Origin: Nocardioides sp. URHA0020
GTDB taxonomy: Bacteria > Actinomycetota > Actinomycetes > Propionibacteriales > Nocardioidaceae
NCBI RefSeq assembly: GCF_000620705.1
Contig: NZ_KK211167.1
Coordinates: 298,135 to 362,134, forward strand
Length of the DNA stretch: 64,000 nt
Direction of reading: 5' to 3'
In this document: in pieces, positions 1-64,000 of the stretch
How the letters are laid out: every line of letters starts with the position of its first letter
Position numbering within the stretch: the stretch's first letter is position 1
Program-made: the position numbers and the translations under genes
The notes under the pieces: generated by a model
What the model was told of the DNA's origin: nothing
Database searches by the model: none
Seen by the model: the letters and a program-made list of their open reading frames with translations, nothing else

Positions 1-102
1 GCTCGTTGGTTTCCAGGCCTTCGCGCCCCCAACCACCGGCAGCGGCGATGAATTCGGTGGGGAGTGTCGGTCCCACCAGGGAGACTGGCACCTGGAGGGG
101 CG

Positions 103-1374
103 ATGACCGACACCGACGTCGAGACGCGAGGCACGCGGCTGCCGCGCGCGCTGACGCCGTTCCGGCACCCCGCCTACCGGCGCCTCGCCGTCGCCCTCGT
201 GCTCGCCACCTTCGCCGGTGGCGTCTGGGTGGTCGGACTGGTCTGGGAGGTGATCCGTCTCGGCGGTGGTCCGGCCCAGCTCTCCCTGGTCTCCACCGCG
301 GGCGCCGTCGGCGTGCTGCTGCCCGCGCTGCTCGGCGGCGTGGTCGCCGACCGGGTGCCGCAGAAGGTGATCCTGCTCGGCGTCGCGATGACCGAGCTCG
401 CCTGCATGGGCCTGGTCGCGGCCTTCTCCGTCACCGACCTCACCCGGCTGTGGCAGCTCGCGGTCGTGGCGTTCGTGATCGGCGCGGCGATGGCGTTCTA
501 CTACCCGGCGTACTCCGCCTGGCTGCCCGCGCTCGTGCCCGAGGAGGACCTGCTCGCCGTCAACGGCTTCGAGGGCATGATCCGGCCCACGATCGGCCAG
601 GCGCTCGGCCCCGCCGTCGCCGGTGTGGTCGTCGGCATCGCTTCGCCGGGAGCGGCGCTGACGGTCGCCGCGCTGTCGTCGCTGGGCGGGCTGGTCGCGC
701 TGTCGACGGTGCCGTTGACGCCCGTACGCCGCGATGCCGACCGCGGCCCGACCTCCGTGCTGCACGACCTGCGCGAGGGCTTCGCCTACATGGTGCGGAC
801 GCCGTGGCTGCTGGCCACGCTGATCTTCGCCTCGCTGATGGTCTTCCTGATCATGGGACCGCTCGAGGTGCTGCTGCCGTTCCTGATCAAGGACAGGCTC
901 GGCGGTGGCCCGGGCGACCACGCCGTCGTGCTCGCGGCATTCGGCATCGGGGGCGCGGTCGGATCGATGACCGTGGCCTCGCTCCGGCTGCCGCGCCGCT
1001 ACCTCACCTGGATGAACCTGATGTGGGGCTTCGGCTGCGTGCCCTTCGCCGTGATGGGCATCGCGACCGCGGTCTGGCAGCTCGTCGTCGCCGCCTTCGT
1101 CCTCGGGGTCTTCTTCTCGGCGCCGATGGTGATCTGGGGGACGCTGCTGCAGCGCCGGGTGCCGCCGCACCTGCTGGGTCGGGTGTCGTCGCTCGACTTC
1201 TTCGTCTCGGTCAGCCTGATGCCGATCTCGATGGCCGTCGCCGGCCCGGTCTCCGAGGCGATCGGTCTGCGGACGACCTTCCTGATCGCCGGCACCGTCC
1301 CGGCGCTGGTCGCGGTCGTCGCGATCGTGGCCGCGAGGTTGCCCCAGGACGAGATCGCCCACCCGCTCGACTAG
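103..1374 (+). CDS. MFS family transporter (EntS/MFS_3-like exporter)
   Basis: Predicted 423-residue inner-membrane transporter of the major facilitator superfamily, closest in style to EntS-type exporters; the substrate cannot be read. Hydrophobic segments alternate along the whole length in the twelve-helix pattern, with a polar stretch near residues 205-230 that fits the central cytoplasmic loop. A GTG at 64 is in frame, but the ATG at 103 follows GGAGGGG at 94-100 and is preferred. The TAG stop overlaps the stop of the convergent LtrA gene by two bases. The 102 bases before it hold no recognisable gene. Confidence 0.85.
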   Translation: MTDTDVETRGTRLPRALTPFRHPAYRRLAVALVLATFAGGVWVVGLVWEVIRLGGGPAQLSLVSTAGAVGVLLPALLGGVVADRVPQKVILLGVAMTELACMGLVAAFSVTDLTRLWQLAVVAFVIGAAMAFYYPAYSAWLPALVPEEDLLAVNGFEGMIRPTIGQALGPAVAGVVVGIASPGAALTVAALSSLGGLVALSTVPLTPVRRDADRGPTSVLHDLREGFAYMVRTPWLLATLIFASLMVFLIMGPLEVLLPFLIKDRLGGGPGDHAVVLAAFGIGGAVGSMTVASLRLPRRYLTWMNLMWGFGCVPFAVMGIATAVWQLVVAAFVLGVFFSAPMVIWGTLLQRRVPPHLLGRVSSLDFFVSVSLMPISMAVAGPVSEAIGLRTTFLIAGTVPALVAVVAIVAARLPQDEIAHPLD

Positions 1375-2603
1375 AGCGAGCTCAGCACGCCCTCGTTGAA
1401 GCGGTGCCCGACGGTCTCGTAGCCGACGACGGTCACCCACGGCGTGAGCGCGACGACGAGCAGCGACCACGTCAGCGAGACACCGGCGACGACCATCGCC
1501 ACACCCGCCCCGAGCACCAGCGCCGACCCCAGGACCAGCACCACGTGGAAGGGGTCGACGGCGTGGGTCAGCTGGGCGTAGAGCAGGTACATCAGCGCGA
1601 CGTACGCCGCCAGCGGCACCACCACCGTCAGCACCGTCGCGGTGTCACCGAGCTCGGACTGGCGGTCGAGGCGGTACGCCGCCGCGTGCAGCCCGGCCCC
1701 GACCGCGACCAGCGCGCCGTAGAAGGGGATGTGCCCGTAGCCCCAGCCGAAGGAGCGCTCCCGGTGGGCGTGGAGGAGGTCCCCGCTCGGGATCACGAAG
1801 TAGGTCCACCACATCCCGAACGTCACGCCGACCCCGGCCAGCCCCAGCACGGCGACGTCGACGGTCCAGCCCTCGCCGGTGATGATCGCGGAGAGCGACG
1901 CGACGGTGCCGATCAGCCCTTCGCCGAGGGCGATGATCACCAGTAGGCCGTAGCGCTCGGCCACGTGGTGCGGGTGCCACGGGATGCCCCCGAAGCGCCG
2001 CTCGGCGACCACCGGTCCGGAGGTCTCGGCCAGCACCAGCACGACGATCCAGACGAACGTGAGCCGGATCGAGGTGTGCGACAGCGCGAGGAGCACCCAC
2101 CCGACCTGCGCGACCAGGATGCTGACGACGTTGGACCGGCACGCGCGCGCCCGGGCCGGGTCCTGCCGCGAGGCACGCCACCACTGGAAGACCATCGGCA
2201 CCCGCATCACGACGTAGCCGAGCACCATCACGCCGTTGTCGACGTACTCACCCTCGTGCAACGACTCGAACATCGGCGGCAGCCCGAGCGCCAGGATCAG
2301 CACGCCGACCATCTGCACCATCGTGGAGAGCCGGTAGATCCAGTCGTCGGTGTCGTACGCCGACGCGAACCAGCAGAAGTTGATCCAGGCCCAGGTCACC
2401 GCGAAGGTCGAGAACAGGAAGCCGACGACCCCCTCCCAGACGTAGCCCGCGGCCAGGAAGTGCGCCAGCTCGCTCGCGGCCGTGCTGAAGGCGATGACGA
2501 AGGTGAGGTCGAAGAGCAGCTCGAGCGGGGTGGCCGCCCGGCCGACCTCGTGGGGGTCGCGCCCACCCATGGGTACGACGCTGTGGATGGTGCGCTCCGG
2601 CAT
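1371..2603 (-). CDS. ltrA: Low temperature requirement protein A (LtrA) family membrane protein
   Basis: A 410-residue polytopic membrane protein of the LtrA family, named from Listeria cold-growth mutants; the molecular function is not established. The family signature is near residues 20-45, where an E-L-L-F-D-L-T-F-V motif opens the first helix. The rest is a run of hydrophobic helices separated by short Arg-rich loops, and the length is usual for the family. The start ATG has no Shine-Dalgarno but lies six bases after TAGAGT on the same strand, which suggests a leaderless transcript. It ends tail to tail with the MFS gene. Confidence 0.88.
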   Translation of the reverse strand: MPERTIHSVVPMGGRDPHEVGRAATPLELLFDLTFVIAFSTAASELAHFLAAGYVWEGVVGFLFSTFAVTWAWINFCWFASAYDTDDWIYRLSTMVQMVGVLILALGLPPMFESLHEGEYVDNGVMVLGYVVMRVPMVFQWWRASRQDPARARACRSNVVSILVAQVGWVLLALSHTSIRLTFVWIVVLVLAETSGPVVAERRFGGIPWHPHHVAERYGLLVIIALGEGLIGTVASLSAIITGEGWTVDVAVLGLAGVGVTFGMWWTYFVIPSGDLLHAHRERSFGWGYGHIPFYGALVAVGAGLHAAAYRLDRQSELGDTATVLTVVVPLAAYVALMYLLYAQLTHAVDPFHVVLVLGSALVLGAGVAMVVAGVSLTWSLLVVALTPWVTVVGYETVGHRFNEGVLSSL

Positions 2604-2609
2604 GCGGAA

Positions 2610-2615
2610 ACTCTA
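2610..2615 (-). promoter_or_regulatory. Leaderless -10 element for ltrA
   Basis: On the minus strand TAGAGT is followed by six bases and then the ATG at 2603. This is the spacing expected when transcription begins at the start codon. No convincing -35 hexamer is visible. Confidence 0.45.
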
Positions 2616-2621
2616 GGGGTG

Positions 2622-3641
2622 TCAGGCTCCGAGTCCGAGCGATGCGGCGAGCGCACCGCGCGAGTGGATGCCGAGCTTGCGGTAGACGTGCGAGAGGTGC
2701 CACTCGACGGCCTTGACCGTCACCACGAGCTGCTCGGCGATCTCGCGGTTGGTGAGCCCGGTCGCCGCCAGGCGGGCGACCCGCTGCTCGGCGGCGGTCA
2801 GCGAGGCCAGCGTCTCGCCGAGCACCGGCTGGGGCTCCTCGCCCATCCGGCTCAGCAGGCGTCGGACCCGGCCCAGGAGCGGCCAGAGGTTCTCGGTGCC
2901 GGCGTAGGACTCCGCCGACCGGAGCAGGGTGAGCGCCTCGGCGGCGCCAGCCGGTCCGCTGGCGAGCAGCAGCAGCCCGGCGAGGTCGGTCTCGATCTGC
3001 GCCTCGAGGCGCGCCGCGGGGACCCCGTCGAGCTCGTGCAGGGCCTGGCGCAGCAGCGAGGCCCGGTCGGTGTGGGCGTCGACGGTCGCGAGCGTGCGCA
3101 GCCCGAGCGCGATCGGGTACGCCACGCCTCTCGCCCCCGCGAGCGTCAGGTGCTCGCGCGCGAGCGCGGTGCCCTCCACCCGGTGTCCGAGGCGTACGGC
3201 GGCCAGCGCGGCGGCGGTCCGCCACGGGAGGAGGTCGGTGTCGTCATCGGTAGCGCCCAGCAGGCGGGGGATCCGGGCGAAGTGGCCGGCGGCGAGCTCG
3301 ACCTCGTTGACCGCGGCGCACAGCTCGCCGCGTCCGTAGTGCGCGGTCGCACCGGTGAGGCCGGGACGCTCCAGGAAGGGCCCGAGCTGCTCACCGACGA
3401 TCCGGGCCTCGGCCAGCTCTCCGCGGGCGAGGCGGCAGTCGACGAGGGTCGTGAGCAGCGCAGCGCGCTGCACCCGGCCGAGCTCACCGCTGCCCGCGGC
3501 CTGCGCCTGCGTGAGGTAGTCGAGCGCGGCGCCGATGGCGCCGGCCCGGGCGTTGAGGAGGCCCCGGTCGAGCAGGTCCCCGGCGTCGAGGATCGCGCCA
3601 TGCTTGGCGACCTCGGAGGAGGAGCGGACCTGGGAGGGCAT
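2622..3641 (-). CDS. LuxR-family transcriptional regulator (TPR-like N-terminus, C-terminal HTH)
   Basis: A 339-residue regulator. Residues about 283-335 form a LuxR/GerE helix-turn-helix (LTAAEQRVARLA, then TNREIAEQL and VKAVEWHLSHVYRKL). Residues 1-270 are Ala/Leu-rich helical repeats like the TPR region of large LAL regulators. The N-terminal AAA ATPase of LAL proteins is absent, so this resembles the C-terminal half of such a protein acting alone. No remnant of the missing part is visible upstream, where a TIGR03086 gene ends at 3707. Its target is unknown; ltrA follows 18 bases downstream on the same strand. Confidence 0.75.
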   Translation of the reverse strand: MPSQVRSSSEVAKHGAILDAGDLLDRGLLNARAGAIGAALDYLTQAQAAGSGELGRVQRAALLTTLVDCRLARGELAEARIVGEQLGPFLERPGLTGATAHYGRGELCAAVNEVELAAGHFARIPRLLGATDDDTDLLPWRTAAALAAVRLGHRVEGTALAREHLTLAGARGVAYPIALGLRTLATVDAHTDRASLLRQALHELDGVPAARLEAQIETDLAGLLLLASGPAGAAEALTLLRSAESYAGTENLWPLLGRVRRLLSRMGEEPQPVLGETLASLTAAEQRVARLAATGLTNREIAEQLVVTVKAVEWHLSHVYRKLGIHSRGALAASLGLGA

Positions 3642-3706
3642 GGCCTGAGCGTAGGAACCGACGGTGCCGCGCGAGGGGAAACGCAGGAAACTTTGCGGTG
3701 GACCAG

Positions 3707-4255
3707 TCAGGTGCGCCCGAGGAAGGCCAGCAGCCGGACGTCCGCGGCGTCACCAGCGGCCGGGCGCTCGGGTGCGAAGCGAACGCCGCGGTCGGCGGTC
3801 GTCACGGTCAGGTGGGCGATCGGGAGCAGGGCGGTGGCCAGGTCGGCGGGGATCGCCGTGTCCTCGCCGGTGGCCCGGCCCACGTCCCAGCCGTGGGTGG
3901 TGATCTCGAGGGCGGCGGTCGCGACCAGCAGCGAGCTGGTGAGGTCGAGCCCACCGACGAGGACGTCTCCGGGTCCCGGACGGCTCCACACGCCGAGCAG
4001 GGCGCACGCCTTCTGCTCGATCGCCGCGATCCGCCCCTCGACCGTGCGGGTGAGGTGCACCGCGACCTCGCCACCGGCGGCCTCGGTGAACGCGTCGAGC
4101 GAGTCCTCCATGTGCACGAGCAGGTCGTGCAGCCGCCAGTCCGCGCACGGCGTGGCGCGGTCGAGCAGGCCGCCGCGGACGCCGGCCAGTCGCTCCCGGG
4201 TGTAGTCCAGCGCCCGGCCGAGCAGCTCGACCGAGGCGGGAAGGGTGGTGGTCAC
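3707..4255 (-). CDS. TIGR03086-type DinB-superfamily metal-binding protein
   Basis: A 182-residue protein of the TIGR03086 group, related to mycothiol-dependent maleylpyruvate isomerase-like four-helix bundles. Family features visible are the ATPCADWRLHDLLVHM segment near residues 34-49 and the later THGWDVGRATG segment, which would supply metal-binding histidines. The start ATG overlaps the stop of the upstream sigma-factor gene by four bases, so the two are probably translationally coupled. It may work in thiol-dependent detoxification under that sigma factor, but this is inferred from family and position only. Confidence 0.78.
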   Translation of the reverse strand: MTTTLPASVELLGRALDYTRERLAGVRGGLLDRATPCADWRLHDLLVHMEDSLDAFTEAAGGEVAVHLTRTVEGRIAAIEQKACALLGVWSRPGPGDVLVGGLDLTSSLLVATAALEITTHGWDVGRATGEDTAIPADLATALLPIAHLTVTTADRGVRFAPERPAAGDAADVRLLAFLGRT

Positions 4256-5241
4256 GGGGAGCTCGGCGCCGGGACCCGGTCGTCGGGGAGACCTGCCGGG
4301 AGACCGAAGGTCGCGAAGAGCGTGACGTCGAAGAACGCCGTGCAGTGCCGGACCCGGTCGCCCTCGAGCTCGAGCACCTGCAGCTGGAACGGCGTGAAGT
4401 CACCCTGCGGCGTCCGCATGTAGAGGCCGTACGCCGGCTGCCCGTTGGCCCGGGTCGCCACCATCTTCATGTCGTGGGCGCCACCCGGGCACTCGGTGCC
4501 GATCAGCCAGCCGATGGCGTCGGCGCCTCGGTACCAGCTGGTGAACGGCGGCATGTCCCAGGTGGCCTCGGCGGTGAGCATCCCGACGATCGAGTCGACG
4601 TCCTTGCGCCAGAACGCGTCGACGTAGCGCTCCAGCATGTGCTGCTGCGCCGCGGTCAGGTTGGGCTCGACCGTGTCGGCCGTGAGCCCGCGCTCGGCGA
4701 GCTGGGCGTGGGCCCGCTGGAGGGCGGAGTTGACGGCCGCCGTCGTGGTGTCGAGCGCCTCGGCCACCTCGGCGGCCGACCAGCGCAGCACGTCGCGCAG
4801 GATCAGCACGGCGCGCTGGCGCGCCGGGAGGTGCTGGAGGGCGGCGACGAACGCCAGCCGGATGGTGTCGCGCTCCGCGACCTCGACCGCCGCGTCGGGC
4901 ACCGGCTCCAGCCAGGCGATCTCGTGGTCGAGCTCGAGCGCGTCACCGGCCACCGCGTCGGGCGTGCCGAGCCCCACGGGCAGCGGTCGCCGTGGTCGGT
5001 TCTCGAGGTTGGTGAGACACACGTTGGTGGCGATCCGGTAGAGCCAGGTGCGCACCGACGAGCGGCCCTCGAACTTGTCGGCCGCCCTCCACGCCCGCAG
5101 GAAGGTCTCCTGCACCAGGTCCTCGGCCTCGTGCACCGACCCCGACATGCGGTAGCAGTGGGCGAGGAGCTCGCGCTGGTAGCGCTGGGTCAGGGTCGGG
5201 AAGTCCTCGAGCTCGGTCCCGGGTTCGTCGAGTGTCGCCAT
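4252..5241 (-). CDS. sigG: ECF sigma factor, SigG-type with C-terminal SnoaL-like domain
   Basis: A 329-residue sigma-70 family factor of the SigG/TIGR02960 kind. Region 2 covers residues about 15-80 (AHCYRMSGSVHEAEDLVQET and the following FLRAWRAADKF), and region 4 about 130-190 (LPARQRAVLILRDVLRWSA). The last 125 residues form a SnoaL/NTF2-like domain that in this group is thought to tune activity in place of a separate anti-sigma factor. An ATG at 5259 is also in frame, but GGAG lies just before the ATG at 5241. It is coupled by ATGA to the TIGR03086 gene. The inducing signal is not readable. Confidence 0.85.
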   Translation of the reverse strand: MATLDEPGTELEDFPTLTQRYQRELLAHCYRMSGSVHEAEDLVQETFLRAWRAADKFEGRSSVRTWLYRIATNVCLTNLENRPRRPLPVGLGTPDAVAGDALELDHEIAWLEPVPDAAVEVAERDTIRLAFVAALQHLPARQRAVLILRDVLRWSAAEVAEALDTTTAAVNSALQRAHAQLAERGLTADTVEPNLTAAQQHMLERYVDAFWRKDVDSIVGMLTAEATWDMPPFTSWYRGADAIGWLIGTECPGGAHDMKMVATRANGQPAYGLYMRTPQGDFTPFQLQVLELEGDRVRHCTAFFDVTLFATFGLPAGLPDDRVPAPSSP

Positions 5242-5263
5242 GGCTGCTCCAGTCTGCATGCGA

Positions 5264-6817
5264 CTACCGACCGGCGTCGACCACCAGACTCATCGCTCGC
5301 TCGGCGGCCGGTACGGCGAGGACGCGGTCGGTCTCGATCAGGCCGACGCGGGTGCGCCGGTCGAGCAGGTCGTCGACGTCGGCGGCGCCCTCGTGGGTGA
5401 CCCCGAAGATCAGCTCCGCGAGCGTGACCGGGACGCCGTCGGCGACCGGGGCCAGCAGCTCGTCGTCGGTCAGCCCGCTGACCGCCCGTGCGGTCTCAAG
5501 CACCAGTCGCGCGTCGGTGCCGAAGCGACGGACCAGCCTGGCCGGCTCCTCGAGCTCGGCCAGCCGCTCCCGGGGCGCGGCGCCGAGCAGCGGCAGCGCG
5601 TGGGTGCTGCACGGGCCCGCGTCGAGACCTGCCTGGGCGACCGCGGCGTCGACGGCGTCCTGGGCCATCCGGCGGTACGTCGTCAGCTTGCCGCCGACGA
5701 TCGTGATGACGCCGGTGGCGCTGGTGAGCACCGCGTGCCGGCGCGAGAGGTCGGACGTCGTGCCGGCCCCGGCTCCGGAGGACAGCAGCGGGCGCAGCCC
5801 GGCGTACGCCCCGACGACGTCGTGGCGGTGCAGCGGCTGCGCCAGCGCCGCCGACGCGACGTCGAGGAGGAAGCCGATCTCGGCCTCGGAGGGCTCGGGC
5901 ACGTCGGGGATGTCGCCCTCGACCGGCTCGTCGGTGAGGCCGACGTAGATGGTCCCGTCGGGCTGCGGCAGGACGTTGATGAACCGACCGGTGGTGCCGG
6001 GGACCGGCGCGAAGACCGACGTGCGCAGGCCGGGGATGCTGGAGCCGCGCAGCACGAGGTGAGTGCCGCGGCTCGGGCGCAGCGTCACCTCGGGGACCAG
6101 GTCGCCGGCCCAGACGCCGGTGGCGTTGACGACCGTCCGCGCCGTCACCGTGGTGGTCTCGCCGGTCAGCTCGTCGCGCAGCTCGACCTGCGTGCCGGTG
6201 GCGCTGACCACCCGCGCGCGGGTGCGGATCTCGGCGCCGTACGACGCGGCCGTGCGCGCGACGTTGATGACCAGGCGCGCGTCGTCCTCGAGCTGGCCGT
6301 CCCAGGTGACCAGCGCGCCGCGCAGGCCGGCCGTGCGGAGCGGTGCGAGCTGGAGCGCCTCCACGGTGGAGATCCGGCGCGGTCGCGGCAGGATCTCGGA
6401 GGAGGTCCGCGCGGCCCGGCGCAGGACGTCGCCGCCGATCAGGCCGGCGCCGGTGAGGATCGCCAGGCGACGGGTGGTCACGGAGCCGAGGGGGATCACC
6501 ATCGGCAGCGCGTGGGTCAGGTGCGGAGCGGTGTGCTCCATCAGGATCCCGCGCTCGACCGCGCTCTCGTGGGCGACGCCGAACTGGAGCTTGGCGAGGT
6601 AGCGCAGGCCGCCGTGCACCAGCTTGGAGGACCAGCGCGAGGTGCCGAAGGCGAGGTCGTGGGCGTCGACGGCCAGCACCGACAGACCCCGGGTCACGGC
6701 GTCGAGGGCGACCCCGGTGCCGGTGATGCCGAGCCCGATCACCACCACGTCGACGTCGGTGGGGGCCCCGGCCAGCCCCGGCGTGATGCGCGTGCCGGGC
6801 GTGACTGCGGCCGTCAC
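5264..6817 (-). CDS. glpD: Glycerol-3-phosphate dehydrogenase (FAD-dependent)
   Basis: A 517-residue flavoenzyme oxidising sn-glycerol-3-phosphate to dihydroxyacetone phosphate, passing electrons to the respiratory chain at the membrane. The FAD-binding GLGITG is at residues 28-33, and SSKLVHGGLRYL follows in the family-typical place near residue 70. The C-terminal DAO_C-type domain is present, so the length is complete. The start is a GTG whose bases overlap the TGA of the upstream tetR gene (GTGA), which indicates coupling. The neighbourhood with an alkyl-DHAP-synthase-like protein and a lipid kinase suggests a role in phospholipid or ether-lipid precursors. Confidence 0.93.
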   Translation of the reverse strand: MTAAVTPGTRITPGLAGAPTDVDVVVIGLGITGTGVALDAVTRGLSVLAVDAHDLAFGTSRWSSKLVHGGLRYLAKLQFGVAHESAVERGILMEHTAPHLTHALPMVIPLGSVTTRRLAILTGAGLIGGDVLRRAARTSSEILPRPRRISTVEALQLAPLRTAGLRGALVTWDGQLEDDARLVINVARTAASYGAEIRTRARVVSATGTQVELRDELTGETTTVTARTVVNATGVWAGDLVPEVTLRPSRGTHLVLRGSSIPGLRTSVFAPVPGTTGRFINVLPQPDGTIYVGLTDEPVEGDIPDVPEPSEAEIGFLLDVASAALAQPLHRHDVVGAYAGLRPLLSSGAGAGTTSDLSRRHAVLTSATGVITIVGGKLTTYRRMAQDAVDAAVAQAGLDAGPCSTHALPLLGAAPRERLAELEEPARLVRRFGTDARLVLETARAVSGLTDDELLAPVADGVPVTLAELIFGVTHEGAADVDDLLDRRTRVGLIETDRVLAVPAAERAMSLVVDAGR

Positions 6818-7404
6818 GGCTGCAGCCCTCGGGTGAGCGCGCGGTGGAGCTCGGAGTCGAGGTCCTCCAGGGAGACGTCGTCGTCGACCATGGTGTGCGC
6901 CGAGAGGACGAACCCGTGGGCCGCGAGCAGCATCGCCCGCGCCATCAGCTCCGGGTTGCCGGCGCGCACCTCGCCGGCGGCCTGGGCCTCGCGCAGGGCG
7001 GCGACGGTGAGCTCCAGGATGGCCTCCTGCGAGCGGCCGCGCCGCGAGAAGAGGTAGGGGAGGATCAGCTCCGGGTCGAGGTCGACGATCCGGACGAAGA
7101 GCTCGTTGTCGCGCAGCCGCCGGACGGTCCCGAGGATGTCGCCGACCAGGCGCTCGACGGTCGGGGTGTCCGGGTCCTCGTCGGCGAGGGCGTCGGCGAC
7201 GACCCCACCCCACTCACGGGTCATCAGGTCCGCCAGCAGCTGCGGCATGTCGGCCCAGGTGCGGTAGATCGTCATCCGGGAGACGCCGGCGCGCCGGGCG
7301 ACCTCGGTCAGCGTCGTACGCCGCCAGCCGACGTCGAGGATGCAGTCGCGGGCGGCGTCCAGGTAGGCGTCCGCCGGCTCGGCGTTGTGACGAAGTGACG
7401 TCAT
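6814..7404 (-). CDS. TetR/AcrR family transcriptional regulator
   Basis: A 196-residue regulator with an N-terminal TetR helix-turn-helix at residues about 15-60 (AARDCILDVGWRRTTLTEVA, then RRAGVSRMTIYRTW). The remainder is an Ala/Leu-rich ligand-binding helical domain without a recognisable effector signature. It heads a two-gene unit with glpD and is divergent from the flavoprotein gene, with only 17 bases between start codons. It therefore probably represses both directions from one site. M. tuberculosis Rv2250c occupies the same position. Confidence 0.88.
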   Translation of the reverse strand: MTSLRHNAEPADAYLDAARDCILDVGWRRTTLTEVARRAGVSRMTIYRTWADMPQLLADLMTREWGGVVADALADEDPDTPTVERLVGDILGTVRRLRDNELFVRIVDLDPELILPYLFSRRGRSQEAILELTVAALREAQAAGEVRAGNPELMARAMLLAAHGFVLSAHTMVDDDVSLEDLDSELHRALTRGLQP

Positions 7405-7421
7405 GTGTCACAGTGTAACGC
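7385..7421. promoter_or_regulatory. Overlapping divergent leaderless promoters and TetR operator candidate
   Basis: The inverted repeat GTGAC-N7-GTCAC spans 7395-7411. CACAGT at 7409-7414 lies seven bases before the plus-strand ATG at 7422, with TTGTGA at 7385-7390 as a possible -35. On the minus strand TACACT (7417-7412) lies seven bases before the tetR ATG at 7404. A repressor bound here would cover both promoters. The promoter assignments are inferred. Confidence 0.5.
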
Positions 7422-9002
7422 ATGGCGTCGAACCAGCAGACCGAGATGCACCCGTCCCGATGGGGCGACCCGGCTCGGGCCCAGGACCTCCCGGAGGAGG
7501 CGCGCGGTCTCGTCGAGTTGGTCTTCGGGACGACCGACCGCCCCGCTGTCGTCGACCCACCGCTGGCGCCGTCGGCGATCGACCCGGCCGTGCTCGCCGG
7601 GCTCGCGGACCTGCTCGGACCCGACCACGTGCGGACCGACGACCAGACCCGGCGGCTGCGCACCCGCGGCAAGTCCACCCCCGACCTGCTCCGGATGCGG
7701 TCCGGCGACGTGAGCGACGCGCCCGACGCCGTCGTACGCCCCAGCACGCACGACGAGGTGGCGGCCGTGCTCGCGCTCGCGGTCGAGCACCACCTGGCGG
7801 TGGTCCCCTTCGGCGGCGGTACGGCGGTCACCGGCGGACTCGTCGCGCGGCGCGAGGGCTTCGCGGGCGTGCTCAGCCTCGACCTGGTCCGGATGAAGCG
7901 GCTGGTCGCCGTCGACCACACGTCGATGACCGCGACGCTCGAGCCCGGACTGCGCGGCCCCGAGGCCGAGGCGCTGCTCGCCGCGGAGGGCCTCGTGCTC
8001 GGCCACTACCCGCAGTCGTGGGAGTACGCCTCGATCGGCGGCTTCGCGGCCACCCGCTCCAGCGGCCAGTCCAGTGCGGGCTACGGCCGGTTTGACGCCC
8101 TCGTCGTGGGGCTGACGGTCGCCACCCCGCGGGGCCGGCTCGACCTGGGCACCGCGCCGGCCACCGCGGCCGGACCCGACCTGCGCCAGCTGATCCTCGG
8201 CTCCGAGGGCGCCTTCGGCGTGATCACCGCGGTGACGGTCCGGGTGCGAGCCCGGCCGACGACCACGCTCTACGAGGGGTGGCGCTGGCCGTCGTTCACC
8301 GAGGGCGCTGCCGCGATGCGCACCCTGGCCCAGTCGAGCCTGCTGCCGACGGTGATCCGGCTCTCCGACGAGGGCGAGACCGCCCTCAACCTGGCCGATC
8401 CGGGCGCCATCGGCGGCGAGGGCGCCGCGGGCTGCCTGATGATCACCGGCTTCGAGGGCACCGCGGCCGCGGTCGCCGCCAAGAGGGCCGCCGTCACCGC
8501 CGTGCTCACCGAGCTCGGCGGCGACCCCGTCGGGGAGGCGGCGGGTGAGAAGTGGGTGCACGGCAGGTTCGACGCGCCGTACCTCCGCGACTCCATGCTG
8601 GACGTCGGGGTCCTCGTGGAGACGCTGGAGACCGCGACCTTCTGGTCGGGCGTCGATCGCCTGTACGCCGACGTGAAGTCGGCGCTCACGGCGGCCCTCG
8701 GTGACCCGTCGATCGTGCTCTGCCACATCTCGCACGTCTACGAGACCGGCTGCTCGCTCTACTTCACGGTCGCCGCGAAGGAGGCCGACGACCCGCTCGC
8801 CCAGTGGCACCGGGCCAAGGTCGCGGCCAGCGACGCGATGATCGCCGCCGGGGCGACGATCACCCACCACCACGCGATCGGCACCGACCACAAGCCGTGG
8901 CTCGCGCAGGAGATCGGCCCGCTGGGGGTCTCCGTGCTCCGCGCGGTCAAGGCGGACCTGGACCCGACCGGCATCCTCAACCCCGGGGTCCTGGTCCCAT
9001 GA
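7422..9002 (+). CDS. FAD-binding oxidase, alkyldihydroxyacetonephosphate synthase-like
   Basis: A 526-residue protein of the vanillyl-alcohol oxidase/PCMH flavoprotein superfamily. The FAD-binding PCMH region starts near residue 105 (RPSTHDEVAAVLALA, then VVPFGGGTAVTGG), and the family segments WEYASIGGFAATRSSGQSS and LILGSEGAFGVIT follow. This matches the alkyl-DHAP synthase branch (AGPS), which makes the ether bond of ether lipids. A late HHHAIG motif fits the AGPS active-site histidines. It overlaps the lipid kinase gene by ATGA. The exact bacterial substrate is uncertain; the position is like M. tuberculosis Rv2251. Confidence 0.85.
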   Translation: MASNQQTEMHPSRWGDPARAQDLPEEARGLVELVFGTTDRPAVVDPPLAPSAIDPAVLAGLADLLGPDHVRTDDQTRRLRTRGKSTPDLLRMRSGDVSDAPDAVVRPSTHDEVAAVLALAVEHHLAVVPFGGGTAVTGGLVARREGFAGVLSLDLVRMKRLVAVDHTSMTATLEPGLRGPEAEALLAAEGLVLGHYPQSWEYASIGGFAATRSSGQSSAGYGRFDALVVGLTVATPRGRLDLGTAPATAAGPDLRQLILGSEGAFGVITAVTVRVRARPTTTLYEGWRWPSFTEGAAAMRTLAQSSLLPTVIRLSDEGETALNLADPGAIGGEGAAGCLMITGFEGTAAAVAAKRAAVTAVLTELGGDPVGEAAGEKWVHGRFDAPYLRDSMLDVGVLVETLETATFWSGVDRLYADVKSALTAALGDPSIVLCHISHVYETGCSLYFTVAAKEADDPLAQWHRAKVAASDAMIAAGATITHHHAIGTDHKPWLAQEIGPLGVSVLRAVKADLDPTGILNPGVLVP

Positions 9003-9904
9003 CCCGCTCGTTCGCCTTCCTGGTCAACCCCACCTCCGGCGGCGGCGCGGCACCCGGCGCCGTCGTACCCGTCGCCCGGGCGCTGCGGGAAGCCGGTGCG
9101 ACCGTCGACGTCACCTACTCGCCCGGGCCGCAGGCGATGGCGCGCCTGGTGGCCGAGGCGGTGGGGCGCGGCGACGTCGTGGTGTCGGTCGGTGGCGACG
9201 GGATGCTGTCGTCGCTCGCCGGGCTGGTCGCCGACCGTGAGGGCACGCTCGCCGTCGTACCGGCCGGCCGGGGCAACGACTTCGCCCGGATGCTCGGCCT
9301 GCCGGCGGACCCCGATGCGCAGGCGCGGGTGCTGCTGGAGCACGCCGTACGCCGGATCGACCTGCTGTCGGTGTCCGGCCTGGGGGCGCCCCGGACGGTG
9401 GCCGGGTCGGTCTACGCGGGCGTCGACGCGCGCGCCGCCGAGATCGTCGACGGCGCCACCTGGCTGCCGCGCTCGCTGCAGTACCCCTACGCCGCGCTGC
9501 GCGCCCTCGCCACCTACCGGCCCGGCCGCTACCGGGTCTCGGTCGACGGCGAGGTGCGGGAGTACGACGCGGCGACGGTCGTCGTCGCGAACTCGGCGTA
9601 CTACGGCAGCGGCATGCAGATCGCCCCGCCGGCCTCGGTCGAGGACGGCCTGCTCGACGTGATCGTGATCGAGGCAGCCTCCCGCCTGGCCCTGATGCGC
9701 TCGCTCCCGAAGGTGTACGACGGCCGCCACGTCCACCTCGACGAGGTCACCGTGCTGTCGGGCACCCGCGTCGAGGTCACCGGCAGCTCGCGCGGCGCGA
9801 TCCCGGTCGGCGGCGACGGCGAGCCGCTCGGGCCGCTGCCCACCCTCGGCTCAGCGCCCGCGGTCGTCGAGGTCGTCCCCGGAGCGCTGTCGGTCATCTG
9901 CTGA
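8999..9904 (+). CDS. Diacylglycerol kinase family lipid kinase
   Basis: A 301-residue lipid kinase of the DAGK catalytic family. The nucleotide-binding GGDGM is at residues 65-69 and PAGRGND at 88-94, followed by the second beta-rich domain to the end. It would phosphorylate diacylglycerol or a related lipid with ATP to give a phosphatidic-acid type product at the membrane face. The start codon overlaps the stop of the flavoprotein gene (ATGA). The M. tuberculosis counterpart in the same locus, Rv2252, is described as a diacylglycerol kinase linked to phosphatidylinositol mannoside synthesis. Confidence 0.9.
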   Translation: MTRSFAFLVNPTSGGGAAPGAVVPVARALREAGATVDVTYSPGPQAMARLVAEAVGRGDVVVSVGGDGMLSSLAGLVADREGTLAVVPAGRGNDFARMLGLPADPDAQARVLLEHAVRRIDLLSVSGLGAPRTVAGSVYAGVDARAAEIVDGATWLPRSLQYPYAALRALATYRPGRYRVSVDGEVREYDAATVVVANSAYYGSGMQIAPPASVEDGLLDVIVIEAASRLALMRSLPKVYDGRHVHLDEVTVLSGTRVEVTGSSRGAIPVGGDGEPLGPLPTLGSAPAVVEVVPGALSVIC

Positions 9905-10061
9905 GGGGTGCCGGGGGCCCCGGGCTGGGGTCGACGACCGGCCGGGTCACCGCTGACGAGGCCGCGGCGACGTACGCCCCGCGGCTCCCGACGGTCGCCG
10001 GCCGCACCCGTGCGGCACCGGGCTGACGCGGCTCGGCGCCCTACTCCTCGGGCACTTCACC

Positions 10062-10124
10062 AACTTCTCAGGCTCTGCAATGCCCGAGAAGTTCAGGGAT
10101 ACCCGGTTAACCGGGTATCCCTGA
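10062..10124. repeat. Tandem palindromes between convergent genes
   Basis: Positions 10093-10124 form a perfect 32-bp palindrome with 16-bp arms centred on GGTTAACC. Just before it, AACTTCTC (10062-10069) pairs with GAGAAGTT (10086-10093), and an inner GG/CC pair extends the stem. The block lies in the 237-bp gap between the lipid kinase and pirin genes, which converge. It could act as a two-way terminator, but there is no T-run and the perfect symmetry is more like a REP element or dimeric-protein site. Nothing else is recognised in the gap. Confidence 0.8.
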
Positions 10125-10141
10125 CCCGGCGGCACGACCAC

Positions 10142-10813
10142 CTACAACGAGAAGGTCCACACCAGCAGCTCGGTGCGAGCCGCGGCAGTGACGGCGAGCC
10201 CGGGCTGGTCGGTGACCCGGAAGGCGTCACCGTCGTCGAGCGGCTGGGCCATCGACGAGCGCCGCAGCGCACCACCGGCGACGAAGACGTGCTGCAGGGG
10301 CTCGTCGGGCAGGACGACGGTGTCGCCGGCCTCGAGCCGGGCGACCCGGAAGGTCGCGGTGCCGATCCGCACGACCTCGCTCAGGACGCCCGGCACCAGC
10401 TCGACGGGGGAGACGTCGTACGACGGGGTGGTCCCCAGGGTGGTCGGCGTGAGCCAGGACTGGACGAAGCGCGTGGGGCCGGACGGGCCTGCGATCTCGG
10501 AGTGGGTCACGCCCGAGCCGGCGGAGAGCACCTGCACCTCGCCCGGCCGGACGACACCGGTGTGGCCCGAGGAGTCGGTGTGCCGCAGCTCGCCGGTGAG
10601 CACCCAGGTCACGATCTCGAGGTCCGCGTGCGGGTGGTCCTCGAAACCGACGCCGGGACCGAGCAGGTGGTCGTCGTGGCAGACCAGCGAGCCGAACCGG
10701 ACGTTGTCCGGGTCGTAGTGCTGGCCGAAGGAGAACGAGTGCCGGGTGAGATGTCCCGCACCTCGGGTGACGAAGCGGCCCGTTCCACGGCGGATCTCAA
10801 CGCTCACAGGCAT
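10142..10813 (-). CDS. Pirin family protein
   Basis: A 223-residue bicupin of the pirin family. The N-terminal cupin carries the metal-binding residues: HDDHLLGPGVGFEDHPHADL near residues 45-65 holds the His cluster, and HSEIAG follows. Pirins vary from quercetin dioxygenase activity to regulatory roles, so the function here is open. The start used is the ATG at 10813; another ATG is one codon upstream. The divergent GH1 gene begins only a few bases away, so both are probably transcribed from tightly overlapping promoters. Confidence 0.87.
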   Translation of the reverse strand: MPVSVEIRRGTGRFVTRGAGHLTRHSFSFGQHYDPDNVRFGSLVCHDDHLLGPGVGFEDHPHADLEIVTWVLTGELRHTDSSGHTGVVRPGEVQVLSAGSGVTHSEIAGPSGPTRFVQSWLTPTTLGTTPSYDVSPVELVPGVLSEVVRIGTATFRVARLEAGDTVVLPDEPLQHVFVAGGALRRSSMAQPLDDGDAFRVTDQPGLAVTAAARTELLVWTFSL

Positions 10814-10817
10814 CATT

Positions 10818-12191
10818 GTGCCCGTGCCTGCGCCCGACCCTCGCCCGACCCCGGGTCTTCCCCAGCTCCCGCCCGGCTTCCGCTTCGGCACCAGCACGGC
10901 GTCGTACCAGATCGAGGGCGCCGCCACCGCGGACGGCAAGGGCCCCAGCATCTGGGACACCTTCTGCGCGCAGCCGGGTCGGATCGTCGACGGCTCCAGC
11001 GGTGCCGTGGCCTGCGACCACTACCACCGGTACGCCGAGGACATCGCGCTGATGAAGCGGCTCGGCGTCGGCGGCTACCGGCTCTCGGTGTCGTGGCCGC
11101 GGATCCAGCCGAACGGCTCCGGTCCCGCCAACGCGCGCGGCCTCGCCTTCTACGACCGGGTGATTGACGAGCTGCTCGCCAACGACATCAAGCCGATGGT
11201 CACGCTCTACCACTGGGACCTGCCGCAGGCGCTCGAGGACGACGGCGGCTGGCTCAACCGCGCGACGGTCGACCGCTTCGCCGAGTACGCCGCGATCCTC
11301 GGGGAGCGGTTCGCGGACCGCGTCGAGCACTGGATCCCGGTCAACGAGCCCAACGTCGCGATGATGATGGGCTACGGCATCGGGGTGCACGCCCCGGGTC
11401 GTGAGCTGATGTTCGACTCGATGCCGGTCGCCCACCACCTGCTGCTCGCCCACGGCCGGGCGGCCGTGGCGCTGCGGGCCGCCGGGGCGACCAGCGTCGG
11501 CTGCGCCAACAACCACGCCCCGATGTGGCCGGCCAGCGAGGACGCGGCCGACGTCGGCGCCACCAAGCTCTTCGACGCGCTCTGGAACGGGCTCTTCATC
11601 GAGCCGATGCTGCTGGGTCGCTACCCGGCCGACCTGGCCCCGCTCTTCGACGGCATCGCGCAGGACGGCGACATGGCCATGATCCGCCAGCCGCTCGACT
11701 TCTACGGGGTGAACTACTACAACCCCTTCAAGATCGGCGCCGCCGGCGAGGACGCCGAGATGCCCTTCGAGGTCCGCGAGCTGCTCGGCTACCCGGTCAC
11801 CGACTTCGGGTGGCCGGTCGTGCCCGACGCGCTGCGCGAGTGGCTGATCCTGCTGCGCGCCCGCTTCCGGGCCGCGCTGCCGCCCATCTACATCACCGAG
11901 TCGGGCTGCGCCTACAACATGGGTCCGGACGAGCACGGCGTCGTCGACGACCAGCCGCGCATCGACTACCTCGACGCCCACCTCCGGGCCGTCGCGACGG
12001 CGGTGCAGCGCGGCGTCGACGTACGCGGCTACTACACGTGGTCGCTGATGGACAACTTCGAGTGGTCGGAGGGCTATCAGCAGCGCTTCGGCCTGGTGCA
12101 CGTCGACTACGAGACGCAGCAGCGCACGCCGAAGCGGTCCTTCGAGTGGTTCGCCCAGATGATCGCGGCGCAGACCCGCTCGCTCGGCTGA
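10818..12191 (+). CDS. Glycoside hydrolase family 1 beta-glucosidase
   Basis: A 457-residue GH1 enzyme hydrolysing beta-glucosides in the cytoplasm; no signal peptide is seen. Key motifs are FGTSTASYQIEG near residue 24, the acid/base motif NEP at 176-178 (Glu177) and the nucleophile motif ITESG with Glu361, where Ser replaces the usual Asn. Length and domain are complete. The GTG at 10818 is used; a GTG at 10824 is equally possible and lies seven bases after CATCAT, fitting a leaderless start. The divergent neighbour is pirin; no sugar transporter lies nearby. Confidence 0.93.
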   Translation: MPVPAPDPRPTPGLPQLPPGFRFGTSTASYQIEGAATADGKGPSIWDTFCAQPGRIVDGSSGAVACDHYHRYAEDIALMKRLGVGGYRLSVSWPRIQPNGSGPANARGLAFYDRVIDELLANDIKPMVTLYHWDLPQALEDDGGWLNRATVDRFAEYAAILGERFADRVEHWIPVNEPNVAMMMGYGIGVHAPGRELMFDSMPVAHHLLLAHGRAAVALRAAGATSVGCANNHAPMWPASEDAADVGATKLFDALWNGLFIEPMLLGRYPADLAPLFDGIAQDGDMAMIRQPLDFYGVNYYNPFKIGAAGEDAEMPFEVRELLGYPVTDFGWPVVPDALREWLILLRARFRAALPPIYITESGCAYNMGPDEHGVVDDQPRIDYLDAHLRAVATAVQRGVDVRGYYTWSLMDNFEWSEGYQQRFGLVHVDYETQQRTPKRSFEWFAQMIAAQTRSLG

Positions 12192-12197
12192 CCCGCC

Positions 12198-14279
12198 TCA
12201 GCGGTCCTGGGTCGCGGTCAGCCCCTGCAGGATCCGGACCGCCGTGTCGACGTCGCCGAGCGCGGACCGGTGCGCCGTCGGCGTCGAGGCGAGCGTGGTG
12301 CCCGCACCGTGGATCGCCCACACGGGTGCCGGGCCGGCCAGTGCGTCCACGGCGTACGCCGGGAGCAGCGGCTCGGCGAGCCCGGTCGGTGCCTGGCCGT
12401 CGACGCACACGACCACGTCGGAGCGGGCGATCATCTCGAGCCCCGAGGCGCCGGCACCACGCACGTCGATGACGTCGGCCACCCCGGCCGCGACGGCGCG
12501 CTCCCGGGCCGCGTCCTCGAGGCCGGTCGCCACGTGGATGCGGATCCTGGCCCGCTCGGACGCCGACAGCCGGGCCACGGCCGCGGCGAGCGTGTCGAGC
12601 CCCTGCCAGTCGGCGTCGTCGTGGACCAGGCCCAGGTGCACGCGGTCGGGCTCCGTGGTCGCGAAGGCAGCCGGGCCCGCGCCCCGGCGACGGATCGCGT
12701 ACGGCGTCGCCACCGTCGCGATCGACGCGGCTCGCTCCCTCGCGGCGGGGTCGGGGCAGGCGCGCAGGAAGGCGTCGCGCAGGTTTGCCTCGGTGAAGAC
12801 GATCTCGTCCGCGAGCGCCGGCACCACGACGTACAGGATCCAGGCGGAGGCAGGGCCCGGGCCGCCGGCATCGAGGCCGGCCGCCTCGATCGCGGCGAGG
12901 ACCGGCTGGACCGCCCGGTGCTCGGTGAGCGCCGACTGCACGGGCCTCTGGAGCGGGACCGGCAGCGGGTCGGACAGGTCGACGATCCACTGCAGGTCGG
13001 GCTTGCGGGCCTTGAGGGCCGCTGCCGCGAGGTGCGCGTCACCGGCGTCGCCGTACGAGCGGACGCGGAGGTAGGGCGCCTGCTTCTTGTAGCGGCTCCA
13101 CTCCTTCTCCTGCGCGGCGACGTGCTCGACCGCGGCGGCGAGCCGGGCCGGTCGGGAGGCGTCGGGTGCGGCGGTGAGCCAGGCCGAGGACCCGACGTAC
13201 GGCTCGAGGTAGCCCGGCAGCGGCGTCTCGGCGGACAGGACGACCAGGTCGGCGACGCCCTCCTGCGCCGCGACCCGGCGCTCGGTCGGCGACGGCGCGA
13301 GCGGACCGCTGGCCCGACCGAGCCGGTCGACGACGACGAGCTCGGCGGCGCGCCGGCGGTTGGCGCGCTCCCAGTGCACGCTGACGCCTCGGGCGTCGAC
13401 GGTGTCGATGACCGCGCGCTGCTCCGCGGGGTTCTCGCGCAGGTAGGCGCCGATGTGCAGGCCGAGCGACCGCTCGGTGCGGGCGAGGACCTCGTGCACC
13501 TCGGGCGACCCGGTGCTGATCTCGGCGAGCGACTCGTAGGCGTCGAGCCGGCGTACGACGCTGAAGTCGTGGGTGACGTCCTGGCGCGACAGCGACCCGT
13601 GGTTGGTGGTGCGGTAGTAGACGGCGTCGTCGACGTCGAGCACGTGGAAGCGGAACCGGTCGCGCGCGAAGACCCGCAGCCAGAAGAGGCTGTCGGACGC
13701 GCTGCGCAGCCGCTCGTCGAAGCCGACCGAGCGCGCGACCGCGGTCGGGATCAGCTTGCAGACGTTGAGCGAGATCGCCTCGGGCAGCTCGGCGGCCTCG
13801 ATGACGCGCCCGCGCACCTGCCGGAAGAGTCGGGAGTAGCTGTTGTCGAAGTTCGGGGCGCCGTCGGGCTCCTCGACCTCGGCGATGTCCGCGAGCGGGG
13901 CCACGCCGGGCGCGGCCGCGTCGACCAGGCGCTGCAGGTACGGCGACGAGACCCAGTCGTCGTCGTCGACCATGGTCATCCAGGTGCCCCGGGCGGCCTC
14001 GACGCCCAGCCACCGGGCGTGGGCGACGCCGGCCCGGGCCGTCTCCAGCACGCGTACGGCGGGGCCGCGCCAGCCGTCGGTGTGCCGGCCAACCAGGTCG
14101 GGGACGCCACCGGGCTCACCGTTCACGATGACCAGCACCTCGAAGCGGTCCGGTGCCAGGGTCTGCGCCGCCAGCGAGTCGAGGGTGCGCAGCAGGGTGT
14201 CGGGCCGGCCGTAGGTGGGCACCACCACCGACACCAGGAGGTCGTCCTCGGCGGTCGTGACCACGCTGCTCTCCGACAT
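12198..14279 (-). CDS. Two-domain glycosyltransferase (GT2 N-terminus, GT-B-like C-terminus), copy B
   Basis: A 693-residue protein. The N-terminal 270 residues are a GT2 family (GT-A fold) domain: VSVVVPTYGRP near residue 16, AGVAHARWLG near 83 and the metal-binding acidic motif DDDDW at 105-109. The C-terminal half contains WIVDLSDPL and a late AHRSALGDVDTAVRIL segment, like GT4/GT-B proteins. It is a paralogue of the gene at 20481-22637, with which it shares ISLNVCKL and YYRT motifs and the same order. It starts 17 bases after the acyltransferase stop and probably belongs to that transcript. Acceptor and sugar are unknown. Confidence 0.82.
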   Translation of the reverse strand: MSESSVVTTAEDDLLVSVVVPTYGRPDTLLRTLDSLAAQTLAPDRFEVLVIVNGEPGGVPDLVGRHTDGWRGPAVRVLETARAGVAHARWLGVEAARGTWMTMVDDDDWVSSPYLQRLVDAAAPGVAPLADIAEVEEPDGAPNFDNSYSRLFRQVRGRVIEAAELPEAISLNVCKLIPTAVARSVGFDERLRSASDSLFWLRVFARDRFRFHVLDVDDAVYYRTTNHGSLSRQDVTHDFSVVRRLDAYESLAEISTGSPEVHEVLARTERSLGLHIGAYLRENPAEQRAVIDTVDARGVSVHWERANRRRAAELVVVDRLGRASGPLAPSPTERRVAAQEGVADLVVLSAETPLPGYLEPYVGSSAWLTAAPDASRPARLAAAVEHVAAQEKEWSRYKKQAPYLRVRSYGDAGDAHLAAAALKARKPDLQWIVDLSDPLPVPLQRPVQSALTEHRAVQPVLAAIEAAGLDAGGPGPASAWILYVVVPALADEIVFTEANLRDAFLRACPDPAARERAASIATVATPYAIRRRGAGPAAFATTEPDRVHLGLVHDDADWQGLDTLAAAVARLSASERARIRIHVATGLEDAARERAVAAGVADVIDVRGAGASGLEMIARSDVVVCVDGQAPTGLAEPLLPAYAVDALAGPAPVWAIHGAGTTLASTPTAHRSALGDVDTAVRILQGLTATQDR

Positions 14280-14296
14280 CGGGGCTGATCCTGCCG

Positions 14297-16387
14297 TCAC
14301 TTCGCGTGCAGCGCGATCGTGCCCGGCCGCTGCTTCGCGATGCCGACCCGTGACAGCGCGCGGTGCAGCATCGGCGTCAGCGTCTTGATGTAGGTGCGGG
14401 TCACGTGGCTGCCCTGTCGGTAGATGAGGGTGTGCGCGATCACCGCGGGACAGGTCGGTCCCGGCGGGCAGATCCACTTGTTGATGTCGACGTACGGGAG
14501 GTCCAGCTCCTCGGCCGCCGCCTTCAGCGGCACCGCGCCGCTGGTCGCCTCGCCGCGCGCCCGGTCGAAGGAGCACTTCTGGTAGGCGCCAGGGTTCTCC
14601 TCGACGCAGCGGTAGAGGGCGTCGGAGTCGGGGGAGATGTTGTCGGCGAGCACGATCACCTTCGTCCCCATCTCCTTGAGCTGCGCCAGGCTGGCGTCCA
14701 GGCCGCGGGTCTCGTCGTCGTACGACGAGCCCCGCACGGACACGATCGTGTAGTCGGGCACGCCGTGGGTCTCGAACCAGGCGGTCACCTTGCGGTTGTA
14801 GGCGGCGCAGTCGTCGGAGACCCCGACGGTGCTGACGGTGCACGCCGACTTCAGGTAGAGCTCGAGCCGCCAGTCCTCGCTGTGCGCGATGCTCTTCAGC
14901 GCGGGGTACCACTGCTCCATCTTGGAGTCGCCGAGCATCGCGACGGTCGTGTCGGACCGGGGGTTGCCGCGCACGCAGTCGGTGCGCATCTTGGTGCCCT
15001 CGATGGGCATCTGGCAGGCGTTGACCGACGGGACGTCCTCGGTCGCCACCGCCGGGTCGGGCACGACCTTGCCGGAGCGGGTGTAGAGCCGCGTCGGGTC
15101 GTCCACGAGCCGCCAGACCTTGCCGTCGGGGTTCGCCACCAGGGCGCGGGCGCCGGGCGCGGACCCACCGGGCTGCAAGGTCGGGACCGACCGGACGATG
15201 AGGAGGCCGGTGATCACCGACACCGACATGAGCACCGCGCCCAGGGTGAGCGCGAGCGACGTGCTGGCGGTCAGGCGGGGGGCGAACCGGATCGGGTCCT
15301 CGATCAGCCGCTTGGACAGCCAGGCCAGCGGGATCGAGGCCAGGCCGATCAGGCCCAGCGAGAGGCCCGAGATGTCGGGCCACCGCCAGCCGGCGAGGAT
15401 CAGCAGCGGCCAGTGCCAGAGGTAGACCGAGTACGAGATGCCGCCCAGCCAGGTCATCGGGCGCGTGCCGAGCAGGCGCGCCGCGGAGGTCGGGGTGGCC
15501 GTCACCGCGCAGCCCGAGGCGATCACGGCGGCGGCGCCGAGGGTCGGCACCAGCGCCGCGGTCCCGGGCCAGGCCGTCTCCGAGCTGAAGACGAGGACGG
15601 CGTACGCGATCGCGGCCAGGCCGGCCCACGCCAGCAGCTCGGCGACTCTGCGGGGCAGCGTGCGCAGCCGCACGATGCCGAAGGACAGCAGCGAGCCGAT
15701 GGCCAGCTCCCACACCCGCGTGGTGGTGAAGAAGTACGCCGTCGCGGGGCTCGTGCGCGTGTGCACGGCCGAGTAGACGAGCGAGGCCGCGGCGGCGGCG
15801 CCGATCACGACGAGCAGGACTCGACGCGGCCGCCAGCCGGTCCGGCGGGCGATGAAGACCCCGACCAGGATCAGCAGCGGCCAGAAGACGTAGTACTGCT
15901 CCTCGACCGAGAGCGACCAGTAGTGCTGCAGCGGCGACTCGGCGGCGCCCTCGGCGAGGTAGTCGACCGAGCGGAAGGCGAGCACCCAGTTCACGACGTA
16001 CGTCGCCGTCGCCATGGTGTCCTTGCCGAGGTCCACGTGGGTGGACCCGGGCATCACGGCGTACCCGACGACGGCGGTGAAGAGCAGCACGACCGTCGCC
16101 GCGGGCACGAGCCGGCGGACCCGGCGTGCGTAGAACCGGGTGATCGAGACGCTGCCCGTGCGGTCGACCTCGCGCAGCAGCAGGCCGGTGATCAGGAAGC
16201 CGCTGATCACGAAGAAGACGTCGACGCCGGCGAAGCCGCCGCTCAGCGCGGTGACGCCGACGTGGTAGAGGACGACCACGCCGACGGCGATGGCCCGCAG
16301 GCCCTCGATGTCGCCGCGGACGCCGGATGACGGGGCACTCGTCGGTGCGGTCGCGCTCGGGGTCGCCGTCGTCGGGGCCGTGGTCAT
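14297..16387 (-). CDS. Acyltransferase-3 / SGNH fusion membrane protein (OafA-like), copy B
   Basis: A 696-residue O-acyltransferase. Residues 22-400 form the acyltransferase-3 membrane domain, with the conserved YH at 41-42, FFVISGFLITGLLLRE and RRVRRLVPA. A C-terminal extracytoplasmic SGNH-like domain begins near 450 with LGDSK near residue 485. Near residue 657 the usual D-x-x-H catalytic motif reads Q-G-S-H, so the Asp is replaced. Such enzymes O-acetylate surface polysaccharide. The start has a GAGG about seven bases upstream. Copy A at 18376-20484 is a close paralogue. Confidence 0.87.
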   Translation of the reverse strand: MTTAPTTATPSATAPTSAPSSGVRGDIEGLRAIAVGVVVLYHVGVTALSGGFAGVDVFFVISGFLITGLLLREVDRTGSVSITRFYARRVRRLVPAATVVLLFTAVVGYAVMPGSTHVDLGKDTMATATYVVNWVLAFRSVDYLAEGAAESPLQHYWSLSVEEQYYVFWPLLILVGVFIARRTGWRPRRVLLVVIGAAAAASLVYSAVHTRTSPATAYFFTTTRVWELAIGSLLSFGIVRLRTLPRRVAELLAWAGLAAIAYAVLVFSSETAWPGTAALVPTLGAAAVIASGCAVTATPTSAARLLGTRPMTWLGGISYSVYLWHWPLLILAGWRWPDISGLSLGLIGLASIPLAWLSKRLIEDPIRFAPRLTASTSLALTLGAVLMSVSVITGLLIVRSVPTLQPGGSAPGARALVANPDGKVWRLVDDPTRLYTRSGKVVPDPAVATEDVPSVNACQMPIEGTKMRTDCVRGNPRSDTTVAMLGDSKMEQWYPALKSIAHSEDWRLELYLKSACTVSTVGVSDDCAAYNRKVTAWFETHGVPDYTIVSVRGSSYDDETRGLDASLAQLKEMGTKVIVLADNISPDSDALYRCVEENPGAYQKCSFDRARGEATSGAVPLKAAAEELDLPYVDINKWICPPGPTCPAVIAHTLIYRQGSHVTRTYIKTLTPMLHRALSRVGIAKQRPGTIALHAK

Positions 16388-16572
16388 GCCGTCGCCTCGT
16401 CACTGGTGGAACAAATCGGAGCGAGACTACGCCCCGACGCCGACGATGCCGAAAACGTCGACGCCCCGAGCGGCGCCGGGCTCACCGCAGGCGCGCCGAG
16501 CCGCTGAGGCGCGTCCGACGTGCGGCTCCGTCACGACGAGCGGTGGGCGAGCCTGCTGGCACAATGTCCGCC

Positions 16573-16632
16573 ATGTCCTCGCCACGCCCGCTCAGCGTCC
16601 GATCCGCACGCCCCCGGTCCCGGGTCGCATGA
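16573..16632 (+). CDS. Possible 19-codon leaderless upstream ORF
   Basis: ATG at 16573 opens a 19-codon frame ending in TGA at 16630-16632, which overlaps the ATG of the next gene as ATGA. CACAAT at 16560-16565 lies seven bases before it, the spacing seen for other leaderless starts here. The next gene has no Shine-Dalgarno, so this frame could deliver ribosomes to it by coupling. An in-frame ATG at 16564 would make 22 codons. The Ser/Arg/Pro-rich peptide resembles nothing I know. Confidence 0.35.
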   Translation: MSSPRPLSVRSARPRSRVA

Positions 16633-18386
16633 GCACGGGTGTGAGTGCCGTCGGGACCGCGGTCGCCGTCGGCCAGTCGCGGCAGAGTGCGGCCAAGGTC
16701 TTCGGCCCCTCCTTCGACCAGCTGGTCCTGACGACGTTCGCCACCCACGTCGGCGACGTCGCCGACCGGGAGCTCTCGTTCGTCGGCGTGACCGCCGAGC
16801 CGGGACTGCTCGAGACCCTCACCTGGGCCCTGCAGCTGCGGGCCTCGCGGCCCGAGGTCACCGTGGCCGTCGAGATGCCCGGTGACGTGGCGCTCAGTCG
16901 CGCGGTGGGGCACCTGCTGTCCGAGGCCGGTGTGGCCGTCGCCGGCGTACGCCGCTTCACCGACCGGCCGTGCCTGGTCCTCGCCGCGGAGGCGGACGGC
17001 CCCACCGGTGACGTGGCGGCGCTGCTGGACGCTGCGCTGACCGCCCCCGACGACCGCCAGGCCGCCCAGGAGCGACGCGCGGCGGAGTGGGAGCTCGCGG
17101 CGATGGTGGCCCGGTCCGACGACTTCGAGCAGCGGCTGGCGACCACCTCCCGCCGGCTCCTCGAGGCGCGGGGCGAGGTCCAGGAGCTGCAGGAGCGGAT
17201 GGCGCGCAACGCCGAGCGCGCCCGGCGCAAGGCCAACCGGGCCCGCCGGCGCAAGGAGAAGGCTCTCGAGGAGGACCCGAGCGCCGCTCCGGCCCCCGAC
17301 GCGACCGGTCTCTCCCCCCGCTCGCTCGTGCACGCCGCGTCCGGGGTACTGGGCGCCCGCGGTCGGCGCGGCCGCCTGATCTCCCTGCTGATCCTGGGTG
17401 CCGGCGCGGTGCTGCCGGCCCTGGTGCTCGCGGTCGTGCTCGGCCTCACCGACGGCGTCGGTGGCGCGGTGGTCGGCCTGGTCCTCGGCCTGCTCCTCAC
17501 CCTGGTGCTCGCGGTGGCCCTGCTGGTCGCCCTGGCCGTCCGCGCGATCGCAGGGGTGCGCGACGACGTACGCCACGGCGCGGAGGACGACCGTCGTCAG
17601 ACCGAGGTCGGCCTGCGGAGCGTGACCTCGCTGATCCACGCCCGGTTCGCGTCGGTGGCGCTCGCGCTGACCGACCAGGGCGAGGCGATCGCCGCCATCC
17701 CGACGCAGGCACCCGCCTCCGAGGTCGAGCTGCGCCACCAGGTGCGCGAGCTCGGCGACCGGATCCAGGCGACCCAGCAGCTGCTCGACGAGCTCCACCC
17801 GGCCGCCGGCCTCCCGGCCCTCTCCGGGGACGCCGCCGCCCCCGACGTGCTCGTCCTGCTGGTCGAGGAGCTGCGACGCACCCGGCCGAAGGTCGTCGTC
17901 GAGTCGGGCCGAGGCGCCTCGACGCTCTTCCTGGCCCTGGCCGTCGAGAAGTACGGCCTCGACACCCGGATCGTCTCGCTCGAGCACGACGCCGGCCGCG
18001 CCCGGGCCACCCGCGAGCTGCTGGCACGCCACGGCGTCGCCGACCGCGCCGACGTGCGCTACGCCCCACTGGCCCGCACGCACCTCGAGGACCACGTGAC
18101 GCCGTGGTACGACGAGGCGGCGCTGGCGGACCTGTCCGAGGTCGGCCTGGTGTTCGTGGACGGCCCGCCCACGTCGGTGGGACCGGCGGCGCGCTACCCG
18201 TTCATCCCGCTGCTCGAGGGCCGGCTCGCCGAGACGTGCGTGGTCGTCGTGGACGACGTCGACGCGCCCGGGGAGCAGGCCGTGCTGGAGCGCTGGTCGG
18301 CGCTGCTGCCCGACTTCGCGTTGGCCGAGGTGCCGCTCATCCGCGGCGCCGCAGTCTTCCGGCGGGCTGCTCCGCTCAGCCGCTGA
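16629..18386 (+). CDS. Membrane-anchored coiled-coil protein with C-terminal SAM-methyltransferase-like domain
   Basis: A 585-residue protein. Residues about 140-215 are Arg/Glu/Ala-rich and probably coiled coil; about 250-310 hold two hydrophobic helices; from about 405 a Rossmann-type domain runs to the end, with VVVESGRGAS in the motif I position, SLEHD after the second strand and VFVDGPP later. This matches class I methyltransferases found with glycan clusters, though activity is unproven. It lies on the opposite strand between two glycosyltransferase/acyltransferase pairs, and its 3' end overlaps the convergent acyltransferase by 11 bases. No Shine-Dalgarno precedes the ATG. Confidence 0.7.
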   Translation: MSTGVSAVGTAVAVGQSRQSAAKVFGPSFDQLVLTTFATHVGDVADRELSFVGVTAEPGLLETLTWALQLRASRPEVTVAVEMPGDVALSRAVGHLLSEAGVAVAGVRRFTDRPCLVLAAEADGPTGDVAALLDAALTAPDDRQAAQERRAAEWELAAMVARSDDFEQRLATTSRRLLEARGEVQELQERMARNAERARRKANRARRRKEKALEEDPSAAPAPDATGLSPRSLVHAASGVLGARGRRGRLISLLILGAGAVLPALVLAVVLGLTDGVGGAVVGLVLGLLLTLVLAVALLVALAVRAIAGVRDDVRHGAEDDRRQTEVGLRSVTSLIHARFASVALALTDQGEAIAAIPTQAPASEVELRHQVRELGDRIQATQQLLDELHPAAGLPALSGDAAAPDVLVLLVEELRRTRPKVVVESGRGASTLFLALAVEKYGLDTRIVSLEHDAGRARATRELLARHGVADRADVRYAPLARTHLEDHVTPWYDEAALADLSEVGLVFVDGPPTSVGPAARYPFIPLLEGRLAETCVVVVDDVDAPGEQAVLERWSALLPDFALAEVPLIRGAAVFRRAAPLSR

Positions 18387-20484
18387 CGCGCGACGCGGGC
18401 ACCTGGTCGATCCCGATCTCGGACACCGGGCGCCGGGCGATGCCCAGCTCGCTGAGCGAGCGGTAGAGCATCGGCGTCAGGCTGCGGATGTAGCTGTCGG
18501 TGAGGTGGCTGCCCTGCCGGTGCAGCAGCGTGCCGCCGATCGCGGCGGGGCACCGGTCGCCGGGCGGGCAGATCCAGTCGTTGAGGTCGACCATCGGGAG
18601 GTCGAGGCTCTTCGCCGTGGCAGCGAGCGCCGGCGTACCGACGCCCTGGGGGTCACCGGCGCGCGGCATCGAGCAGGCGGCGTAGTCGTCGGGGTGCGCC
18701 TCGACGCACTCGTAGACCGCCTTGGAGTTGGGGGTCGGGTTGTCGGCGACGAGCACGATCTTCGTGCCGAGCGCCGCCAGCTCGCCGAGCGCCTGCTTCA
18801 TGCCCGGCTCGAGTCCGGGCTCCACCTTCGACCCCTGGGAGACCAGGGCGTAGTCGGGCGCCCCGTCCCTGCGGAAGTTGTCGATCATGTGGTGGGTGAA
18901 GGTCGCGCAGTCGGGGTCGACGCCGTCGAAGCTGAACGTGCAGGCGGACTTCAGGTCGAGCTCCAGGCGCCAGTCCTCGGCGTCCGCGATCGCCCGGACC
19001 GCGCTGAACCACTGCCCCATCTTGGAGTCGCCGAGCATCACCATGGTCTTGCCGGACCGGTCGGCGCCGTACACGCAGTCGGCCGCGGCCTCCACCTTGC
19101 CGGTGCCGACCTGGCAGCCCTTGTCGTAGTAGGGCGGACGGTCCTCGGTGGCGACCGCGGGATCCGGGGTGAGCGGTCCCGACTGGTCGTAGTGGGCGCT
19201 GGGGTCCTTCACCAGCCGCCAGCTGTCGCTGCCGGGGTCGGCGACCAGCACCGTGGCGCCCTCGACCGCCGCGCCGGTGTCGAGGGTCGGGGCGGCCCGG
19301 CCGACGGCCAGGCCGACGACGATGGTGAGCGCCATCGCGACCGCGCCCACGGCGAGCGTCAGGGGGCGCGAGGACGCGAGCCGGGAGTTGAAGCGGACCG
19401 GGTCCTCCAACAGCCTCTTGGTCAGCCAGGCCAGGGCGACGGCGACGAGGACCACGACCACGGTCAGCGCCCGGCCGTGGTCGGGCCACTGCTCGTCGGC
19501 CAGCACGATCAGCGGCCAGTGCCACAGGTAGAGGGAGTAGGAGATGCCGCCCAGCCACACCAGTGGGCGCCAGCCGAGCGGTCCGGGGCGGGCGGCCACC
19601 TGGGGGTGGCAGCCGCCGGCGATCACGGCTGCGGTGCCCAGCGTCGGCACCAGGGCCGCCCATCCCGGCCAGAGCACCGTGCTGTGCACGACCACGACCG
19701 TGCCCGCGATCATCAGCAGCCCGACCACGGTCAGGGCGCGCGCCACGATGGCGCTGGTCCGTGCGAGCGCGGCGGTCCCGAAGGCCAGCAGAGAGCCGAC
19801 GGCCAGCTCCCACACGCGGGTCGTGGAGGTGAAGTAGCTCGTGGCCGGGGACTCCGGGGTGTGGATGACCGACCAGGCCAGGGACGTGGCGAAGACGGCG
19901 GCCACGGTCGCGAGCATCAGGGTCCTGGCCCGGGCCGGCCGGCGGCGGGCCAGGAGCAGGCAGAGCATGATCAGCAGCGGCCAGACGACGTAGTACTGCT
20001 CCTCGACCGACAGCGACCAGTAGTGCTGGACCGGCGAGACCCCGGCGCCCTCGGCGAGGTAGTCGACGGCGCGGTGCGCGAGCGCCCAGTTGACGACGTA
20101 CAGGGTCGCCGCGACGACGTCGGTGGACAGGTCGGCGTACCGCGACGCGGGCAGCACCGCCCAGCCCGCGACCGCCGTGAAGACCAGCACCAGCGATGCG
20201 GCCGGGAGCAGGCGTCGGGCGCGCCGGGCGTAGAAGCCCGTGATCGAGATGCGCTCCTTGGTCGCCGCCTCGCGCAGCAGCAGGCTGGTGATCAGGTAGC
20301 CGCTGATGACGAAGAAGATGTCGACGCCGGCGAAGCCGCCGGGCACGAACGACAGGCCTGCGTGGTAGAGCAGCACCGTGCCCACGGCGACGGCGCGCAG
20401 CCCCTCGATGTCGGCCCGCACGCCGGGATTGGTGACGCGGCGGCGTCGGCCGGCCGCCGGGACGGCGGTGGTGACGGCGTTCAA
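18376..20484 (-). CDS. Acyltransferase-3 / SGNH fusion membrane protein (OafA-like), copy A
   Basis: A 702-residue paralogue of copy B. The acyltransferase-3 domain shows YH at 40-41, FFVISGYLITSLLLRE, RRARRLLPA and WSLSVEEQYYVVWPL. The C-terminal SGNH-like domain has LGDSK, and its histidine motif again reads Q-G-S-H instead of D-x-x-H. No ATG or GTG fits the start; a TTG overlapping the TGA of the upstream glycosyltransferase (TTGA) gives the expected N-terminus and implies coupling. It probably modifies the glycan built by the same operon. Confidence 0.86.
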   Translation of the reverse strand: MNAVTTAVPAAGRRRRVTNPGVRADIEGLRAVAVGTVLLYHAGLSFVPGGFAGVDIFFVISGYLITSLLLREAATKERISITGFYARRARRLLPAASLVLVFTAVAGWAVLPASRYADLSTDVVAATLYVVNWALAHRAVDYLAEGAGVSPVQHYWSLSVEEQYYVVWPLLIMLCLLLARRRPARARTLMLATVAAVFATSLAWSVIHTPESPATSYFTSTTRVWELAVGSLLAFGTAALARTSAIVARALTVVGLLMIAGTVVVVHSTVLWPGWAALVPTLGTAAVIAGGCHPQVAARPGPLGWRPLVWLGGISYSLYLWHWPLIVLADEQWPDHGRALTVVVVLVAVALAWLTKRLLEDPVRFNSRLASSRPLTLAVGAVAMALTIVVGLAVGRAAPTLDTGAAVEGATVLVADPGSDSWRLVKDPSAHYDQSGPLTPDPAVATEDRPPYYDKGCQVGTGKVEAAADCVYGADRSGKTMVMLGDSKMGQWFSAVRAIADAEDWRLELDLKSACTFSFDGVDPDCATFTHHMIDNFRRDGAPDYALVSQGSKVEPGLEPGMKQALGELAALGTKIVLVADNPTPNSKAVYECVEAHPDDYAACSMPRAGDPQGVGTPALAATAKSLDLPMVDLNDWICPPGDRCPAAIGGTLLHRQGSHLTDSYIRSLTPMLYRSLSELGIARRPVSEIGIDQVPASRVSG

Positions 20485-22637
20485 CAGGGCGTTCCGGCGG
20501 AGCGGCCCCGCTGGCGGTCGGGGCGTGGACCGACCTCGATCAGCGACCGGAGCACCTCGACGGCGCCGTCGACGTCGCCGAGCAGGGAGCGGTGGGCGAC
20601 GGGGACCGTCGACAGCGAGCTGGCGGGCTCGTAGAGCGCCCAGATCGGCGTACCGCTGCCGAGGTAGTCGGACACCTTGGAGGGCAGGTAGGGGTTCAGC
20701 CCGGCGTGCGACCCGGCGGTCTGCGCGTCGTTGACGATCAGCGCGTCGAACTTGCGGGTCAGGTTGAGGAAGCCGGTGTACGGCGCGTAGGGGTTGACGC
20801 GGACGACGTCGCCGAGGCCGTCGGCCCACACGCGCGACTGGGTCACGTCGACCTTGTCGGTGAAGACGTGCAGCTGGATGCGCGCGCGGTCGTAGCCGGA
20901 GAGCCGTGCCAGGCCCTCGGTCAGCTCGCCCAGGGTTCGGGTGGCGTAGAACGCGCCGAAGTAGGCGATGTGCACCCGGTCGTCGTCGAGCGGGTAGTCG
21001 ACCGACCCGAGGTCGTACAGGTCGGGCGTCGGCGTGGGGTGCCGGGCGATCCGCGAGATGCTCAGGGCCCGCTCCGCGAGAGCGGGGTCGGGGCAGTAGC
21101 TGAGCATGTAGGAGCGCTGGAGCTCGTTGGTGAAGAGGATCTCGTCGGCCAGCGCGTAGGCGATCTGCTCGCCCCACTCGTTCAGCGCGAGCCCCTCCGG
21201 CGCCGGGAAGCCGGCCGCCTCGACGCCGGCTCGCAGCTCGCTGACGACCGGGCCCTCCTTCATCTGCGCGGTGCGCACCTCGCCGTGGATGTCGCGGCTC
21301 AGCGGGTCGGAGAACTCGGCGATCCAGCGGGTGCTCGGGTGGCGCAGCTTGTACTGCGCGGCGACGACGTGGGCCGCCACCCAGGTGGCCCGGGAGTAGA
21401 CCGAGTCGTACTCCTTCCCGGCCTCGCTCCAGGTCTCGAGCGTCTTGAAGACGCCGTCGGAGTAGGCGACGAGCTCGGCCCAGCGCGGTGCGTGGGAGCG
21501 GCCCGGCACGGCGGCCAGCGCGGCGACGTACGGCGCGGAGATCCACGGGGAGCTCTCGTCGCGCGCCTGTGCGTCGTCCCGGTCCTTGGCGATGACGTCG
21601 ACGAGCGTCCCGCGCTCCCGGATCCGGCGCGCCGCGACCAGCCCGCTGGTGCCGCTCCACGGCGGGAAGCCGTAGAGCACGGCCAGGTCGCGGGCCAGGC
21701 CGCGGTTGACCGCCGACCAGTTGAACCGCGGAAGGTGGCGCTCCGCGATCGCGTCCGTGACCGCCTGCCGCTGGTCCGGGTACATCTTGAGGAACGTGTT
21801 GATCATGACGCACTGGGCGGTGATGACGTTGTGCAGCACCCGCTCGACGTCGGGCGGGCCGGGCGGCACGTCGCCGAGCGACTCGATGCAGTCCAGCCGC
21901 ATCCGCACGTTGAACTCGAAGGACGGGTCGCGCCGCGACAGCGAGCCGCCGCCGCGCGTGCGGTAGTACGCCGCCCCGCGGTCGGGCAGCACCCGGAAGT
22001 GGAACTGGTGCCGGGCGAAGAGCTTGGTCCAGAAGACGAAGTCGGACCCGCCGACCAGCCGCTCGTCGTACCCGACCTCGCGGGCGGCCGCGACGGGGAC
22101 GAGCTTGCAGACGTTGAGCGAGATGCCGGGGCCCAGCCGGGCGGGGCGCACCGCCGCGGTGCCGACGTGCTTCTGGATCGCGTTGGAGAAGTAGTTGTCG
22201 TAGCTCGGGGTGTCCTCCTCGCCGTCGAAGATCTCGGCCATCCAGACCAGCGGGATGATGCCGGGCTCGACGCCGGAGAGCAGCGTCTCGAGGTACGACG
22301 GCGACACCCAGTCGTCGTCGTCGAGGATCGTCATGTGCACGCCGCGCGCCACCGACAGGCCGAGGTTGCGGGCGTGGGCGACCCCGGCGACGGGCGTCTG
22401 GACCACCCGGATCTCCAGATCGGGGTGCTCGGCGGCGAAGCCGGCGACGTACGCGGCCGTCCCGTCGTCGGGCCCGTTGACGACGACCACGACCTCGAAG
22501 CGGTCCGCGGCCAGGGTCTGGACCGTGAGCGACGTGAGCGCCCGGCCGATGGTGGCGACGCGGCCGGCGGTGGCGAGCAGCACGGTGACGTCGGGGGTCG
22601 CCGCGGCGTCGTGGTCCCGGTCAGTCAGCCGTGACAC
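20481..22637 (-). CDS. Two-domain glycosyltransferase (GT2 N-terminus, GT-B-like C-terminus), copy A
   Basis: A 718-residue paralogue of the gene at 12198-14279. The GT2 domain has VTVLLATAGRV near residue 17, AGVAHARNLG near 84 and DDDDW at 106-110. The C-terminal half has WIAEFSDPL and, near the end, SDYLGSGTPIWALYEP and VAHRSLLGDVDGAVEVL, typical of GT4-like nucleotide-sugar binding. The GTG at 22637 is chosen because GGGGAAGG lies about six bases upstream. It is first in a two-gene unit with acyltransferase copy A. The product is likely a surface glycan or glycolipid. Confidence 0.84.
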   Translation of the reverse strand: MSRLTDRDHDAAATPDVTVLLATAGRVATIGRALTSLTVQTLAADRFEVVVVVNGPDDGTAAYVAGFAAEHPDLEIRVVQTPVAGVAHARNLGLSVARGVHMTILDDDDWVSPSYLETLLSGVEPGIIPLVWMAEIFDGEEDTPSYDNYFSNAIQKHVGTAAVRPARLGPGISLNVCKLVPVAAAREVGYDERLVGGSDFVFWTKLFARHQFHFRVLPDRGAAYYRTRGGGSLSRRDPSFEFNVRMRLDCIESLGDVPPGPPDVERVLHNVITAQCVMINTFLKMYPDQRQAVTDAIAERHLPRFNWSAVNRGLARDLAVLYGFPPWSGTSGLVAARRIRERGTLVDVIAKDRDDAQARDESSPWISAPYVAALAAVPGRSHAPRWAELVAYSDGVFKTLETWSEAGKEYDSVYSRATWVAAHVVAAQYKLRHPSTRWIAEFSDPLSRDIHGEVRTAQMKEGPVVSELRAGVEAAGFPAPEGLALNEWGEQIAYALADEILFTNELQRSYMLSYCPDPALAERALSISRIARHPTPTPDLYDLGSVDYPLDDDRVHIAYFGAFYATRTLGELTEGLARLSGYDRARIQLHVFTDKVDVTQSRVWADGLGDVVRVNPYAPYTGFLNLTRKFDALIVNDAQTAGSHAGLNPYLPSKVSDYLGSGTPIWALYEPASSLSTVPVAHRSLLGDVDGAVEVLRSLIEVGPRPDRQRGRSAGTPC

Positions 22638-22805
22638 CGCACACCTTCCCCGTGGTCCGTCCCGAAATACGGCCACCTGCATGACGGCCTCGCAGGATGT
22701 TACGCGAGGTGGGCCCGCCATCCTCAGACGACGACGTCGGCGTGGCCCTGGTCACCCCGGGTGTCCAGGAAGTCCGAACTGGCCGACCGCCCCGGAGCGC
22801 GGCCC

Positions 22806-22811
22806 TACGCT
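22806..22811 (+). promoter_or_regulatory. Leaderless -10 element for the amino-acid ABC operon
   Basis: TACGCT stands seven bases before the ATG at 22819, and no Shine-Dalgarno is present. This fits transcription starting at the start codon. No clear -35 hexamer is seen in the 181-bp divergent gap. Confidence 0.4.
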
Positions 22812-22818
22812 TGCGCCC

Positions 22819-23700
22819 ATGCGTGTACGTCGAACCCTGGCCGCCGTGGCCGTCCTGCCCCTCGCCCTCGTCGCAGCCGCCTGCGCACCCGAGTCGGACG
22901 GTGGCTCGTCCGCGACCGGCTCGTCCTCCGGCAGCCCGAGCGCCGACGCGTGCGCCACCGGCTCGCTCCCGCTGAAGACGGCGGGCCGGCTGACGATCGG
23001 CACCGACTCCCCGGCGTACGAGCCGTGGTTCGTCGACAACGACCCGACCAACGGCAAGGGCTACGAGTCCGCCGTCGCGTACGCCGTGGCCGAGCAGCTC
23101 GGCTTCGGCAAGGACCAGGTGACGTGGGTCAAGGTCCCCTTCAACTCCTCCTACGCGCCGGGCGCGAAGAAGTTCGACTTCGACATCAACCAGATCTCGA
23201 TCAGCGAGAAGCGCGCCCAGGCCGTCGACTTCTCCGACGGCTACTACTCCGCCGCGCAGGCCGTGATCGCGCTCAAGGGCACCCGCGGTGCTGAGGCCGC
23301 GAGCCTGGCGGACCTCAAGGGCCTGCGGCTCGCCGCCCAGACCGGCACCACCTCGCTGACCGCGATCCGGGACGTCATCAAGCCGGACACCGACCCGGTC
23401 GTCTTCGAGGACACGAACGCCGCCAAGCAGGCGCTGCAGAACGACCAGGTCGACGCCATCGTCGCCGACCTCCCGACCGCGTTCTACATCTCGGGCGCGG
23501 AGATCGAGAACAGCGTGCTGATCGGCCAGTTCCAGCCCGAGACCGGGGAGCAGGAGGAGTTCGGCCTGCTCTTCGAGAAGGGCAGCAAGCTCGTCCCGTG
23601 CGTGAACTCCGCCCTGGGCGCGCTGCGTGAGGACGGCACCATCGACCAGCTCGAGAAGCAGTGGCTCTCCGACGTCGTGGACGTACCCGTCCTCCAGTGA
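22819..23700 (+). CDS. Polar amino-acid ABC transporter, substrate-binding lipoprotein
   Basis: A 293-residue extracytoplasmic binding protein of SBP family 3. Residues 1-22 are a lipoprotein signal ending in LVAAAC, so Cys22 would be lipidated. A Ser/Gly-rich linker precedes the binding domain, with LTIGTDSPAYEPWF, then KKFDFDINQISISEKRAQAV and the later LRLAAQTGTTS, all typical of Glu/Gln/Arg-type receptors. The stop overlaps the permease GTG (GTGA). The precise amino acid cannot be assigned. Confidence 0.9.
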   Translation: MRVRRTLAAVAVLPLALVAAACAPESDGGSSATGSSSGSPSADACATGSLPLKTAGRLTIGTDSPAYEPWFVDNDPTNGKGYESAVAYAVAEQLGFGKDQVTWVKVPFNSSYAPGAKKFDFDINQISISEKRAQAVDFSDGYYSAAQAVIALKGTRGAEAASLADLKGLRLAAQTGTTSLTAIRDVIKPDTDPVVFEDTNAAKQALQNDQVDAIVADLPTAFYISGAEIENSVLIGQFQPETGEQEEFGLLFEKGSKLVPCVNSALGALREDGTIDQLEKQWLSDVVDVPVLQ

Positions 23701-24545
23701 GCGAGTGGTCCCCGAGCCCCCACGAGCTCGAACGACGGCGGCTGCGCCGGCAGCTGCGCACCCGGTCGGTGCTGATCGCGACCGTGATGACGGTCGTCGC
23801 CTTCGTCGTGCTCACCCTCGGGATCACCGGGTCGCCCGGCTGGGCGTCGGTCAAGGAGTACTTCTTCAGCCGGGACGACGCGCGCGAGGCGCTGCCGGCC
23901 ATCTGGGACGCGATCTGGCTGAACATCAAGATGTTCCTCGTCGCGGAGGTCTTCATCCTGATCTTCGCGATGCTGATCGCGATGGCCCGGGTGAGCCGGT
24001 CGCCGTGGCTCGTGCCGCTGCGGCTGGTCGCGGTCGTCTACACCGACGTGGTCCGTGGCATCCCCACGATCCTGCTGGTCTACCTGCTGGCGTTCGGCAT
24101 GCCGGCGCTGCGGCTCGGGGGACTGCCGACCAGTGCGTTCTTCTGGGCGACGGTGGCGCTGATCATCTCCTACAGCGCGTACGTCGCCGAGGTCTTCCGC
24201 TCGGGGATCGAGTCGGTCCACCCCTCGCAGTGGGCGAGCGCGGAGGCCCTCGGCCTGTCCCGCGGGCAGTGCCTGCGCCACGTCGTGATCCCGCAGGCGG
24301 TGCGCCGCGTCGTACCCCCGCTGCTCAACGACTTCGTCTCGCTCCAGAAGGACACCGCGCTGGCGTCGGCGGCCGGGGTGTTCGAGGCGGTCTTCGTCGC
24401 GCGGGACTACGGCAACTACAACTTCAACTACACCCCGCTCGTCGTGGTCGCCTGCTTCTTCATCGTGCTGACCGTCCCGCTCGCGCGGGCCACCGACTGG
24501 CTCAGCGCGAAGTACCGCCGCCGCGAGCTGGCAGGTGTCCTGTGA
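23697..24545 (+). CDS. Polar amino-acid ABC transporter, permease
   Basis: A 282-residue HisM/GlnP-type permease. After a basic N-terminus come about five membrane helices, and the ABC-permease EAA loop is visible near residues 175-200 (ASAEALGLSRGQCLRHVVIP followed by QAVRRVVPPLLN), which docks with the ATPase. DVVRGIPTILLVYLL near residue 117 is typical of the amino-acid family. The GTG start overlaps the upstream stop and the gene's own stop overlaps the ATPase GTG, so the three form one coupled operon. Confidence 0.92.
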   Translation: MSEWSPSPHELERRRLRRQLRTRSVLIATVMTVVAFVVLTLGITGSPGWASVKEYFFSRDDAREALPAIWDAIWLNIKMFLVAEVFILIFAMLIAMARVSRSPWLVPLRLVAVVYTDVVRGIPTILLVYLLAFGMPALRLGGLPTSAFFWATVALIISYSAYVAEVFRSGIESVHPSQWASAEALGLSRGQCLRHVVIPQAVRRVVPPLLNDFVSLQKDTALASAAGVFEAVFVARDYGNYNFNYTPLVVVACFFIVLTVPLARATDWLSAKYRRRELAGVL

Positions 24546-25279
24546 GCGAGCTGCTGACCGTCTCGAACCTGCGCAAGTCGTACGGCGAGCGTGTGGTCCT
24601 CGACGACGTCTCGCTCACCGTGCAGCAGCACGACGTGATCTGCCTGATCGGGTCGTCCGGCTCGGGCAAGTCGACCCTGCTGCGCTGCCTGAACCTGCTC
24701 GAGGACATCGACGACGGGATCATCACCTTCGACGGCCGCGAGATCTCCGACCCCCGGGTCGACGCGCGCGAGGTGCGCTCGCGGATCGGGATGGTCTTCC
24801 AGGCCTACAACCTCTTCCCGCACCTGAGCGTGCTCGACAACTGCACCCTGGCGCCGCGGCGCGTGCACGGCGTACGACGGGCCGACGCGGAGGCGCGCGC
24901 CCTGTCGCTGCTGGAGAAGTTCGGTCTCGCCGACCACGACGCCCAGCACCCGGACCGGCTCTCGGGCGGTCAGCAGCAGCGCGCCGCCCTGGTGCGGGCG
25001 CTGTGCACGTCGCCGACCCTGCTGCTGCTCGACGAGATCACCGCCGCCCTCGACCCCGAGCTGGTGGGCGAGGTGCTCGCGATCGTGCGCGCGGAGGCCG
25101 AGGCCGGCATGACGATGGTGATCGCCACCCACGAGATGGCCTTCGCCCGCGACGTCGCGACCTCCGTGTGCTTCCTCGACCAGGGCCGGATCCTCGAGCA
25201 GGGTCCCCCCGCCGAGATCTTCAGCAACCCGCGCGAGGAGCGGACGCGGGAGTTCCTGCGGCGGGTGCTGCCGGACTGA
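24542..25279 (+). CDS. Polar amino-acid ABC transporter, ATP-binding protein (GlnQ-like)
   Basis: A 245-residue ATPase energising the importer encoded just upstream. Walker A GSSGSGKST is at residues 37-45, the Q-loop is MVFQAYNLFPHL, the signature is LSGGQQQR near 139-146, Walker B is LLLLDEITAALD and the switch histidine is in ATHEM. The usual EPTSALD segment reads EITAALD here. It begins at a GTG overlapping the permease stop. A repeat array starts about ten bases after the stop. Confidence 0.93.
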   Translation: MSELLTVSNLRKSYGERVVLDDVSLTVQQHDVICLIGSSGSGKSTLLRCLNLLEDIDDGIITFDGREISDPRVDAREVRSRIGMVFQAYNLFPHLSVLDNCTLAPRRVHGVRRADAEARALSLLEKFGLADHDAQHPDRLSGGQQQRAALVRALCTSPTLLLLDEITAALDPELVGEVLAIVRAEAEAGMTMVIATHEMAFARDVATSVCFLDQGRILEQGPPAEIFSNPREERTREFLRRVLPD

Positions 25280-25289
25280 GGGTGGGCGG

Positions 25290-25522
25290 TGGGCAATCCA
25301 CCGTTCGGGTGGGGCGGCTGCCGGTGGCGGATCCACCAGATGTGCTGGTCGGATCGGTGGATTGCGCACCGCTCGGGCGGGGTGGGGGCGGTAGCGGTGG
25401 CGGATCCACCGAATGTGCCGGTCGGAACGGTGGATCACGCACCGCTCGGGCGGGGTGGGGGCGGTAGCGGTGGCGGATCCACCGAATGTGCCGGACTGGA
25501 CGGTGGATCACGCACCGCTCGA
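25290..25522. repeat. 73-bp tandem palindromic repeat array, left of the nuclease gene
   Basis: Three units repeat at exactly 73 bp, with GATCCACC at 25330, 25403 and 25476, after a shortened copy (AATCCACC at 25295). Each full unit holds a hairpin: in the second, GATCCACCG at 25403-25411 pairs with CGGTGGATC at 25428-25436 across 16 bases. Units end in a GGGCGGGGTGGGGGCGGTAG stretch. The third unit is cut short and runs into the convergent nuclease gene, supplying its stop codon. There are no spacers of CRISPR kind. Confidence 0.88.
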
Positions 25523-26467
25523 GCGATAGCGGTCGTGGCGCGGTCCGACTGCCGCGGACAGCTTCCCGAAGAGCGCCTCCCACTCCTGGCCGAAGGCCGG
25601 CGGCGGTCCGTCGTACCCGCCCCGGAGCAGTGCGCGGTAGACCTCTCCGACCATCGTGCGCGGACGGAGCAGCCGCTCCTTGGTGACCTGGACGTAGTGC
25701 GTGTCGGACGCACGCATGAGCGCGTAGCGGTCGATGTCCTTGCTGTAGACCCCGCGATCCTCCTGGTGCTGCGCGCCTTCGTACTCGACGACCGTGCGCC
25801 AGCTCCGGTATACGAGGTCGCCGATCACCTGCACGTCCTCGCGGACATTGATTGCGACGTTCGACTGAGGCCTCGGCAGGCCGGCGAACTCCAGGACCGC
25901 GCGGAGCTCGCTCTCCTTGAGCGAGCGTGACCGCGCATCGAGGTGGTCCAGCAGCCAGACCGCCTCGTCGGCCCCGTCGCGCCACAGGCAGGACAACGCG
26001 AAGGAGCGGATGGCGTCGACCGTGGTGTGACCTTCGTGCAGCAGCCAGTCGCCGACCTTGATCGCGTCGAGCACGCGAGCCTGCGCGCAGAAGGCGACGA
26101 ACGCGGCCTCGACGATCACCCCGACCCCGTCGGTCGGCGGCAGCCGCTTGGTGCGGTGGAGGAACACCTTGTCGAACGCCAGGTGCAGCTCTCCCTCGAT
26201 CACGAAGTGCAGCGGGAGTCGTGGTCCGAAGTCCAGACCGAGCTGCTGCAGGCGCGTGATGCCGGTCAGCCGGGCGCGCCCGGGCAGCGCCAGACGCGCG
26301 GCAGTCACCCAGTCCGCGTCGGTCATGCGGTGCTCCGCGCACCGGAAGACCCGCGGACAGAGCCGGACGAATCGCCGGGCGTCGAGCTGACGGTCGGTGA
26401 GGCCGAGGGCGCGGGCCTCCTGTCGGGTGAAGGGCCTGTCGGTCAGGGCCTCAGGTATCGGTCGCAT
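25508..26467 (-). CDS. DUF559/AbiEi-like protein, putative PD-(D/E)XK nuclease
   Basis: A 319-residue protein of unproven function. Residues 10-110 resemble the AbiEi-type winged-helix N-terminus (FTRQEARALGLTDRQLDARR, then LCPRVFR). Residues 180-265 look like a DUF559/Vsr-type nuclease fold: ESE at 185-187, IGDLVYR with Asp217, VEYEGAQHQ with Glu228, Glu230 and His234, then SKDIDRYALM with Asp244 and Asp246. The last residues and the TGA come from a 73-bp repeat unit. Repeat arrays flank it on both sides. Codon use looks less GC-biased than the neighbours. It could be a defence or orphan antitoxin-like gene, or cargo of a repeat-bounded element. Confidence 0.6.
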   Translation of the reverse strand: MRPIPEALTDRPFTRQEARALGLTDRQLDARRFVRLCPRVFRCAEHRMTDADWVTAARLALPGRARLTGITRLQQLGLDFGPRLPLHFVIEGELHLAFDKVFLHRTKRLPPTDGVGVIVEAAFVAFCAQARVLDAIKVGDWLLHEGHTTVDAIRSFALSCLWRDGADEAVWLLDHLDARSRSLKESELRAVLEFAGLPRPQSNVAINVREDVQVIGDLVYRSWRTVVEYEGAQHQEDRGVYSKDIDRYALMRASDTHYVQVTKERLLRPRTMVGEVYRALLRGGYDGPPPAFGQEWEALFGKLSAAVGPRHDRYRSSGA

Positions 26468-26560
26468 CCGCCCAGTTGACGGCGATCGCTGGGCATCCGC
26501 CGATGCGCTCGAGCGCGCTGTGGACAGCGGCGTCGCGGGCCCGGCCTGTGGACACTTGGC

Positions 26561-26770
26561 GGCGGTGCAGGATCCACCGAGTCGTACGCCGCACTCCGTG
26601 GATAGCCCACCGCTACCGCCGTCGCCCAGGGCCGGCGGTGGGGGATCCACCGAGTGGTACGCCGTACCCGGTGGATAGCCCACCGCCACCGCCGTCGCCC
26701 AGGTGGACCGCCCACCGCCCCACGCAGCCCCCGGTGGATAGCCCACCGCCACCGCCACCACCGCCGTCCC
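26561..26770. repeat. 73-bp palindromic repeat array, right of the nuclease gene
   Basis: GATCCACCGA at 26571 and 26644 and GTGGATAG at 26598 and 26671 give the same 73-bp period as the left array. A third, degenerate copy has GTGGATAG at 26734. Each pairs a GATCCACC arm with a GGTGGAT arm across about 15-19 bases and continues into CCCACCGCCACCGCC. The units are in the same orientation as the left array. With it, the 328-bp gap between the nuclease and racemase genes is mostly repeat; a short stretch at 26468-26560 would hold the nuclease promoter. Confidence 0.85.
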
Positions 26771-26795
26771 CGACGACCGTGACACCAGTTCTGTC

Positions 26796-27965
26796 ATGAT
26801 GCCCGACATGACGTACGAGCTGGGACAGGGCACCGGACCGCTGCGGGGAGTGAAGGTCGTCGAGATCGCGGGGATCGGGCCGGGGCCGCACGCGTGCATG
26901 ATCCTGGCGGACCTCGGGGCGGACGTGATCCGCATCGAGCGTCCGGGCGGTCAGGCGCTCGCGGGCGGGGCGACGATGCTGCTCAACCGCGGCCGGCCGA
27001 GCGTCGCGCTCAACCTCAAGGACCCGCAGGCGGTCGCCACGGTGCTGGAGCTCGTCCGGACCGCCGACGTCGTGATCGAGGGCATGCGGCCGGGCGTGAC
27101 CGAGCGGCTCGGGCTGGGCCCGGAGGACTGCCTCGCCGTCAACGAGCGGATCGTCTACGGCCGGATGACCGGCTGGGGCCAGGACGGCCCGCTGGCGCAG
27201 GCCGCCGGGCACGACATGAACTACATCGCCATCACCGGCGCGCTGCAGATGATGGGCCAGGACAAGGCCCGCCCGCACTTCCCGAGCAACCTGGTCGGAG
27301 ACTTCGGCGGTGGATCGACGTACCTCGTCATCGGCATCCTCGCCGCTCTCCTCGAGGCGCGGCTCTCCGGCAAGGGGCAGGTGATCGACGCGGCGATCGT
27401 CGACGGCACCGCCCACCTCAACGCCATGTCCGCCGCCTTCCTCGCCAGTGGCGGCTACACCGAGGAGCGCGCGGCCAACCTGCTCGACGGCGGCGTGCCC
27501 TTCTACGACATCTACGAGACCTCCGACGGCAAGCACCTGAGCGTCGGGTCGCTGGAGCCGCAGTTCTTCGACGCGCTGGTCACGACCCTCGGGGTCAAGG
27601 AGACCTGCCCGGGTCAGGGCGAGCCGGAGCGGTACGACGAGATGCGCGGCGTCCTCACCGACACGTTCCGGACCCGGACCCAGGCCGAGTGGGTCGAGAT
27701 CTTCGAGGGCACCGACGCCTGCGTCGCCGGCATCATCCCGCTCACCGAGGCCGTCGAGCACCCGCACATGAAGGCCCGGGGCGTCTTCGTCGAGCACGAG
27801 GGGCTGGTCCAGCCCACGCCCGCCCCGCGCTTCTCCCGTACGCCGCCGACGCTGACGCTCCCGCCCCCGAGGGCCGCCGGCGAGCACACCCGAGAGGCGC
27901 TCGCCGCCTGGGGGATCGACGGCGTCGACGACCTCGTCCAGCGTGGCGTCGCCGTCCAGACCTGA
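26796..27965 (+). CDS. Alpha-methylacyl-CoA racemase / CaiB-BaiF CoA-transferase family
   Basis: A 389-residue class III CoA-transferase fold protein of the racemase branch. GIGPGPHACMILADLGADVI near residues 27-46 is the family N-terminus. AGHDMNY (His139) and VGDFGGGS (Asp169) carry the catalytic His and Asp pair known from M. tuberculosis MCR. It would epimerise 2-methyl branched acyl-CoAs so that beta-oxidation can proceed. ATGs at 26796, 26799 and 26808 are all possible, and no Shine-Dalgarno settles the choice. The racemase fits the acyl-CoA genes elsewhere in the window. Confidence 0.9.
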   Translation: MMPDMTYELGQGTGPLRGVKVVEIAGIGPGPHACMILADLGADVIRIERPGGQALAGGATMLLNRGRPSVALNLKDPQAVATVLELVRTADVVIEGMRPGVTERLGLGPEDCLAVNERIVYGRMTGWGQDGPLAQAAGHDMNYIAITGALQMMGQDKARPHFPSNLVGDFGGGSTYLVIGILAALLEARLSGKGQVIDAAIVDGTAHLNAMSAAFLASGGYTEERAANLLDGGVPFYDIYETSDGKHLSVGSLEPQFFDALVTTLGVKETCPGQGEPERYDEMRGVLTDTFRTRTQAEWVEIFEGTDACVAGIIPLTEAVEHPHMKARGVFVEHEGLVQPTPAPRFSRTPPTLTLPPPRAAGEHTREALAAWGIDGVDDLVQRGVAVQT

Positions 27966-28042
27966 CGCCGTCCGCGGCCCTGCCGACCGGCGGCACCGCC
28001 CGGCCCTAGGCCTGTTGACACATATTCAGTAAGGTGGCAGGC

Positions 28043-29479
<1,437 letters not shown>

Positions 29480-29524
29480 CGGCCCGATCGGTCACCCCTG
29501 AGGTAGACAACCAAGGAGGCAGAC

Positions 29525-29719
29525 ATGGGTCTGGGAGACAAGGCAGAGAACAAGGTCGAGAACCTCAAGGGCCAGGGCAAGGAGTCGGCTGGCAAGGCCA
29601 CCGGCAACGAGCAGCTCGAGGCGGAGGGCAAGGGCGACCAGGCCTCCTCGAAGGTGAAGGACGCCGGCGAGAAGGTCAAGGACGCGGTCGGCGACGTCAA
29701 GGACGGCTTCTCCAAGTAG
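29525..29719 (+). CDS. CsbD family stress-response protein
   Basis: A 64-residue, highly charged, Lys/Glu/Gly-rich protein of the CsbD family, small soluble proteins induced by general stress whose molecular role is unknown. The repeated K-V-K-D-A and G-K-G-D patterns and predicted amphipathic character fit the family. AAGGAGG stands about seven bases before the ATG, a strong ribosome site that implies high expression. It is a single gene. Confidence 0.9.
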   Translation: MGLGDKAENKVENLKGQGKESAGKATGNEQLEAEGKGDQASSKVKDAGEKVKDAVGDVKDGFSK

Positions 29720-29762
29720 CACCACGAGCGTCGAGAAGTACCCAGCATCACACCGCGTCGAT

Positions 29763-29924
29763 GTGGGTCTGACGGGCTGCTGCGTCTACAGTTGTCGAAG
29801 CAGCCCGTTCAGTCTTGCCTCGGGCTTCGGCCGATCTCCTCGAGATCGAGCCCCTCACATCGTGAGGCAGCTTCTCCGCTCCTCGCCCGCACGGCGAGGT
29901 TCAGCTTGGCGAGACACGCCAACA
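29763..29924 (+). promoter_or_regulatory. Hairpin-rich 5' leader of the DEAD-box helicase gene
   Basis: Five perfect stem-loops stand in a row: 29772-29808 (10-bp stem ACGGGCTGCT), 29832-29848 (CGATCTC, 3-base loop), 29853-29867 (CCTCAC, 3-base loop), 29881-29899 (CCTCGCC, 5-base loop) and 29906-29922 (TTGGCG, 5-base loop). The last ends two bases before the GTG at 29925. The frame is open throughout, but its codons lack the GC third-position bias of the helicase. The first hairpin could also terminate csbD. A cis-regulatory or autoregulatory RNA is likely. Confidence 0.55.
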
Positions 29925-31406
29925 GTGAGTGATCTTCTCTTGTCTACTGCAGTGTCTGCTGCGGGCTTCGCCGAACTCGGCGTCCCCGCCTCCCTGACCG
30001 TCGTCCTCGCGGACCTCGGCATCACCTCCCCGACTCCGATCCAGGCCGCCACGCTGCCCGACTCCCTCGCGGGTCGCGACGTGCTCGGCCGTGGCCGCAC
30101 CGGCTCCGGCAAGACGTACGCGTTCCTGCTGCCGCTGGTCGCCCGCCTCGCCGCCTCCGGCAGGACCGCCCAGTCCCGCAAGCCGCGCGCGCTGATCATG
30201 GCGCCGACGCGTGAGCTCGTGAACCAGATCAACGAGGCCCTCAAGCCGCTGGCGAGGACCGCCAACCTCAGCACCCAGACCGTCTTCGGCGGCGTCGGCC
30301 AGAACCCGCAGGTCCAGGGCCTGCGCAAGGGCATCGACATCGTCCTGGCCTGCCCCGGCCGGCTCGAGGACCTGATGGGCCAGGGTCACGTCGACCTGAG
30401 CCAGGTCGAGATCACGATCCTCGACGAGGCCGACCACATGGCCGACCTCGGCTTCCTGCCCGGCGTCCGCCGGATCATGGACCAGACGCCCCGCACCGGT
30501 CAGCGCCTGCTCTTCTCGGCGACGCTCGACAAGGCGATCGACGTCCTGGTCAAGCGCTTCCTGCAGAACCCGGTCACCCACCAGGCCGACTCGGCGCAGT
30601 CGCCGGTCGCGCTGATGGACCACCACGTCCTGCACCTGCCGCGCGAGCACCGCGTCTCGGTCCTCACCGACCTGACGAGCGCCCCCGGTCGCACCGTCGT
30701 CTTCACCCGCACCAAGCACGGCGCGAAGGCGCTGACGCGCCAGCTCAACAGCAACGGCGTGCCGACGGTCGAGCTCCACGGCAACCTGAGCCAGAACGCC
30801 CGCACCCGCAACATGGAGGCGTTCCACTCCGGCAAGGCCACCACCCTGGTCGCGACCGATATCGCCGCGCGCGGCATCCACGTCGACGACGTGGCGCTGG
30901 TCGTCCACGCCGACCCGCCGGTCGAGCACAAGGCCTACCTGCACCGCTCCGGTCGTACGGCGCGCGCGGGTGCCAAGGGCACCGTCATCACCCTGATGAC
31001 CGACGAGCAGGTGCGCGACGTGCGCGACCTGACCCGGGCCGCGGGCATCAAGCCCACGACCACCAAGATCAACGGCGCGAGCCACCCGCTCCTCGCGGAG
31101 CTCGCTCCCGGCGAGCGCTCGCTGCCCGGTGGCCTGGTCACCGAGGCGACGTTCGAGGGCAACCGCTCCGCCGGTGGCGGCGGCGGTGGCCGACGCGGTG
31201 GCGGTGGCGGCGGTCGTCGCTCCGGCGGTGGCGGACGCTCCGGCGCCCCGAAGTCCGGTGGCGCGCCCAAGTCCGGCGGTGCTGCGAAGTCCGGGTCCGC
31301 CAAGTCCGGCACCGGCGGCGCGCGTCGTCGTCCGGCGGCGGCAGCCTCCTCGGGCGGCAGCCAGCTGCGCCACAGCAGCGCGTCCTTCAGCTCCGGCCGC
31401 CGCTGA
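29925..31406 (+). CDS. DEAD-box ATP-dependent RNA helicase
   Basis: A 493-residue RNA helicase that remodels RNA structure, probably in ribosome assembly, mRNA decay or cold growth. Motifs in order: Q-motif SPTPIQ near 35-40, Walker A GRTGSGKT at 57-64, PTREL, DEADHMADLGF near 165, SAT, then ATDIAARGIHV and HRSGRTARAG in the second RecA domain. The last 95 residues are a Gly/Arg/Ser/Lys tail typical of RNA-binding RGG extensions. The GTG at 29925 is chosen from the family N-terminus; no Shine-Dalgarno is seen, so access may depend on the structured leader. Confidence 0.92.
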   Translation: MSDLLLSTAVSAAGFAELGVPASLTVVLADLGITSPTPIQAATLPDSLAGRDVLGRGRTGSGKTYAFLLPLVARLAASGRTAQSRKPRALIMAPTRELVNQINEALKPLARTANLSTQTVFGGVGQNPQVQGLRKGIDIVLACPGRLEDLMGQGHVDLSQVEITILDEADHMADLGFLPGVRRIMDQTPRTGQRLLFSATLDKAIDVLVKRFLQNPVTHQADSAQSPVALMDHHVLHLPREHRVSVLTDLTSAPGRTVVFTRTKHGAKALTRQLNSNGVPTVELHGNLSQNARTRNMEAFHSGKATTLVATDIAARGIHVDDVALVVHADPPVEHKAYLHRSGRTARAGAKGTVITLMTDEQVRDVRDLTRAAGIKPTTTKINGASHPLLAELAPGERSLPGGLVTEATFEGNRSAGGGGGGRRGGGGGGRRSGGGGRSGAPKSGGAPKSGGAAKSGSAKSGTGGARRRPAAAASSGGSQLRHSSASFSSGRR

Positions 31407-31428
31407 TCGGCGCCCTCATGTGTGACGT

Positions 31429-31468
31429 TGTCCGGGACGGGGTGTGGGAGCACCCCGTCCCGGGGACA
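31429..31468 (+). terminator. Strong hairpin after the helicase gene
   Basis: GGGACGGGGTG (31434-31444) pairs with CACCCCGTCCC (31451-31461) over a six-base loop. A second block, TGTCC with GGACA, extends the stem after a two-base bulge. It lies 23 bases after the helicase stop and just before the next gene. There is no T-run, which is common for actinobacterial terminators. Confidence 0.6.
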
Positions 31469-31476
31469 GCGATCTC

Positions 31477-32076
31477 GTGGGGGTGAGCGCGGTGCGGCAG
31501 GCGGTGACGATCGGGTTCCTGGTCGCAGGCACGGTCCTGCTCGGGGTCTCGTTCCGCATCGAGCCCGGCAGCGTGTGGTTCTACCCGTCCGCCCTCGCGC
31601 TCGCCGCGGTCTGGGCGGTCGGTGCGCTCGCCAGCGGCCCCGTGCCGCTGGGAGACCGTCGGGTCCTCCCTCCCCTGGCCGTCGGGGTGCTGCTGGCCGG
31701 CGTGTTCGTGCTCGGCGCGTTGATCGTGCGCGAGCTGTCGGTCCTCGATGACCAGGTCGCCGCGGTCACGGCGTACGCCGTGCGCGGCTCCGGACCGCTC
31801 GTCGCGGCGGTCACGCTGGTGACCGGCGCCGGCGAGGAGCTCTTCTTCCGCGGCGCCGTCTACGACCGCTTCCCGCGGCGCCCGGTCGTCGCCACCACCG
31901 CGGTGTACGCCGTGGTGACCCTCGCGACCGGCAACCTCGCCCTGGTCCTCGCCGCCATCCTGCTCGGCCTCGTGGTCGCGCTGGTGCGCCGGTGGTCCGG
32001 CGGCGTGCTGGCCCCCATCGTCGTCCACGTCACGTGGTCGCTCGTGATGCTGCTCGCGCTGCCCCAGCTCTTCTAG
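31477..32076 (+). CDS. CPBP-family intramembrane metalloprotease
   Basis: A protein of about 199 residues with some six membrane helices and the CPBP/Abi signature: GEELFFRGAVYDRF, whose paired Glu and Arg bind metal, and a later HVTWS histidine motif. Members process or sequester membrane substrates such as prenylated proteins or anti-sigma factors; no partner is evident. The start is a GTG at 31477 or 31483, just after the hairpin. The TAG stop overlaps the stop of the convergent SDR gene by two bases. Confidence 0.8.
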   Translation: MGVSAVRQAVTIGFLVAGTVLLGVSFRIEPGSVWFYPSALALAAVWAVGALASGPVPLGDRRVLPPLAVGVLLAGVFVLGALIVRELSVLDDQVAAVTAYAVRGSGPLVAAVTLVTGAGEELFFRGAVYDRFPRRPVVATTAVYAVVTLATGNLALVLAAILLGLVVALVRRWSGGVLAPIVVHVTWSLVMLLALPQLF

Positions 32077-32951
32077 TCCTGGGCGACCGCGAGCCGGACC
32101 GCCTCGGCGTACGTCATCGGCTCGTCCGGGAGCAGGTCGCGGATCGAGTGGTCGGTGACGATCACCTCGGTGCCCATCGAGTCGATCAGGTTGCGCCCCG
32201 TGGTGGTGTCGACGTCGGTGACGAACGAGATCCAGCGTGACGACAGCCCCGGCGTCAGCAGCGGCACCGTGATGATCGGAACCGTGCGGCCCTGGATGAC
32301 CTCGGCCGCCTGCTGCAGCATCTCGACGTACGTCAGCTGCTCGGGCCCGCCGATCTCGAAGACCCGCGCGTACGCCGCCTCCAGGCCCACGACACCGGCG
32401 AGGTAGCGCACCACGTCGTCGAGGGCGATCGGCTGGGTCCGGGTCGCGGCCCACTTCGGCACCACCATCGCCGGCAGGTTCTTCACGAGCTGGCGGGTCA
32501 TCTCCCACGAGATGCCGCCCGCGCCGACCACGATCGCGGCACGCAGCACGGTGACCGGCACGCCGGCCTCGCCGAGCAGCCGCTCGACCTCGCGGCGCGA
32601 GCGCAGGTGGGCGGAGAGCTTGTCGGAGTCCTTGCCGAGACCGCCGAGGAAGACGATCTGACGCACGCCGCAGGCAGCGGCGGCGAGCCCGAAGGCGCGC
32701 GCGGCCTCGGCGTCCTTCTGCTCGAAGTCGTCGTCGTCCAGCGAGTGCACCAGGTAGATCGCGACGTCGACACCGTCCAACGGGGCCGCGAGGCTGCCGG
32801 GATCCGAGACGTCGCCCGCCACCGGGTCGCCGGGACCGTCGTACGCCTCGGGGCGGCGGGTCATCGCGCGGACGTCGTGGCCGCGGTCGATGAGCTCGGG
32901 CACCAGCCGGCTCCCCACGAATCCGGTCGCGCCGGTCACCAGTACCTGCAC
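32073..32951 (-). CDS. NAD(P)-binding atypical SDR (NmrA/NAD-dependent epimerase-like)
   Basis: A 292-residue Rossmann protein. GATGFVG at residues 7-13 binds the dinucleotide, and the following segments (DVSDPGSLAAPL, then AIYLVHSL and IVFLGGLGKDSDKLSAHLRS) match atypical SDRs annotated as NAD(P)H-binding proteins. The classic Tyr-x3-Lys catalytic pair is not evident, so a reductive role is uncertain. The GTG at 32951 is chosen because GAGGAGG lies about six bases upstream. It converges with the CPBP gene. Confidence 0.83.
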   Translation of the reverse strand: MQVLVTGATGFVGSRLVPELIDRGHDVRAMTRRPEAYDGPGDPVAGDVSDPGSLAAPLDGVDVAIYLVHSLDDDDFEQKDAEAARAFGLAAAACGVRQIVFLGGLGKDSDKLSAHLRSRREVERLLGEAGVPVTVLRAAIVVGAGGISWEMTRQLVKNLPAMVVPKWAATRTQPIALDDVVRYLAGVVGLEAAYARVFEIGGPEQLTYVEMLQQAAEVIQGRTVPIITVPLLTPGLSSRWISFVTDVDTTTGRNLIDSMGTEVIVTDHSIRDLLPDEPMTYAEAVRLAVAQD

Positions 32952-33008
32952 TCGGTCCTCCTCGTTGCGGCTGCGGCTCACCCGACGATGTACCCAGTCG
33001 CGGGGCGT

Positions 33009-33734
33009 TCAGCGAGCGCGGCGGGCGATGTCCTCACGACGAGTCTCGTCCATGGCCGCCTCGTACGCCGACACCAGGCTGGCGATCGAGAGCGGCTTGA
33101 GCCGCTCCACGACTCCGCGGAGGGTGTCGGCCGAGGCGCCCTCGGCGCGGTAGACCGGCCACACCATGGTCCGGAAGAGCTCGTTGAGCTCCTTGGCGAG
33201 CTGGCGGCCGTGCTCGGCGTACACCTCCGCGGCGGCGAGCGCAGCCTCGACCGGGAAGCCCAGGTCGAGCAGCCCGAGCCCGACCGAGAGCTGCGACACG
33301 GCGACCTCGTAGCGCCCGCGCTTGGCGGGGAAGACGATGCCGAGCGCGGACAGGGTGGTGAGCTCGTCGTCGGTCAGCGGCCGGCCGGCGCGGGTCTCCA
33401 GCTCGGCGCGCGACATCTCGACGGGCAGGTCGGCCTGCCACGGCGCGAGCATCGTGCGGTGCAGTGCGATGTCCTCCGGCGTGGCCTCCGCTGGGATCCG
33501 GGCGACGTACCGCTCGATCGCGGACAGCGTGAAGCCGTGGGCCTGGAGCTCCTGGACCAGCTCGAGCCGGGCGACGTGGTCGGGGGTGTAGTAGCCGGAC
33601 CGGCCGCGGCGCAGGGGCGGCGGCACCAGCCCCTTGGTCGTGTAGAACCGGATGTTGCGCACGCTCATGCCGACCCGGGCGGTGAGCTCGTCGAGGGTCA
33701 GCAGCTCCCGCAGGGACTCGACGCTGTCGTCCAT
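33009..33734 (-). CDS. MerR-family transcriptional regulator
   Basis: A 241-residue regulator. Residues about 8-75 are the MerR winged helix-turn-helix (LLTLDELTARVGMSVRNIRF, then YTTKGLVPPPLRRGRSGYYT). The long C-terminal half is an Ala/Leu-rich helical domain of unknown ligand, longer than metal-sensing MerR proteins and without a cysteine metal site. GGAG precedes the ATG at 33734. It is divergent from fadA-fadB, and a dyad suited to MerR binding sits in the gap, so it is the likely regulator of that beta-oxidation operon. Confidence 0.85.
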   Translation of the reverse strand: MDDSVESLRELLTLDELTARVGMSVRNIRFYTTKGLVPPPLRRGRSGYYTPDHVARLELVQELQAHGFTLSAIERYVARIPAEATPEDIALHRTMLAPWQADLPVEMSRAELETRAGRPLTDDELTTLSALGIVFPAKRGRYEVAVSQLSVGLGLLDLGFPVEAALAAAEVYAEHGRQLAKELNELFRTMVWPVYRAEGASADTLRGVVERLKPLSIASLVSAYEAAMDETRREDIARRAR

Positions 33735-33786
33735 GGCTCTCCTCGGTCGTCGCCGGGCCGTGACGTGCGCCACAACACCCGACTCC

Positions 33787-33814
33787 TTGACGGTGACAGT
33801 AATAGTGTCACAAT
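33787..33814 (+). promoter_or_regulatory. fadAB promoter with MerR-type dyad in the spacer
   Basis: TTGACG (33787-33792) and CACAAT (33809-33814) are spaced as a -35 and -10. The dyad GTGACA-N7-TGTCAC (33793-33811) fills the spacer and reaches into the -10. MerR proteins typically bind between these elements. The fadA start is about 55 bases downstream. Confidence 0.5.
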
Positions 33815-33868
33815 CGAGCGCAGGCACTCCGATTGACACCGATCCCCCCATTCTCTGAGTAGGACGTC

Positions 33869-35080
33869 ATGGCTGAAGCATTCGTGTACGACCACATCCG
33901 GACTCCTCGCGGCAAGGGCAAGGCGGCGGGCACGCTGCACGAGGTCAAGCCGGTCGACCTGGTCGTCGGGCTCCTCGACGAGATCCAGGTGCGCAACCCC
34001 ACGCTCGACCCCGCCCGGGTCGACGACGTCGTCCTCGGCGTGGTCTCGCCGATCGGCGAGCAGGGCGGCGACATCGCCAAGACCGCGGCCCTCAAGGCCG
34101 GCTACCCCGACACCGTCGCGGGCGTGCAGCTCAACCGCTTCTGCGCCTCCGGGCTCGAGGCCGTCAACCAGGCCGCGTCCCGCGTGCGCGGTGGCTTCGA
34201 GGACCTGATCCTCGCCGGCGGCGTCGAGTCGATGAGCCGCGTGGCCATGGGCTCCGACGGCGGCGCCTGGGCCTCCGACCCGGCGACCGCGTTCCAGGCC
34301 GGCTTCGTGCCCCAGGGCATCGGCGCCGACCTGATCGCCACCATCGAGGGCTGGAGCCGCGACGACGTCGACGCGTACGCCGCGGAGTCGCACCACCGCG
34401 CGGCCAAGGCGTGGGCCAACGGCTACTTCGCCAACTCCGTCGTGCCGGTCCGCGACCTCAACGGCCTCACCGTCCTCGACCACGACGAGACGATCCGCCC
34501 GGACACCAGCCCCGAGGGACTGGCCGGGCTGAAGCCGAGCTTCGCCGGCATCGGCGCGGACGCCGGCTTCGACGACGTCGCGCTCGAGAAGTACCACTGG
34601 GTCGAGCGGATCAACCACGTCCACCACGCCGGCAACTCCTCGGGCATCGTCGACGGCTCGGCGCTGGTCGCGATCGGCAGCGAGCAGGTCGGCTCCGACC
34701 TGGGGCTGACGCCGCGCGCCCGGATCGTCTCGGCCGCCGTCTCCGGCGCCGACCCGACGATCATGCTGACCGGGCCCGCCCCGGCCGCGCGCAAGGCACT
34801 GGCCAAAGCCGGCCTCGAGGTCGGCGACATCGACCTCTTCGAGATCAACGAGGCCTTCGCCGCCGTGGCCCTGCGGTTCATGCGTGACATGGGCATCGAC
34901 TCGGAGATCACCAACGTCAACGGTGGCGCCATCGCGATGGGCCACCCGCTCGGTGCGACCGGCGCGATGATCCTCGGCACGCTCATCGACGAGCTCCAGC
35001 GACGCGACCTGCGCCGCGGCCTCGCCACGCTCTGCGTCGGCGGCGGCATGGGCATCGCCACGATCGTCGAGCTGGTCTGA
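33869..35080 (+). CDS. fadA: Acetyl-CoA C-acyltransferase (thiolase)
   Basis: A 403-residue thiolase catalysing the last step of beta-oxidation, cleavage of 3-ketoacyl-CoA by CoA. The acyl-accepting cysteine is Cys92 in [11 protein letters not shown]. The catalytic histidine is in GHPLGATG near residue 358, and the second cysteine is in TLCVGGGMG near 390. The length is standard. It starts at 33869 and is followed after 53 bases by fadB, so together they encode a multifunctional fatty-acid oxidation complex, like M. tuberculosis fadA/fadB. Confidence 0.95.
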
Positions 35081-35133
35081 GCGATCCGCGACCAGAGCGC
35101 CGTACGAGCAGACTCTCCAGAACAGGACTTCAG

Positions 35134-37341
35134 ATGAGCACCAGCACCACCGAGCAGACCGCGGTCCGCTACGACCGCGACGCCGACGGCATCGTCACCC
35201 TGACCCTCGACGACCCGACCGCCAGCGCGAACACGATGAACGAGCTCTACCTCGAGTCGATGGCCGCGGCCGTCCAGCGGCTGTACGACGAGCTGGCCGC
35301 CGATGAGGCCAGCGTCACCGGCGTCGTGATCGCCAGCGCGAAGAAGACCTTCTTCGCCGGCGGCAACCTCAAGAACATGGTCACGGCGACCAAGGACGAC
35401 GCCGGGTCGGTCTTCGCGATGGGCGAGGCCGTCAAGGCCGGGCTGCGCAGGCTCGAGAAGTTCCCGAAGCCGGTGGTCGCGGCCATCAACGGTGCCGCCC
35501 TCGGCGGTGGCTTCGAGATCTGCCTGGCCACCAACCACCGGATCGCCGTCGACGACGACAAGGTGCTGATCGGGCTGCCCGAGTCGACGCTCGGCCTGCT
35601 GCCCGGCGGCGGCGGCGTCACCCGCGTCGTACGCCTGCTCGGCCTGCAGCAGGGCCTGATGGACGTGCTGCTCCCCGGCACCCAGTTCAAGCCCAGCGCC
35701 GCCCGGGAGAAGGGCCTGGTCGACGAGCTGGTCGCCACCCGCGAGGAGCTGGTCCCGGCCGCGAAGGCCTGGATCAAGGCCAACCCGGACGAGTCGCAGA
35801 ACCCGTGGGACAGGCCCGGCTACAAGATGCCCGGCGGTACGCCGAAGTCCCCGGCTCTCGCCGCGTTCCTGCCGGCCTTCCCGGCGCTGCTGCGCAAGCA
35901 GACCAAGGGCGCGCTCTACCAGGCGCCGCGGGCGATCCTGTCCGCCGCCGTCGAGGGCGCCTCGGTCGACTTCGAGACCGCCTCGCGCATCGAGTCGCGC
36001 TACCTGACCAACCTGATCGTCAACCAGGGCTCGAAGAACATGATCCAGGCGTTCTTCTTCGACCTGCAGGCCATCAACGCCGGCAAGCTCCGCCCGCAGG
36101 GCATCGAGCCCTACAAGGCCGTCAAGGTCGGCGTCCTCGGCGCCGGCATGATGGGCACCGGCATCGCCTACTCCTGTGCCCGCGCGGGCATGGAGGTCGT
36201 GCTCAAGGACGTGAGCGCCGAGGGCGCGGCCACGGGCAAGGCCTACTCCGAGGCGCTCAACGCCAAGGCCGTCTCCCGCGGCAAGCTGACCGAGGAGAAG
36301 TCGCAGGCGCTGCTGGACCGGATCACCCCGACCGCGGACCCGGCCGACCTGGCCGGCTGCGACCTGGTGATCGAGGCCGTGTTCGAGGACCCGGCGCTCA
36401 AGCAGCAGGTCTTCGCCGAGATCGCGCCGTACGTCAACGCCGACGCGCTGCTGTGCAGCAACACCTCGACGCTGCCGATCACCGAGCTCGCCACCGGCGT
36501 CGACCGCCCGGCGGACTTCATCGGCCTGCACTTCTTCTCCCCCGTGGACAAGATGCCGCTGGTCGAGATCATCAGGGGCAAGGAGACCTCGGACGTCGCG
36601 CTGGCGAAGGCGTACGACATCGTCCAGCAGATCCGCAAGACCCCGATCGTCGTCAACGACAGCCGTGGCTTCTACACCTCGCGCGTCATCGGCACGATGG
36701 TCAACGAGGGCCTGGCGATGCTCGCCGAGGGCGTCCACCCCGTCAGCATCGAGCGCGCGGGCACGCAGGACGGCTACCCGGTCGGTCCCCTCCAGCTCAG
36801 CGACGAGCTGAACATGGAGCTGATGGCCAAGATCGGCAAGGCGAGCAAGGACGCCGTCGAGCGCGACGGCGGCACCTACACGCCGCACCCGGGCGAGGCC
36901 GTCGTCGCGAAGATGATCGAGATCGGCCGTCCGTCGCGGCTCAAGGGCGCCGGCTTCTACGAGTACGTCGACGGCAAGCGCACCGGCGTCTGGTCGGGGC
37001 TGGCCGAGACGTTCCCGGTCGCCACCGAGTCGATCCCCTTCGAGGACATCAAGGACCGGCTGCTCTTCGTCGAGGCCATCGAGACCGCCAAGTGCTTCGA
37101 GGAGGGCGTCATCGAGTCGGCCGCCGCGGCCAACATCGGCTCCATCATGGGCATCGGCTTCCCGGCCCTGACCGGTGGCGCCGCGCAGTTCATGACCGGC
37201 TACGAGAGCACCGCGGGACAGGTCGGGCTCGGTGCCTTCGTGGCTCGCGCCGACGAGCTGGCCGAGAAGTACGGCGACCGCTTCCGCCCGACGGCCTACC
37301 TGCGCGACCTGGCCGCCTCCGGCGGCTCGTTCCCGGCCTAG
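35134..37341 (+). CDS. fadB: Fatty-acid oxidation alpha subunit: enoyl-CoA hydratase / 3-hydroxyacyl-CoA dehydrogenase
   Basis: A 735-residue bifunctional enzyme. Residues 1-300 are a crotonase domain with the oxyanion-hole segment [15 protein letters not shown] and a second Glu in [15 protein letters not shown]. From about 330 comes the NAD-binding dehydrogenase domain ([13 protein letters not shown]), with [14 protein letters not shown] and SRGFYTSRV containing catalytic residues. A C-terminal 3HCDH repeat ends the protein. It hydrates enoyl-CoA and oxidises the product for FadA. A histidine phosphatase gene begins three bases after its stop. Confidence 0.95.
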
Positions 37342-37343
37342 CA

Positions 37344-37997
37344 GTGGGGGTCCTGCTCCTGGTCCGGCACGGCCAGGCGTCGTTCGGCAGCGCCGACTAC
37401 GACGTCCTGTCCGAGACCGGCTGGGAGCAGGGCCGCCTGCTGGGCGCCTGGCTCCGCGAGCGCGGGCCGAGCCCGACCGCCGTTGTGCGCGGAGGGATGC
37501 GGCGCCACCGGGAGACCGCCGAGGCCGCCGGCTGGCCCGAGGCCGCGGTCGACCCGGGGTGGGACGAGTTCGACCACCTCTCGGTGGTCAGGGCCCACCC
37601 GGAGGCGCCGGGCGGCGACGTCGACCGCCGGGAGTTCCAGCGCGTCTTCGAGCTCGCGACCGCTCGCTGGACCGCGGGCCTGCACGACGACGAGTACGCC
37701 GAGTCGTGGTCGGCGTTCCGCGACCGGTCGACGGCCTCCTTTGACGCCGCCTGCGCGCAGGCCGGCCCCGGGCGGGTCGTCGTGGCGGTGACCTCCGGCG
37801 GCGTGATCGCCGCGCTCTGCGCCGCGCTGGTCGACCCGCAGGCCGATGCGGCGTCGTACGCCCGTCTCTGGAGCCGGTTCAACACGGTGCTCGTGAACTC
37901 CTCCGTCACGCGCGTGGTCGTCGGATCCACCGGTCCCCGGCTCCTGACGTTCAACGAGCACCCGCATCTCGAGGGCGGCGCGCTCACCTATCGGTGA
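37344..37997 (+). CDS. Histidine phosphatase family protein
   Basis: A 217-residue member of the phosphoglycerate-mutase-like histidine phosphatase superfamily. LLLVRHGQ at residues 4-11 includes the nucleophile His9. A later [14 protein letters not shown] segment sits where the family usually has GHGG, and Ser there replaces the second His, so activity may be altered. The GTG at 37344 is three bases after fadB, so it is probably in the same transcript. The substrate is unknown. Its TGA overlaps a GTG of the following ABC gene. Confidence 0.8.
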
Positions 37998-38767
37998 CCG
38001 AGTTCTGGCATCTCGGCGACAGGAGCGCTCCGGGTCAGGATGATGGCCACGTGCATGAGAGCTCGGGGCCCGTCGTCGTGGTTCGTGGCCTGCGGGTCCG
38101 CTTCGGCGAGGTCGAGGCCGTCGCCGGCATCGACCTGACGGCCTACGCCGGCCAGGCGACCGCCCTGCTGGGGCGCAACGGCGCCGGGAAGTCCACGACG
38201 ATGAGGGTCCTGGCGGGGGTGCTCCCGCCGACGGAGGGCGCCGCCCTGGTCGCCGGTCACGACCTGCGCACCCACTCGCTGGCCGCACGGCAGGCGACCG
38301 GCTACTGCCCGGACGTCGGGGGACTGGTGCCGCGGGCGACGCCTTGGGAGCACCTGCAGCTCGCCGCCCGGCTCCGGCGGCTGGACGACTGGGAGGACCG
38401 CGGCCGCGACCTGCTCGAGCGCTTCGAGCTCGGCGACGTCGCGCACCGGGTGACCGCCGGCTTCTCCCACGGCATGGGCCGGCGGCTCTCCGTGGTGCTC
38501 GCCGCGCTGCACCGGCCAGCGGTGCTGCTGCTCGACGAGCCCTTTGACGGGGTCGACCCCGTCGGCGTCGAGGCCACGCTCGAGGTGGTCGCCGACGCCC
38601 GGGCCGACGGTGCCTGCGTGCTGGTGTCGACCCACCTGCGCGAGCTCGCGGTCGAGGCGTGCTCCACGGCCCTCGTGCTGCGCGGTGGGTCCGAGGTGGC
38701 CCAGCTCTCCGCCGCCGAGATGGCGGGCGAGGAGGGTGCCCGTGCCTACCGCAGCCTCCTCGACTGA
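37994..38767 (+). CDS. ABC transporter ATP-binding protein
   Basis: An ATPase of up to 257 residues in the ABC-2 or drug-exporter style. Walker A GRNGAGKST is at 60-68, Walker B is LLLDEPFDGVD and the switch histidine lies in VSTHLREL. The signature loop reads FSHGMGRRL, with His replacing the first Gly of the common SGGM form. The GTG at 37994 overlaps the upstream stop; a GTG at 38051 would remove an atypical 19-residue N-terminus and is an equal candidate. It works with the membrane protein encoded next. Confidence 0.85.
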   Translation: MTEFWHLGDRSAPGQDDGHVHESSGPVVVVRGLRVRFGEVEAVAGIDLTAYAGQATALLGRNGAGKSTTMRVLAGVLPPTEGAALVAGHDLRTHSLAARQATGYCPDVGGLVPRATPWEHLQLAARLRRLDDWEDRGRDLLERFELGDVAHRVTAGFSHGMGRRLSVVLAALHRPAVLLLDEPFDGVDPVGVEATLEVVADARADGACVLVSTHLRELAVEACSTALVLRGGSEVAQLSAAEMAGEEGARAYRSLLD

Positions 38768-40262
38768 GGCGCTCGCGCGCAGCGTCGCCGACGTCGGCCA
38801 CCTGGTCCGCTTCCGCGCGACCCGCAGCGGCGGGCGATCCGCGCGCCGGGCCTGGGTGGTGCTCGCCGCGCTGACGCTCGCCGCGCTCGTCGTGCCTCTC
38901 TACCTCCCCGGCGCGCGCACCGGGGCGCGCGCCTTCGACGTGCTGCTCATCCTCCCGACGGCGATGGCCGGGGTGCTCCTGCTCGCGACCGTCGCGGCCG
39001 TGACCACGGGTGGCGGGCGCGAGCTGCTGCCGCGCGAGCAGGCCGTCGCCTACCCCGTCAGCCCCACGACCGACCATCTCGGTGCCCTGCTGCTGGCCCC
39101 GCTCAACATCGCGTGGCTGCTCCAGGCCTGGGTGCTGGTGGGCTGCACGTCGTACGCGCTCGGCTGGCAGATCTGCCTCAGCGCCCAGCCCGGCATCCTG
39201 CTGTGGCTGGTCGTGGCCACCGCCGCGGCGCAGGCGGCCGCCTGGCTCGTGGAGGGCGTACGCCGCTACCGGCACGGCATCGCCGTCGTGCGGGGGACCG
39301 GCCTCGTGCTGGTGGGCGGCGCGGTGGCGATCCAGCTCACCGCCGGCTGGGGCGCGCTCGTCGACCGGATGCCGACCGTGTGGCTGACCGTCGGGCTGAT
39401 CGGTGGCTTCTCGTGGCGCTGGGCGCTGACCGTGGTCGTCGAGCTGGCTCTGGTGCTCGTGCTGGTCGCGATCGGAGCAGCCGCCGCGCACTGGGCCGAT
39501 CGCCGGATGCCGCGCGACGAGCTGCGCACCGAGACCGGGACGTTCGTGGCCCGCCCGACTCCCCGCACCGACCTGGTGCTCCTGGTGCGCCTCGACTGGT
39601 CCTCGGTGTGGCGGACCGTGCCGATGCGCCGGGGGCTCGCCACGCTGGCGGTCGCTCCCGGGCTGATGGCGCTGGCCGCGCAGCTGCCCTGGACCACCAT
39701 CCCGGTCCTGGCCGCCCTCAGCACGGCGGGCGGCGCCCTGCTCTTCGGGGTCAACGCCTGGTGCCTCGACGGTCGCGGCGCGCTGTGGCGCGCCAGCCTC
39801 CCGGTCGGGCCCGAGGTCGTCTTCGCCGCGCGCTCCCTCGTGCTCGGCGCGATGCTGCTCGGTGCCTCGGGCGTCACCATCGGCCTCGCCGCGCTCACCG
39901 CCGCGGCGCCCACCTCGGCCGAGCTGGCCGCGGTGGTCGCCACCTGGCTGGTCGTCGGCCTGCAGGTGGTGTCGGCCTCGATGCGCTGGTCCGGCCGGCA
40001 CCCGTACGCCGTCGACCTGCGCTCGGCGCGGGCCACGCCCGCGCCGCCGGTCGCGATGGTGGGCTACTCGGCCCGGCTGGCGGTGTCGACCACCCTGACC
40101 GCGTCGTTCTTCTCCGCCCTGGCCCACCTGCCCGACCCGCGGACCTCGATCGCGTTCGCGCTGCCCTTCCTGTGCTGGTCCGGCCTCCGGCTGGTGCGCG
40201 CGCAGCACCGGTGGTGCGACCCGGTGCTGCGGGCGCGGGTGATCGCGACGGTCGCCGCCTGA
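38742..40262 (+). CDS. ABC transporter permease-like membrane protein
   Basis: A 506-residue polytopic membrane protein with about ten to twelve hydrophobic helices in two halves, separated by a polar region near residues 245-290. It has no domain I can name precisely. Its start lies inside the 3' end of the ATPase gene; AGGAGG at 38729-38734 supports GTG 38742 over GTG 38736. The overlap and order indicate an ABC exporter pair with the upstream ATPase. The cargo is unknown. Confidence 0.78.
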   Translation: MPTAASSTEALARSVADVGHLVRFRATRSGGRSARRAWVVLAALTLAALVVPLYLPGARTGARAFDVLLILPTAMAGVLLLATVAAVTTGGGRELLPREQAVAYPVSPTTDHLGALLLAPLNIAWLLQAWVLVGCTSYALGWQICLSAQPGILLWLVVATAAAQAAAWLVEGVRRYRHGIAVVRGTGLVLVGGAVAIQLTAGWGALVDRMPTVWLTVGLIGGFSWRWALTVVVELALVLVLVAIGAAAAHWADRRMPRDELRTETGTFVARPTPRTDLVLLVRLDWSSVWRTVPMRRGLATLAVAPGLMALAAQLPWTTIPVLAALSTAGGALLFGVNAWCLDGRGALWRASLPVGPEVVFAARSLVLGAMLLGASGVTIGLAALTAAAPTSAELAAVVATWLVVGLQVVSASMRWSGRHPYAVDLRSARATPAPPVAMVGYSARLAVSTTLTASFFSALAHLPDPRTSIAFALPFLCWSGLRLVRAQHRWCDPVLRARVIATVAA

Positions 40263-40280
40263 CCGCGGCCTGCGGCAGTG

Positions 40281-40307
40281 CATACGTGGTATACATACCC
40301 GGTATCC
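40281..40307 (+). promoter_or_regulatory. PadR operator/promoter candidate
   Basis: This AT-rich patch in a GC-rich genome carries GGTATACATACC, ATACCCGGTAT and flanking GTGG/CCAC halves. A TATACA inside it could be a -10. It lies 41-67 bases before padR, and PadR regulators commonly bind such dyads to repress themselves and their transporter operon. Confidence 0.45.
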
Positions 40308-40347
40308 ACTCGTCACGGGGACGAGCGGCGCACGGTCGGAGGCTCGG

Positions 40348-40938
40348 ATGTCGGTCAAGCAGGCACTGCTCGCGCTGCTGGAGGAGGGTCCGCGCTACGG
40401 CTACCAGCTGCGCGCCCAGTTCGAGCACCGCACCGGGGCCACCTGGCCGCTCAACGTCGGGCAGGTCTACACGACCCTGACCCGGCTCGAGCGGGACGGG
40501 CTCGTCGAGGGCGCCGGCGCGGACGCCGAGGGCCACGTCGTCTACCGGATCACCGAGGCCGGCCGCGACGAGGTCGCCGCCTGGTTCACCACCCCGGTCT
40601 CGCGCACCCAGCCGCCGCGCGACGAGCTCGCGATCAAGCTGGCGCTGGCCGTCACGGTCCCCGGCGTCGACGTCGGCCGGGTGATCCAGCAGCAGCGCTC
40701 CGCCACCATGACGGCGCTCCAGGACTACACCCGCCTGAAGCGCCGCGCCGCCGCCGGCCAGGAGCGCGAGGACCTCGCGTGGTCGCTGGTCCTCGACTCG
40801 CTGGTCTTCGCCGCCGAGGCCGAGATCCGGTGGCTCGACCACTGCGAGGCGCGGCTGCGCCGGGCCGAGCTCGAACGACCGGAGACCCTGCTCGAGGAGA
40901 TCCTCGCCGACGAGGCGGAAGCCCAGGCCCACCGATGA
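40348..40938 (+). CDS. PadR-family transcriptional regulator
   Basis: A 196-residue regulator with the PadR winged helix at residues 1-75 (KQALLALLEEGPRYGYQLRA, then NVGQVYTTLTRLERDGLV) and a C-terminal helical dimerisation domain with AAEAEIRWLDHCEARL. GGAGG precedes the ATG. It overlaps the following ABC ATPase by ATGA, so it is transcribed with the ABC/FtsX exporter it probably represses. This layout is typical of antibiotic- or lipid-responsive PadR-ABC units in Gram-positive bacteria. Confidence 0.9.
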   Translation: MSVKQALLALLEEGPRYGYQLRAQFEHRTGATWPLNVGQVYTTLTRLERDGLVEGAGADAEGHVVYRITEAGRDEVAAWFTTPVSRTQPPRDELAIKLALAVTVPGVDVGRVIQQQRSATMTALQDYTRLKRRAAAGQEREDLAWSLVLDSLVFAAEAEIRWLDHCEARLRRAELERPETLLEEILADEAEAQAHR

Positions 40939-41657
40939 GCGCCGTGCTGCAGATGACCGACGTGAGCCGCGTGCACGGCTCCGGGGCGACCGAGGTGCAC
41001 GCGCTGCGGGCCGTGTCCTTCGCCGTACGACCCGGGGAGCTCGTCGCCGTGATGGGTCCGTCCGGCTCCGGCAAGTCCACGCTGCTCACCCTCGCGGGCG
41101 GGCTCGACGCCCCGACGAGGGGAGTCGTCGAGGTCGAGGGCGTGGACCTGGCCGGGCTGGGCAACGCCGGACGGGCCCGGATGCGGCGTACGTCGATCGG
41201 CTACGTCTTCCAGGACTTCAACCTGATCCCCGCCCTGACCGCGGCCGAGAACGTCGCCCTGCCGGGCGAGCTCGACGGCGTCGGCGCGAAGGTCGCCCGC
41301 GCGGCCGCGCGGAAGGCGCTCGACGAGGTCGGCATCGGCGACCTGTGGGACCGGTTCCCCGACAACATGTCCGGCGGCCAGCAGCAGCGGGTCGCCATCG
41401 CCCGGGCGATCGTGGGCGAGCGACGGCTGATCCTCGCCGACGAGCCCACCGGCGCGCTCGACACCGAGACCGGCGAGGAGATCCTCCGGCTGCTGCGCGC
41501 CCGCTGCGACGCCGGCGCGGCCGGCGTGCTGGTCACCCACGAGGCCCGCCACGCGGCCTGGGCGGACCGGGTGGTGTTCCTGCGCGACGGCGTCGTGGTC
41601 GACGAGACCGGCTCCGACCGGGCCGACGTGCTGCTCGACTCGGGCTCCCCGCGATGA
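40935..41657 (+). CDS. ABC transporter ATP-binding protein, MacB/LolD-like
   Basis: A 240-residue ATPase of the MacB/FtsE/LolD group. Walker A GPSGSGKST is at 41-49, the signature is MSGGQQQR, Walker B with D-loop is LILADEPTGALD, and the switch histidine is in VTHEA. VFQDFNLIPALTAAENV is characteristic of this subfamily. It pairs with the FtsX-like permease downstream, whose ATG overlaps its TGA. Such pairs export lipids or peptides or confer antibiotic resistance. Confidence 0.92.
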   Translation: MSAVLQMTDVSRVHGSGATEVHALRAVSFAVRPGELVAVMGPSGSGKSTLLTLAGGLDAPTRGVVEVEGVDLAGLGNAGRARMRRTSIGYVFQDFNLIPALTAAENVALPGELDGVGAKVARAAARKALDEVGIGDLWDRFPDNMSGGQQQRVAIARAIVGERRLILADEPTGALDTETGEEILRLLRARCDAGAAGVLVTHEARHAAWADRVVFLRDGVVVDETGSDRADVLLDSGSPR

Positions 41658-44287
41658 GGTGGCTCCGATCCTGGCGGCTGCCCCTGCGGCTCGCCAGGCG
41701 CGAGGCGGCGCGCGCACGCGGGCGCAGCGTGCTGGTGCTGGTGATGATCGCGCTGCCGGTGCTCGCGGTGACCGCCGCCGACGTCGTCATCCAGACCGCC
41801 CAGGTGTCGGCCGCCGAGGGGCTCGACCGTCGGCTCGGGTCGGCCGACGCCCTGATCACCTACCAGCCGGGCAGCGGCCAGGTGTTCCAGGACGTCGACC
41901 CGACGGTCTCGACGTCCAACGGCACGGGCGACACCGAGCAGGTGCTCCCCGAGCTGGCCGAGGTGGAGCAGGCCGTCGGTCCCGGCACGACCGGCATCAG
42001 CTGGGACCAGGGCAGCGTCGGGGTGGAGACCGCGAAGGGCGTCTCCGACACCGAGGTCAGCGAGCTCGACCTGCGCGACCCGCTGAGCGACGGCATCTTC
42101 GACGTCACCTCCGGGCGCCCGGCGGCCGCGACCGACGAGATCGTGATCAACCACGAGCTCGCGGACCGCGGCTTCGACCTCGGCGACGAGCTGACCGTCC
42201 GCGGCGGCGCGACGTACACGGTGGTCGGCATCGGCGACGGCACGTCGTACCACGGCTACCCGATGGCCGTCGGGCTGCCGGGCTCGCTCGGCCTGGCGGA
42301 GAAGCGCTACCAGGCCAGCTTCCTGGTCGGCGGGGGTGCGGTGAGCTGGGACCAGGTGCGCGAGCTCAACGCCGAGGGGGCGCTCGTGCTCTCCCGGGCC
42401 GTCGTGCTCGACCCGCCGCCACGCTCGGAGATCCCCGACGAGGTCAAGGCCTTCGAGAGCGGCACCGACTCGGCCATGGTCGCGGTCATCGTGCTGATCG
42501 TGGTGATGGCCCTGATCGAGGTGGTGCTGCTCGCCGGCCCCGCCTTCGCCGTCGGCGCTCGCCGGCAGTCGCGGGCGCTGGCGCTGATGGCCGCGACCGG
42601 AGGCACGCCACGCCAGGCGCGCCGAGTGGTGCTGGCCAACGGCGTCGTGCTCGGCGGCATCGGCGCCATCCTCGGCGTCCTGGTCGGACTGGTCGTCGCG
42701 TGGCTGTCGCTGCCGATCGTCCAGCACTTCTCGGACGAGCGGCTGGGTCCCTTCGACGTGCCGTGGCCGCACCTGCTCGGCATCGCCGCCTTCGGCCTGC
42801 TGAGCGCGCTGCTGGCCGCCGTCGTGCCGGCCTGGATCGCGTCCCGCCAGGACGTCGTGGCGGTGCTCGCCGGCCGTCGGGGCGACCGGCGACCGTCGCT
42901 GCGGTCACCCCTGCTCGGCCTGGTGCTGCTCGGCGTCGGCATCGCGGGCGCGGTGCTGGGAGCCAGTGGCCGGGGCGAGTTCTTCATCGCCGGCGCGGCG
43001 ATCGCCGCCGTCCTCGGCATGATCCTGCTCGTCCCGGTGGTGCTCGTCGCGGTGGCCCGGCTGGCGCGCCGCTTCCCGTTGACACTGCGGTACGCCGTCC
43101 GCGACGCCGCCCGGCACCGCTCGCGCACCGTGCCCGCGGTGGCGGCCGTCGCCGCGACGGTCGCGGGGGTCGTGGCCCTCGGGATCGGCGTCACCAGCGA
43201 CGAGGCGGAGAACGAGGGCACCTACGTCGCGTCCCTGCCGATGGGCACGGGGGTGGTGACCGACGCCTTCGCCGAGGGCGAGCAGTGGGACACCCTCCGG
43301 GCCGCCACCCTCCGGGGACTCCCGGAGGCCACGGTGACGCCGATGCAGGGGGTCGCCGAGGGTGGTGACGAGGAGAAGACGTCGTACTACGTCGAGGTGC
43401 TGGTCCCCGGCTCCGACGACAGCGAGGAGGACACGCGGCTGCTCGAGTACAGCTCGTCGGTGTTCGGCTCGTCGGTGCTCGTCGGCGACGAGCTGCCCTC
43501 CGCCCTCGACCTGCCGGCGTCCGCGCGGGGGCCGGCCGCCGCGACGCTGAGGTCCGGGGGAGCCGTCGTCTTCACCGATCGCGGGGTCGAGTCCGAGCGG
43601 ATCGAGGTCGTCGCCCACCGCTACGACCCGGACGCGACCGACGAGAAGGTCACGCGGGTGACGGTGCCGGCGCTCGTGGTCCCCGTCGCCGACGGCCGGT
43701 CGGCGCCGGTCGCGGTCGTGACGACCGCGACCGCCGAGCGGGTCGGCGTACCCGTCGGCACCATGGGGCTGGCCGTCACCGGGGCCGGCGTGAGCGAGCA
43801 GCAGGAGTCCGACGCGCAGGAGGCGCTGGCCGGGATCGACGAGAACGCCACGCTCTACGTCGAGCGCGGCTACCAGACCGACGACGAGACGGTGATCGTC
43901 CAGCTGGTGCTGGGCGCGCTCGGCGCCGTGCTGATGCTGGGCGGCACCCTGACCGCGACCTTCCTCGCGCTCTCCGACGCTCGCGCCGACCTCGCCACCC
44001 TGTCCGCGGTGGGCGCGGCTCCGCGGACCCGGCGCGGGGTCGCGGCGGCGTACGCGCTCGTGGTCGGCATGGTCGGCGCCGCCCTCGGGGCGGCGGTGGG
44101 GCTGATCCCGGGCATCGCGGTCAGCTATCCGCTCACGCGGGGCTACGAGCCCGGGGCCGCTGCTCACTACCTCGACATCCCGTGGCTGCTGATCGTCGGC
44201 CTCGTGGTGGTGCTGCCCCTGCTGACGGCGCTGGTGGTCGGCCTCAGCGCCCGCTCGCGGCTGCCGCTGGTGGCCCGGCTGGACTGA
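41654..44287 (+). CDS. FtsX-like ABC transporter permease
   Basis: An 877-residue membrane protein with two FtsX domains. A first helix at residues about 25-45 is followed by an extracytoplasmic domain of some 220 residues, then three helices with RRQSRALALMAATGGTPRQA between them. A second extracytoplasmic domain follows and then the last helices with RADLATLSAVGAAPRTRR. This two-halved layout is the usual one for PadR-linked actinobacterial exporters. The start overlaps the ATPase stop. A long hairpin begins 10 bases after the stop. Confidence 0.9.
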   Translation: MRWLRSWRLPLRLARREAARARGRSVLVLVMIALPVLAVTAADVVIQTAQVSAAEGLDRRLGSADALITYQPGSGQVFQDVDPTVSTSNGTGDTEQVLPELAEVEQAVGPGTTGISWDQGSVGVETAKGVSDTEVSELDLRDPLSDGIFDVTSGRPAAATDEIVINHELADRGFDLGDELTVRGGATYTVVGIGDGTSYHGYPMAVGLPGSLGLAEKRYQASFLVGGGAVSWDQVRELNAEGALVLSRAVVLDPPPRSEIPDEVKAFESGTDSAMVAVIVLIVVMALIEVVLLAGPAFAVGARRQSRALALMAATGGTPRQARRVVLANGVVLGGIGAILGVLVGLVVAWLSLPIVQHFSDERLGPFDVPWPHLLGIAAFGLLSALLAAVVPAWIASRQDVVAVLAGRRGDRRPSLRSPLLGLVLLGVGIAGAVLGASGRGEFFIAGAAIAAVLGMILLVPVVLVAVARLARRFPLTLRYAVRDAARHRSRTVPAVAAVAATVAGVVALGIGVTSDEAENEGTYVASLPMGTGVVTDAFAEGEQWDTLRAATLRGLPEATVTPMQGVAEGGDEEKTSYYVEVLVPGSDDSEEDTRLLEYSSSVFGSSVLVGDELPSALDLPASARGPAAATLRSGGAVVFTDRGVESERIEVVAHRYDPDATDEKVTRVTVPALVVPVADGRSAPVAVVTTATAERVGVPVGTMGLAVTGAGVSEQQESDAQEALAGIDENATLYVERGYQTDDETVIVQLVLGALGAVLMLGGTLTATFLALSDARADLATLSAVGAAPRTRRGVAAAYALVVGMVGAALGAAVGLIPGIAVSYPLTRGYEPGAAAHYLDIPWLLIVGLVVVLPLLTALVVGLSARSRLPLVARLD

Positions 44288-44297
44288 GCCGGTCGGC

Positions 44298-44370
44298 GGG
44301 GTAGTCCCTGACGGAACGGGCGCGATCCGGGTCCGAAGACCCCGAAAGCGTCAGGGACTACCCCAAAAAA
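44298..44370. repeat. Long hairpin with nested inner stem
   Basis: Arms of 16 bp at 44298-44313 and 44349-44364 are perfectly complementary (GGGGTAGTCCCTGACG). The 35-base loop holds a second stem, GGGTC-CGAA-GACCC. Six A residues follow. It lies between the FtsX gene and tetR. The A-run is on the wrong side for a plus-strand terminator. The arm's TCAGGGA-CTACCC resembles TCAGGGA-TACCC in the palindrome at 10093. Confidence 0.75.
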
Positions 44371-44371
44371 G

Positions 44372-44411
44372 CAGTCTTGACTGTTTGTTGTTGACGGGGC
44401 AGGCTGGCCTG
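44372..44411 (+). promoter_or_regulatory. Promoter and operator of the Atu-like operon
   Basis: TTGACT (44377-44382) and CAGGCT (44400-44405) are 17 bases apart, and the GTG start lies six bases after the -10, fitting a leaderless transcript. The dyad CAGTC-TT-GACTG (44372-44383) overlaps the -35, a natural site for the TetR regulator encoded first in the operon. Confidence 0.6.
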
Positions 44412-45020
44412 GTGACGACAGCGGCCGGACCGACGCGGGTGCCCCAGGAGGAGCGCACCCGGGCGATGCGGGCCCGGCTGCTCGACGCGACCGTGGAGTG
44501 CCTGGTGCAGGTCGGCTTCGCGGGTACGTCGACCACGCTGGTCTCCGAACGGGCGGGCGTCAGCCGCGGCGCCCAGCTGCACCACTTCCCGACCAAGAAC
44601 GACCTGGTCGTGGCGGCCGTCGAGCACCTCACCGAGAAGCGGGGCGCCGAGCTCGCGGCCGCGGCCGCGGCGCTGCCCCGGGGGCCCCGACACACCCGTG
44701 CGGTGCTGCAGATGCTGGGCAACCACTTCGCGTCGCCGGTCTTCAACGCCGCGCTCGAGCTCTGGGTCGCGGCCCGCACCGACGCCCAGCTGCTCGCCGC
44801 CGTCGGCCCGCTCGAGCAGCGCGTCGGCCGTGAGACCCACCGGCTGACCGTCGAGCTGCTCGGCGCCGACGAGTCCGTCACCGGCGTGCGCGAGCTGGTG
44901 CAGGCGACCCTCGACCTCGTGCGTGGCCTCGGGCTGGCCAACACGATCACCGACGACGCCCACCGTCGCGGCCGGATCCTCGACCGCTGGGCCGACGTGC
45001 TCGACAAGGAGATCTCGTGA
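44412..45020 (+). CDS. TetR-family regulator of the acyl-CoA operon
   Basis: A 202-residue TetR regulator with its helix-turn-helix at residues about 17-62 (RARLLDATVECLVQVGFAG, then VSERAGVSRGAQLHHFPTK). The rest is a helical ligand domain. The GTG at 44412 is preferred to a TTG at 44385 because a -10-like element lies six bases before it. It is first in a seven-gene coupled operon and probably represses it until an acyl-CoA intermediate binds, as AtuR and similar regulators do. The ligand is inferred. Confidence 0.87.
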   Translation: MTTAAGPTRVPQEERTRAMRARLLDATVECLVQVGFAGTSTTLVSERAGVSRGAQLHHFPTKNDLVVAAVEHLTEKRGAELAAAAAALPRGPRHTRAVLQMLGNHFASPVFNAALELWVAARTDAQLLAAVGPLEQRVGRETHRLTVELLGADESVTGVRELVQATLDLVRGLGLANTITDDAHRRGRILDRWADVLDKEIS

Positions 45021-45802
45021 CGCTGCTCGACGACCTGCTCGACGACCTCAGGGCCGAGAGCGACCGGCTCTGGAGTGCCGTCGCCGGCCTCGACGACGAC
45101 GGCTGGCAGAAGCCCACGCCCGCCGCCGGCTGGAGCGTCGCGACCACCGTCGCGCACCTGCTCTGGACCGACGAGGTCGCAGTCGCGGCGGCCACGGACC
45201 CCGACGCATGGGACGCGATCGTGCTCGAGGCGACGGGCGACCCGACGGGGTACGTCGACCAGCAGGCGGTCGAGGTCGCCCGCCTGTCGCCGCAGGCCCT
45301 GCTCGCCCGGTGGGGCAAGGCCCGCGAGGCCCTGCCCGCGGCCCTGCGTGCCTTCCCGGCCGGTCAGCGGATGCCGTGGTTCGGACCGCCGATGTCGCCG
45401 GCGTCGATGGCGACCGCGCGGTTCATGGAGACCTGGGCGCACGCGCTGGACGTGTACGACGCCCTCGGCATCGAGCCCGAGCGCACCGACCGGGTCCGGC
45501 ACGTCGCGCACCTCGGCGTACGCACCCGGGACTTCGCCTACTCGGTGCAGGGGCTGCCGGCCCCGACCGAGGAGTTCCGGGTCGACCTGGTCTCGCCGTC
45601 GGAGGAGCAGTGGAGCTGGGGCCCCGAGGACGCCGCGCAGACGGTGACCGGATCGGCGTGGGACTTCGCCCTGCTGGTGACCCAGCGGGTGCACCGCGAC
45701 GACACCGACCTGGTCGCGAGCGGCACCGACGCCGAGCAGTGGCTGACGATCGCGCAGGCCTTCGCCGGTCCTGCGGGCGGCGGGCGGTCACCTCGTGGCT
45801 GA
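45017..45802 (+). CDS. TIGR03084-type metal-binding protein
   Basis: A 261-residue protein of the TIGR03084 family in the DinB/mycothiol-dependent superfamily. The N-terminal segment W-x-K-P-T-P-A-x-GWSVATTVAHLLWTDEV near residues 33-56 has the family's first His, and METWAHALDVYDALG near 137 supplies another metal ligand. Function is not established; members recur next to AtuA-type genes in actinobacteria. It starts at a GTG overlapping the tetR stop and overlaps atuA by eight bases. Confidence 0.82.
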   Translation: MTLLDDLLDDLRAESDRLWSAVAGLDDDGWQKPTPAAGWSVATTVAHLLWTDEVAVAAATDPDAWDAIVLEATGDPTGYVDQQAVEVARLSPQALLARWGKAREALPAALRAFPAGQRMPWFGPPMSPASMATARFMETWAHALDVYDALGIEPERTDRVRHVAHLGVRTRDFAYSVQGLPAPTEEFRVDLVSPSEEQWSWGPEDAAQTVTGSAWDFALLVTQRVHRDDTDLVASGTDAEQWLTIAQAFAGPAGGGRSPRG

Positions 45803-47516
45803 GGCGATGAGGATCGGCAACTGCTCCGGCTTCTACGGCGACCGCCTGGCCGCGATGCGGCAGATGCTCGAGGGCGGCCGCGAGGACGGACAGCGCCTCG
45901 ACGTCCTGACCGGCGACTACCTCGCCGAGCTCACCATGCTGATCCTCGGCAGGGACGCCATGAAGGACCCGTCGCTGGGCTACGCCAAGACCTTCGTGCG
46001 CCAGCTCGAGGACTCGCTGGGTCTGGCGCTCGAGCAGGGCGTCAAGATCGTCAGCAACGCCGGCGGGCTCAACCCCGCCGGCCTGGCCGACCGGCTGCGC
46101 GAGGTCGCGCGGGCCCTCGGGCTCGACCCGGTGATCGCCCACGTCGAGGGCGACGACGTACGCGACCTCGGCCTGCGCGAGGGCGCCCTGACCGCCAACG
46201 CCTACCTCGGCGGCTTCGGCATCGCCGCCGCCCTGGACGCCGGCGCCGACGTGGTCGTCACCGGCCGCGTGACCGACGCCAGCCTGGTCGTCGGACCCGC
46301 GGTCGCGCACCACGGCTGGACGTCGACGTCGTACGACGAGCTCGCCGGGGCCGTCGTCGCGGGCCACGTGCTCGAGTGCGGCACCCAGGCCACCGGCGGC
46401 AACTTCTCCGGCTTCAGGACCCTGCGCCACGACGGGCTCCCGCTCGGCTTCCCGCTCGCCGAGCTCGCGGCCGACGGCTCGAGCGTGATCACCAAGAACG
46501 CCGGCACCGGCGGAGCGGTCACCGTCGACACCGTCACCGCCCAGCTGCTCTACGAGATCCAGTCGACCCGCTACCTCAACCCCGACGTCACCGCCCTCCT
46601 CGACACCGTCGAGCTGCGCGAGGTCGGCACCGACCGCGTGTCGGTCTCGGGGGTGCGCGGCGAGGCGCCGCCCGAGCGGCTCAAGGTCTGCGTCAACGAG
46701 CTCGGCGGCTTCCGCAACACCGTGGAGTTCGTGCTGACGGGGCTCGACATCGACGCCAAGGCCGACTGGGTACGCGAGCAGCTGACCCCGGCGCTGACCG
46801 CCGCCGAGGTGGCCTGGACGCGCACCGCGCTGCCGCCCGCCGACGCCGACACCGAGGAGGGCGCGTCCTGCCTGCTGCGGTGCACGGTCAAGGACGCCCG
46901 GCCCGACCCGGTCGGCCGCGCCTTCACCAGCGCCGCGGTCGAGCTCGCGCTCGCGTCGTACCCCGGCTTCACCATGACCGCCCCGCCCGCCCCGCCCGCG
47001 CCGTACGGCGTCTATCGCGCGGAGTACGTCGACCGGGCGGCCGTCACCCACACGGTCGTCCACGCGGACGGTCGTCGGGAGGTGATCGCCGACCCCACGG
47101 AGTTCGCCACCGGCGACCACCGCGACAGCCTGCGCCCCTCGCCGTACCCGGCTCCCCGCGACTCCATCACCCGCCGCGCGGCGCTCGGCTCCTTCGTGCA
47201 CGCCCGCTCCGGTGACAAGGGGGGCGATGCCAACCTGGGCCTGTGGGTGGTGCACGACGGCTCGGACAAGTACGACGCCCGCGTCACCTGGCTCACCAAG
47301 CTGATCACCGCGCGCAAGATCCGGGAGCTGGTCCCCGAGGCCGCCGATCTGGACGTCGAGGTGCACGTGCTGCCCAACCTGGGTGGCGTCAACGTGCTGA
47401 TCCGCGGCCTGCTCGGCGACGGCGTCGCCGCATCGACCCGCTTCGACCCGCAGGCCAAGGGACTCGGCGAGTGGCTGCGCTCGCGGATCGTCCACATCCA
47501 GGAGGGACTCCTATGA
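45795..47516 (+). CDS. atuA: AtuA-like acyclic terpene utilisation family protein
   Basis: A 573-residue protein of the AtuA family, needed for citronellol/geraniol catabolism in Pseudomonas but of unknown catalytic role. Signature stretches include RIGNCSGFYGDRLAAM near the start, NAGGLNPAGLAD near 92, VVVTGRVTDASLVVGP near 152 and ECGTQATGGNFSGF near 192. The C-terminal domain (ALGSFVHARSGDKGGDANLG) is the part found separately in some genomes. The GTG at 45795 overlaps the preceding gene. Its stop overlaps the dehydrogenase ATG. Confidence 0.88.
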   Translation: MAEAMRIGNCSGFYGDRLAAMRQMLEGGREDGQRLDVLTGDYLAELTMLILGRDAMKDPSLGYAKTFVRQLEDSLGLALEQGVKIVSNAGGLNPAGLADRLREVARALGLDPVIAHVEGDDVRDLGLREGALTANAYLGGFGIAAALDAGADVVVTGRVTDASLVVGPAVAHHGWTSTSYDELAGAVVAGHVLECGTQATGGNFSGFRTLRHDGLPLGFPLAELAADGSSVITKNAGTGGAVTVDTVTAQLLYEIQSTRYLNPDVTALLDTVELREVGTDRVSVSGVRGEAPPERLKVCVNELGGFRNTVEFVLTGLDIDAKADWVREQLTPALTAAEVAWTRTALPPADADTEEGASCLLRCTVKDARPDPVGRAFTSAAVELALASYPGFTMTAPPAPPAPYGVYRAEYVDRAAVTHTVVHADGRREVIADPTEFATGDHRDSLRPSPYPAPRDSITRRAALGSFVHARSGDKGGDANLGLWVVHDGSDKYDARVTWLTKLITARKIRELVPEAADLDVEVHVLPNLGGVNVLIRGLLGDGVAASTRFDPQAKGLGEWLRSRIVHIQEGLL

Positions 47517-48630
47517 GTGACCTGCGCGCCCTGGGCGCGGAGTTCGTACGTCGCGAGGTCGCGCCGCACCTGCAGGAGTGGGAGGACGCGGGCGAGATCC
47601 CCCGGTTGGTCCACCTGGCCGCGGCCAAGCAGGGGCTGCTCGGCATCTCCTTCCCCGAGGACGTCGGCGGTGAGGGCGGCGACGTCCTCGACACCGTCGA
47701 CCTGCAGGAGGGCATGTTCGAGGCCGGCGCGTCGAGCGGCTTCATGGCGGCGCTCCTCACCGGCGGCATCGCCCTCCCGCACATCGCGGCCTCCGGCGAC
47801 GCCGACCTGGTCGACCGGTTCGTGCGGCCGACGCTGGCAGGGGAGACGATCGGTGCTCTCGCGATCACCGAGCCCGGTGGCGGCTCCGACGTCGGCGCCA
47901 TCACCACGACGGCCGTGCGCGACGGCGAGCACTACGTCGTCAACGGCGCCAAGACCTTCATCACCAGCGGCGTACGCGCCGACTTCGTCACCACCGCGGT
48001 GCGCACCGGCGGCGCCGGCGCCGGCGGCGTCAGCCTCCTGGTCGTCGAGAAGGGCACGCCCGGGTTCACCGTCGACCGGTCGCTGCGCAAGATGGGCTGG
48101 CACTGCTCCGACACCGCCGAGCTGTCGTACGTCGACGTGCGCGTGCCGGTCGCCAACCTGGTCGGCGAGGAGGGGTCGGGCTTCCTGCAGATCGCGGCCC
48201 AGTTCGTGGTCGAGCGGCTCGCGCTCGCGGTGCACGCGTACGGCATCGCCGCTCGCTCGCTCGACCTGACCGCGGCGTACTGCCGTGACCGCGAGACCTT
48301 CGGCAAGCCGCTGATCAGCCGACAGGTGGTGCGCCACCAGCTGGTCGAGATGCGCCGGCAGGTCGAGGTGGCCCGCACGTACACGCGCGAGGTGGCCGGC
48401 CGGCACTCTGCCGGCGAGCAGGTCATCGCCGAGGCCTGCATGGCCAAGCAGACCGCGGTCGACTGCGCGACGTACGTCTGCGACCGGGCCGTCCAGCTGC
48501 ACGGCGGTTCCGGGTACATGCACGGGACCGAGGTCGAGCGGCACTACCGCGACGCCCGGATCCTGCCGATCGGCGGCGGGGCCAGCGACGTGCTGACGGA
48601 CCTCGCCGCGAAGCTGATGGGGTACGCCTC

Positions 48631-48634
<4 letters not shown>
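47513..48634 (+). CDS. Acyl-CoA dehydrogenase (first of operon)
   Basis: A 373-residue FAD enzyme that makes the alpha,beta-double bond in an acyl-CoA. The FAD signatures are GALAITEPGGGSDV and, near the C-terminus, QLHGGSGYMHGTEVERHYRD with IGGGASDV. The length is typical of short/branched-chain members. The substrate is likely a branched or terpenoid acyl-CoA because a carboxylase follows. Coupled by ATGA overlaps to both neighbours. Confidence 0.92.
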
Positions 48635-50255
<1,621 letters not shown>

Positions 50256-50259
<4 letters not shown>

Positions 50260-52178
50260 TCGCCCGCCTGCTGGTCGCCAACCGCGCCGAGATCGCCTCG
50301 CGCGTCTTCCGCACCTGCCGCTCGCTCGGCATCGAGACGGTGGCCGTCCACTCCGACGCCGATGCGGACCTGCCGTACGTGCGCGAGGCCGACCACGCCG
50401 TCCGGCTCCCCGGCAACGTGCCGGCCGACACCTATTTGCGTGCCGACCTCGTGATCGACGCCGCGCGCCGTACCGGTGCCGATGCGATCCATCCCGGCTA
50501 CGGCTTCCTCTCGGAGAACGCCGACTTCGCCCGCGCCGTCATCGGCGCCGGCTTGGTCTGGGTCGGCCCCGACCCGGCGTCGATCGACGCGATGGGCTCC
50601 AAGATCGAGGCCAAGCGGATCATGCGCGCGGCCGGCGTACCGACGCTCGAGGCACCCGACGAGCCGACCGAGGCCGACCTGCCGCTGCTGGTGAAGGCGT
50701 CCGCCGGTGGTGGCGGTCGCGGCATGCGCGTCGTGCGGACGCTCGCCGACCTGCCCGGCGAGATCGCGCAGGCCGAGGCGGAGGCGCTCTCGGCCTTCGG
50801 TGACGGCACCGTCTTCGTCGAGCCGTACGTCGAGCACGGGCGCCACGTCGAGGTCCAGGTCGTCGGCACCAGCGTGTACGGCGAGCGCGACTGCTCGGTG
50901 CAGCGGCGTCACCAGAAGGTGGTGGAGGAGGCACCGGCGCCCGGCCTGAGCGACCCGGTGCGTGCCGCCCTCCACGAGGCCGCGCGCAAGGCCGCCGAGG
51001 CGGTCGACTACCGCGGCGCCGGCACCGTCGAGTTCCTGTACGACGCGGCGACCGAGCGGTTCTTCTTCCTCGAGATGAACACCCGCCTCCAGGTCGAGCA
51101 CCCCGTCACCGAGCTGGTGCACGGCGTCGACCTGGTGGCGCTCCAGCTCGCCGCCGCCGAGTCGTCCGCCTCCGGCATGGTGATGGACCGGCCTCAGGCG
51201 GACGACCCGCACGGGCACGCGATCGAGGTCCGGTTGTACGCCGAGGACCCGGCCGCCGGCTACCAGCCGCAGAGCGGCGTCCTGACGGCGTTCGAGATCC
51301 CGCTGGAGGACGGCATCCGCGTGGACGCCGGCTTCGAGAGCGGCAGCGAGGTGTCGACGCACTACGACGCCATGCTGGCGAAGGTCATCGCGCACGCACC
51401 GACCCGGGAGGCCGCGGCCCGCAAGCTGGCCGGCGTGCTGAGCCGCGCGAAGATCCACGGACTGGTCACCAACCGCGACCTGCTGGTGCGGATCCTGCGC
51501 GACGAGGCCTTCCTCGCCGGCGAGGTCAGCACCGCCTTCCTCGACGGTGACCTCGCGGCCCGCTCCGCCCGGACGGCGACCACGGAGGAGCAGCTCGAGG
51601 GGCGGACCGTCCCCGAGGCCGTGGCGGCGGCGATCGCGCTGGCCGAGGCGACCCGGCAGGCCCGCACCGTCCAGCGCGGCATCCCGGTCGCCTGGCGCAA
51701 CGTCGTCTCCCAGCCGCAGCGGACCCTCTTCGAGGAGGTCAGCGTCGAGTGGTCCGGAGGCCGCGACGGCTACGTCGTCGACGGCTGCACGGTCGTGGCC
51801 GCCAGCCCCACCCGGGTGACCCTCGAGACCGACGGCGTGCGCACGACGTACGACGTGGCCGTGGTCGGTGCCGCGGTCGACGTGGACGGCCCGCACGGGC
51901 ACGTCCGGCTGACGCGGGTGCCGCGGTTCGTCGACCCGGCCGACACGGTGGCGAGCGGCAGCCTGCTCGCGCCGATGCCGGGCACCGTCGTCCGGGTCGC
52001 CGTCGAGCCGGGCCAGTCGGTGAGTGCCGGCGACCCGGTGCTCGTCCTCGAGGCCATGAAGATGCAGCACACCGTGAGCGCGCCGTACGCCGGCGTCGTG
52101 ACGGAGATCAACGTCAAGACCGGTGCGCAGGTCGCCTCCGGAGAAGTCCTCGCCGTCGTCGAAGGAGAAGAAGCATGA
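50256..52178 (+). CDS. Acyl-CoA carboxylase alpha subunit (biotin carboxylase + biotin carrier)
   Basis: A 640-residue biotin protein. Residues 1-440 are biotin carboxylase: HPGYGFLSENADFA, the ATP-grasp loop KASAGGGGRGMRVV, QRRHQKVVEEAPAP and EMNTRLQVEHPVTE. A linker leads to the C-terminal carrier domain with EAMKM at 599-603, Lys602 being biotinylated. It carboxylates biotin with ATP and bicarbonate and serves the beta subunit encoded upstream. The GTG start overlaps the beta-subunit stop, and its own stop overlaps the next ATG. Confidence 0.94.
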
Positions 52179-53344
52179 CCACCACCCACGGGTTCACCGA
52201 GAGCGACGAGCGCCAGGAGCTGCGCCGGCAGGTCGCCAGGCTGGCCGGCAAGTTCGGCCGCGACTGGTTCACCGAGCGCGCCCGGGCCGGCGAGAAGACG
52301 ACCGACCTCTGGCTCGAGATCGGCAAGAACGGCTACCTCGGCATCAACATCCCCGAGCAGTACGGCGGCGGTGGCGGCGGCATCGGCGACATCGCGGCCG
52401 TGTGCGAGGAGCTCGCCGCCCAGGGCTGCCCGCTGCTGCTGATGGTCGTCAGTCCGGCGATCTGCGGCACGATCATCAGCCGCTACGGCACCGAGGAGCA
52501 GAAGCAGCGCTGGCTCCCCGGCATCTGCGACGGCACCGGCACGATGGCCTTCGCGATCACCGAGCCCGACGCCGGCACCAACACCCACAACATCACCACC
52601 ACGGCGCGCCGCGACGGTGACGGCTGGGTGCTCAACGGCCGCAAGATCTACATCTCCGGCGTCGACGAGGCCGACAACGTGCTCGTCGTCGCTCGCACCG
52701 AGGACGCGAGGACCGGCAAGCTCAAGCCCTGCCTCTTCGTGGTGCCGACCGACGCCGACGGCTTCGAGGCGCGGTCGATCCCGATGGAGATCGTCAGCCC
52801 CGAGCTGCAGTTCCAGGTCTTCATCGACGACGTCCGGCTGCCCGCCGACGCGCTCGTGGGCGACGAGGACGGCGGCCTCGTGCAGCTCTTCGCCGGCCTC
52901 AACCCCGAGCGCATCATGGCGGCCAGCTTCTCCACCGGCCTGGCCCGCTTCGCCCTCGACAAGGCGACGGCGTACGCCAAGGAGCGCGTGGTCTTCAAGG
53001 ACGCCATCGGCGCGCACCAGGCCGTCGCGCACCCGCTGGCCCAGTCCCACATCGAGATCGAGCTGGCCCGGCTGATGACCCAGAAGGCCGCGGCCCTCTA
53101 CGACGCCGGCGACGACCTGGGCGCCGGCGAGGCCGCCAACATGGCGAAGTACGCCGCCGCCGAGGCCGCCTGCGACGCCGCCGACCGTGCCGTGCAGACC
53201 CACGGCGGCAACGGGATCACCCAGGAGTACGGCATGGCCGGACTGCTGGTCGCGACCCGCGCGGGCCGGATCGCCCCGGTCAGTCGCGAGATGATCCTCA
53301 ACTTCGTCTCCATGCACTCCCTGGGGCTGCCGAAGTCGTACTGA
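52175..53344 (+). CDS. Acyl-CoA dehydrogenase (last of operon)
   Basis: A 389-residue second acyl-CoA dehydrogenase. FAD/substrate motifs are MAFAITEPDAGTNTHNITTT, LNGRKIYISGVDEADN and QTHGGNGITQEYGM. It is only distantly similar to the operon's first dehydrogenase, so the two probably act on different intermediates. It is the last gene of the coupled series; dinB begins about 40 bases later under its own promoter. No enoyl-CoA hydratase or HMG-CoA-lyase-like gene is in the operon, so later steps must be encoded elsewhere. Confidence 0.92.
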   Translation: MTTTHGFTESDERQELRRQVARLAGKFGRDWFTERARAGEKTTDLWLEIGKNGYLGINIPEQYGGGGGGIGDIAAVCEELAAQGCPLLLMVVSPAICGTIISRYGTEEQKQRWLPGICDGTGTMAFAITEPDAGTNTHNITTTARRDGDGWVLNGRKIYISGVDEADNVLVVARTEDARTGKLKPCLFVVPTDADGFEARSIPMEIVSPELQFQVFIDDVRLPADALVGDEDGGLVQLFAGLNPERIMAASFSTGLARFALDKATAYAKERVVFKDAIGAHQAVAHPLAQSHIEIELARLMTQKAAALYDAGDDLGAGEAANMAKYAAAEAACDAADRAVQTHGGNGITQEYGMAGLLVATRAGRIAPVSREMILNFVSMHSLGLPKSY

Positions 53345-53349
53345 CGCGC

Positions 53350-53384
53350 TTGCCATGATCGAACACATGTTCGATCATGGCAGG
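53350..53384 (+). promoter_or_regulatory. LexA (SOS) box within a leaderless dinB promoter
   Basis: TCGAAC-ACAT-GTTCGA at 53359-53374 matches the actinobacterial SOS box and lies in a longer dyad with 14-bp arms (53351-53382). TTGCCA (53350-53355) and GATCAT (53373-53378) are 17 bases apart and enclose it. The GTG at 53385 lies six bases after the -10. Confidence 0.8.
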
Positions 53385-54623
53385 GTGGCGAGGATCCGGA
53401 CCAGCGAGACGGCGAGCATCCTGCACGCCGACCTGGACTCCTTCTTCGCCTCCGTCGAGCAGCGCGACGACCTGCGACTGCGCGGGCGCCCGGTGATCGT
53501 CGGCGGCGGTGTCGTGCTCGCGGCCAGCTATGAGGCCAAGGCGTACGGCGTGAAGTCGGCGATGGGCGGGCGGCAGGCGCAGCGGCTCTGCCCCGACGCG
53601 ATCGTGGTGCCGCCGCGCTTCGCGGCGTACGTCGAGGCGAGCCGCGCCGTCTTCGAGATCTTCGACGACACGACGCCGCTGGTCGAGGGCCTCTCGATCG
53701 ACGAGGCGTTCCTCGACGTCGGCGGCCTGCGCCGGCTCGTGGGCGACCCGGAGACCATCGGCGCACTGCTCCGGCGACGGGTGCGCGACGAGGTGGGCCT
53801 GCCGATCTCGGTCGGCATCGCCCGCACGAAGTACCTCGCCAAGGTCGCGAGCGCGGTCTGCAAGCCGGACGGCCTGCTGCTCGTGGCCCCGGACCGCGAG
53901 CGGGAGTTCCTGCACCCGCTGCCGGTGGAGCGGCTGTGGGGAGTCGGCGCGATCACCGCCGGCAAGCTGCACGCCGACGGCATCCGGACGATCGGTGAGC
54001 TCGCGCGCCGCGAGGAGGCGGAGCTCAGCACCGCCGTGGGCAAGGCCGCGGGGCGGCACCTGTGGGCGCTGGCCAACCTGCGAGACCCCCGCCCGGTCGA
54101 GGTCGGTCGGCGACGCAGCTCGATCGGGTCGCAGTCGGCGATCGGCCGGGCCGGCCAGCGCAAGTCCCGCCAGGACCTGGACGCCCTCCTCGCCGGGCTG
54201 GTCGACCGGGTGGCCCGGCGGCTGCGCGACGGCGAGCGGATCGGACGGACGTTCACGCTCCGGCTGCGGTTCGACGACTTCGAGCGGGCGACCCGCTCGA
54301 GCACGATCCCCCGCTCGACGGCCTCCACGGTCACCTGGCTCGAGACCGGCCGCCAGCTGCTCGACGCGGCCTGGCCGCTGATCGAGGAGCGCGGATGCAC
54401 GCTGCTCGGCATCACCATCTCCGGGCTCGGGGACGCGAGCGGTGAGGAGCAGCTCGAGCTCCCGCTCTTCGCGGCGGAGGCTGCGGCCGGGAGCCTCGAT
54501 GTCGCGCTCGACCGGGTGCGGGACAGGTTCGGCTCGAGCTCGGTCCGGCGTGCGGTCCTGGTGGGCCGGCACGTCGGGCTGGAGATGCCCACGCTGCCGG
54601 ACCCCGGCCCCGGTCCACGCTGA
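53385..54623 (+). CDS. dinB: DNA polymerase IV (Y-family, translesion)
   Basis: A 412-residue error-prone polymerase. Catalytic acids are Asp16 in ILHADLDSFFASVEQ and Asp106/Glu107 in GLSIDEAFLD. The thumb helix-hairpin-helix contains GVGAITAGKLHADGI, and the little-finger domain follows. QLELPLF at 356-362 is a beta-clamp-binding motif. ATGs at 53355 and 53367 are in frame but lie inside the SOS box; GTG 53385 is chosen because it fits a leaderless transcript. Expression should rise when LexA is cleaved after DNA damage. Confidence 0.93.
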   Translation: MARIRTSETASILHADLDSFFASVEQRDDLRLRGRPVIVGGGVVLAASYEAKAYGVKSAMGGRQAQRLCPDAIVVPPRFAAYVEASRAVFEIFDDTTPLVEGLSIDEAFLDVGGLRRLVGDPETIGALLRRRVRDEVGLPISVGIARTKYLAKVASAVCKPDGLLLVAPDREREFLHPLPVERLWGVGAITAGKLHADGIRTIGELARREEAELSTAVGKAAGRHLWALANLRDPRPVEVGRRRSSIGSQSAIGRAGQRKSRQDLDALLAGLVDRVARRLRDGERIGRTFTLRLRFDDFERATRSSTIPRSTASTVTWLETGRQLLDAAWPLIEERGCTLLGITISGLGDASGEEQLELPLFAAEAAAGSLDVALDRVRDRFGSSSVRRAVLVGRHVGLEMPTLPDPGPGPR

Positions 54624-54737
54624 CCGCCACGTCGTACGCCGACAGCCGACCTCGCTGCACCGACCAAGGCCGCGCTCACCGCCACGATCATCTGGACGCC
54701 GTGGGTCGTGCCGCCGGTGGTCGGCGTCGGACCTGAG

Positions 54738-54743
54738 TAGCGT
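54738..54743 (+). promoter_or_regulatory. Leaderless -10 element for the YihY/BrkB gene
   Basis: TAGCGT is followed by six bases and GTG at 54750. This supports that start over the GTG at 54744. The remaining 115 bases of the gap after dinB show no gene. Confidence 0.4.
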
Positions 54744-54749
54744 GTGCGT

Positions 54750-55775
54750 GTGGGCAAGGTGATCGACGGCGCCGATCGCGCCCAGCGGAGGTTCCCTCCC
54801 GTCGGATTCCCGCTCGCCGTCATCTACAAGTTCTTCGACGACCAGGGCAACTACCTCGCCGCGATCATCACCTACTACGCCTTCGTCGCGATCTTCCCGC
54901 TGCTCCTTCTCGGCTACTCGATCCTCGGCCTCCTCATCCAGGACAACGACGCGCTTCGCGAGGAGCTGATCGACTCCGCGCTGGCCCAGTTCCCGATCAT
55001 CGGCGACCAGCTCGGCCAGCCCGAGGGCCTCCAGGGGTCCACCGCGGCGATCGTGATCGGCTCCCTGGTCGCGCTGTACGGCGCGCTGGGGCTCGGCCAG
55101 GCACTGCAGAACGCGCTCAACATCGCCTGGTCCGTCCCGCGCAACAGCCGCCCCAACCCGCTGCTGCTGCGGCTCAAGAGCCTCGGCCTCCTGATGACCG
55201 CGGGGGTCGCGCTCCTGACGCTGTCGGTCGGCTCGGCACTGGCCTCCAACACCAAGGTCCTCGGCGAGACGATCACGTCCTACAGCTGGCCGATCACGGT
55301 GCTCAGCATCGTGGTCATGACCTGTGTGCTCACGGTGCTGTTCCGCTTCGGCACGTCGCGCGGCCACCGGTTCTGGGGCGCCGTGCCCGGGGCGCTGACG
55401 ACGGCGCTGCTCTGGCAGGTCCTGCAGTACGCCGGGACGGCGTACGTCACCAAGGTCGTCACCGAGACCAAGGGCATGAACCAGACCTTCGCGGTCGTCC
55501 TCGGTCTGATCGGGATCATCTACATCGCCGCGGTCATGGGCATGATCGGCATCGAGGTCAACGTGGTGCTCAACCGGCGGCTGTGGCCCCGGGCGCTGCT
55601 CACCCCGTTCACCGACCGGGTCAACCTCACCGAGGCAGACAAGCGCGCCTACACCGGCTACGCGCTAGCCCAACGGCACAAGGGCTTCGAGACCGTCGAG
55701 GTCACCTTCACCGACACCCAGAAGCTGCGGCTGGTGGAGCAGCACCCCGACGACGACGCCGATCACGCGTCGTAG
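54750..55775 (+). CDS. YihY/BrkB family inner-membrane protein
   Basis: A 341-residue protein with six membrane helices of the YihY (formerly ribonuclease BN/BrkB) family. The first helix region LAAIITYYAFVAIFPLLLLG and the later GALGLGQALQNALNIAW are characteristic. The C-terminus is charged and cytoplasmic. The function is unknown; the RNase BN name came from a misassignment. The GTG at 54750 is preferred for the -10 spacing; GTG 54744 would add two residues. Its end overlaps the convergent phosphatase gene by 13 bases. Confidence 0.87.
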   Translation: MGKVIDGADRAQRRFPPVGFPLAVIYKFFDDQGNYLAAIITYYAFVAIFPLLLLGYSILGLLIQDNDALREELIDSALAQFPIIGDQLGQPEGLQGSTAAIVIGSLVALYGALGLGQALQNALNIAWSVPRNSRPNPLLLRLKSLGLLMTAGVALLTLSVGSALASNTKVLGETITSYSWPITVLSIVVMTCVLTVLFRFGTSRGHRFWGAVPGALTTALLWQVLQYAGTAYVTKVVTETKGMNQTFAVVLGLIGIIYIAAVMGMIGIEVNVVLNRRLWPRALLTPFTDRVNLTEADKRAYTGYALAQRHKGFETVEVTFTDTQKLRLVEQHPDDDADHAS

Positions 55776-56560
55776 TCGACCAGCCGGGTGCGCAGTGCGG
55801 CGAGCAGGTCGTCGTCGAGGCCGAGCCCGTCGCGCAGGTAGCCGTCGACCGAGCCGTAGAGCTCGGTGACCGCGTCGTACGCCGTCTGCAGGTACGACGC
55901 GGCGACGACCATCGTCGGCTCGTAGACGGCCTTCTTGTCCTCGCCCAGGTGCTCGGCGATCAGGCCGAGGTACTTCTGCCGGGTGGCCGACGAGAACGTG
56001 TTGGTGAGCAGGTAGTCGGTCAGGATCGTCGCGCGGTCGACGCCGGCGATCTCGAGGAGGAGCGCGGCGGCCCACCCCGTGCGGTCCTTGCCGGCGGTGC
56101 AGTGGAAGAGCTGCGGCAGTGGTCCGGTGGCGAGCTCGGTGAGCAGCTCGGCGTACGCCGCCCGGGCCTCGGGTGCGCGGACGAACACGTCGTACACCTG
56201 GCGCATGACCCGCTCGGCCGCCGTGGAGTCCTCGAGACCGGAGACCAGCTCCATCGGGATGCCCGAGACCTCGACGTGGCGCCAGGTCGCTCCCGGCACC
56301 TCGACGTCGGGGTGCGCGTCGATCTCCATCTGGCCACGCAGGTCGTGGATGCGGGTGATGCCGAGCTCGGAGAGCGCCGTCGCGTCCGCAGAGGAGAGCT
56401 GGAGCTCGTTGGAGCGGAAGAAGACCCCCCGGCGGACGTGGCCGCCGCTCGCGACCGGGTAGCCCGACCCGGTGCCGGCGACGTCGCGGAAGTTGTCGGC
56501 GGAGGCCAGTCGGGCCAGCTCGCGCGGGGCGGTCTCGTCGGTGGTCGGCGCGTCACTCAC
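55763..56560 (-). CDS. Tyrosine-protein phosphatase (Tyr_phosphatase2/3, PtpB-like)
   Basis: A 265-residue phosphatase with the P-loop HCTAGKDRTG at 153-162 (nucleophile Cys154, Arg160). The N-terminal NFRDVAGTG motif near residue 23 and the FRSNELQLSS segment match the PtpB-like group, which can act on phosphotyrosine, phosphoserine or phosphoinositides. The GTG start lies six bases after TATGCT, fitting a leaderless transcript. It is a single gene. Confidence 0.9.
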   Translation of the reverse strand: MSDAPTTDETAPRELARLASADNFRDVAGTGSGYPVASGGHVRRGVFFRSNELQLSSADATALSELGITRIHDLRGQMEIDAHPDVEVPGATWRHVEVSGIPMELVSGLEDSTAAERVMRQVYDVFVRAPEARAAYAELLTELATGPLPQLFHCTAGKDRTGWAAALLLEIAGVDRATILTDYLLTNTFSSATRQKYLGLIAEHLGEDKKAVYEPTMVVAASYLQTAYDAVTELYGSVDGYLRDGLGLDDDLLAALRTRLVDYDA

Positions 56561-56566
56561 GCCCGC

Positions 56567-56572
56567 AGCATA
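56567..56572 (-). promoter_or_regulatory. Leaderless -10 element for the tyrosine phosphatase gene
   Basis: On the minus strand TATGCT is followed by six bases and the GTG at 56560. No Shine-Dalgarno is present. A -35 is not obvious. Confidence 0.45.
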
Positions 56573-56721
56573 GGGCTGGCACCGTTACCTCCGGTCCACC
56601 TGCGCCGCCGGTCAGCGGCGCGCGGTGGTCGGCGGGTGCGTGTACGCCGACGGCTCCGACCCCTTGGTGGTGTCGGGCGATTCCGGGACGGACCCACCCG
56701 ACATCCGCCACACTCGGCGCC

Positions 56722-57111
56722 ATGATCAAGCTCGAGCTGCTGGTGGGGATCGCGACGTTCGCGCTCTGGGTGTTCTGCCTCGTGGAGGCGATCAGCACCC
56801 CGGGCGACCGGATCCGCAACCTGCCCAAGGTCGCGTGGATCGTGCTGATCCTCTTCTTCCCGTTCGTGGGCTCCATCGCCTGGCTGGTGGCCGGTCGCCC
56901 CGACACCTCCTCCCCCCGGCGCTCGGCGTACGAACGCACCCAGCCCGACTTCCCCGAGTACGACCGCCCCGGTCGCGCCGCTGCTGTCGACCCGGAGAAG
57001 GACGCCGAGTTCTTGCGCCAGATCCGCGAGCGCGCCGACGCCCAGCGCAAGCAGTACGACGAGCAGCAGCGTCGCGCCCGCGACGAGGACGGCTCCACCC
57101 CCGAAGCCTGA
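56722..57111 (+). CDS. PLD nuclease N-terminal (PLDc_N) domain membrane protein
   Basis: A 129-residue protein. Two helices at residues about 6-24 and 40-60 frame the PLDc_N motif (RNLPKVAWIVLILFFPFVGS followed by AWLVAGRP). After residue 62 the protein is charged and probably cytoplasmic, with a Gln/Arg/Asp-rich helical end. Stand-alone PLDc_N proteins are common in actinobacteria and have no assigned role. CACACT seven bases before the ATG could be a leaderless -10. Confidence 0.82.
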   Translation: MIKLELLVGIATFALWVFCLVEAISTPGDRIRNLPKVAWIVLILFFPFVGSIAWLVAGRPDTSSPRRSAYERTQPDFPEYDRPGRAAAVDPEKDAEFLRQIRERADAQRKQYDEQQRRARDEDGSTPEA

Positions 57112-57114
57112 GGA

Positions 57115-57447
57115 CCGGTGGTTGAGGTGTGAGGGCCGTACGGCGTACCGGTGGTTGAGGTGTGAGGGCCGCCGGGCCCGAGCCTCGAAACCCCTTCCCC
57201 GGTGGTTGAGGTGTGAGGGCCGCCAGGCCCGAGCCTCGAAACCTCCGCAGCGTGCGCAGGGCGTCGTTCGCGTCGGTCGCCGTTGCGTGTGGGTTGCGGG
57301 GGTCTCGACGTCGCTCAGGCGCCAGAGCGCCTTCGCTGCTCGACCACCGGCTACGCCGTACGTCGCACCCCGCTCGGCGTCGCGTGTGGGCTGCGGGGGT
57401 CTCGACGACGCTCAGGCGCCAGCGCGCCTTCGCTGCTCGACCACCGG
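57115..57447. repeat. Cluster of dispersed repeats (CCGGTGGTYGAG ... CTCGARACC)
   Basis: Three direct copies begin CCGGTGGTTGAG at 57115 (truncated), 57148 and 57199, and the full ones end CTCGAAACC. Two inverted copies lie at 57298-57350 and 57395-57447, running GGGGGTCTCGAC to CTCGACCACCGG. The inverted pair is a tandem duplication with a 97-bp period. The ends are conserved while the centre varies. The cluster fills the 300-bp gap, and the last copy contains the stop codon of the cyclopropane synthase gene. Confidence 0.85.
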
Positions 57448-58677
57448 CGTACGACGCTCGAGCAGGACCTGCTCGACGTCGAGGTAGCCGGAGGCGAAGC
57501 CCGCGCGGGAGTAGCAGAGGTAGAAGTGCCACATCCGCAGGAAGGTGTTGTCGAAGCCGAGCCCGAGGACCTCGTCGGCGCGCGCGAGGAAGGTCTCGTC
57601 CCAGCGGCGCAGGGTCTCCGCGTAGTCGTGGCCGAACGCGAGCCGGTCGGTCACGCGCAGCGACGTGTGCTCGGCGGTGACCTCGTCGATCGCCTCGGCG
57701 GAGGGCAGGAAGCCGCCCGGGAAGATGTACTTGTTGATCCAGGTGAAGCCGCCGCGGGTCGCGAGCATCCGATCGTGCGGCATCAGGATGGCCTGGATGC
57801 CGGCCCGGCCACCAGGCGCGAGCAGGCTGTCGATGGCGGAGAAGTACGTCGGCCAGAACTCGTGCCCGACGGCCTCGATCATCTCGACGCTGAGGACGAC
57901 GTCGTACTCGCCCGCCACGTCGCGGTAGTCGCACAGGTCGACCTGGACCCGGTGGCTGTGCCCCGCGGCCTCGATGCGCTCGCGCGCCAGGGTCTGCTGC
58001 TCGGTCGAGAGCGTCACGGAGCGGACGGTGGCGCCGCGGGCGGCCGCGCGGATCGAGAGCTCGCCCCAGCCGGTGCCGATCTCCAGGACGCGCGTGCCCT
58101 CGCCGACCCCGGTCACGTCGAGCAGCCGGTCGATCTTGCGGTGCTGCGCGGTGACCAGGTCGAGCGCGAGGTCGCGCTCGAAGAGCGCGGAGGAGTAGCT
58201 CAGGGACTCGTCGAGGAAGAGCCCGAAGAGGTCGTTGGACAGGTCGTAGTGGTGCGCGATGAGCTCGCGGGTCTGGTCCTTCGACGTCCGGTGCTGCCGC
58301 GGCATCCGGTGCTGCACCAAGCCGCGCAGCCGCTGCAGCGGTCGCGGGACCAGGTCGGCGATGTCGGCGGCCAGCACCGTCAGGAACGGCGTCAGGTCCT
58401 CGGCGTCCCAGGCCCCGGTGAGGTAGGCCTCGCCGAAGCCGATCAGGCCGTCGCGGCCCAGTCGGGCGAAGAGCTCGTCGGGCCGGTGCACGGTCATCGT
58501 GGGTCCGCCGGCACCGATCACGCGGCCCTCGAGGGTCACGCTGACGGGGAGCCGACGTACGGCGGCCACGAACAGCCGGCGGGCGACGGCGGCGGAGACG
58601 GCGGTGCGCGGACCGCGCGGCACGCCGTCGAGGCCGGGCCAGGATCCGGGGACGGGTCGGGTGGGTGCGAGCGTCAC
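57412..58677 (-). CDS. Cyclopropane-fatty-acyl-phospholipid synthase family (UfaA1-like)
   Basis: A 421-residue SAM-dependent lipid methyltransferase, adding a methylene or methyl group to membrane unsaturated acyl chains. HHYDLSNDLFGLFLD near residue 142 and SYSSALFE are family landmarks. SAM motif I is EIGTGWG at 199-205, and EMIEAVGHEFWPTYF follows. The GTG start overlaps the stop of the FAD/DUF1365 gene (GTGA). The last residues from VVEQ onward and the stop lie inside a dispersed repeat, so the natural C-terminus was probably replaced. M. tuberculosis ufaA1 is in the same sigK-linked position. Confidence 0.92.
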   Translation of the reverse strand: MTLAPTRPVPGSWPGLDGVPRGPRTAVSAAVARRLFVAAVRRLPVSVTLEGRVIGAGGPTMTVHRPDELFARLGRDGLIGFGEAYLTGAWDAEDLTPFLTVLAADIADLVPRPLQRLRGLVQHRMPRQHRTSKDQTRELIAHHYDLSNDLFGLFLDESLSYSSALFERDLALDLVTAQHRKIDRLLDVTGVGEGTRVLEIGTGWGELSIRAAARGATVRSVTLSTEQQTLARERIEAAGHSHRVQVDLCDYRDVAGEYDVVLSVEMIEAVGHEFWPTYFSAIDSLLAPGGRAGIQAILMPHDRMLATRGGFTWINKYIFPGGFLPSAEAIDEVTAEHTSLRVTDRLAFGHDYAETLRRWDETFLARADEVLGLGFDNTFLRMWHFYLCYSRAGFASGYLDVEQVLLERRTPVVEQRRRAGA

Positions 58678-60653
58678 CGGACACCCTCCTGGTGGTGGTG
58701 GTCGGGGCGGGGTCGGACGGGGAGGCGGCGCAGCCACAGCCAGATCCCGTGCACGCGGATGAGCAGGGCTCCCCGGAGCGCGGCCGGCGCGGCGCGGACC
58801 GCACCGTCGTCGCTGCGGTGCCCGGTCAGCGAGGCGTTGAACGCGGCACCGTCGTCGGTCGTCAGGTCCACGCTGATCAGCAGCTCGTCGCCCGGCACCG
58901 GGACGGCCAGCCGGTAGGTGCCGTCGGTGCCGTGGAAGGGCGAGACGTACATCTGCTTGGCCGTCGTCGCCCGGCCGCGCTCGTCGGGATGGACGAGGTA
59001 GGCGTGGCGGTCGCCGTACGTGTTGTGGACCTCGACGACCGCGCACGGCGCCCCCGCGGCGGGCCGGACCCAGAAGACCGTGATCGGGTTGAAGCAGAAG
59101 CCCCACGCGCGCGGCTGCGCGGCCATCAGCACCTGTCCGTCGCCGAGCTCGATGCCCTCCTGCTGGAGGAAGGCGGCGACGTTGTGCCGGATGGAGCGGT
59201 CGGGGGCGCCCAGGTGGTCCCGCGCCTCGAAGCTGCCCAGGACCGGGCTGAGGAGCCCGTGCTCGGGCAGCGCGTCGACGTCGACCAACCACGTGTGGGA
59301 GCGGTGCGTGAACGACCGCTTCCACGGCGTACGACGGGTGTGCCGGATCGTCGTCGCGTAGATCGCCGGGGTCACGGGCGAGGTGTGCGGCTGGGGCTTC
59401 CCCCCGTGCAGCCCCAGCCGCTCGGCGGCGGCCAGGCCTGACCGCGCACCGTCCTCGTGGAATCCCCAGCCGTGGTACGCACCGGCGAAGGCGATCCGGT
59501 CTGTGTCGATCTCGCCCAGGCGGGACTGGGCGGCGACGGACTGCGGGGTGTAGAGCGGGTGCTCGTACTCCATCCGGTCGATGACCGTCGAGGGGTCGAT
59601 GAGGTCCTCGCCGCCGAGGGTCACCAGGTAGTGGGTGTCGGTGGGCAGCCGCTGCAGCCGGGTGAGGTCGTAGGTGACCATCACGTGGCCGGTGGCCTCG
59701 ACGGGGCGCCGGAAGTTCCACGAGGCCCGCGCACCGACGGCGCGCGGAAGCACGCTGACGTCGGTGTGCAGCGTCGCGACGTTGGGGGAGTACCGCAGCG
59801 CCGCGAGCACCTCGCGCTGCGCGGCGGTCGGTGCGGCCAGCATCGTCAGCGCCTGGGCGGGATGGGTCGCGATCACGACGGCGTCGTACGTCGTCACGAC
59901 GCCGTTGCCGTCGGTCACCTCGACCCCGTCGGCGCTCTCGAGGATCGAGGTCACCTTGGTCTCGGTGCGGATGTCGTCGATCCGGGCGGCCACCCGCTCG
60001 ACGTACGTGCGCGAGCCGCCGGTGACGGTGCGCCACTCGGGCGAGCCGAAGATGCCGAGCATGCCGTGGTGGTCGAGGAACGAGAAGAGGTAGCGGGCCG
60101 GGTAGTCCAGCGCCACGGCCGGGTCGCAGGACCAGACCGATGCGACCAGGGGCTCCATGAAGTGCCGGCGGAAGTACGGCGTGAAGCGCCCCGCGTCCAG
60201 GAAGGCGCTCAGCGTCTGGTCCGGCCCCTCACCGTCCATCAGCCGACGGGCCCGGCGGTGGAAGCGGGGAACCTCGGCGAGCATCCGCAGGTACGCCGGC
60301 CGCGACAGGTTGCTGCGGTCCGGGAAGAGTCCCGTACGACCTAGGGCGCCGGCCCACTCGAGCCCGGTGGCGTCGTCGCGCACCGACAGCGACATCTCCG
60401 AGGGCTGGGTGGCGACCCCGAGCTCGCGGAAGATCCGCAGCAGCACCGGGTAGGTGCGCTCGTTGTGGACGATGAAGCCGGTGTCGATGGCGAGGTCGCC
60501 CACCTGGTGCGTGTCGGCGTGCCCGCCGAGCCGGTCGTCGGCCTCGTAGAGGGTGACCGACGCCGAGCGTGACGCGAAGTACGCCGCGGTCAGGCCGGCG
60601 ACCCCCGAGCCGACGACCGCGACGCGTCGCGAGCCCGGCGAGGGATCGGTCAT
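58674..60653 (-). CDS. Fused FAD-dependent oxidoreductase / DUF1365 protein
   Basis: A 659-residue two-domain protein. Residues 1-430 are an amine-oxidase-like flavoprotein with GSGVAG at 15-20, YEADDRLGGHADTH and HNERTYPVL. Residues about 435-655 match DUF1365 (RSFTHRSHTWLVDVDAL and AQPRAWGFCFNPITVFWV). These are separate neighbouring genes in M. tuberculosis (Rv0449c and Rv0448c) and in many proteobacteria, where they accompany a cyclopropane synthase. The fusion supports joint action on the same acyl-lipid. The start overlaps the rskA stop (ATGA). Confidence 0.9.
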   Translation of the reverse strand: MTDPSPGSRRVAVVGSGVAGLTAAYFASRSASVTLYEADDRLGGHADTHQVGDLAIDTGFIVHNERTYPVLLRIFRELGVATQPSEMSLSVRDDATGLEWAGALGRTGLFPDRSNLSRPAYLRMLAEVPRFHRRARRLMDGEGPDQTLSAFLDAGRFTPYFRRHFMEPLVASVWSCDPAVALDYPARYLFSFLDHHGMLGIFGSPEWRTVTGGSRTYVERVAARIDDIRTETKVTSILESADGVEVTDGNGVVTTYDAVVIATHPAQALTMLAAPTAAQREVLAALRYSPNVATLHTDVSVLPRAVGARASWNFRRPVEATGHVMVTYDLTRLQRLPTDTHYLVTLGGEDLIDPSTVIDRMEYEHPLYTPQSVAAQSRLGEIDTDRIAFAGAYHGWGFHEDGARSGLAAAERLGLHGGKPQPHTSPVTPAIYATTIRHTRRTPWKRSFTHRSHTWLVDVDALPEHGLLSPVLGSFEARDHLGAPDRSIRHNVAAFLQQEGIELGDGQVLMAAQPRAWGFCFNPITVFWVRPAAGAPCAVVEVHNTYGDRHAYLVHPDERGRATTAKQMYVSPFHGTDGTYRLAVPVPGDELLISVDLTTDDGAAFNASLTGHRSDDGAVRAAPAALRGALLIRVHGIWLWLRRLPVRPRPDHHHQEGVR

Positions 60654-61384
60654 GCCTGGTCGCCGAAGTCGAAGAGCGCGATCGGCTCCGACGTCGGTGC
60701 CGTCGACCCGCCCTCGGGCTCGACGGTGATGCCCGCTCCGGTGGCGCTGGCGGCGTCCCCGGTGAGCAGCACGGTCTGGTCGGGCTTCGCCGGCATCGTG
60801 CCCGCGGAGACCATGCCCTTGCCGGGCTGGTCGAGCCAGAGCTGGTAGACCTTGCCGTCCGGCGGGGGCGGCATCTTCTCCGTGACGATGACCGCCTCAC
60901 CGAGCGAGTCGGAGTGGGTGACGGTCGCCTTGGCGCCGCCGGGGAAGTCGAGCGAGGTGCTCCGGGCGTCGTCGGCGCTCAGCACGGACTGTGCGGCGGA
61001 CTGCTGGGTGGTGCCGTCCTGCCAGGGCTGCTGCCACGCCACCGTGGCGCCACCCCCCAGCACTACGACCGCAGCAGCCGCAGCCAGAAATCGCGCACCC
61101 CGTCCCCGGCGGCTCGGGCTCGCGGCCGGGTGGACGGTGACGACCTCGGGCGGCAGCGGGCGCACCTTGGTGATGTCGGCCAGCACCCGGGCCCGCAGCG
61201 CGGGCGGCGGGTCGGTCGCGGCGTCCTCGGCGAGCAGGCCCGCCGCCTCGCGGAGGCTGGCGACCTCGGCCCGGCAGTCGGCGCACTCGGCGAGGTGGCG
61301 CTCGAAGCCGGCGCGCTCGATGTCGTCGAGGGCGTCGACGGCGTAGGCGCCGGACAGGGCGTGGACGTCGTTCGGCGTGGTCAT
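60650..61384 (-). CDS. rskA: Anti-sigma-K factor
   Basis: A 244-residue membrane anti-sigma factor. The N-terminal zinc-binding segment HLAECADC gives His30, Cys34 and Cys37 of the ZAS motif. A single helix at about 98-117 crosses the membrane, and the C-terminal RskA-type domain lies outside, with VYQLWLDQPGKGMVSAGTM typical of the family. It holds SigK until released, in mycobacteria through proteolysis. Coupled by ATGA overlap to sigK upstream and to the FAD/DUF1365 gene downstream. Confidence 0.92.
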   Translation of the reverse strand: MTTPNDVHALSGAYAVDALDDIERAGFERHLAECADCRAEVASLREAAGLLAEDAATDPPPALRARVLADITKVRPLPPEVVTVHPAASPSRRGRGARFLAAAAAVVVLGGGATVAWQQPWQDGTTQQSAAQSVLSADDARSTSLDFPGGAKATVTHSDSLGEAVIVTEKMPPPPDGKVYQLWLDQPGKGMVSAGTMPAKPDQTVLLTGDAASATGAGITVEPEGGSTAPTSEPIALFDFGDQA

Positions 61385-61998
61385 GCGCCGACCCCCAATG
61401 CGTCGCGCAGCCGGATGAGGCCGTCTCGGATCCGGGTCTTGGCGGTGCCGACGGGAAGATCGAGCATGGTCGCCACCTCCGTGTGCGTGTAGCCACCGAA
61501 GTAGGCGAGGCTGATGGCCTCCTGCTGGACCTCGGTGAGGGTCTTCAGGGCACCGCGGACGCGGTGTGCCTCGAGTGAGGCATGGACCGCTTCCGCGGTC
61601 GTGTCGTGGTCGCTGGGCTGGTCGCTCTGGTGGTACGTCGTGTCGCGGCGGGTCGAGGCCTCCGCCGAGCGGACCCGGTCCACCGCCTTGCGGTGGGTGA
61701 TCGTCAGGATCCAGGAGTAGGGGCTGCCCTTGCCGGCGTCGAACCGGCCGGCGGTGCGCCAGATCTCGAGGAACGCCTCCTGCGTGACCTCCTCGGCCTG
61801 CGCCGGGTCGCGGACGACCCGCAGCGCCATGCCGTAGACCCGCCGGGAGGTGGCGTCGTACAGCTCGGCGAACGCCGCCTCGTCGGCCCGCCCGGACCGC
61901 CGCAGCAGGTCCGCCAGGTCCGGCGTCAGGCCGGTGTCGGCACCGGGTGGGCCGTCAGGAGACGGGTCCCCGGAGCTCACCGGTCGAAGGTGCTCCAT
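61381..61998 (-). CDS. sigK: ECF RNA polymerase sigma factor SigK
   Basis: A 205-residue ECF sigma factor. Region 2 covers residues about 40-112 (RVYGMALRVVRDPAQAEEVT, then QEAFLEIWRTAGRFD), and region 4 about 140-200 (TEVQQEAISLAYFGGYTHTE, then LPVGTAKTRIRDGLIRLRD). It starts at ATG 61998 with AAGGA seven bases upstream. The order sigK, rskA, FAD/DUF1365, cyclopropane synthase matches mycobacterial content, so the regulon here includes lipid modification genes. A SigK-like promoter precedes it, implying autoregulation. Confidence 0.93.
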   Translation of the reverse strand: MEHLRPVSSGDPSPDGPPGADTGLTPDLADLLRRSGRADEAAFAELYDATSRRVYGMALRVVRDPAQAEEVTQEAFLEIWRTAGRFDAGKGSPYSWILTITHRKAVDRVRSAEASTRRDTTYHQSDQPSDHDTTAEAVHASLEAHRVRGALKTLTEVQQEAISLAYFGGYTHTEVATMLDLPVGTAKTRIRDGLIRLRDALGVGA

Positions 61999-62033
61999 GT
62001 GTTGATCCTTGCCCACGCGTGGTCGGTTGCGAG

Positions 62034-62063
62034 TGATTCGGCGCCCGTCCCGCGACGGATTGG
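62034..62063 (-). promoter_or_regulatory. SigK-like autoregulatory promoter
   Basis: On the minus strand CCAATCC (62063-62057) is followed by 15 bases and CCGAATCA (62041-62034). This is close to the CCATCC and CCGAAT elements reported for mycobacterial SigK. It lies about 35 bases before the sigK ATG. Confidence 0.55.
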
Positions 62064-62097
62064 ACCGACGGGCGACTATTTCGCCGGAGCGGTGCGG

Positions 62098-62103
62098 CAG
62101 GAT
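62098..62103 (+). promoter_or_regulatory. Leaderless -10 element for the enoyl-CoA hydratase gene
   Basis: CAGGAT is followed by six bases and the ATG at 62110. No Shine-Dalgarno is present. The promoter is divergent from sigK. Confidence 0.35.
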
Positions 62104-62109
62104 GACGGC

Positions 62110-62856
62110 ATGCCCGAGCTCGTGCACTACGCCGTCGCCGACACGGTGGCGACCATCACCCTCGACTCGCCCCACAACCGCAACGCGCTGTCCCGTCAGC
62201 TCGTCTCCGAGCTGGTCGCGGGCCTCGAGAGCGCCGCAGCGGACCCCGGGGTGAGGGTCGTCCTGATCACCTCCACCGGGCGGGTCTTCTGCTCCGGTGC
62301 CGACCTGTCGGAGGCCGCGGCCGAGGGCATGGACGAGGGCACCCGCACGATCGTGGCGCTGCAGCGGCTGATCGTCGCGATGGACAAGCCGGTCGTGACC
62401 CGGCTCGGCGGCGCGGTCCGCGCGGGAGGGATCGGCATCGTCGCCGCTTCCGACGTCGTGCTCGCCGCCGAGGACGCCACCTTCGCGCTGACCGAGGTCA
62501 AGCTCGGCCTCGCCGCCGCGATCATCTCCCTGACCGTGCACGCCCGGATGCACCCGCGCGCCGCCGCGCTGACCACGCTGGGCGGCGAGGTCTTCAGCGG
62601 CACCGAGGCGGCGGCGTACGGGCTGGTGACGAAGGCCGTCCCCGCCGACGAGCTCGACGCCGAGGTGGCCGCGGTCTGCGCGTCGCTGGCCACCGGCGCC
62701 CCGCAGGGCCTGCGCGAGTCCAAGCGGATCCTCAACCGTGACCTGCTCGCCCGCATCGACGCCCACGGCGACGAGATGGCCCAGCTCTCGTCGCGGCTGT
62801 TCGCCTCCGAGGAGGCCCGCGAGGCGATGACGGCCTTCCTGTCCCGGAAGAAGTGA
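62110..62856 (+). CDS. Enoyl-CoA hydratase/isomerase family protein
   Basis: A 248-residue crotonase-fold protein. The oxyanion-hole segment FCSGADLSEA near residue 59 fits the family. The second conserved block reads GGAVRAGGIGIVAASDVVLA, with Gly/Ile where many hydratases have Glu, so it may be an isomerase or a non-hydratase member. FALTEVKLGLAAAIIS holds the position of the second catalytic acid. It stands alone between sigK and the HelD gene; the substrate is unknown. Confidence 0.88.
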   Translation: MPELVHYAVADTVATITLDSPHNRNALSRQLVSELVAGLESAAADPGVRVVLITSTGRVFCSGADLSEAAAEGMDEGTRTIVALQRLIVAMDKPVVTRLGGAVRAGGIGIVAASDVVLAAEDATFALTEVKLGLAAAIISLTVHARMHPRAAALTTLGGEVFSGTEAAAYGLVTKAVPADELDAEVAAVCASLATGAPQGLRESKRILNRDLLARIDAHGDEMAQLSSRLFASEEAREAMTAFLSRKK

Positions 62857-62902
62857 TGGCCAGGTAGGCTTGACGACTCGCTGAACGGTTGAGGGGACAG
62901 GC

Positions 62903-64000
62903 GTGTCGGAAGAGCTGGTCGAGCGGGAGATCGCGGCCGAGCAGGCGTTCGTGGAGCGGGTCTACCGCCAGCTCGAGGTGTCCGCCCAGGCGGCTCAGGA
63001 GCTCGCCAAGGAGGGGCACAGCCGTGGCCGGCTGGGCCACGAGGGTGGCCTGGTCGAGCGGGACGCGATGGTGTTCCAGGCCGCGCGTCGCATCGCGCAG
63101 CTCGACGCCGCGCACGAGGGTCTGGTCTTCGGCCGCCTCGACATGCAGCCCGAGCTCGACCCGCACCCCCGCTACATCGGCCGGATCGGGCTGCGCGACG
63201 ACGACCGCGACTCGCTGCTGATCGACTGGCGCGCCCCGGCGGCCTCCGTCTTCTACCAGGCCACGGCCGCCGAGCCGCAGCGCGTCGTACGCCGCCGGGT
63301 GCTCCGCGCGGCGGGCCGCACCGTCGTCGGTGTCGAGGACGAGCTGCTCGACGCCGAGGCCGAGACCGCCCTGCCGATCATCGGCGAGGGGGCCCTGATG
63401 GCCCAGCTCTCACGGGCCCGCGACCGCTCGATGCACTCGATCGTCGCCACCATCCAGGCCGAGCAGGACAAGGCGATCCGGGCCCCCGGACGCGGCGTCG
63501 TGTCCATCTCCGGCGGTCCCGGCACCGGCAAGACGGTCGTCGCGCTGCACCGCGCGGCGTACCTCCTCTACACCGACCGCCGGCGCTACGAGACCGGTGG
63601 CGTCCTGGTCGTCGGCCCCAGCGGCGTCTTCATGCGCTACATCGAGCGGGTCCTGCCCAGCCTGGGTGAGACCGCGGTCGCGCTGCGCTCGCTGGGCGAG
63701 GTCGTCGACGGCGTGCGCGCGACCCGCCACGACGACCCGGCCGTCGCCGACGTCAAGGGCTCCGAGGCGATGGCCGAGGTGATGCGGCGTACGGCGCGCC
63801 AGCAGGCGCCCGGCAGCCCGCACGAGTTCCGGATCTTCTGGCGCGACGACACGATCGTCCTCACGCGCGGCCAGCTGGGCACGATCCGGCGGACCCTGAT
63901 GTCGCAGGGCCGGCGCAACCGGCAGCTGCCGCGCGTCGTCGGCACGCTGCTCGACGCGATGTGGCGCCAGGTGCGCGGTGAGCGCGGTCGCGACCGCGGG
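62903..64000 (+). CDS. helD: HelD-like UvrD/Rep-family helicase, truncated by the window end
   Basis: The first 366 residues of an SF1 ATPase; the frame is open at base 64000, and the full protein would be about twice as long. The N-terminal coiled-coil arm is at residues about 1-60, followed by the SLLIDWRAPAASVFYQAT segment typical of HelD. Walker A GGPGTGKT is at 204-211 in SISGGPGTGKTVVALHRAAY. HelD proteins bind RNA polymerase and free stalled complexes, and some confer rifampicin resistance in actinobacteria. GAGGGGAC stands about five bases before the GTG. Confidence 0.9.
   Translation, partial: MSEELVEREIAAEQAFVERVYRQLEVSAQAAQELAKEGHSRGRLGHEGGLVERDAMVFQAARRIAQLDAAHEGLVFGRLDMQPELDPHPRYIGRIGLRDDDRDSLLIDWRAPAASVFYQATAAEPQRVVRRRVLRAAGRTVVGVEDELLDAEAETALPIIGEGALMAQLSRARDRSMHSIVATIQAEQDKAIRAPGRGVVSISGGPGTGKTVVALHRAAYLLYTDRRRYETGGVLVVGPSGVFMRYIERVLPSLGETAVALRSLGEVVDGVRATRHDDPAVADVKGSEAMAEVMRRTARQQAPGSPHEFRIFWRDDTIVLTRGQLGTIRRTLMSQGRRNRQLPRVVGTLLDAMWRQVRGERGRDRG

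Follow-up and report, generated by a model that had tools for sequence, protein, structure and literature searches.

A predicted AbiEi–Vsr protein and its matching palindromic repeats in Nocardioides

The locus and its predicted protein

The window analysed is a 64,000-nucleotide stretch of the Nocardioides sp. URHA0020 genome. The gene of interest, P0001, is flanked there by ABC transporter and family III CoA-transferase genes, and is bracketed by two arrays of palindromes (Table 1). In a domain scan, the four adjacent genes match ABC_tran, BPD_transp_1, CoA_transf_3 and FMO-like. The left array consists of three 52-bp palindromes and an outer half-site, the right array of two palindromes and degenerate half-sites. 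Each palindrome is composed of two inverted half-sites, which in this genome have the form GCGGTG-N4-ATCCACC.

An earlier note on this DNA had described the arrays as copies of a 73-bp palindromic repeat. The 73-bp period is present in both arrays, while the palindrome proper measures 52 bp. A renewed search of the sequence located GATCCACC at all five positions previously given (25330, 25403, 25476, 26571 and 26644). Every full unit had been said to fold as GATCCACC...GGTGGATC; this exact pair occurs in only 2 of the 5 units. The shortened or degenerate copies reported at the outer ends of the arrays do lie there, and correspond to half-sites. The P0001 stop codon falls within the last left unit, as claimed. 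Rfam contains no family for the repeat, mir-629 being the only hit and below the cut-off (E 0.79).

Table 1. Coordinates of the features of the P0001 locus, numbered from the first position of the window.
Feature	Position	Strand	Basis
Left array, outer half-site	25286..25302		
Left array, palindrome unit 1	25321..25372		
Left array, palindrome unit 2	25394..25445		
Left array, palindrome unit 3, overlaps P0001 stop codon	25467..25518		
AbiEi-like/Vsr-like protein gene P0001, 319 aa	25508..26467	minus	ORF and translation
Vsr/homing-endonuclease-like nuclease domain (predicted), codons 181-286	25610..25927	minus	fold match and invariant residues
AbiEi-like region (predicted), residues 1-177	25937..26467	minus	VIA-align and Foldseek match to 6y8q_A
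Predicted DNA-recognition helix, codons 25-29	26381..26395	minus	helix 25-28 precedes wing strands; covariation with repeat core
Right array, palindrome unit 1, upstream of P0001 gene	26562..26613		
Right array, palindrome unit 2	26635..26686		
Right array, degenerate outer half-sites at 26702 and 26733	26702..26749		

P0001 has no match at E<=1 among Pfam and NCBIfam models. When 49 relatives were compared with Pfam at E<=0.1, weak hits to seven families were obtained, among them AbiEi_3_N (6/49), AbiEi_4 (4/49) and DUF559 (2/49); NCBIfam returned nothing relevant for the same set. A sequence profile of the family found no related protein among solved structures (3 hits, best E 0.55).

The AlphaFold2 model of P0001, for which 49 family sequences served as input, has a pLDDT of 91.8. 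Residues 1-177 of the model align in VIA-align with 6y8q_A (S. agalactiae AbiEi antitoxin; Z 10.9, rmsd 5.7, 170 residues). The same structure ranks first in Foldseek (E 5.8e-3); because Foldseek alone provides no match below E 0.001, the fold assignments are based on VIA-align. P0001 is thus predicted to feature the two-domain AbiEi fold with an N-terminal winged helix, in which helices 15-20 and 25-28 are followed by strands 33-37 and 40-43. In the model, helix 25-28 occupies the place of H3, which is the DNA-recognition helix of AbiEi-type winged helices according to PMC7319586.

Within the predicted nuclease domain (codons 181-286), residues 182-285 resemble the homing endonuclease I-Bth0305I in its catalytic domain (3r3p_A; Z 11.5, rmsd 2.7, 97/97 residues), followed among fold matches by 3hrl, a putative endonuclease (Z 10.4), and by Vsr (1cw0_A, Z 9.6). 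E185, D217, E228, E230, H234, D244 and R247 do not vary among 49 family sequences, which are 44-70% identical to P0001. As modelled, P0001 has a nuclease fold with a putative active site of conserved acidic residues and a histidine. The spacing of these residues resembles that of the Vsr active site, to whose residues we take them to be equivalent, and Vsr and I-Bth0305I belong to the EDxHD family. The earlier reading of the protein as AbiEi plus DUF559/PD-(D/E)XK-like finds no direct Pfam or NCBIfam match, and agrees with the predicted fold and with the weak Pfam hits of some relatives.

Palindromes and the gene family across genomes

Orthologues of P0001 (E < 1e-40) are found in 61 of 215 Nocardioides genomes, including that of URHA0020. 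The remaining genomes with matches carry distant relatives only, mostly 24-33% identical. The 61 genomes contribute 63 loci, the window included, with two loci each in G014 and G155. A palindromic unit was required to have GCGGT[GC]/[CG]ACCGC ends, in which one mismatch was tolerated, and an inner stem of 5 or more (looser setting) or 6 or more (stricter setting), and was counted when located within 450 bp of the gene. At the looser setting (stem >=5), a unit lies beside the gene at 63/63 loci (upstream at 53, downstream at 60, on both sides at 50); away from the gene, units occur in these loci at a background rate of 0.202 per kb, which corresponds to about 0.2 units expected per locus. At stem >=6, units are found at 56 loci (upstream at 43, downstream at 50, on both sides at 37; background 0.069 per kb), the automatic finder missing weak cases and giving none at 7/63. 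Among 18 distant relatives, a unit accompanies the gene in one case at the looser setting and in none at the stricter. Orthologue loci free of repeats were sought as well, and none was found among the 63 at stem >=5.

Beyond Nocardioides, the best 80 of 131 relatives include family members from Aeromicrobium (10 loci), from an actinobacterium and from Pseudactinotalea suaedae. Units occur at 11 of these 12 loci, and repeats were recognised by eye at the twelfth. At L199, the finder gives none at either stem setting and repeats are visible by eye. A further 33 among the best 80 of 131 are weaker relatives, found in Actinomadura, Microbacteriaceae, Mycobacterium and other groups. Three of them (L224, L241 and L244) have an isolated unit on one side of the gene, and none of the 33 has units on both sides.

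When 76 family loci were compared, 30 were found between one and the same gene pair and 9 at the ABC/CoA-transferase site used in the window. The others form at least six smaller site groups plus singletons. The variety of chromosomal sites occupied by the family gene suggests that the cassette is mobile.

The repeat is not confined to the gene. A protein search of the URHA0020 genome revealed a single copy of P0001 and two weak relatives, and the half-site GCGGTGNNNNATCCACC has 56 exact matches there versus 1 for a reversed control pattern. Twenty stretches around half-site matches were sampled among the matches listed; 17 contain at least one full palindrome, and 14 contain two or more. Array periods differ from locus to locus, at roughly 62-111 bp. 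A gene copy at each array was considered and rejected, as the gene is single and at least 14 further multi-unit arrays were found in the 20 stretches. Arrays devoid of the family gene might bracket another gene instead; none doing so was seen in 18 stretches from three genomes. Of the 14 arrays with at least two units, 6 are located between convergent genes, 7 between codirectional genes and one is unclear. According to a simple gene caller, none is clearly placed between divergent promoters, and most are found just 3' of stop codons.

Within half-sites, the outer GCGGTG is nearly constant, and the inner core varies by species and even among loci at one same chromosomal site. Cores include ATCCACC, GCAACC, GCCACC, AGCCACAT, GGCTCGGTTT, CAGGTT/CACGTT, GAGGGGGA, GGACCGG, GCGTCC and more. 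Half-sites were counted in all 215 genomes, and the core types of gene flanks were assigned by eye. For well-filled core types, the core flanking the gene is mostly the core of the genome's repeats, with exceptions. For instance, at least 20 CCACAT halves are present in 19 genomes, 18 of which are gene-bearing (Fisher p 2.7e-10), and all 18 have CCACAT-type flanks. Among gene-bearing genomes, this number is reached by 18/19 with CCACAT-type flanks versus 0/42 with other flanks (p 1.4e-14). At least 20 GCAACC halves are present in 13 genomes, including 10 that bear the gene (p 2.5e-4), and in 10/11 gene-bearing genomes with matching flanks versus 0/50 others (p 1.2e-10).

GGCTCGG stands out only in G177 (32 halves, control 6), whose gene has GGCTCGG flanks; G072 has such flanks too, with 7 halves and also 7 for the control. 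ATCCACC halves are most numerous in the URHA0020 genome (56), followed by G107 (14), G163 (12) and G160 (10). The flanks of G163 and G160 are of TCCACC types, and those of G107 are GCAACC despite its ATCCACC halves. Such halves are also found in G165 (11) and G066 (6), both of which have no orthologue. A prediction for CAGGTT/CACGTT, written beforehand, held in 8/8 genomes named as high (31 to 192 halves). Its other half, which foresaw low CASGTT counts in CCACAT genomes, failed: of the 18 gene-bearing genomes rich in CCACAT, 8 have at least 20, owing in part to CCACGTT variants that match CASGTT and in part to the presence of true CAGGTT arrays (e.g. in G022). CAGGTT/CACGTT counts are high also in G045, G055 and G147. 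Two gene-bearing genomes, G205 (5) and G179 (4), are poor in the tested core. A profile search detected no family gene in three genomes with GCAACC arrays, namely G129 (215 halves), G035 (43, a single-contig genome) and G109 (38), and a search with the P0001 sequence only detected none in G090, which has 42 CCACAT halves.

The earlier note had considered that a scattered repeat unlinked to the gene family would speak against its reading. The repeat is indeed scattered, yet it is linked to the family by the units at 63/63 loci, by the matching core types and by the co-change of helix and core described below.

Could the palindromes be ordinary 3' elements, such as terminators or REP-like RNA hairpins, which another agent has spread and beside which the gene lies by chance? 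Their usual position just after stop codons and the arrays in genomes with no detected gene are what such elements would produce. We nevertheless judge this very improbable. Units accompany all family loci versus 0 to 1 of the 18 distant relatives, and the core type tracks the gene. Moreover, the residue–base co-change contradicts chance placement, unless it is an artefact of the alignment or tree, and a step of one helical turn in unit length (see below) is unexpected for RNA hairpins.

That a classical RAYT, i.e. an HUH Y1 transposase encoded elsewhere in the genome, moves the repeats is extremely improbable. The locus does resemble a REPtron, which PMC2817692 describes as inverted palindromes around a cognate gene, but PF01797 (E<=1e-5) is found in only 1 of the 215 Nocardioides genomes and is absent from that of URHA0020, while 5/14 control genomes are positive.

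The protein might also serve as a defence or self/non-self device: incoming DNA would be the target of the nuclease, and the palindromes on the chromosome would work as marks, decoys or titration sites. DNA cleavage is the known activity of Vsr-like and homing nuclease folds, and PADLOC AbiEi models match some family members (best 1.1e-7). P0001 itself has no PADLOC match at E<=0.1, however, and neither an AbiEii toxin nor a defence gene is found among the four neighbouring genes scanned. As specificity follows the host's own repeats, targets in foreign DNA are hard to see. On balance, a defence role is improbable.

Helix residues, core bases and unit length

Half-sites were numbered from GCGGTG, which represents positions 1-6. 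Residues 25-29, at the tip of the predicted recognition helix, track the core. In 54 loci less than 75% identical, A at base 15 is found with R26 in 30/39 cases, T with K26 in 5/5 and G with D26 in 4/6. At base 14 of the same loci, A is found with Q29 in 10/12 cases, C with E29 or D29 in 20/31 and G with R29 in 6/9. Three related core classes, comprising 24 sequences, are split without exception by residue 26 (R; G or S; D).

Co-change was tested on a tree of 68 loci built with residues 18-37 left out, for 262 columns and 9 positions over 134 branches. Base 15 changes on 12 of the 134 branches, and residue 26 co-changes on 11 of them (p 2.1e-10), ranking first of the 262 columns; the next column reaches 1.5e-3. 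Residues 26 and 25 rank first and second for base 13 (1.6e-7 and 1.4e-6) and also, weakly, for base 17 (1.5e-3 and 8.5e-3). Residue 29 ranks third of 262 for base 14 (p 8.2e-3), a weaker association with exceptions: the CAGGTT group combines Q29 with C, and the GGGGGA group combines E29 with G. D25 is found with T at base 12 in 5/7 cases, but the tree test gives this pair no support (rank 35). At positions 11, 12, 16, 18 and 19, residues 25, 26 and 29 are all outside the top five in this test.

Mutual information, calculated independently of the tree, places the 26/15 pair first of 4186 in 68 loci, first of 4158 in the 54 loci below 75% identity and sixth at a 65% cut-off (34 loci). The 29/14 pair is ninth, seventh and outside the top 15, respectively. 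Because pairs at the level of clades are mixed into this ranking, we relied on the tree-based test. The pattern of co-change in these sequences is of the kind expected if the helix reads the core.

Unit lengths were measured from outer end to outer end, from 36 to 110 and with no length prior, at the 57/63 loci for which a core consensus was available. The units flanking the gene form two classes of 49-53 bp (n=179) and 59-62 bp (n=23), with none of 54-58 bp and four longer; the consensus cores were derived from units of 42-61 bp, and a far longer class could be under-counted. The 59-62 bp class is found at L133/L134, at L141 and at L142/L145/L150, which are three groups by site and core. The difference of approximately 10 bp corresponds to one turn of B-DNA, and would place two protomers on one face of the duplex with 16 or 26 bp between half-sites. 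This spacing suggests that the P0001-family protein binds the duplex palindrome as a dimer. A single-stranded hairpin would need no such one-turn spacing, which argues for a dimer on duplex DNA in place of the folded hairpin previously proposed as the recognised form.

At the chromosomal site shared with the window, conservation of the family protein is below that of both the CoA-transferase and the ABC ATPase in 8/8 comparisons, and below that of the permease in 7/8. In G096 and G097, which are about 99% identical, array positions are common to both across 400 kb. No gain or loss of an array was seen in the 400 kb compared, indicating that spread is slow. A single unit seen only in G096 turned out to be a chance palindrome within DNA common to the two genomes. 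The first upstream unit differs at 4 spacer sites between them, and the G096 version is that of the neighbouring unit; in this one case, the differences look like local conversion. Given this slow turnover and the arrays that have no gene, repeats can persist without ongoing activity.

Binding of the palindromes may have a function that involves no cleavage. The protein would then be a regulator or chromosome organiser, the palindromes would be sites for self-regulation and intergenic marks, and the nuclease domain would be inactive or structural. According to PMC7319586, AbiEi antitoxins control their own expression by attaching to inverted repeats in the promoter; the right array lies within the region upstream of P0001, and coevolution of helix and core needs binding only. 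The putative nuclease residues E185, D217, E228, E230, H234 and D244 are, however, invariant in 49 sequences, and none of the 14 arrays mentioned above is clearly placed between divergent promoters (6 convergent, 7 codirectional, one unclear). Regulation alone also leaves tandem amplification and core switching unexplained. We consider a binding-only role rather unlikely.

Proposed mechanism and relation to known systems

The pairing of protein and repeat, its specificity and the domain folds are strongly supported by computation. The same analyses support the central guess of the earlier note, namely that the protein recognises the surrounding repeat, which makes the pair conceptually similar to REP/RAYT, and that it has a nuclease fold. 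We think it probable, if far from certain, that the P0001 product is a DNA-binding nuclease with site specificity, that the palindromes are the sites it recognises and that it drives repeat maintenance. Beyond the pairing itself, we infer dimer binding, cleavage, copying or spread between loci, and a selfish or domesticated role.

In such a mechanism, two protomers would bind the inverted half-sites of one duplex palindrome through their N-terminal winged helices, which would contact both the constant GCGGTG and the variable core, the latter being read by residues 25-29. The two Vsr/homing-endonuclease-like domains would thereby be placed over the variable 16-bp (or 26-bp) spacer, where a nick or cut would start recombination or copying. 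Either process would keep arrays homogeneous, multiply units in tandem and carry arrays to new intergenic sites, and a change in helix specificity would lead to the rewriting of the genome's repeats.

As a more specific and tentative proposal, in which our confidence is somewhat below even, the system may be a homing-like drive. A dimeric AbiEi-Vsr nuclease would cut the spacer of any dispersed palindrome read by its helix, repair would copy in array DNA taken from other units or loci, and a change of 1-2 helix residues would re-target the nuclease and lead to rewriting of the repeat family throughout the genome. If true, such a drive would represent non-HUH maintenance of a palindrome family with a readable amino-acid-to-base code. 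The covarying helix residues constitute a set of predicted specificity switches, and the system may yield new palindrome-binding nucleases.

The predicted fold of P0001 residues 1-177 is shared with AbiEi antitoxins of the type IV AbiE systems (S. agalactiae AbiEi, Rv2827c). Recognition by a helix in the H3 place and sites consisting of inverted repeats are further similarities to AbiEi (PMC7319586). In contrast to these antitoxins, P0001 has a fused nuclease domain, and its sites are repeated over the genome. An AbiEii nucleotidyltransferase toxin gene is absent among the four neighbouring window genes scanned; because the toxin gene is missing next door, the locus does not qualify as an AbiE toxin-antitoxin system.

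The predicted fold of residues ~181-286 is that of Vsr and I-Bth0305I (Z 9.6 and 11.5, respectively). Unlike the genes of these nucleases, P0001 lies outside any intron or intein and no mismatch-repair partner is seen next door. Its DNA specificity is apparently provided by the fused winged helix.

We found no report of this family with its repeats, and no paper that treats AbiEi together with DUF559, in the open-access full texts searched. To our knowledge, REP/RAYT is the known bacterial case of dispersed palindromes tied to a cognate gene, and we know of no earlier case in which a non-HUH system maintains a family of palindromes in bacteria. Our results point to a previously unrecognised repeat-maintaining system that is unrelated to REP/RAYT.

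The two systems have several features in common. In both, a single gene is flanked by inverted palindromes (here at 63/63 loci, and on both sides at 50/63, at stem >=5), palindromes are scattered over the genome between genes and form arrays, and gene and repeat co-evolve. Repeat abundance tracks gene presence, here with exceptions. The gene evolves faster than its neighbours, as is also the case for RAYTs according to PMC2817692. In contrast, the family protein combines an AbiEi-like winged helix with a Vsr-type nuclease fold and is no HUH Y1 transposase (PF01797). Units are 49-53 or 59-62 bp long with constant GCGGTG ends, whereas REPs, according to PMC3733652, are 20-40 bp long and carry a GTAG or CGTC tag; the Nocardioides units have neither this size nor this tag. 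Finally, the spacing of half-sites suggests that a dimer recognises duplex DNA, whereas the substrate processed by TnpA-REP is REP in single-stranded form (PMC8266576). The Nocardioides system shares the logic of REP/RAYT and belongs neither to its protein family nor to its repeat class. It looks like an independent solution based on an unrelated protein, with matched protein and repeat in ~60 sequenced genomes.

Core types and possibly decaying copies of the family gene

Two family genes, that is, orthologues of the window's AbiEi-like/Vsr-like nuclease gene, are found at separate sites in the genome G014 (loci L104 and L154), and the flanking repeat cores differ between them, being of the GGGGGA type in one case and of the GCAACC type in the other. 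In G022, arrays with CCACAT cores occur together with arrays of the GACAGGTT type, as though repeats of an earlier generation had persisted next to those of a later one. Family genes featuring an in-frame stop or split matches were identified at six loci (L092, L096, L098, L119, L121 and L123), and are possibly decaying copies. Many repeats are retained in several genomes carrying such genes, for instance G210 and G073.

Other repeats

A GC-rich 97-bp unit (1.8 copies, 92% matches), which includes GTCTCGACGACGCTCAGG...GCTCGACCACC, maps to positions 57277-57453 of the window. It is unrelated in sequence to the palindrome family flanking the nuclease gene, and looks like another dispersed repeat. 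A further GC-rich tandem repeat, around GGACGTCATGGCGGGCGG, lies near position 95700 of the joined stretch in the closely related genomes G096 and G097 (L276-L295 and L296-L315), which seem to differ in its copy number.

Arrays in genomes lacking a detected family gene

Profile searches did not detect the family gene in G035, G129 and G109, despite the 38 to 215 GCAACC half-sites present in each (stretches L258-L263, L264-L271 and L272-L275, respectively). The G035 assembly is a single contig. In G129, the gene could sit within an assembly gap, since some contigs begin inside arrays. Two genes near the G035 arrays encode products that we take to resemble DUF222/HNH (13E12-type) proteins.

Genes located near orphan arrays
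Genome	Stretch	Position
G035	L258	875-2206
G035	L259	5392-6651
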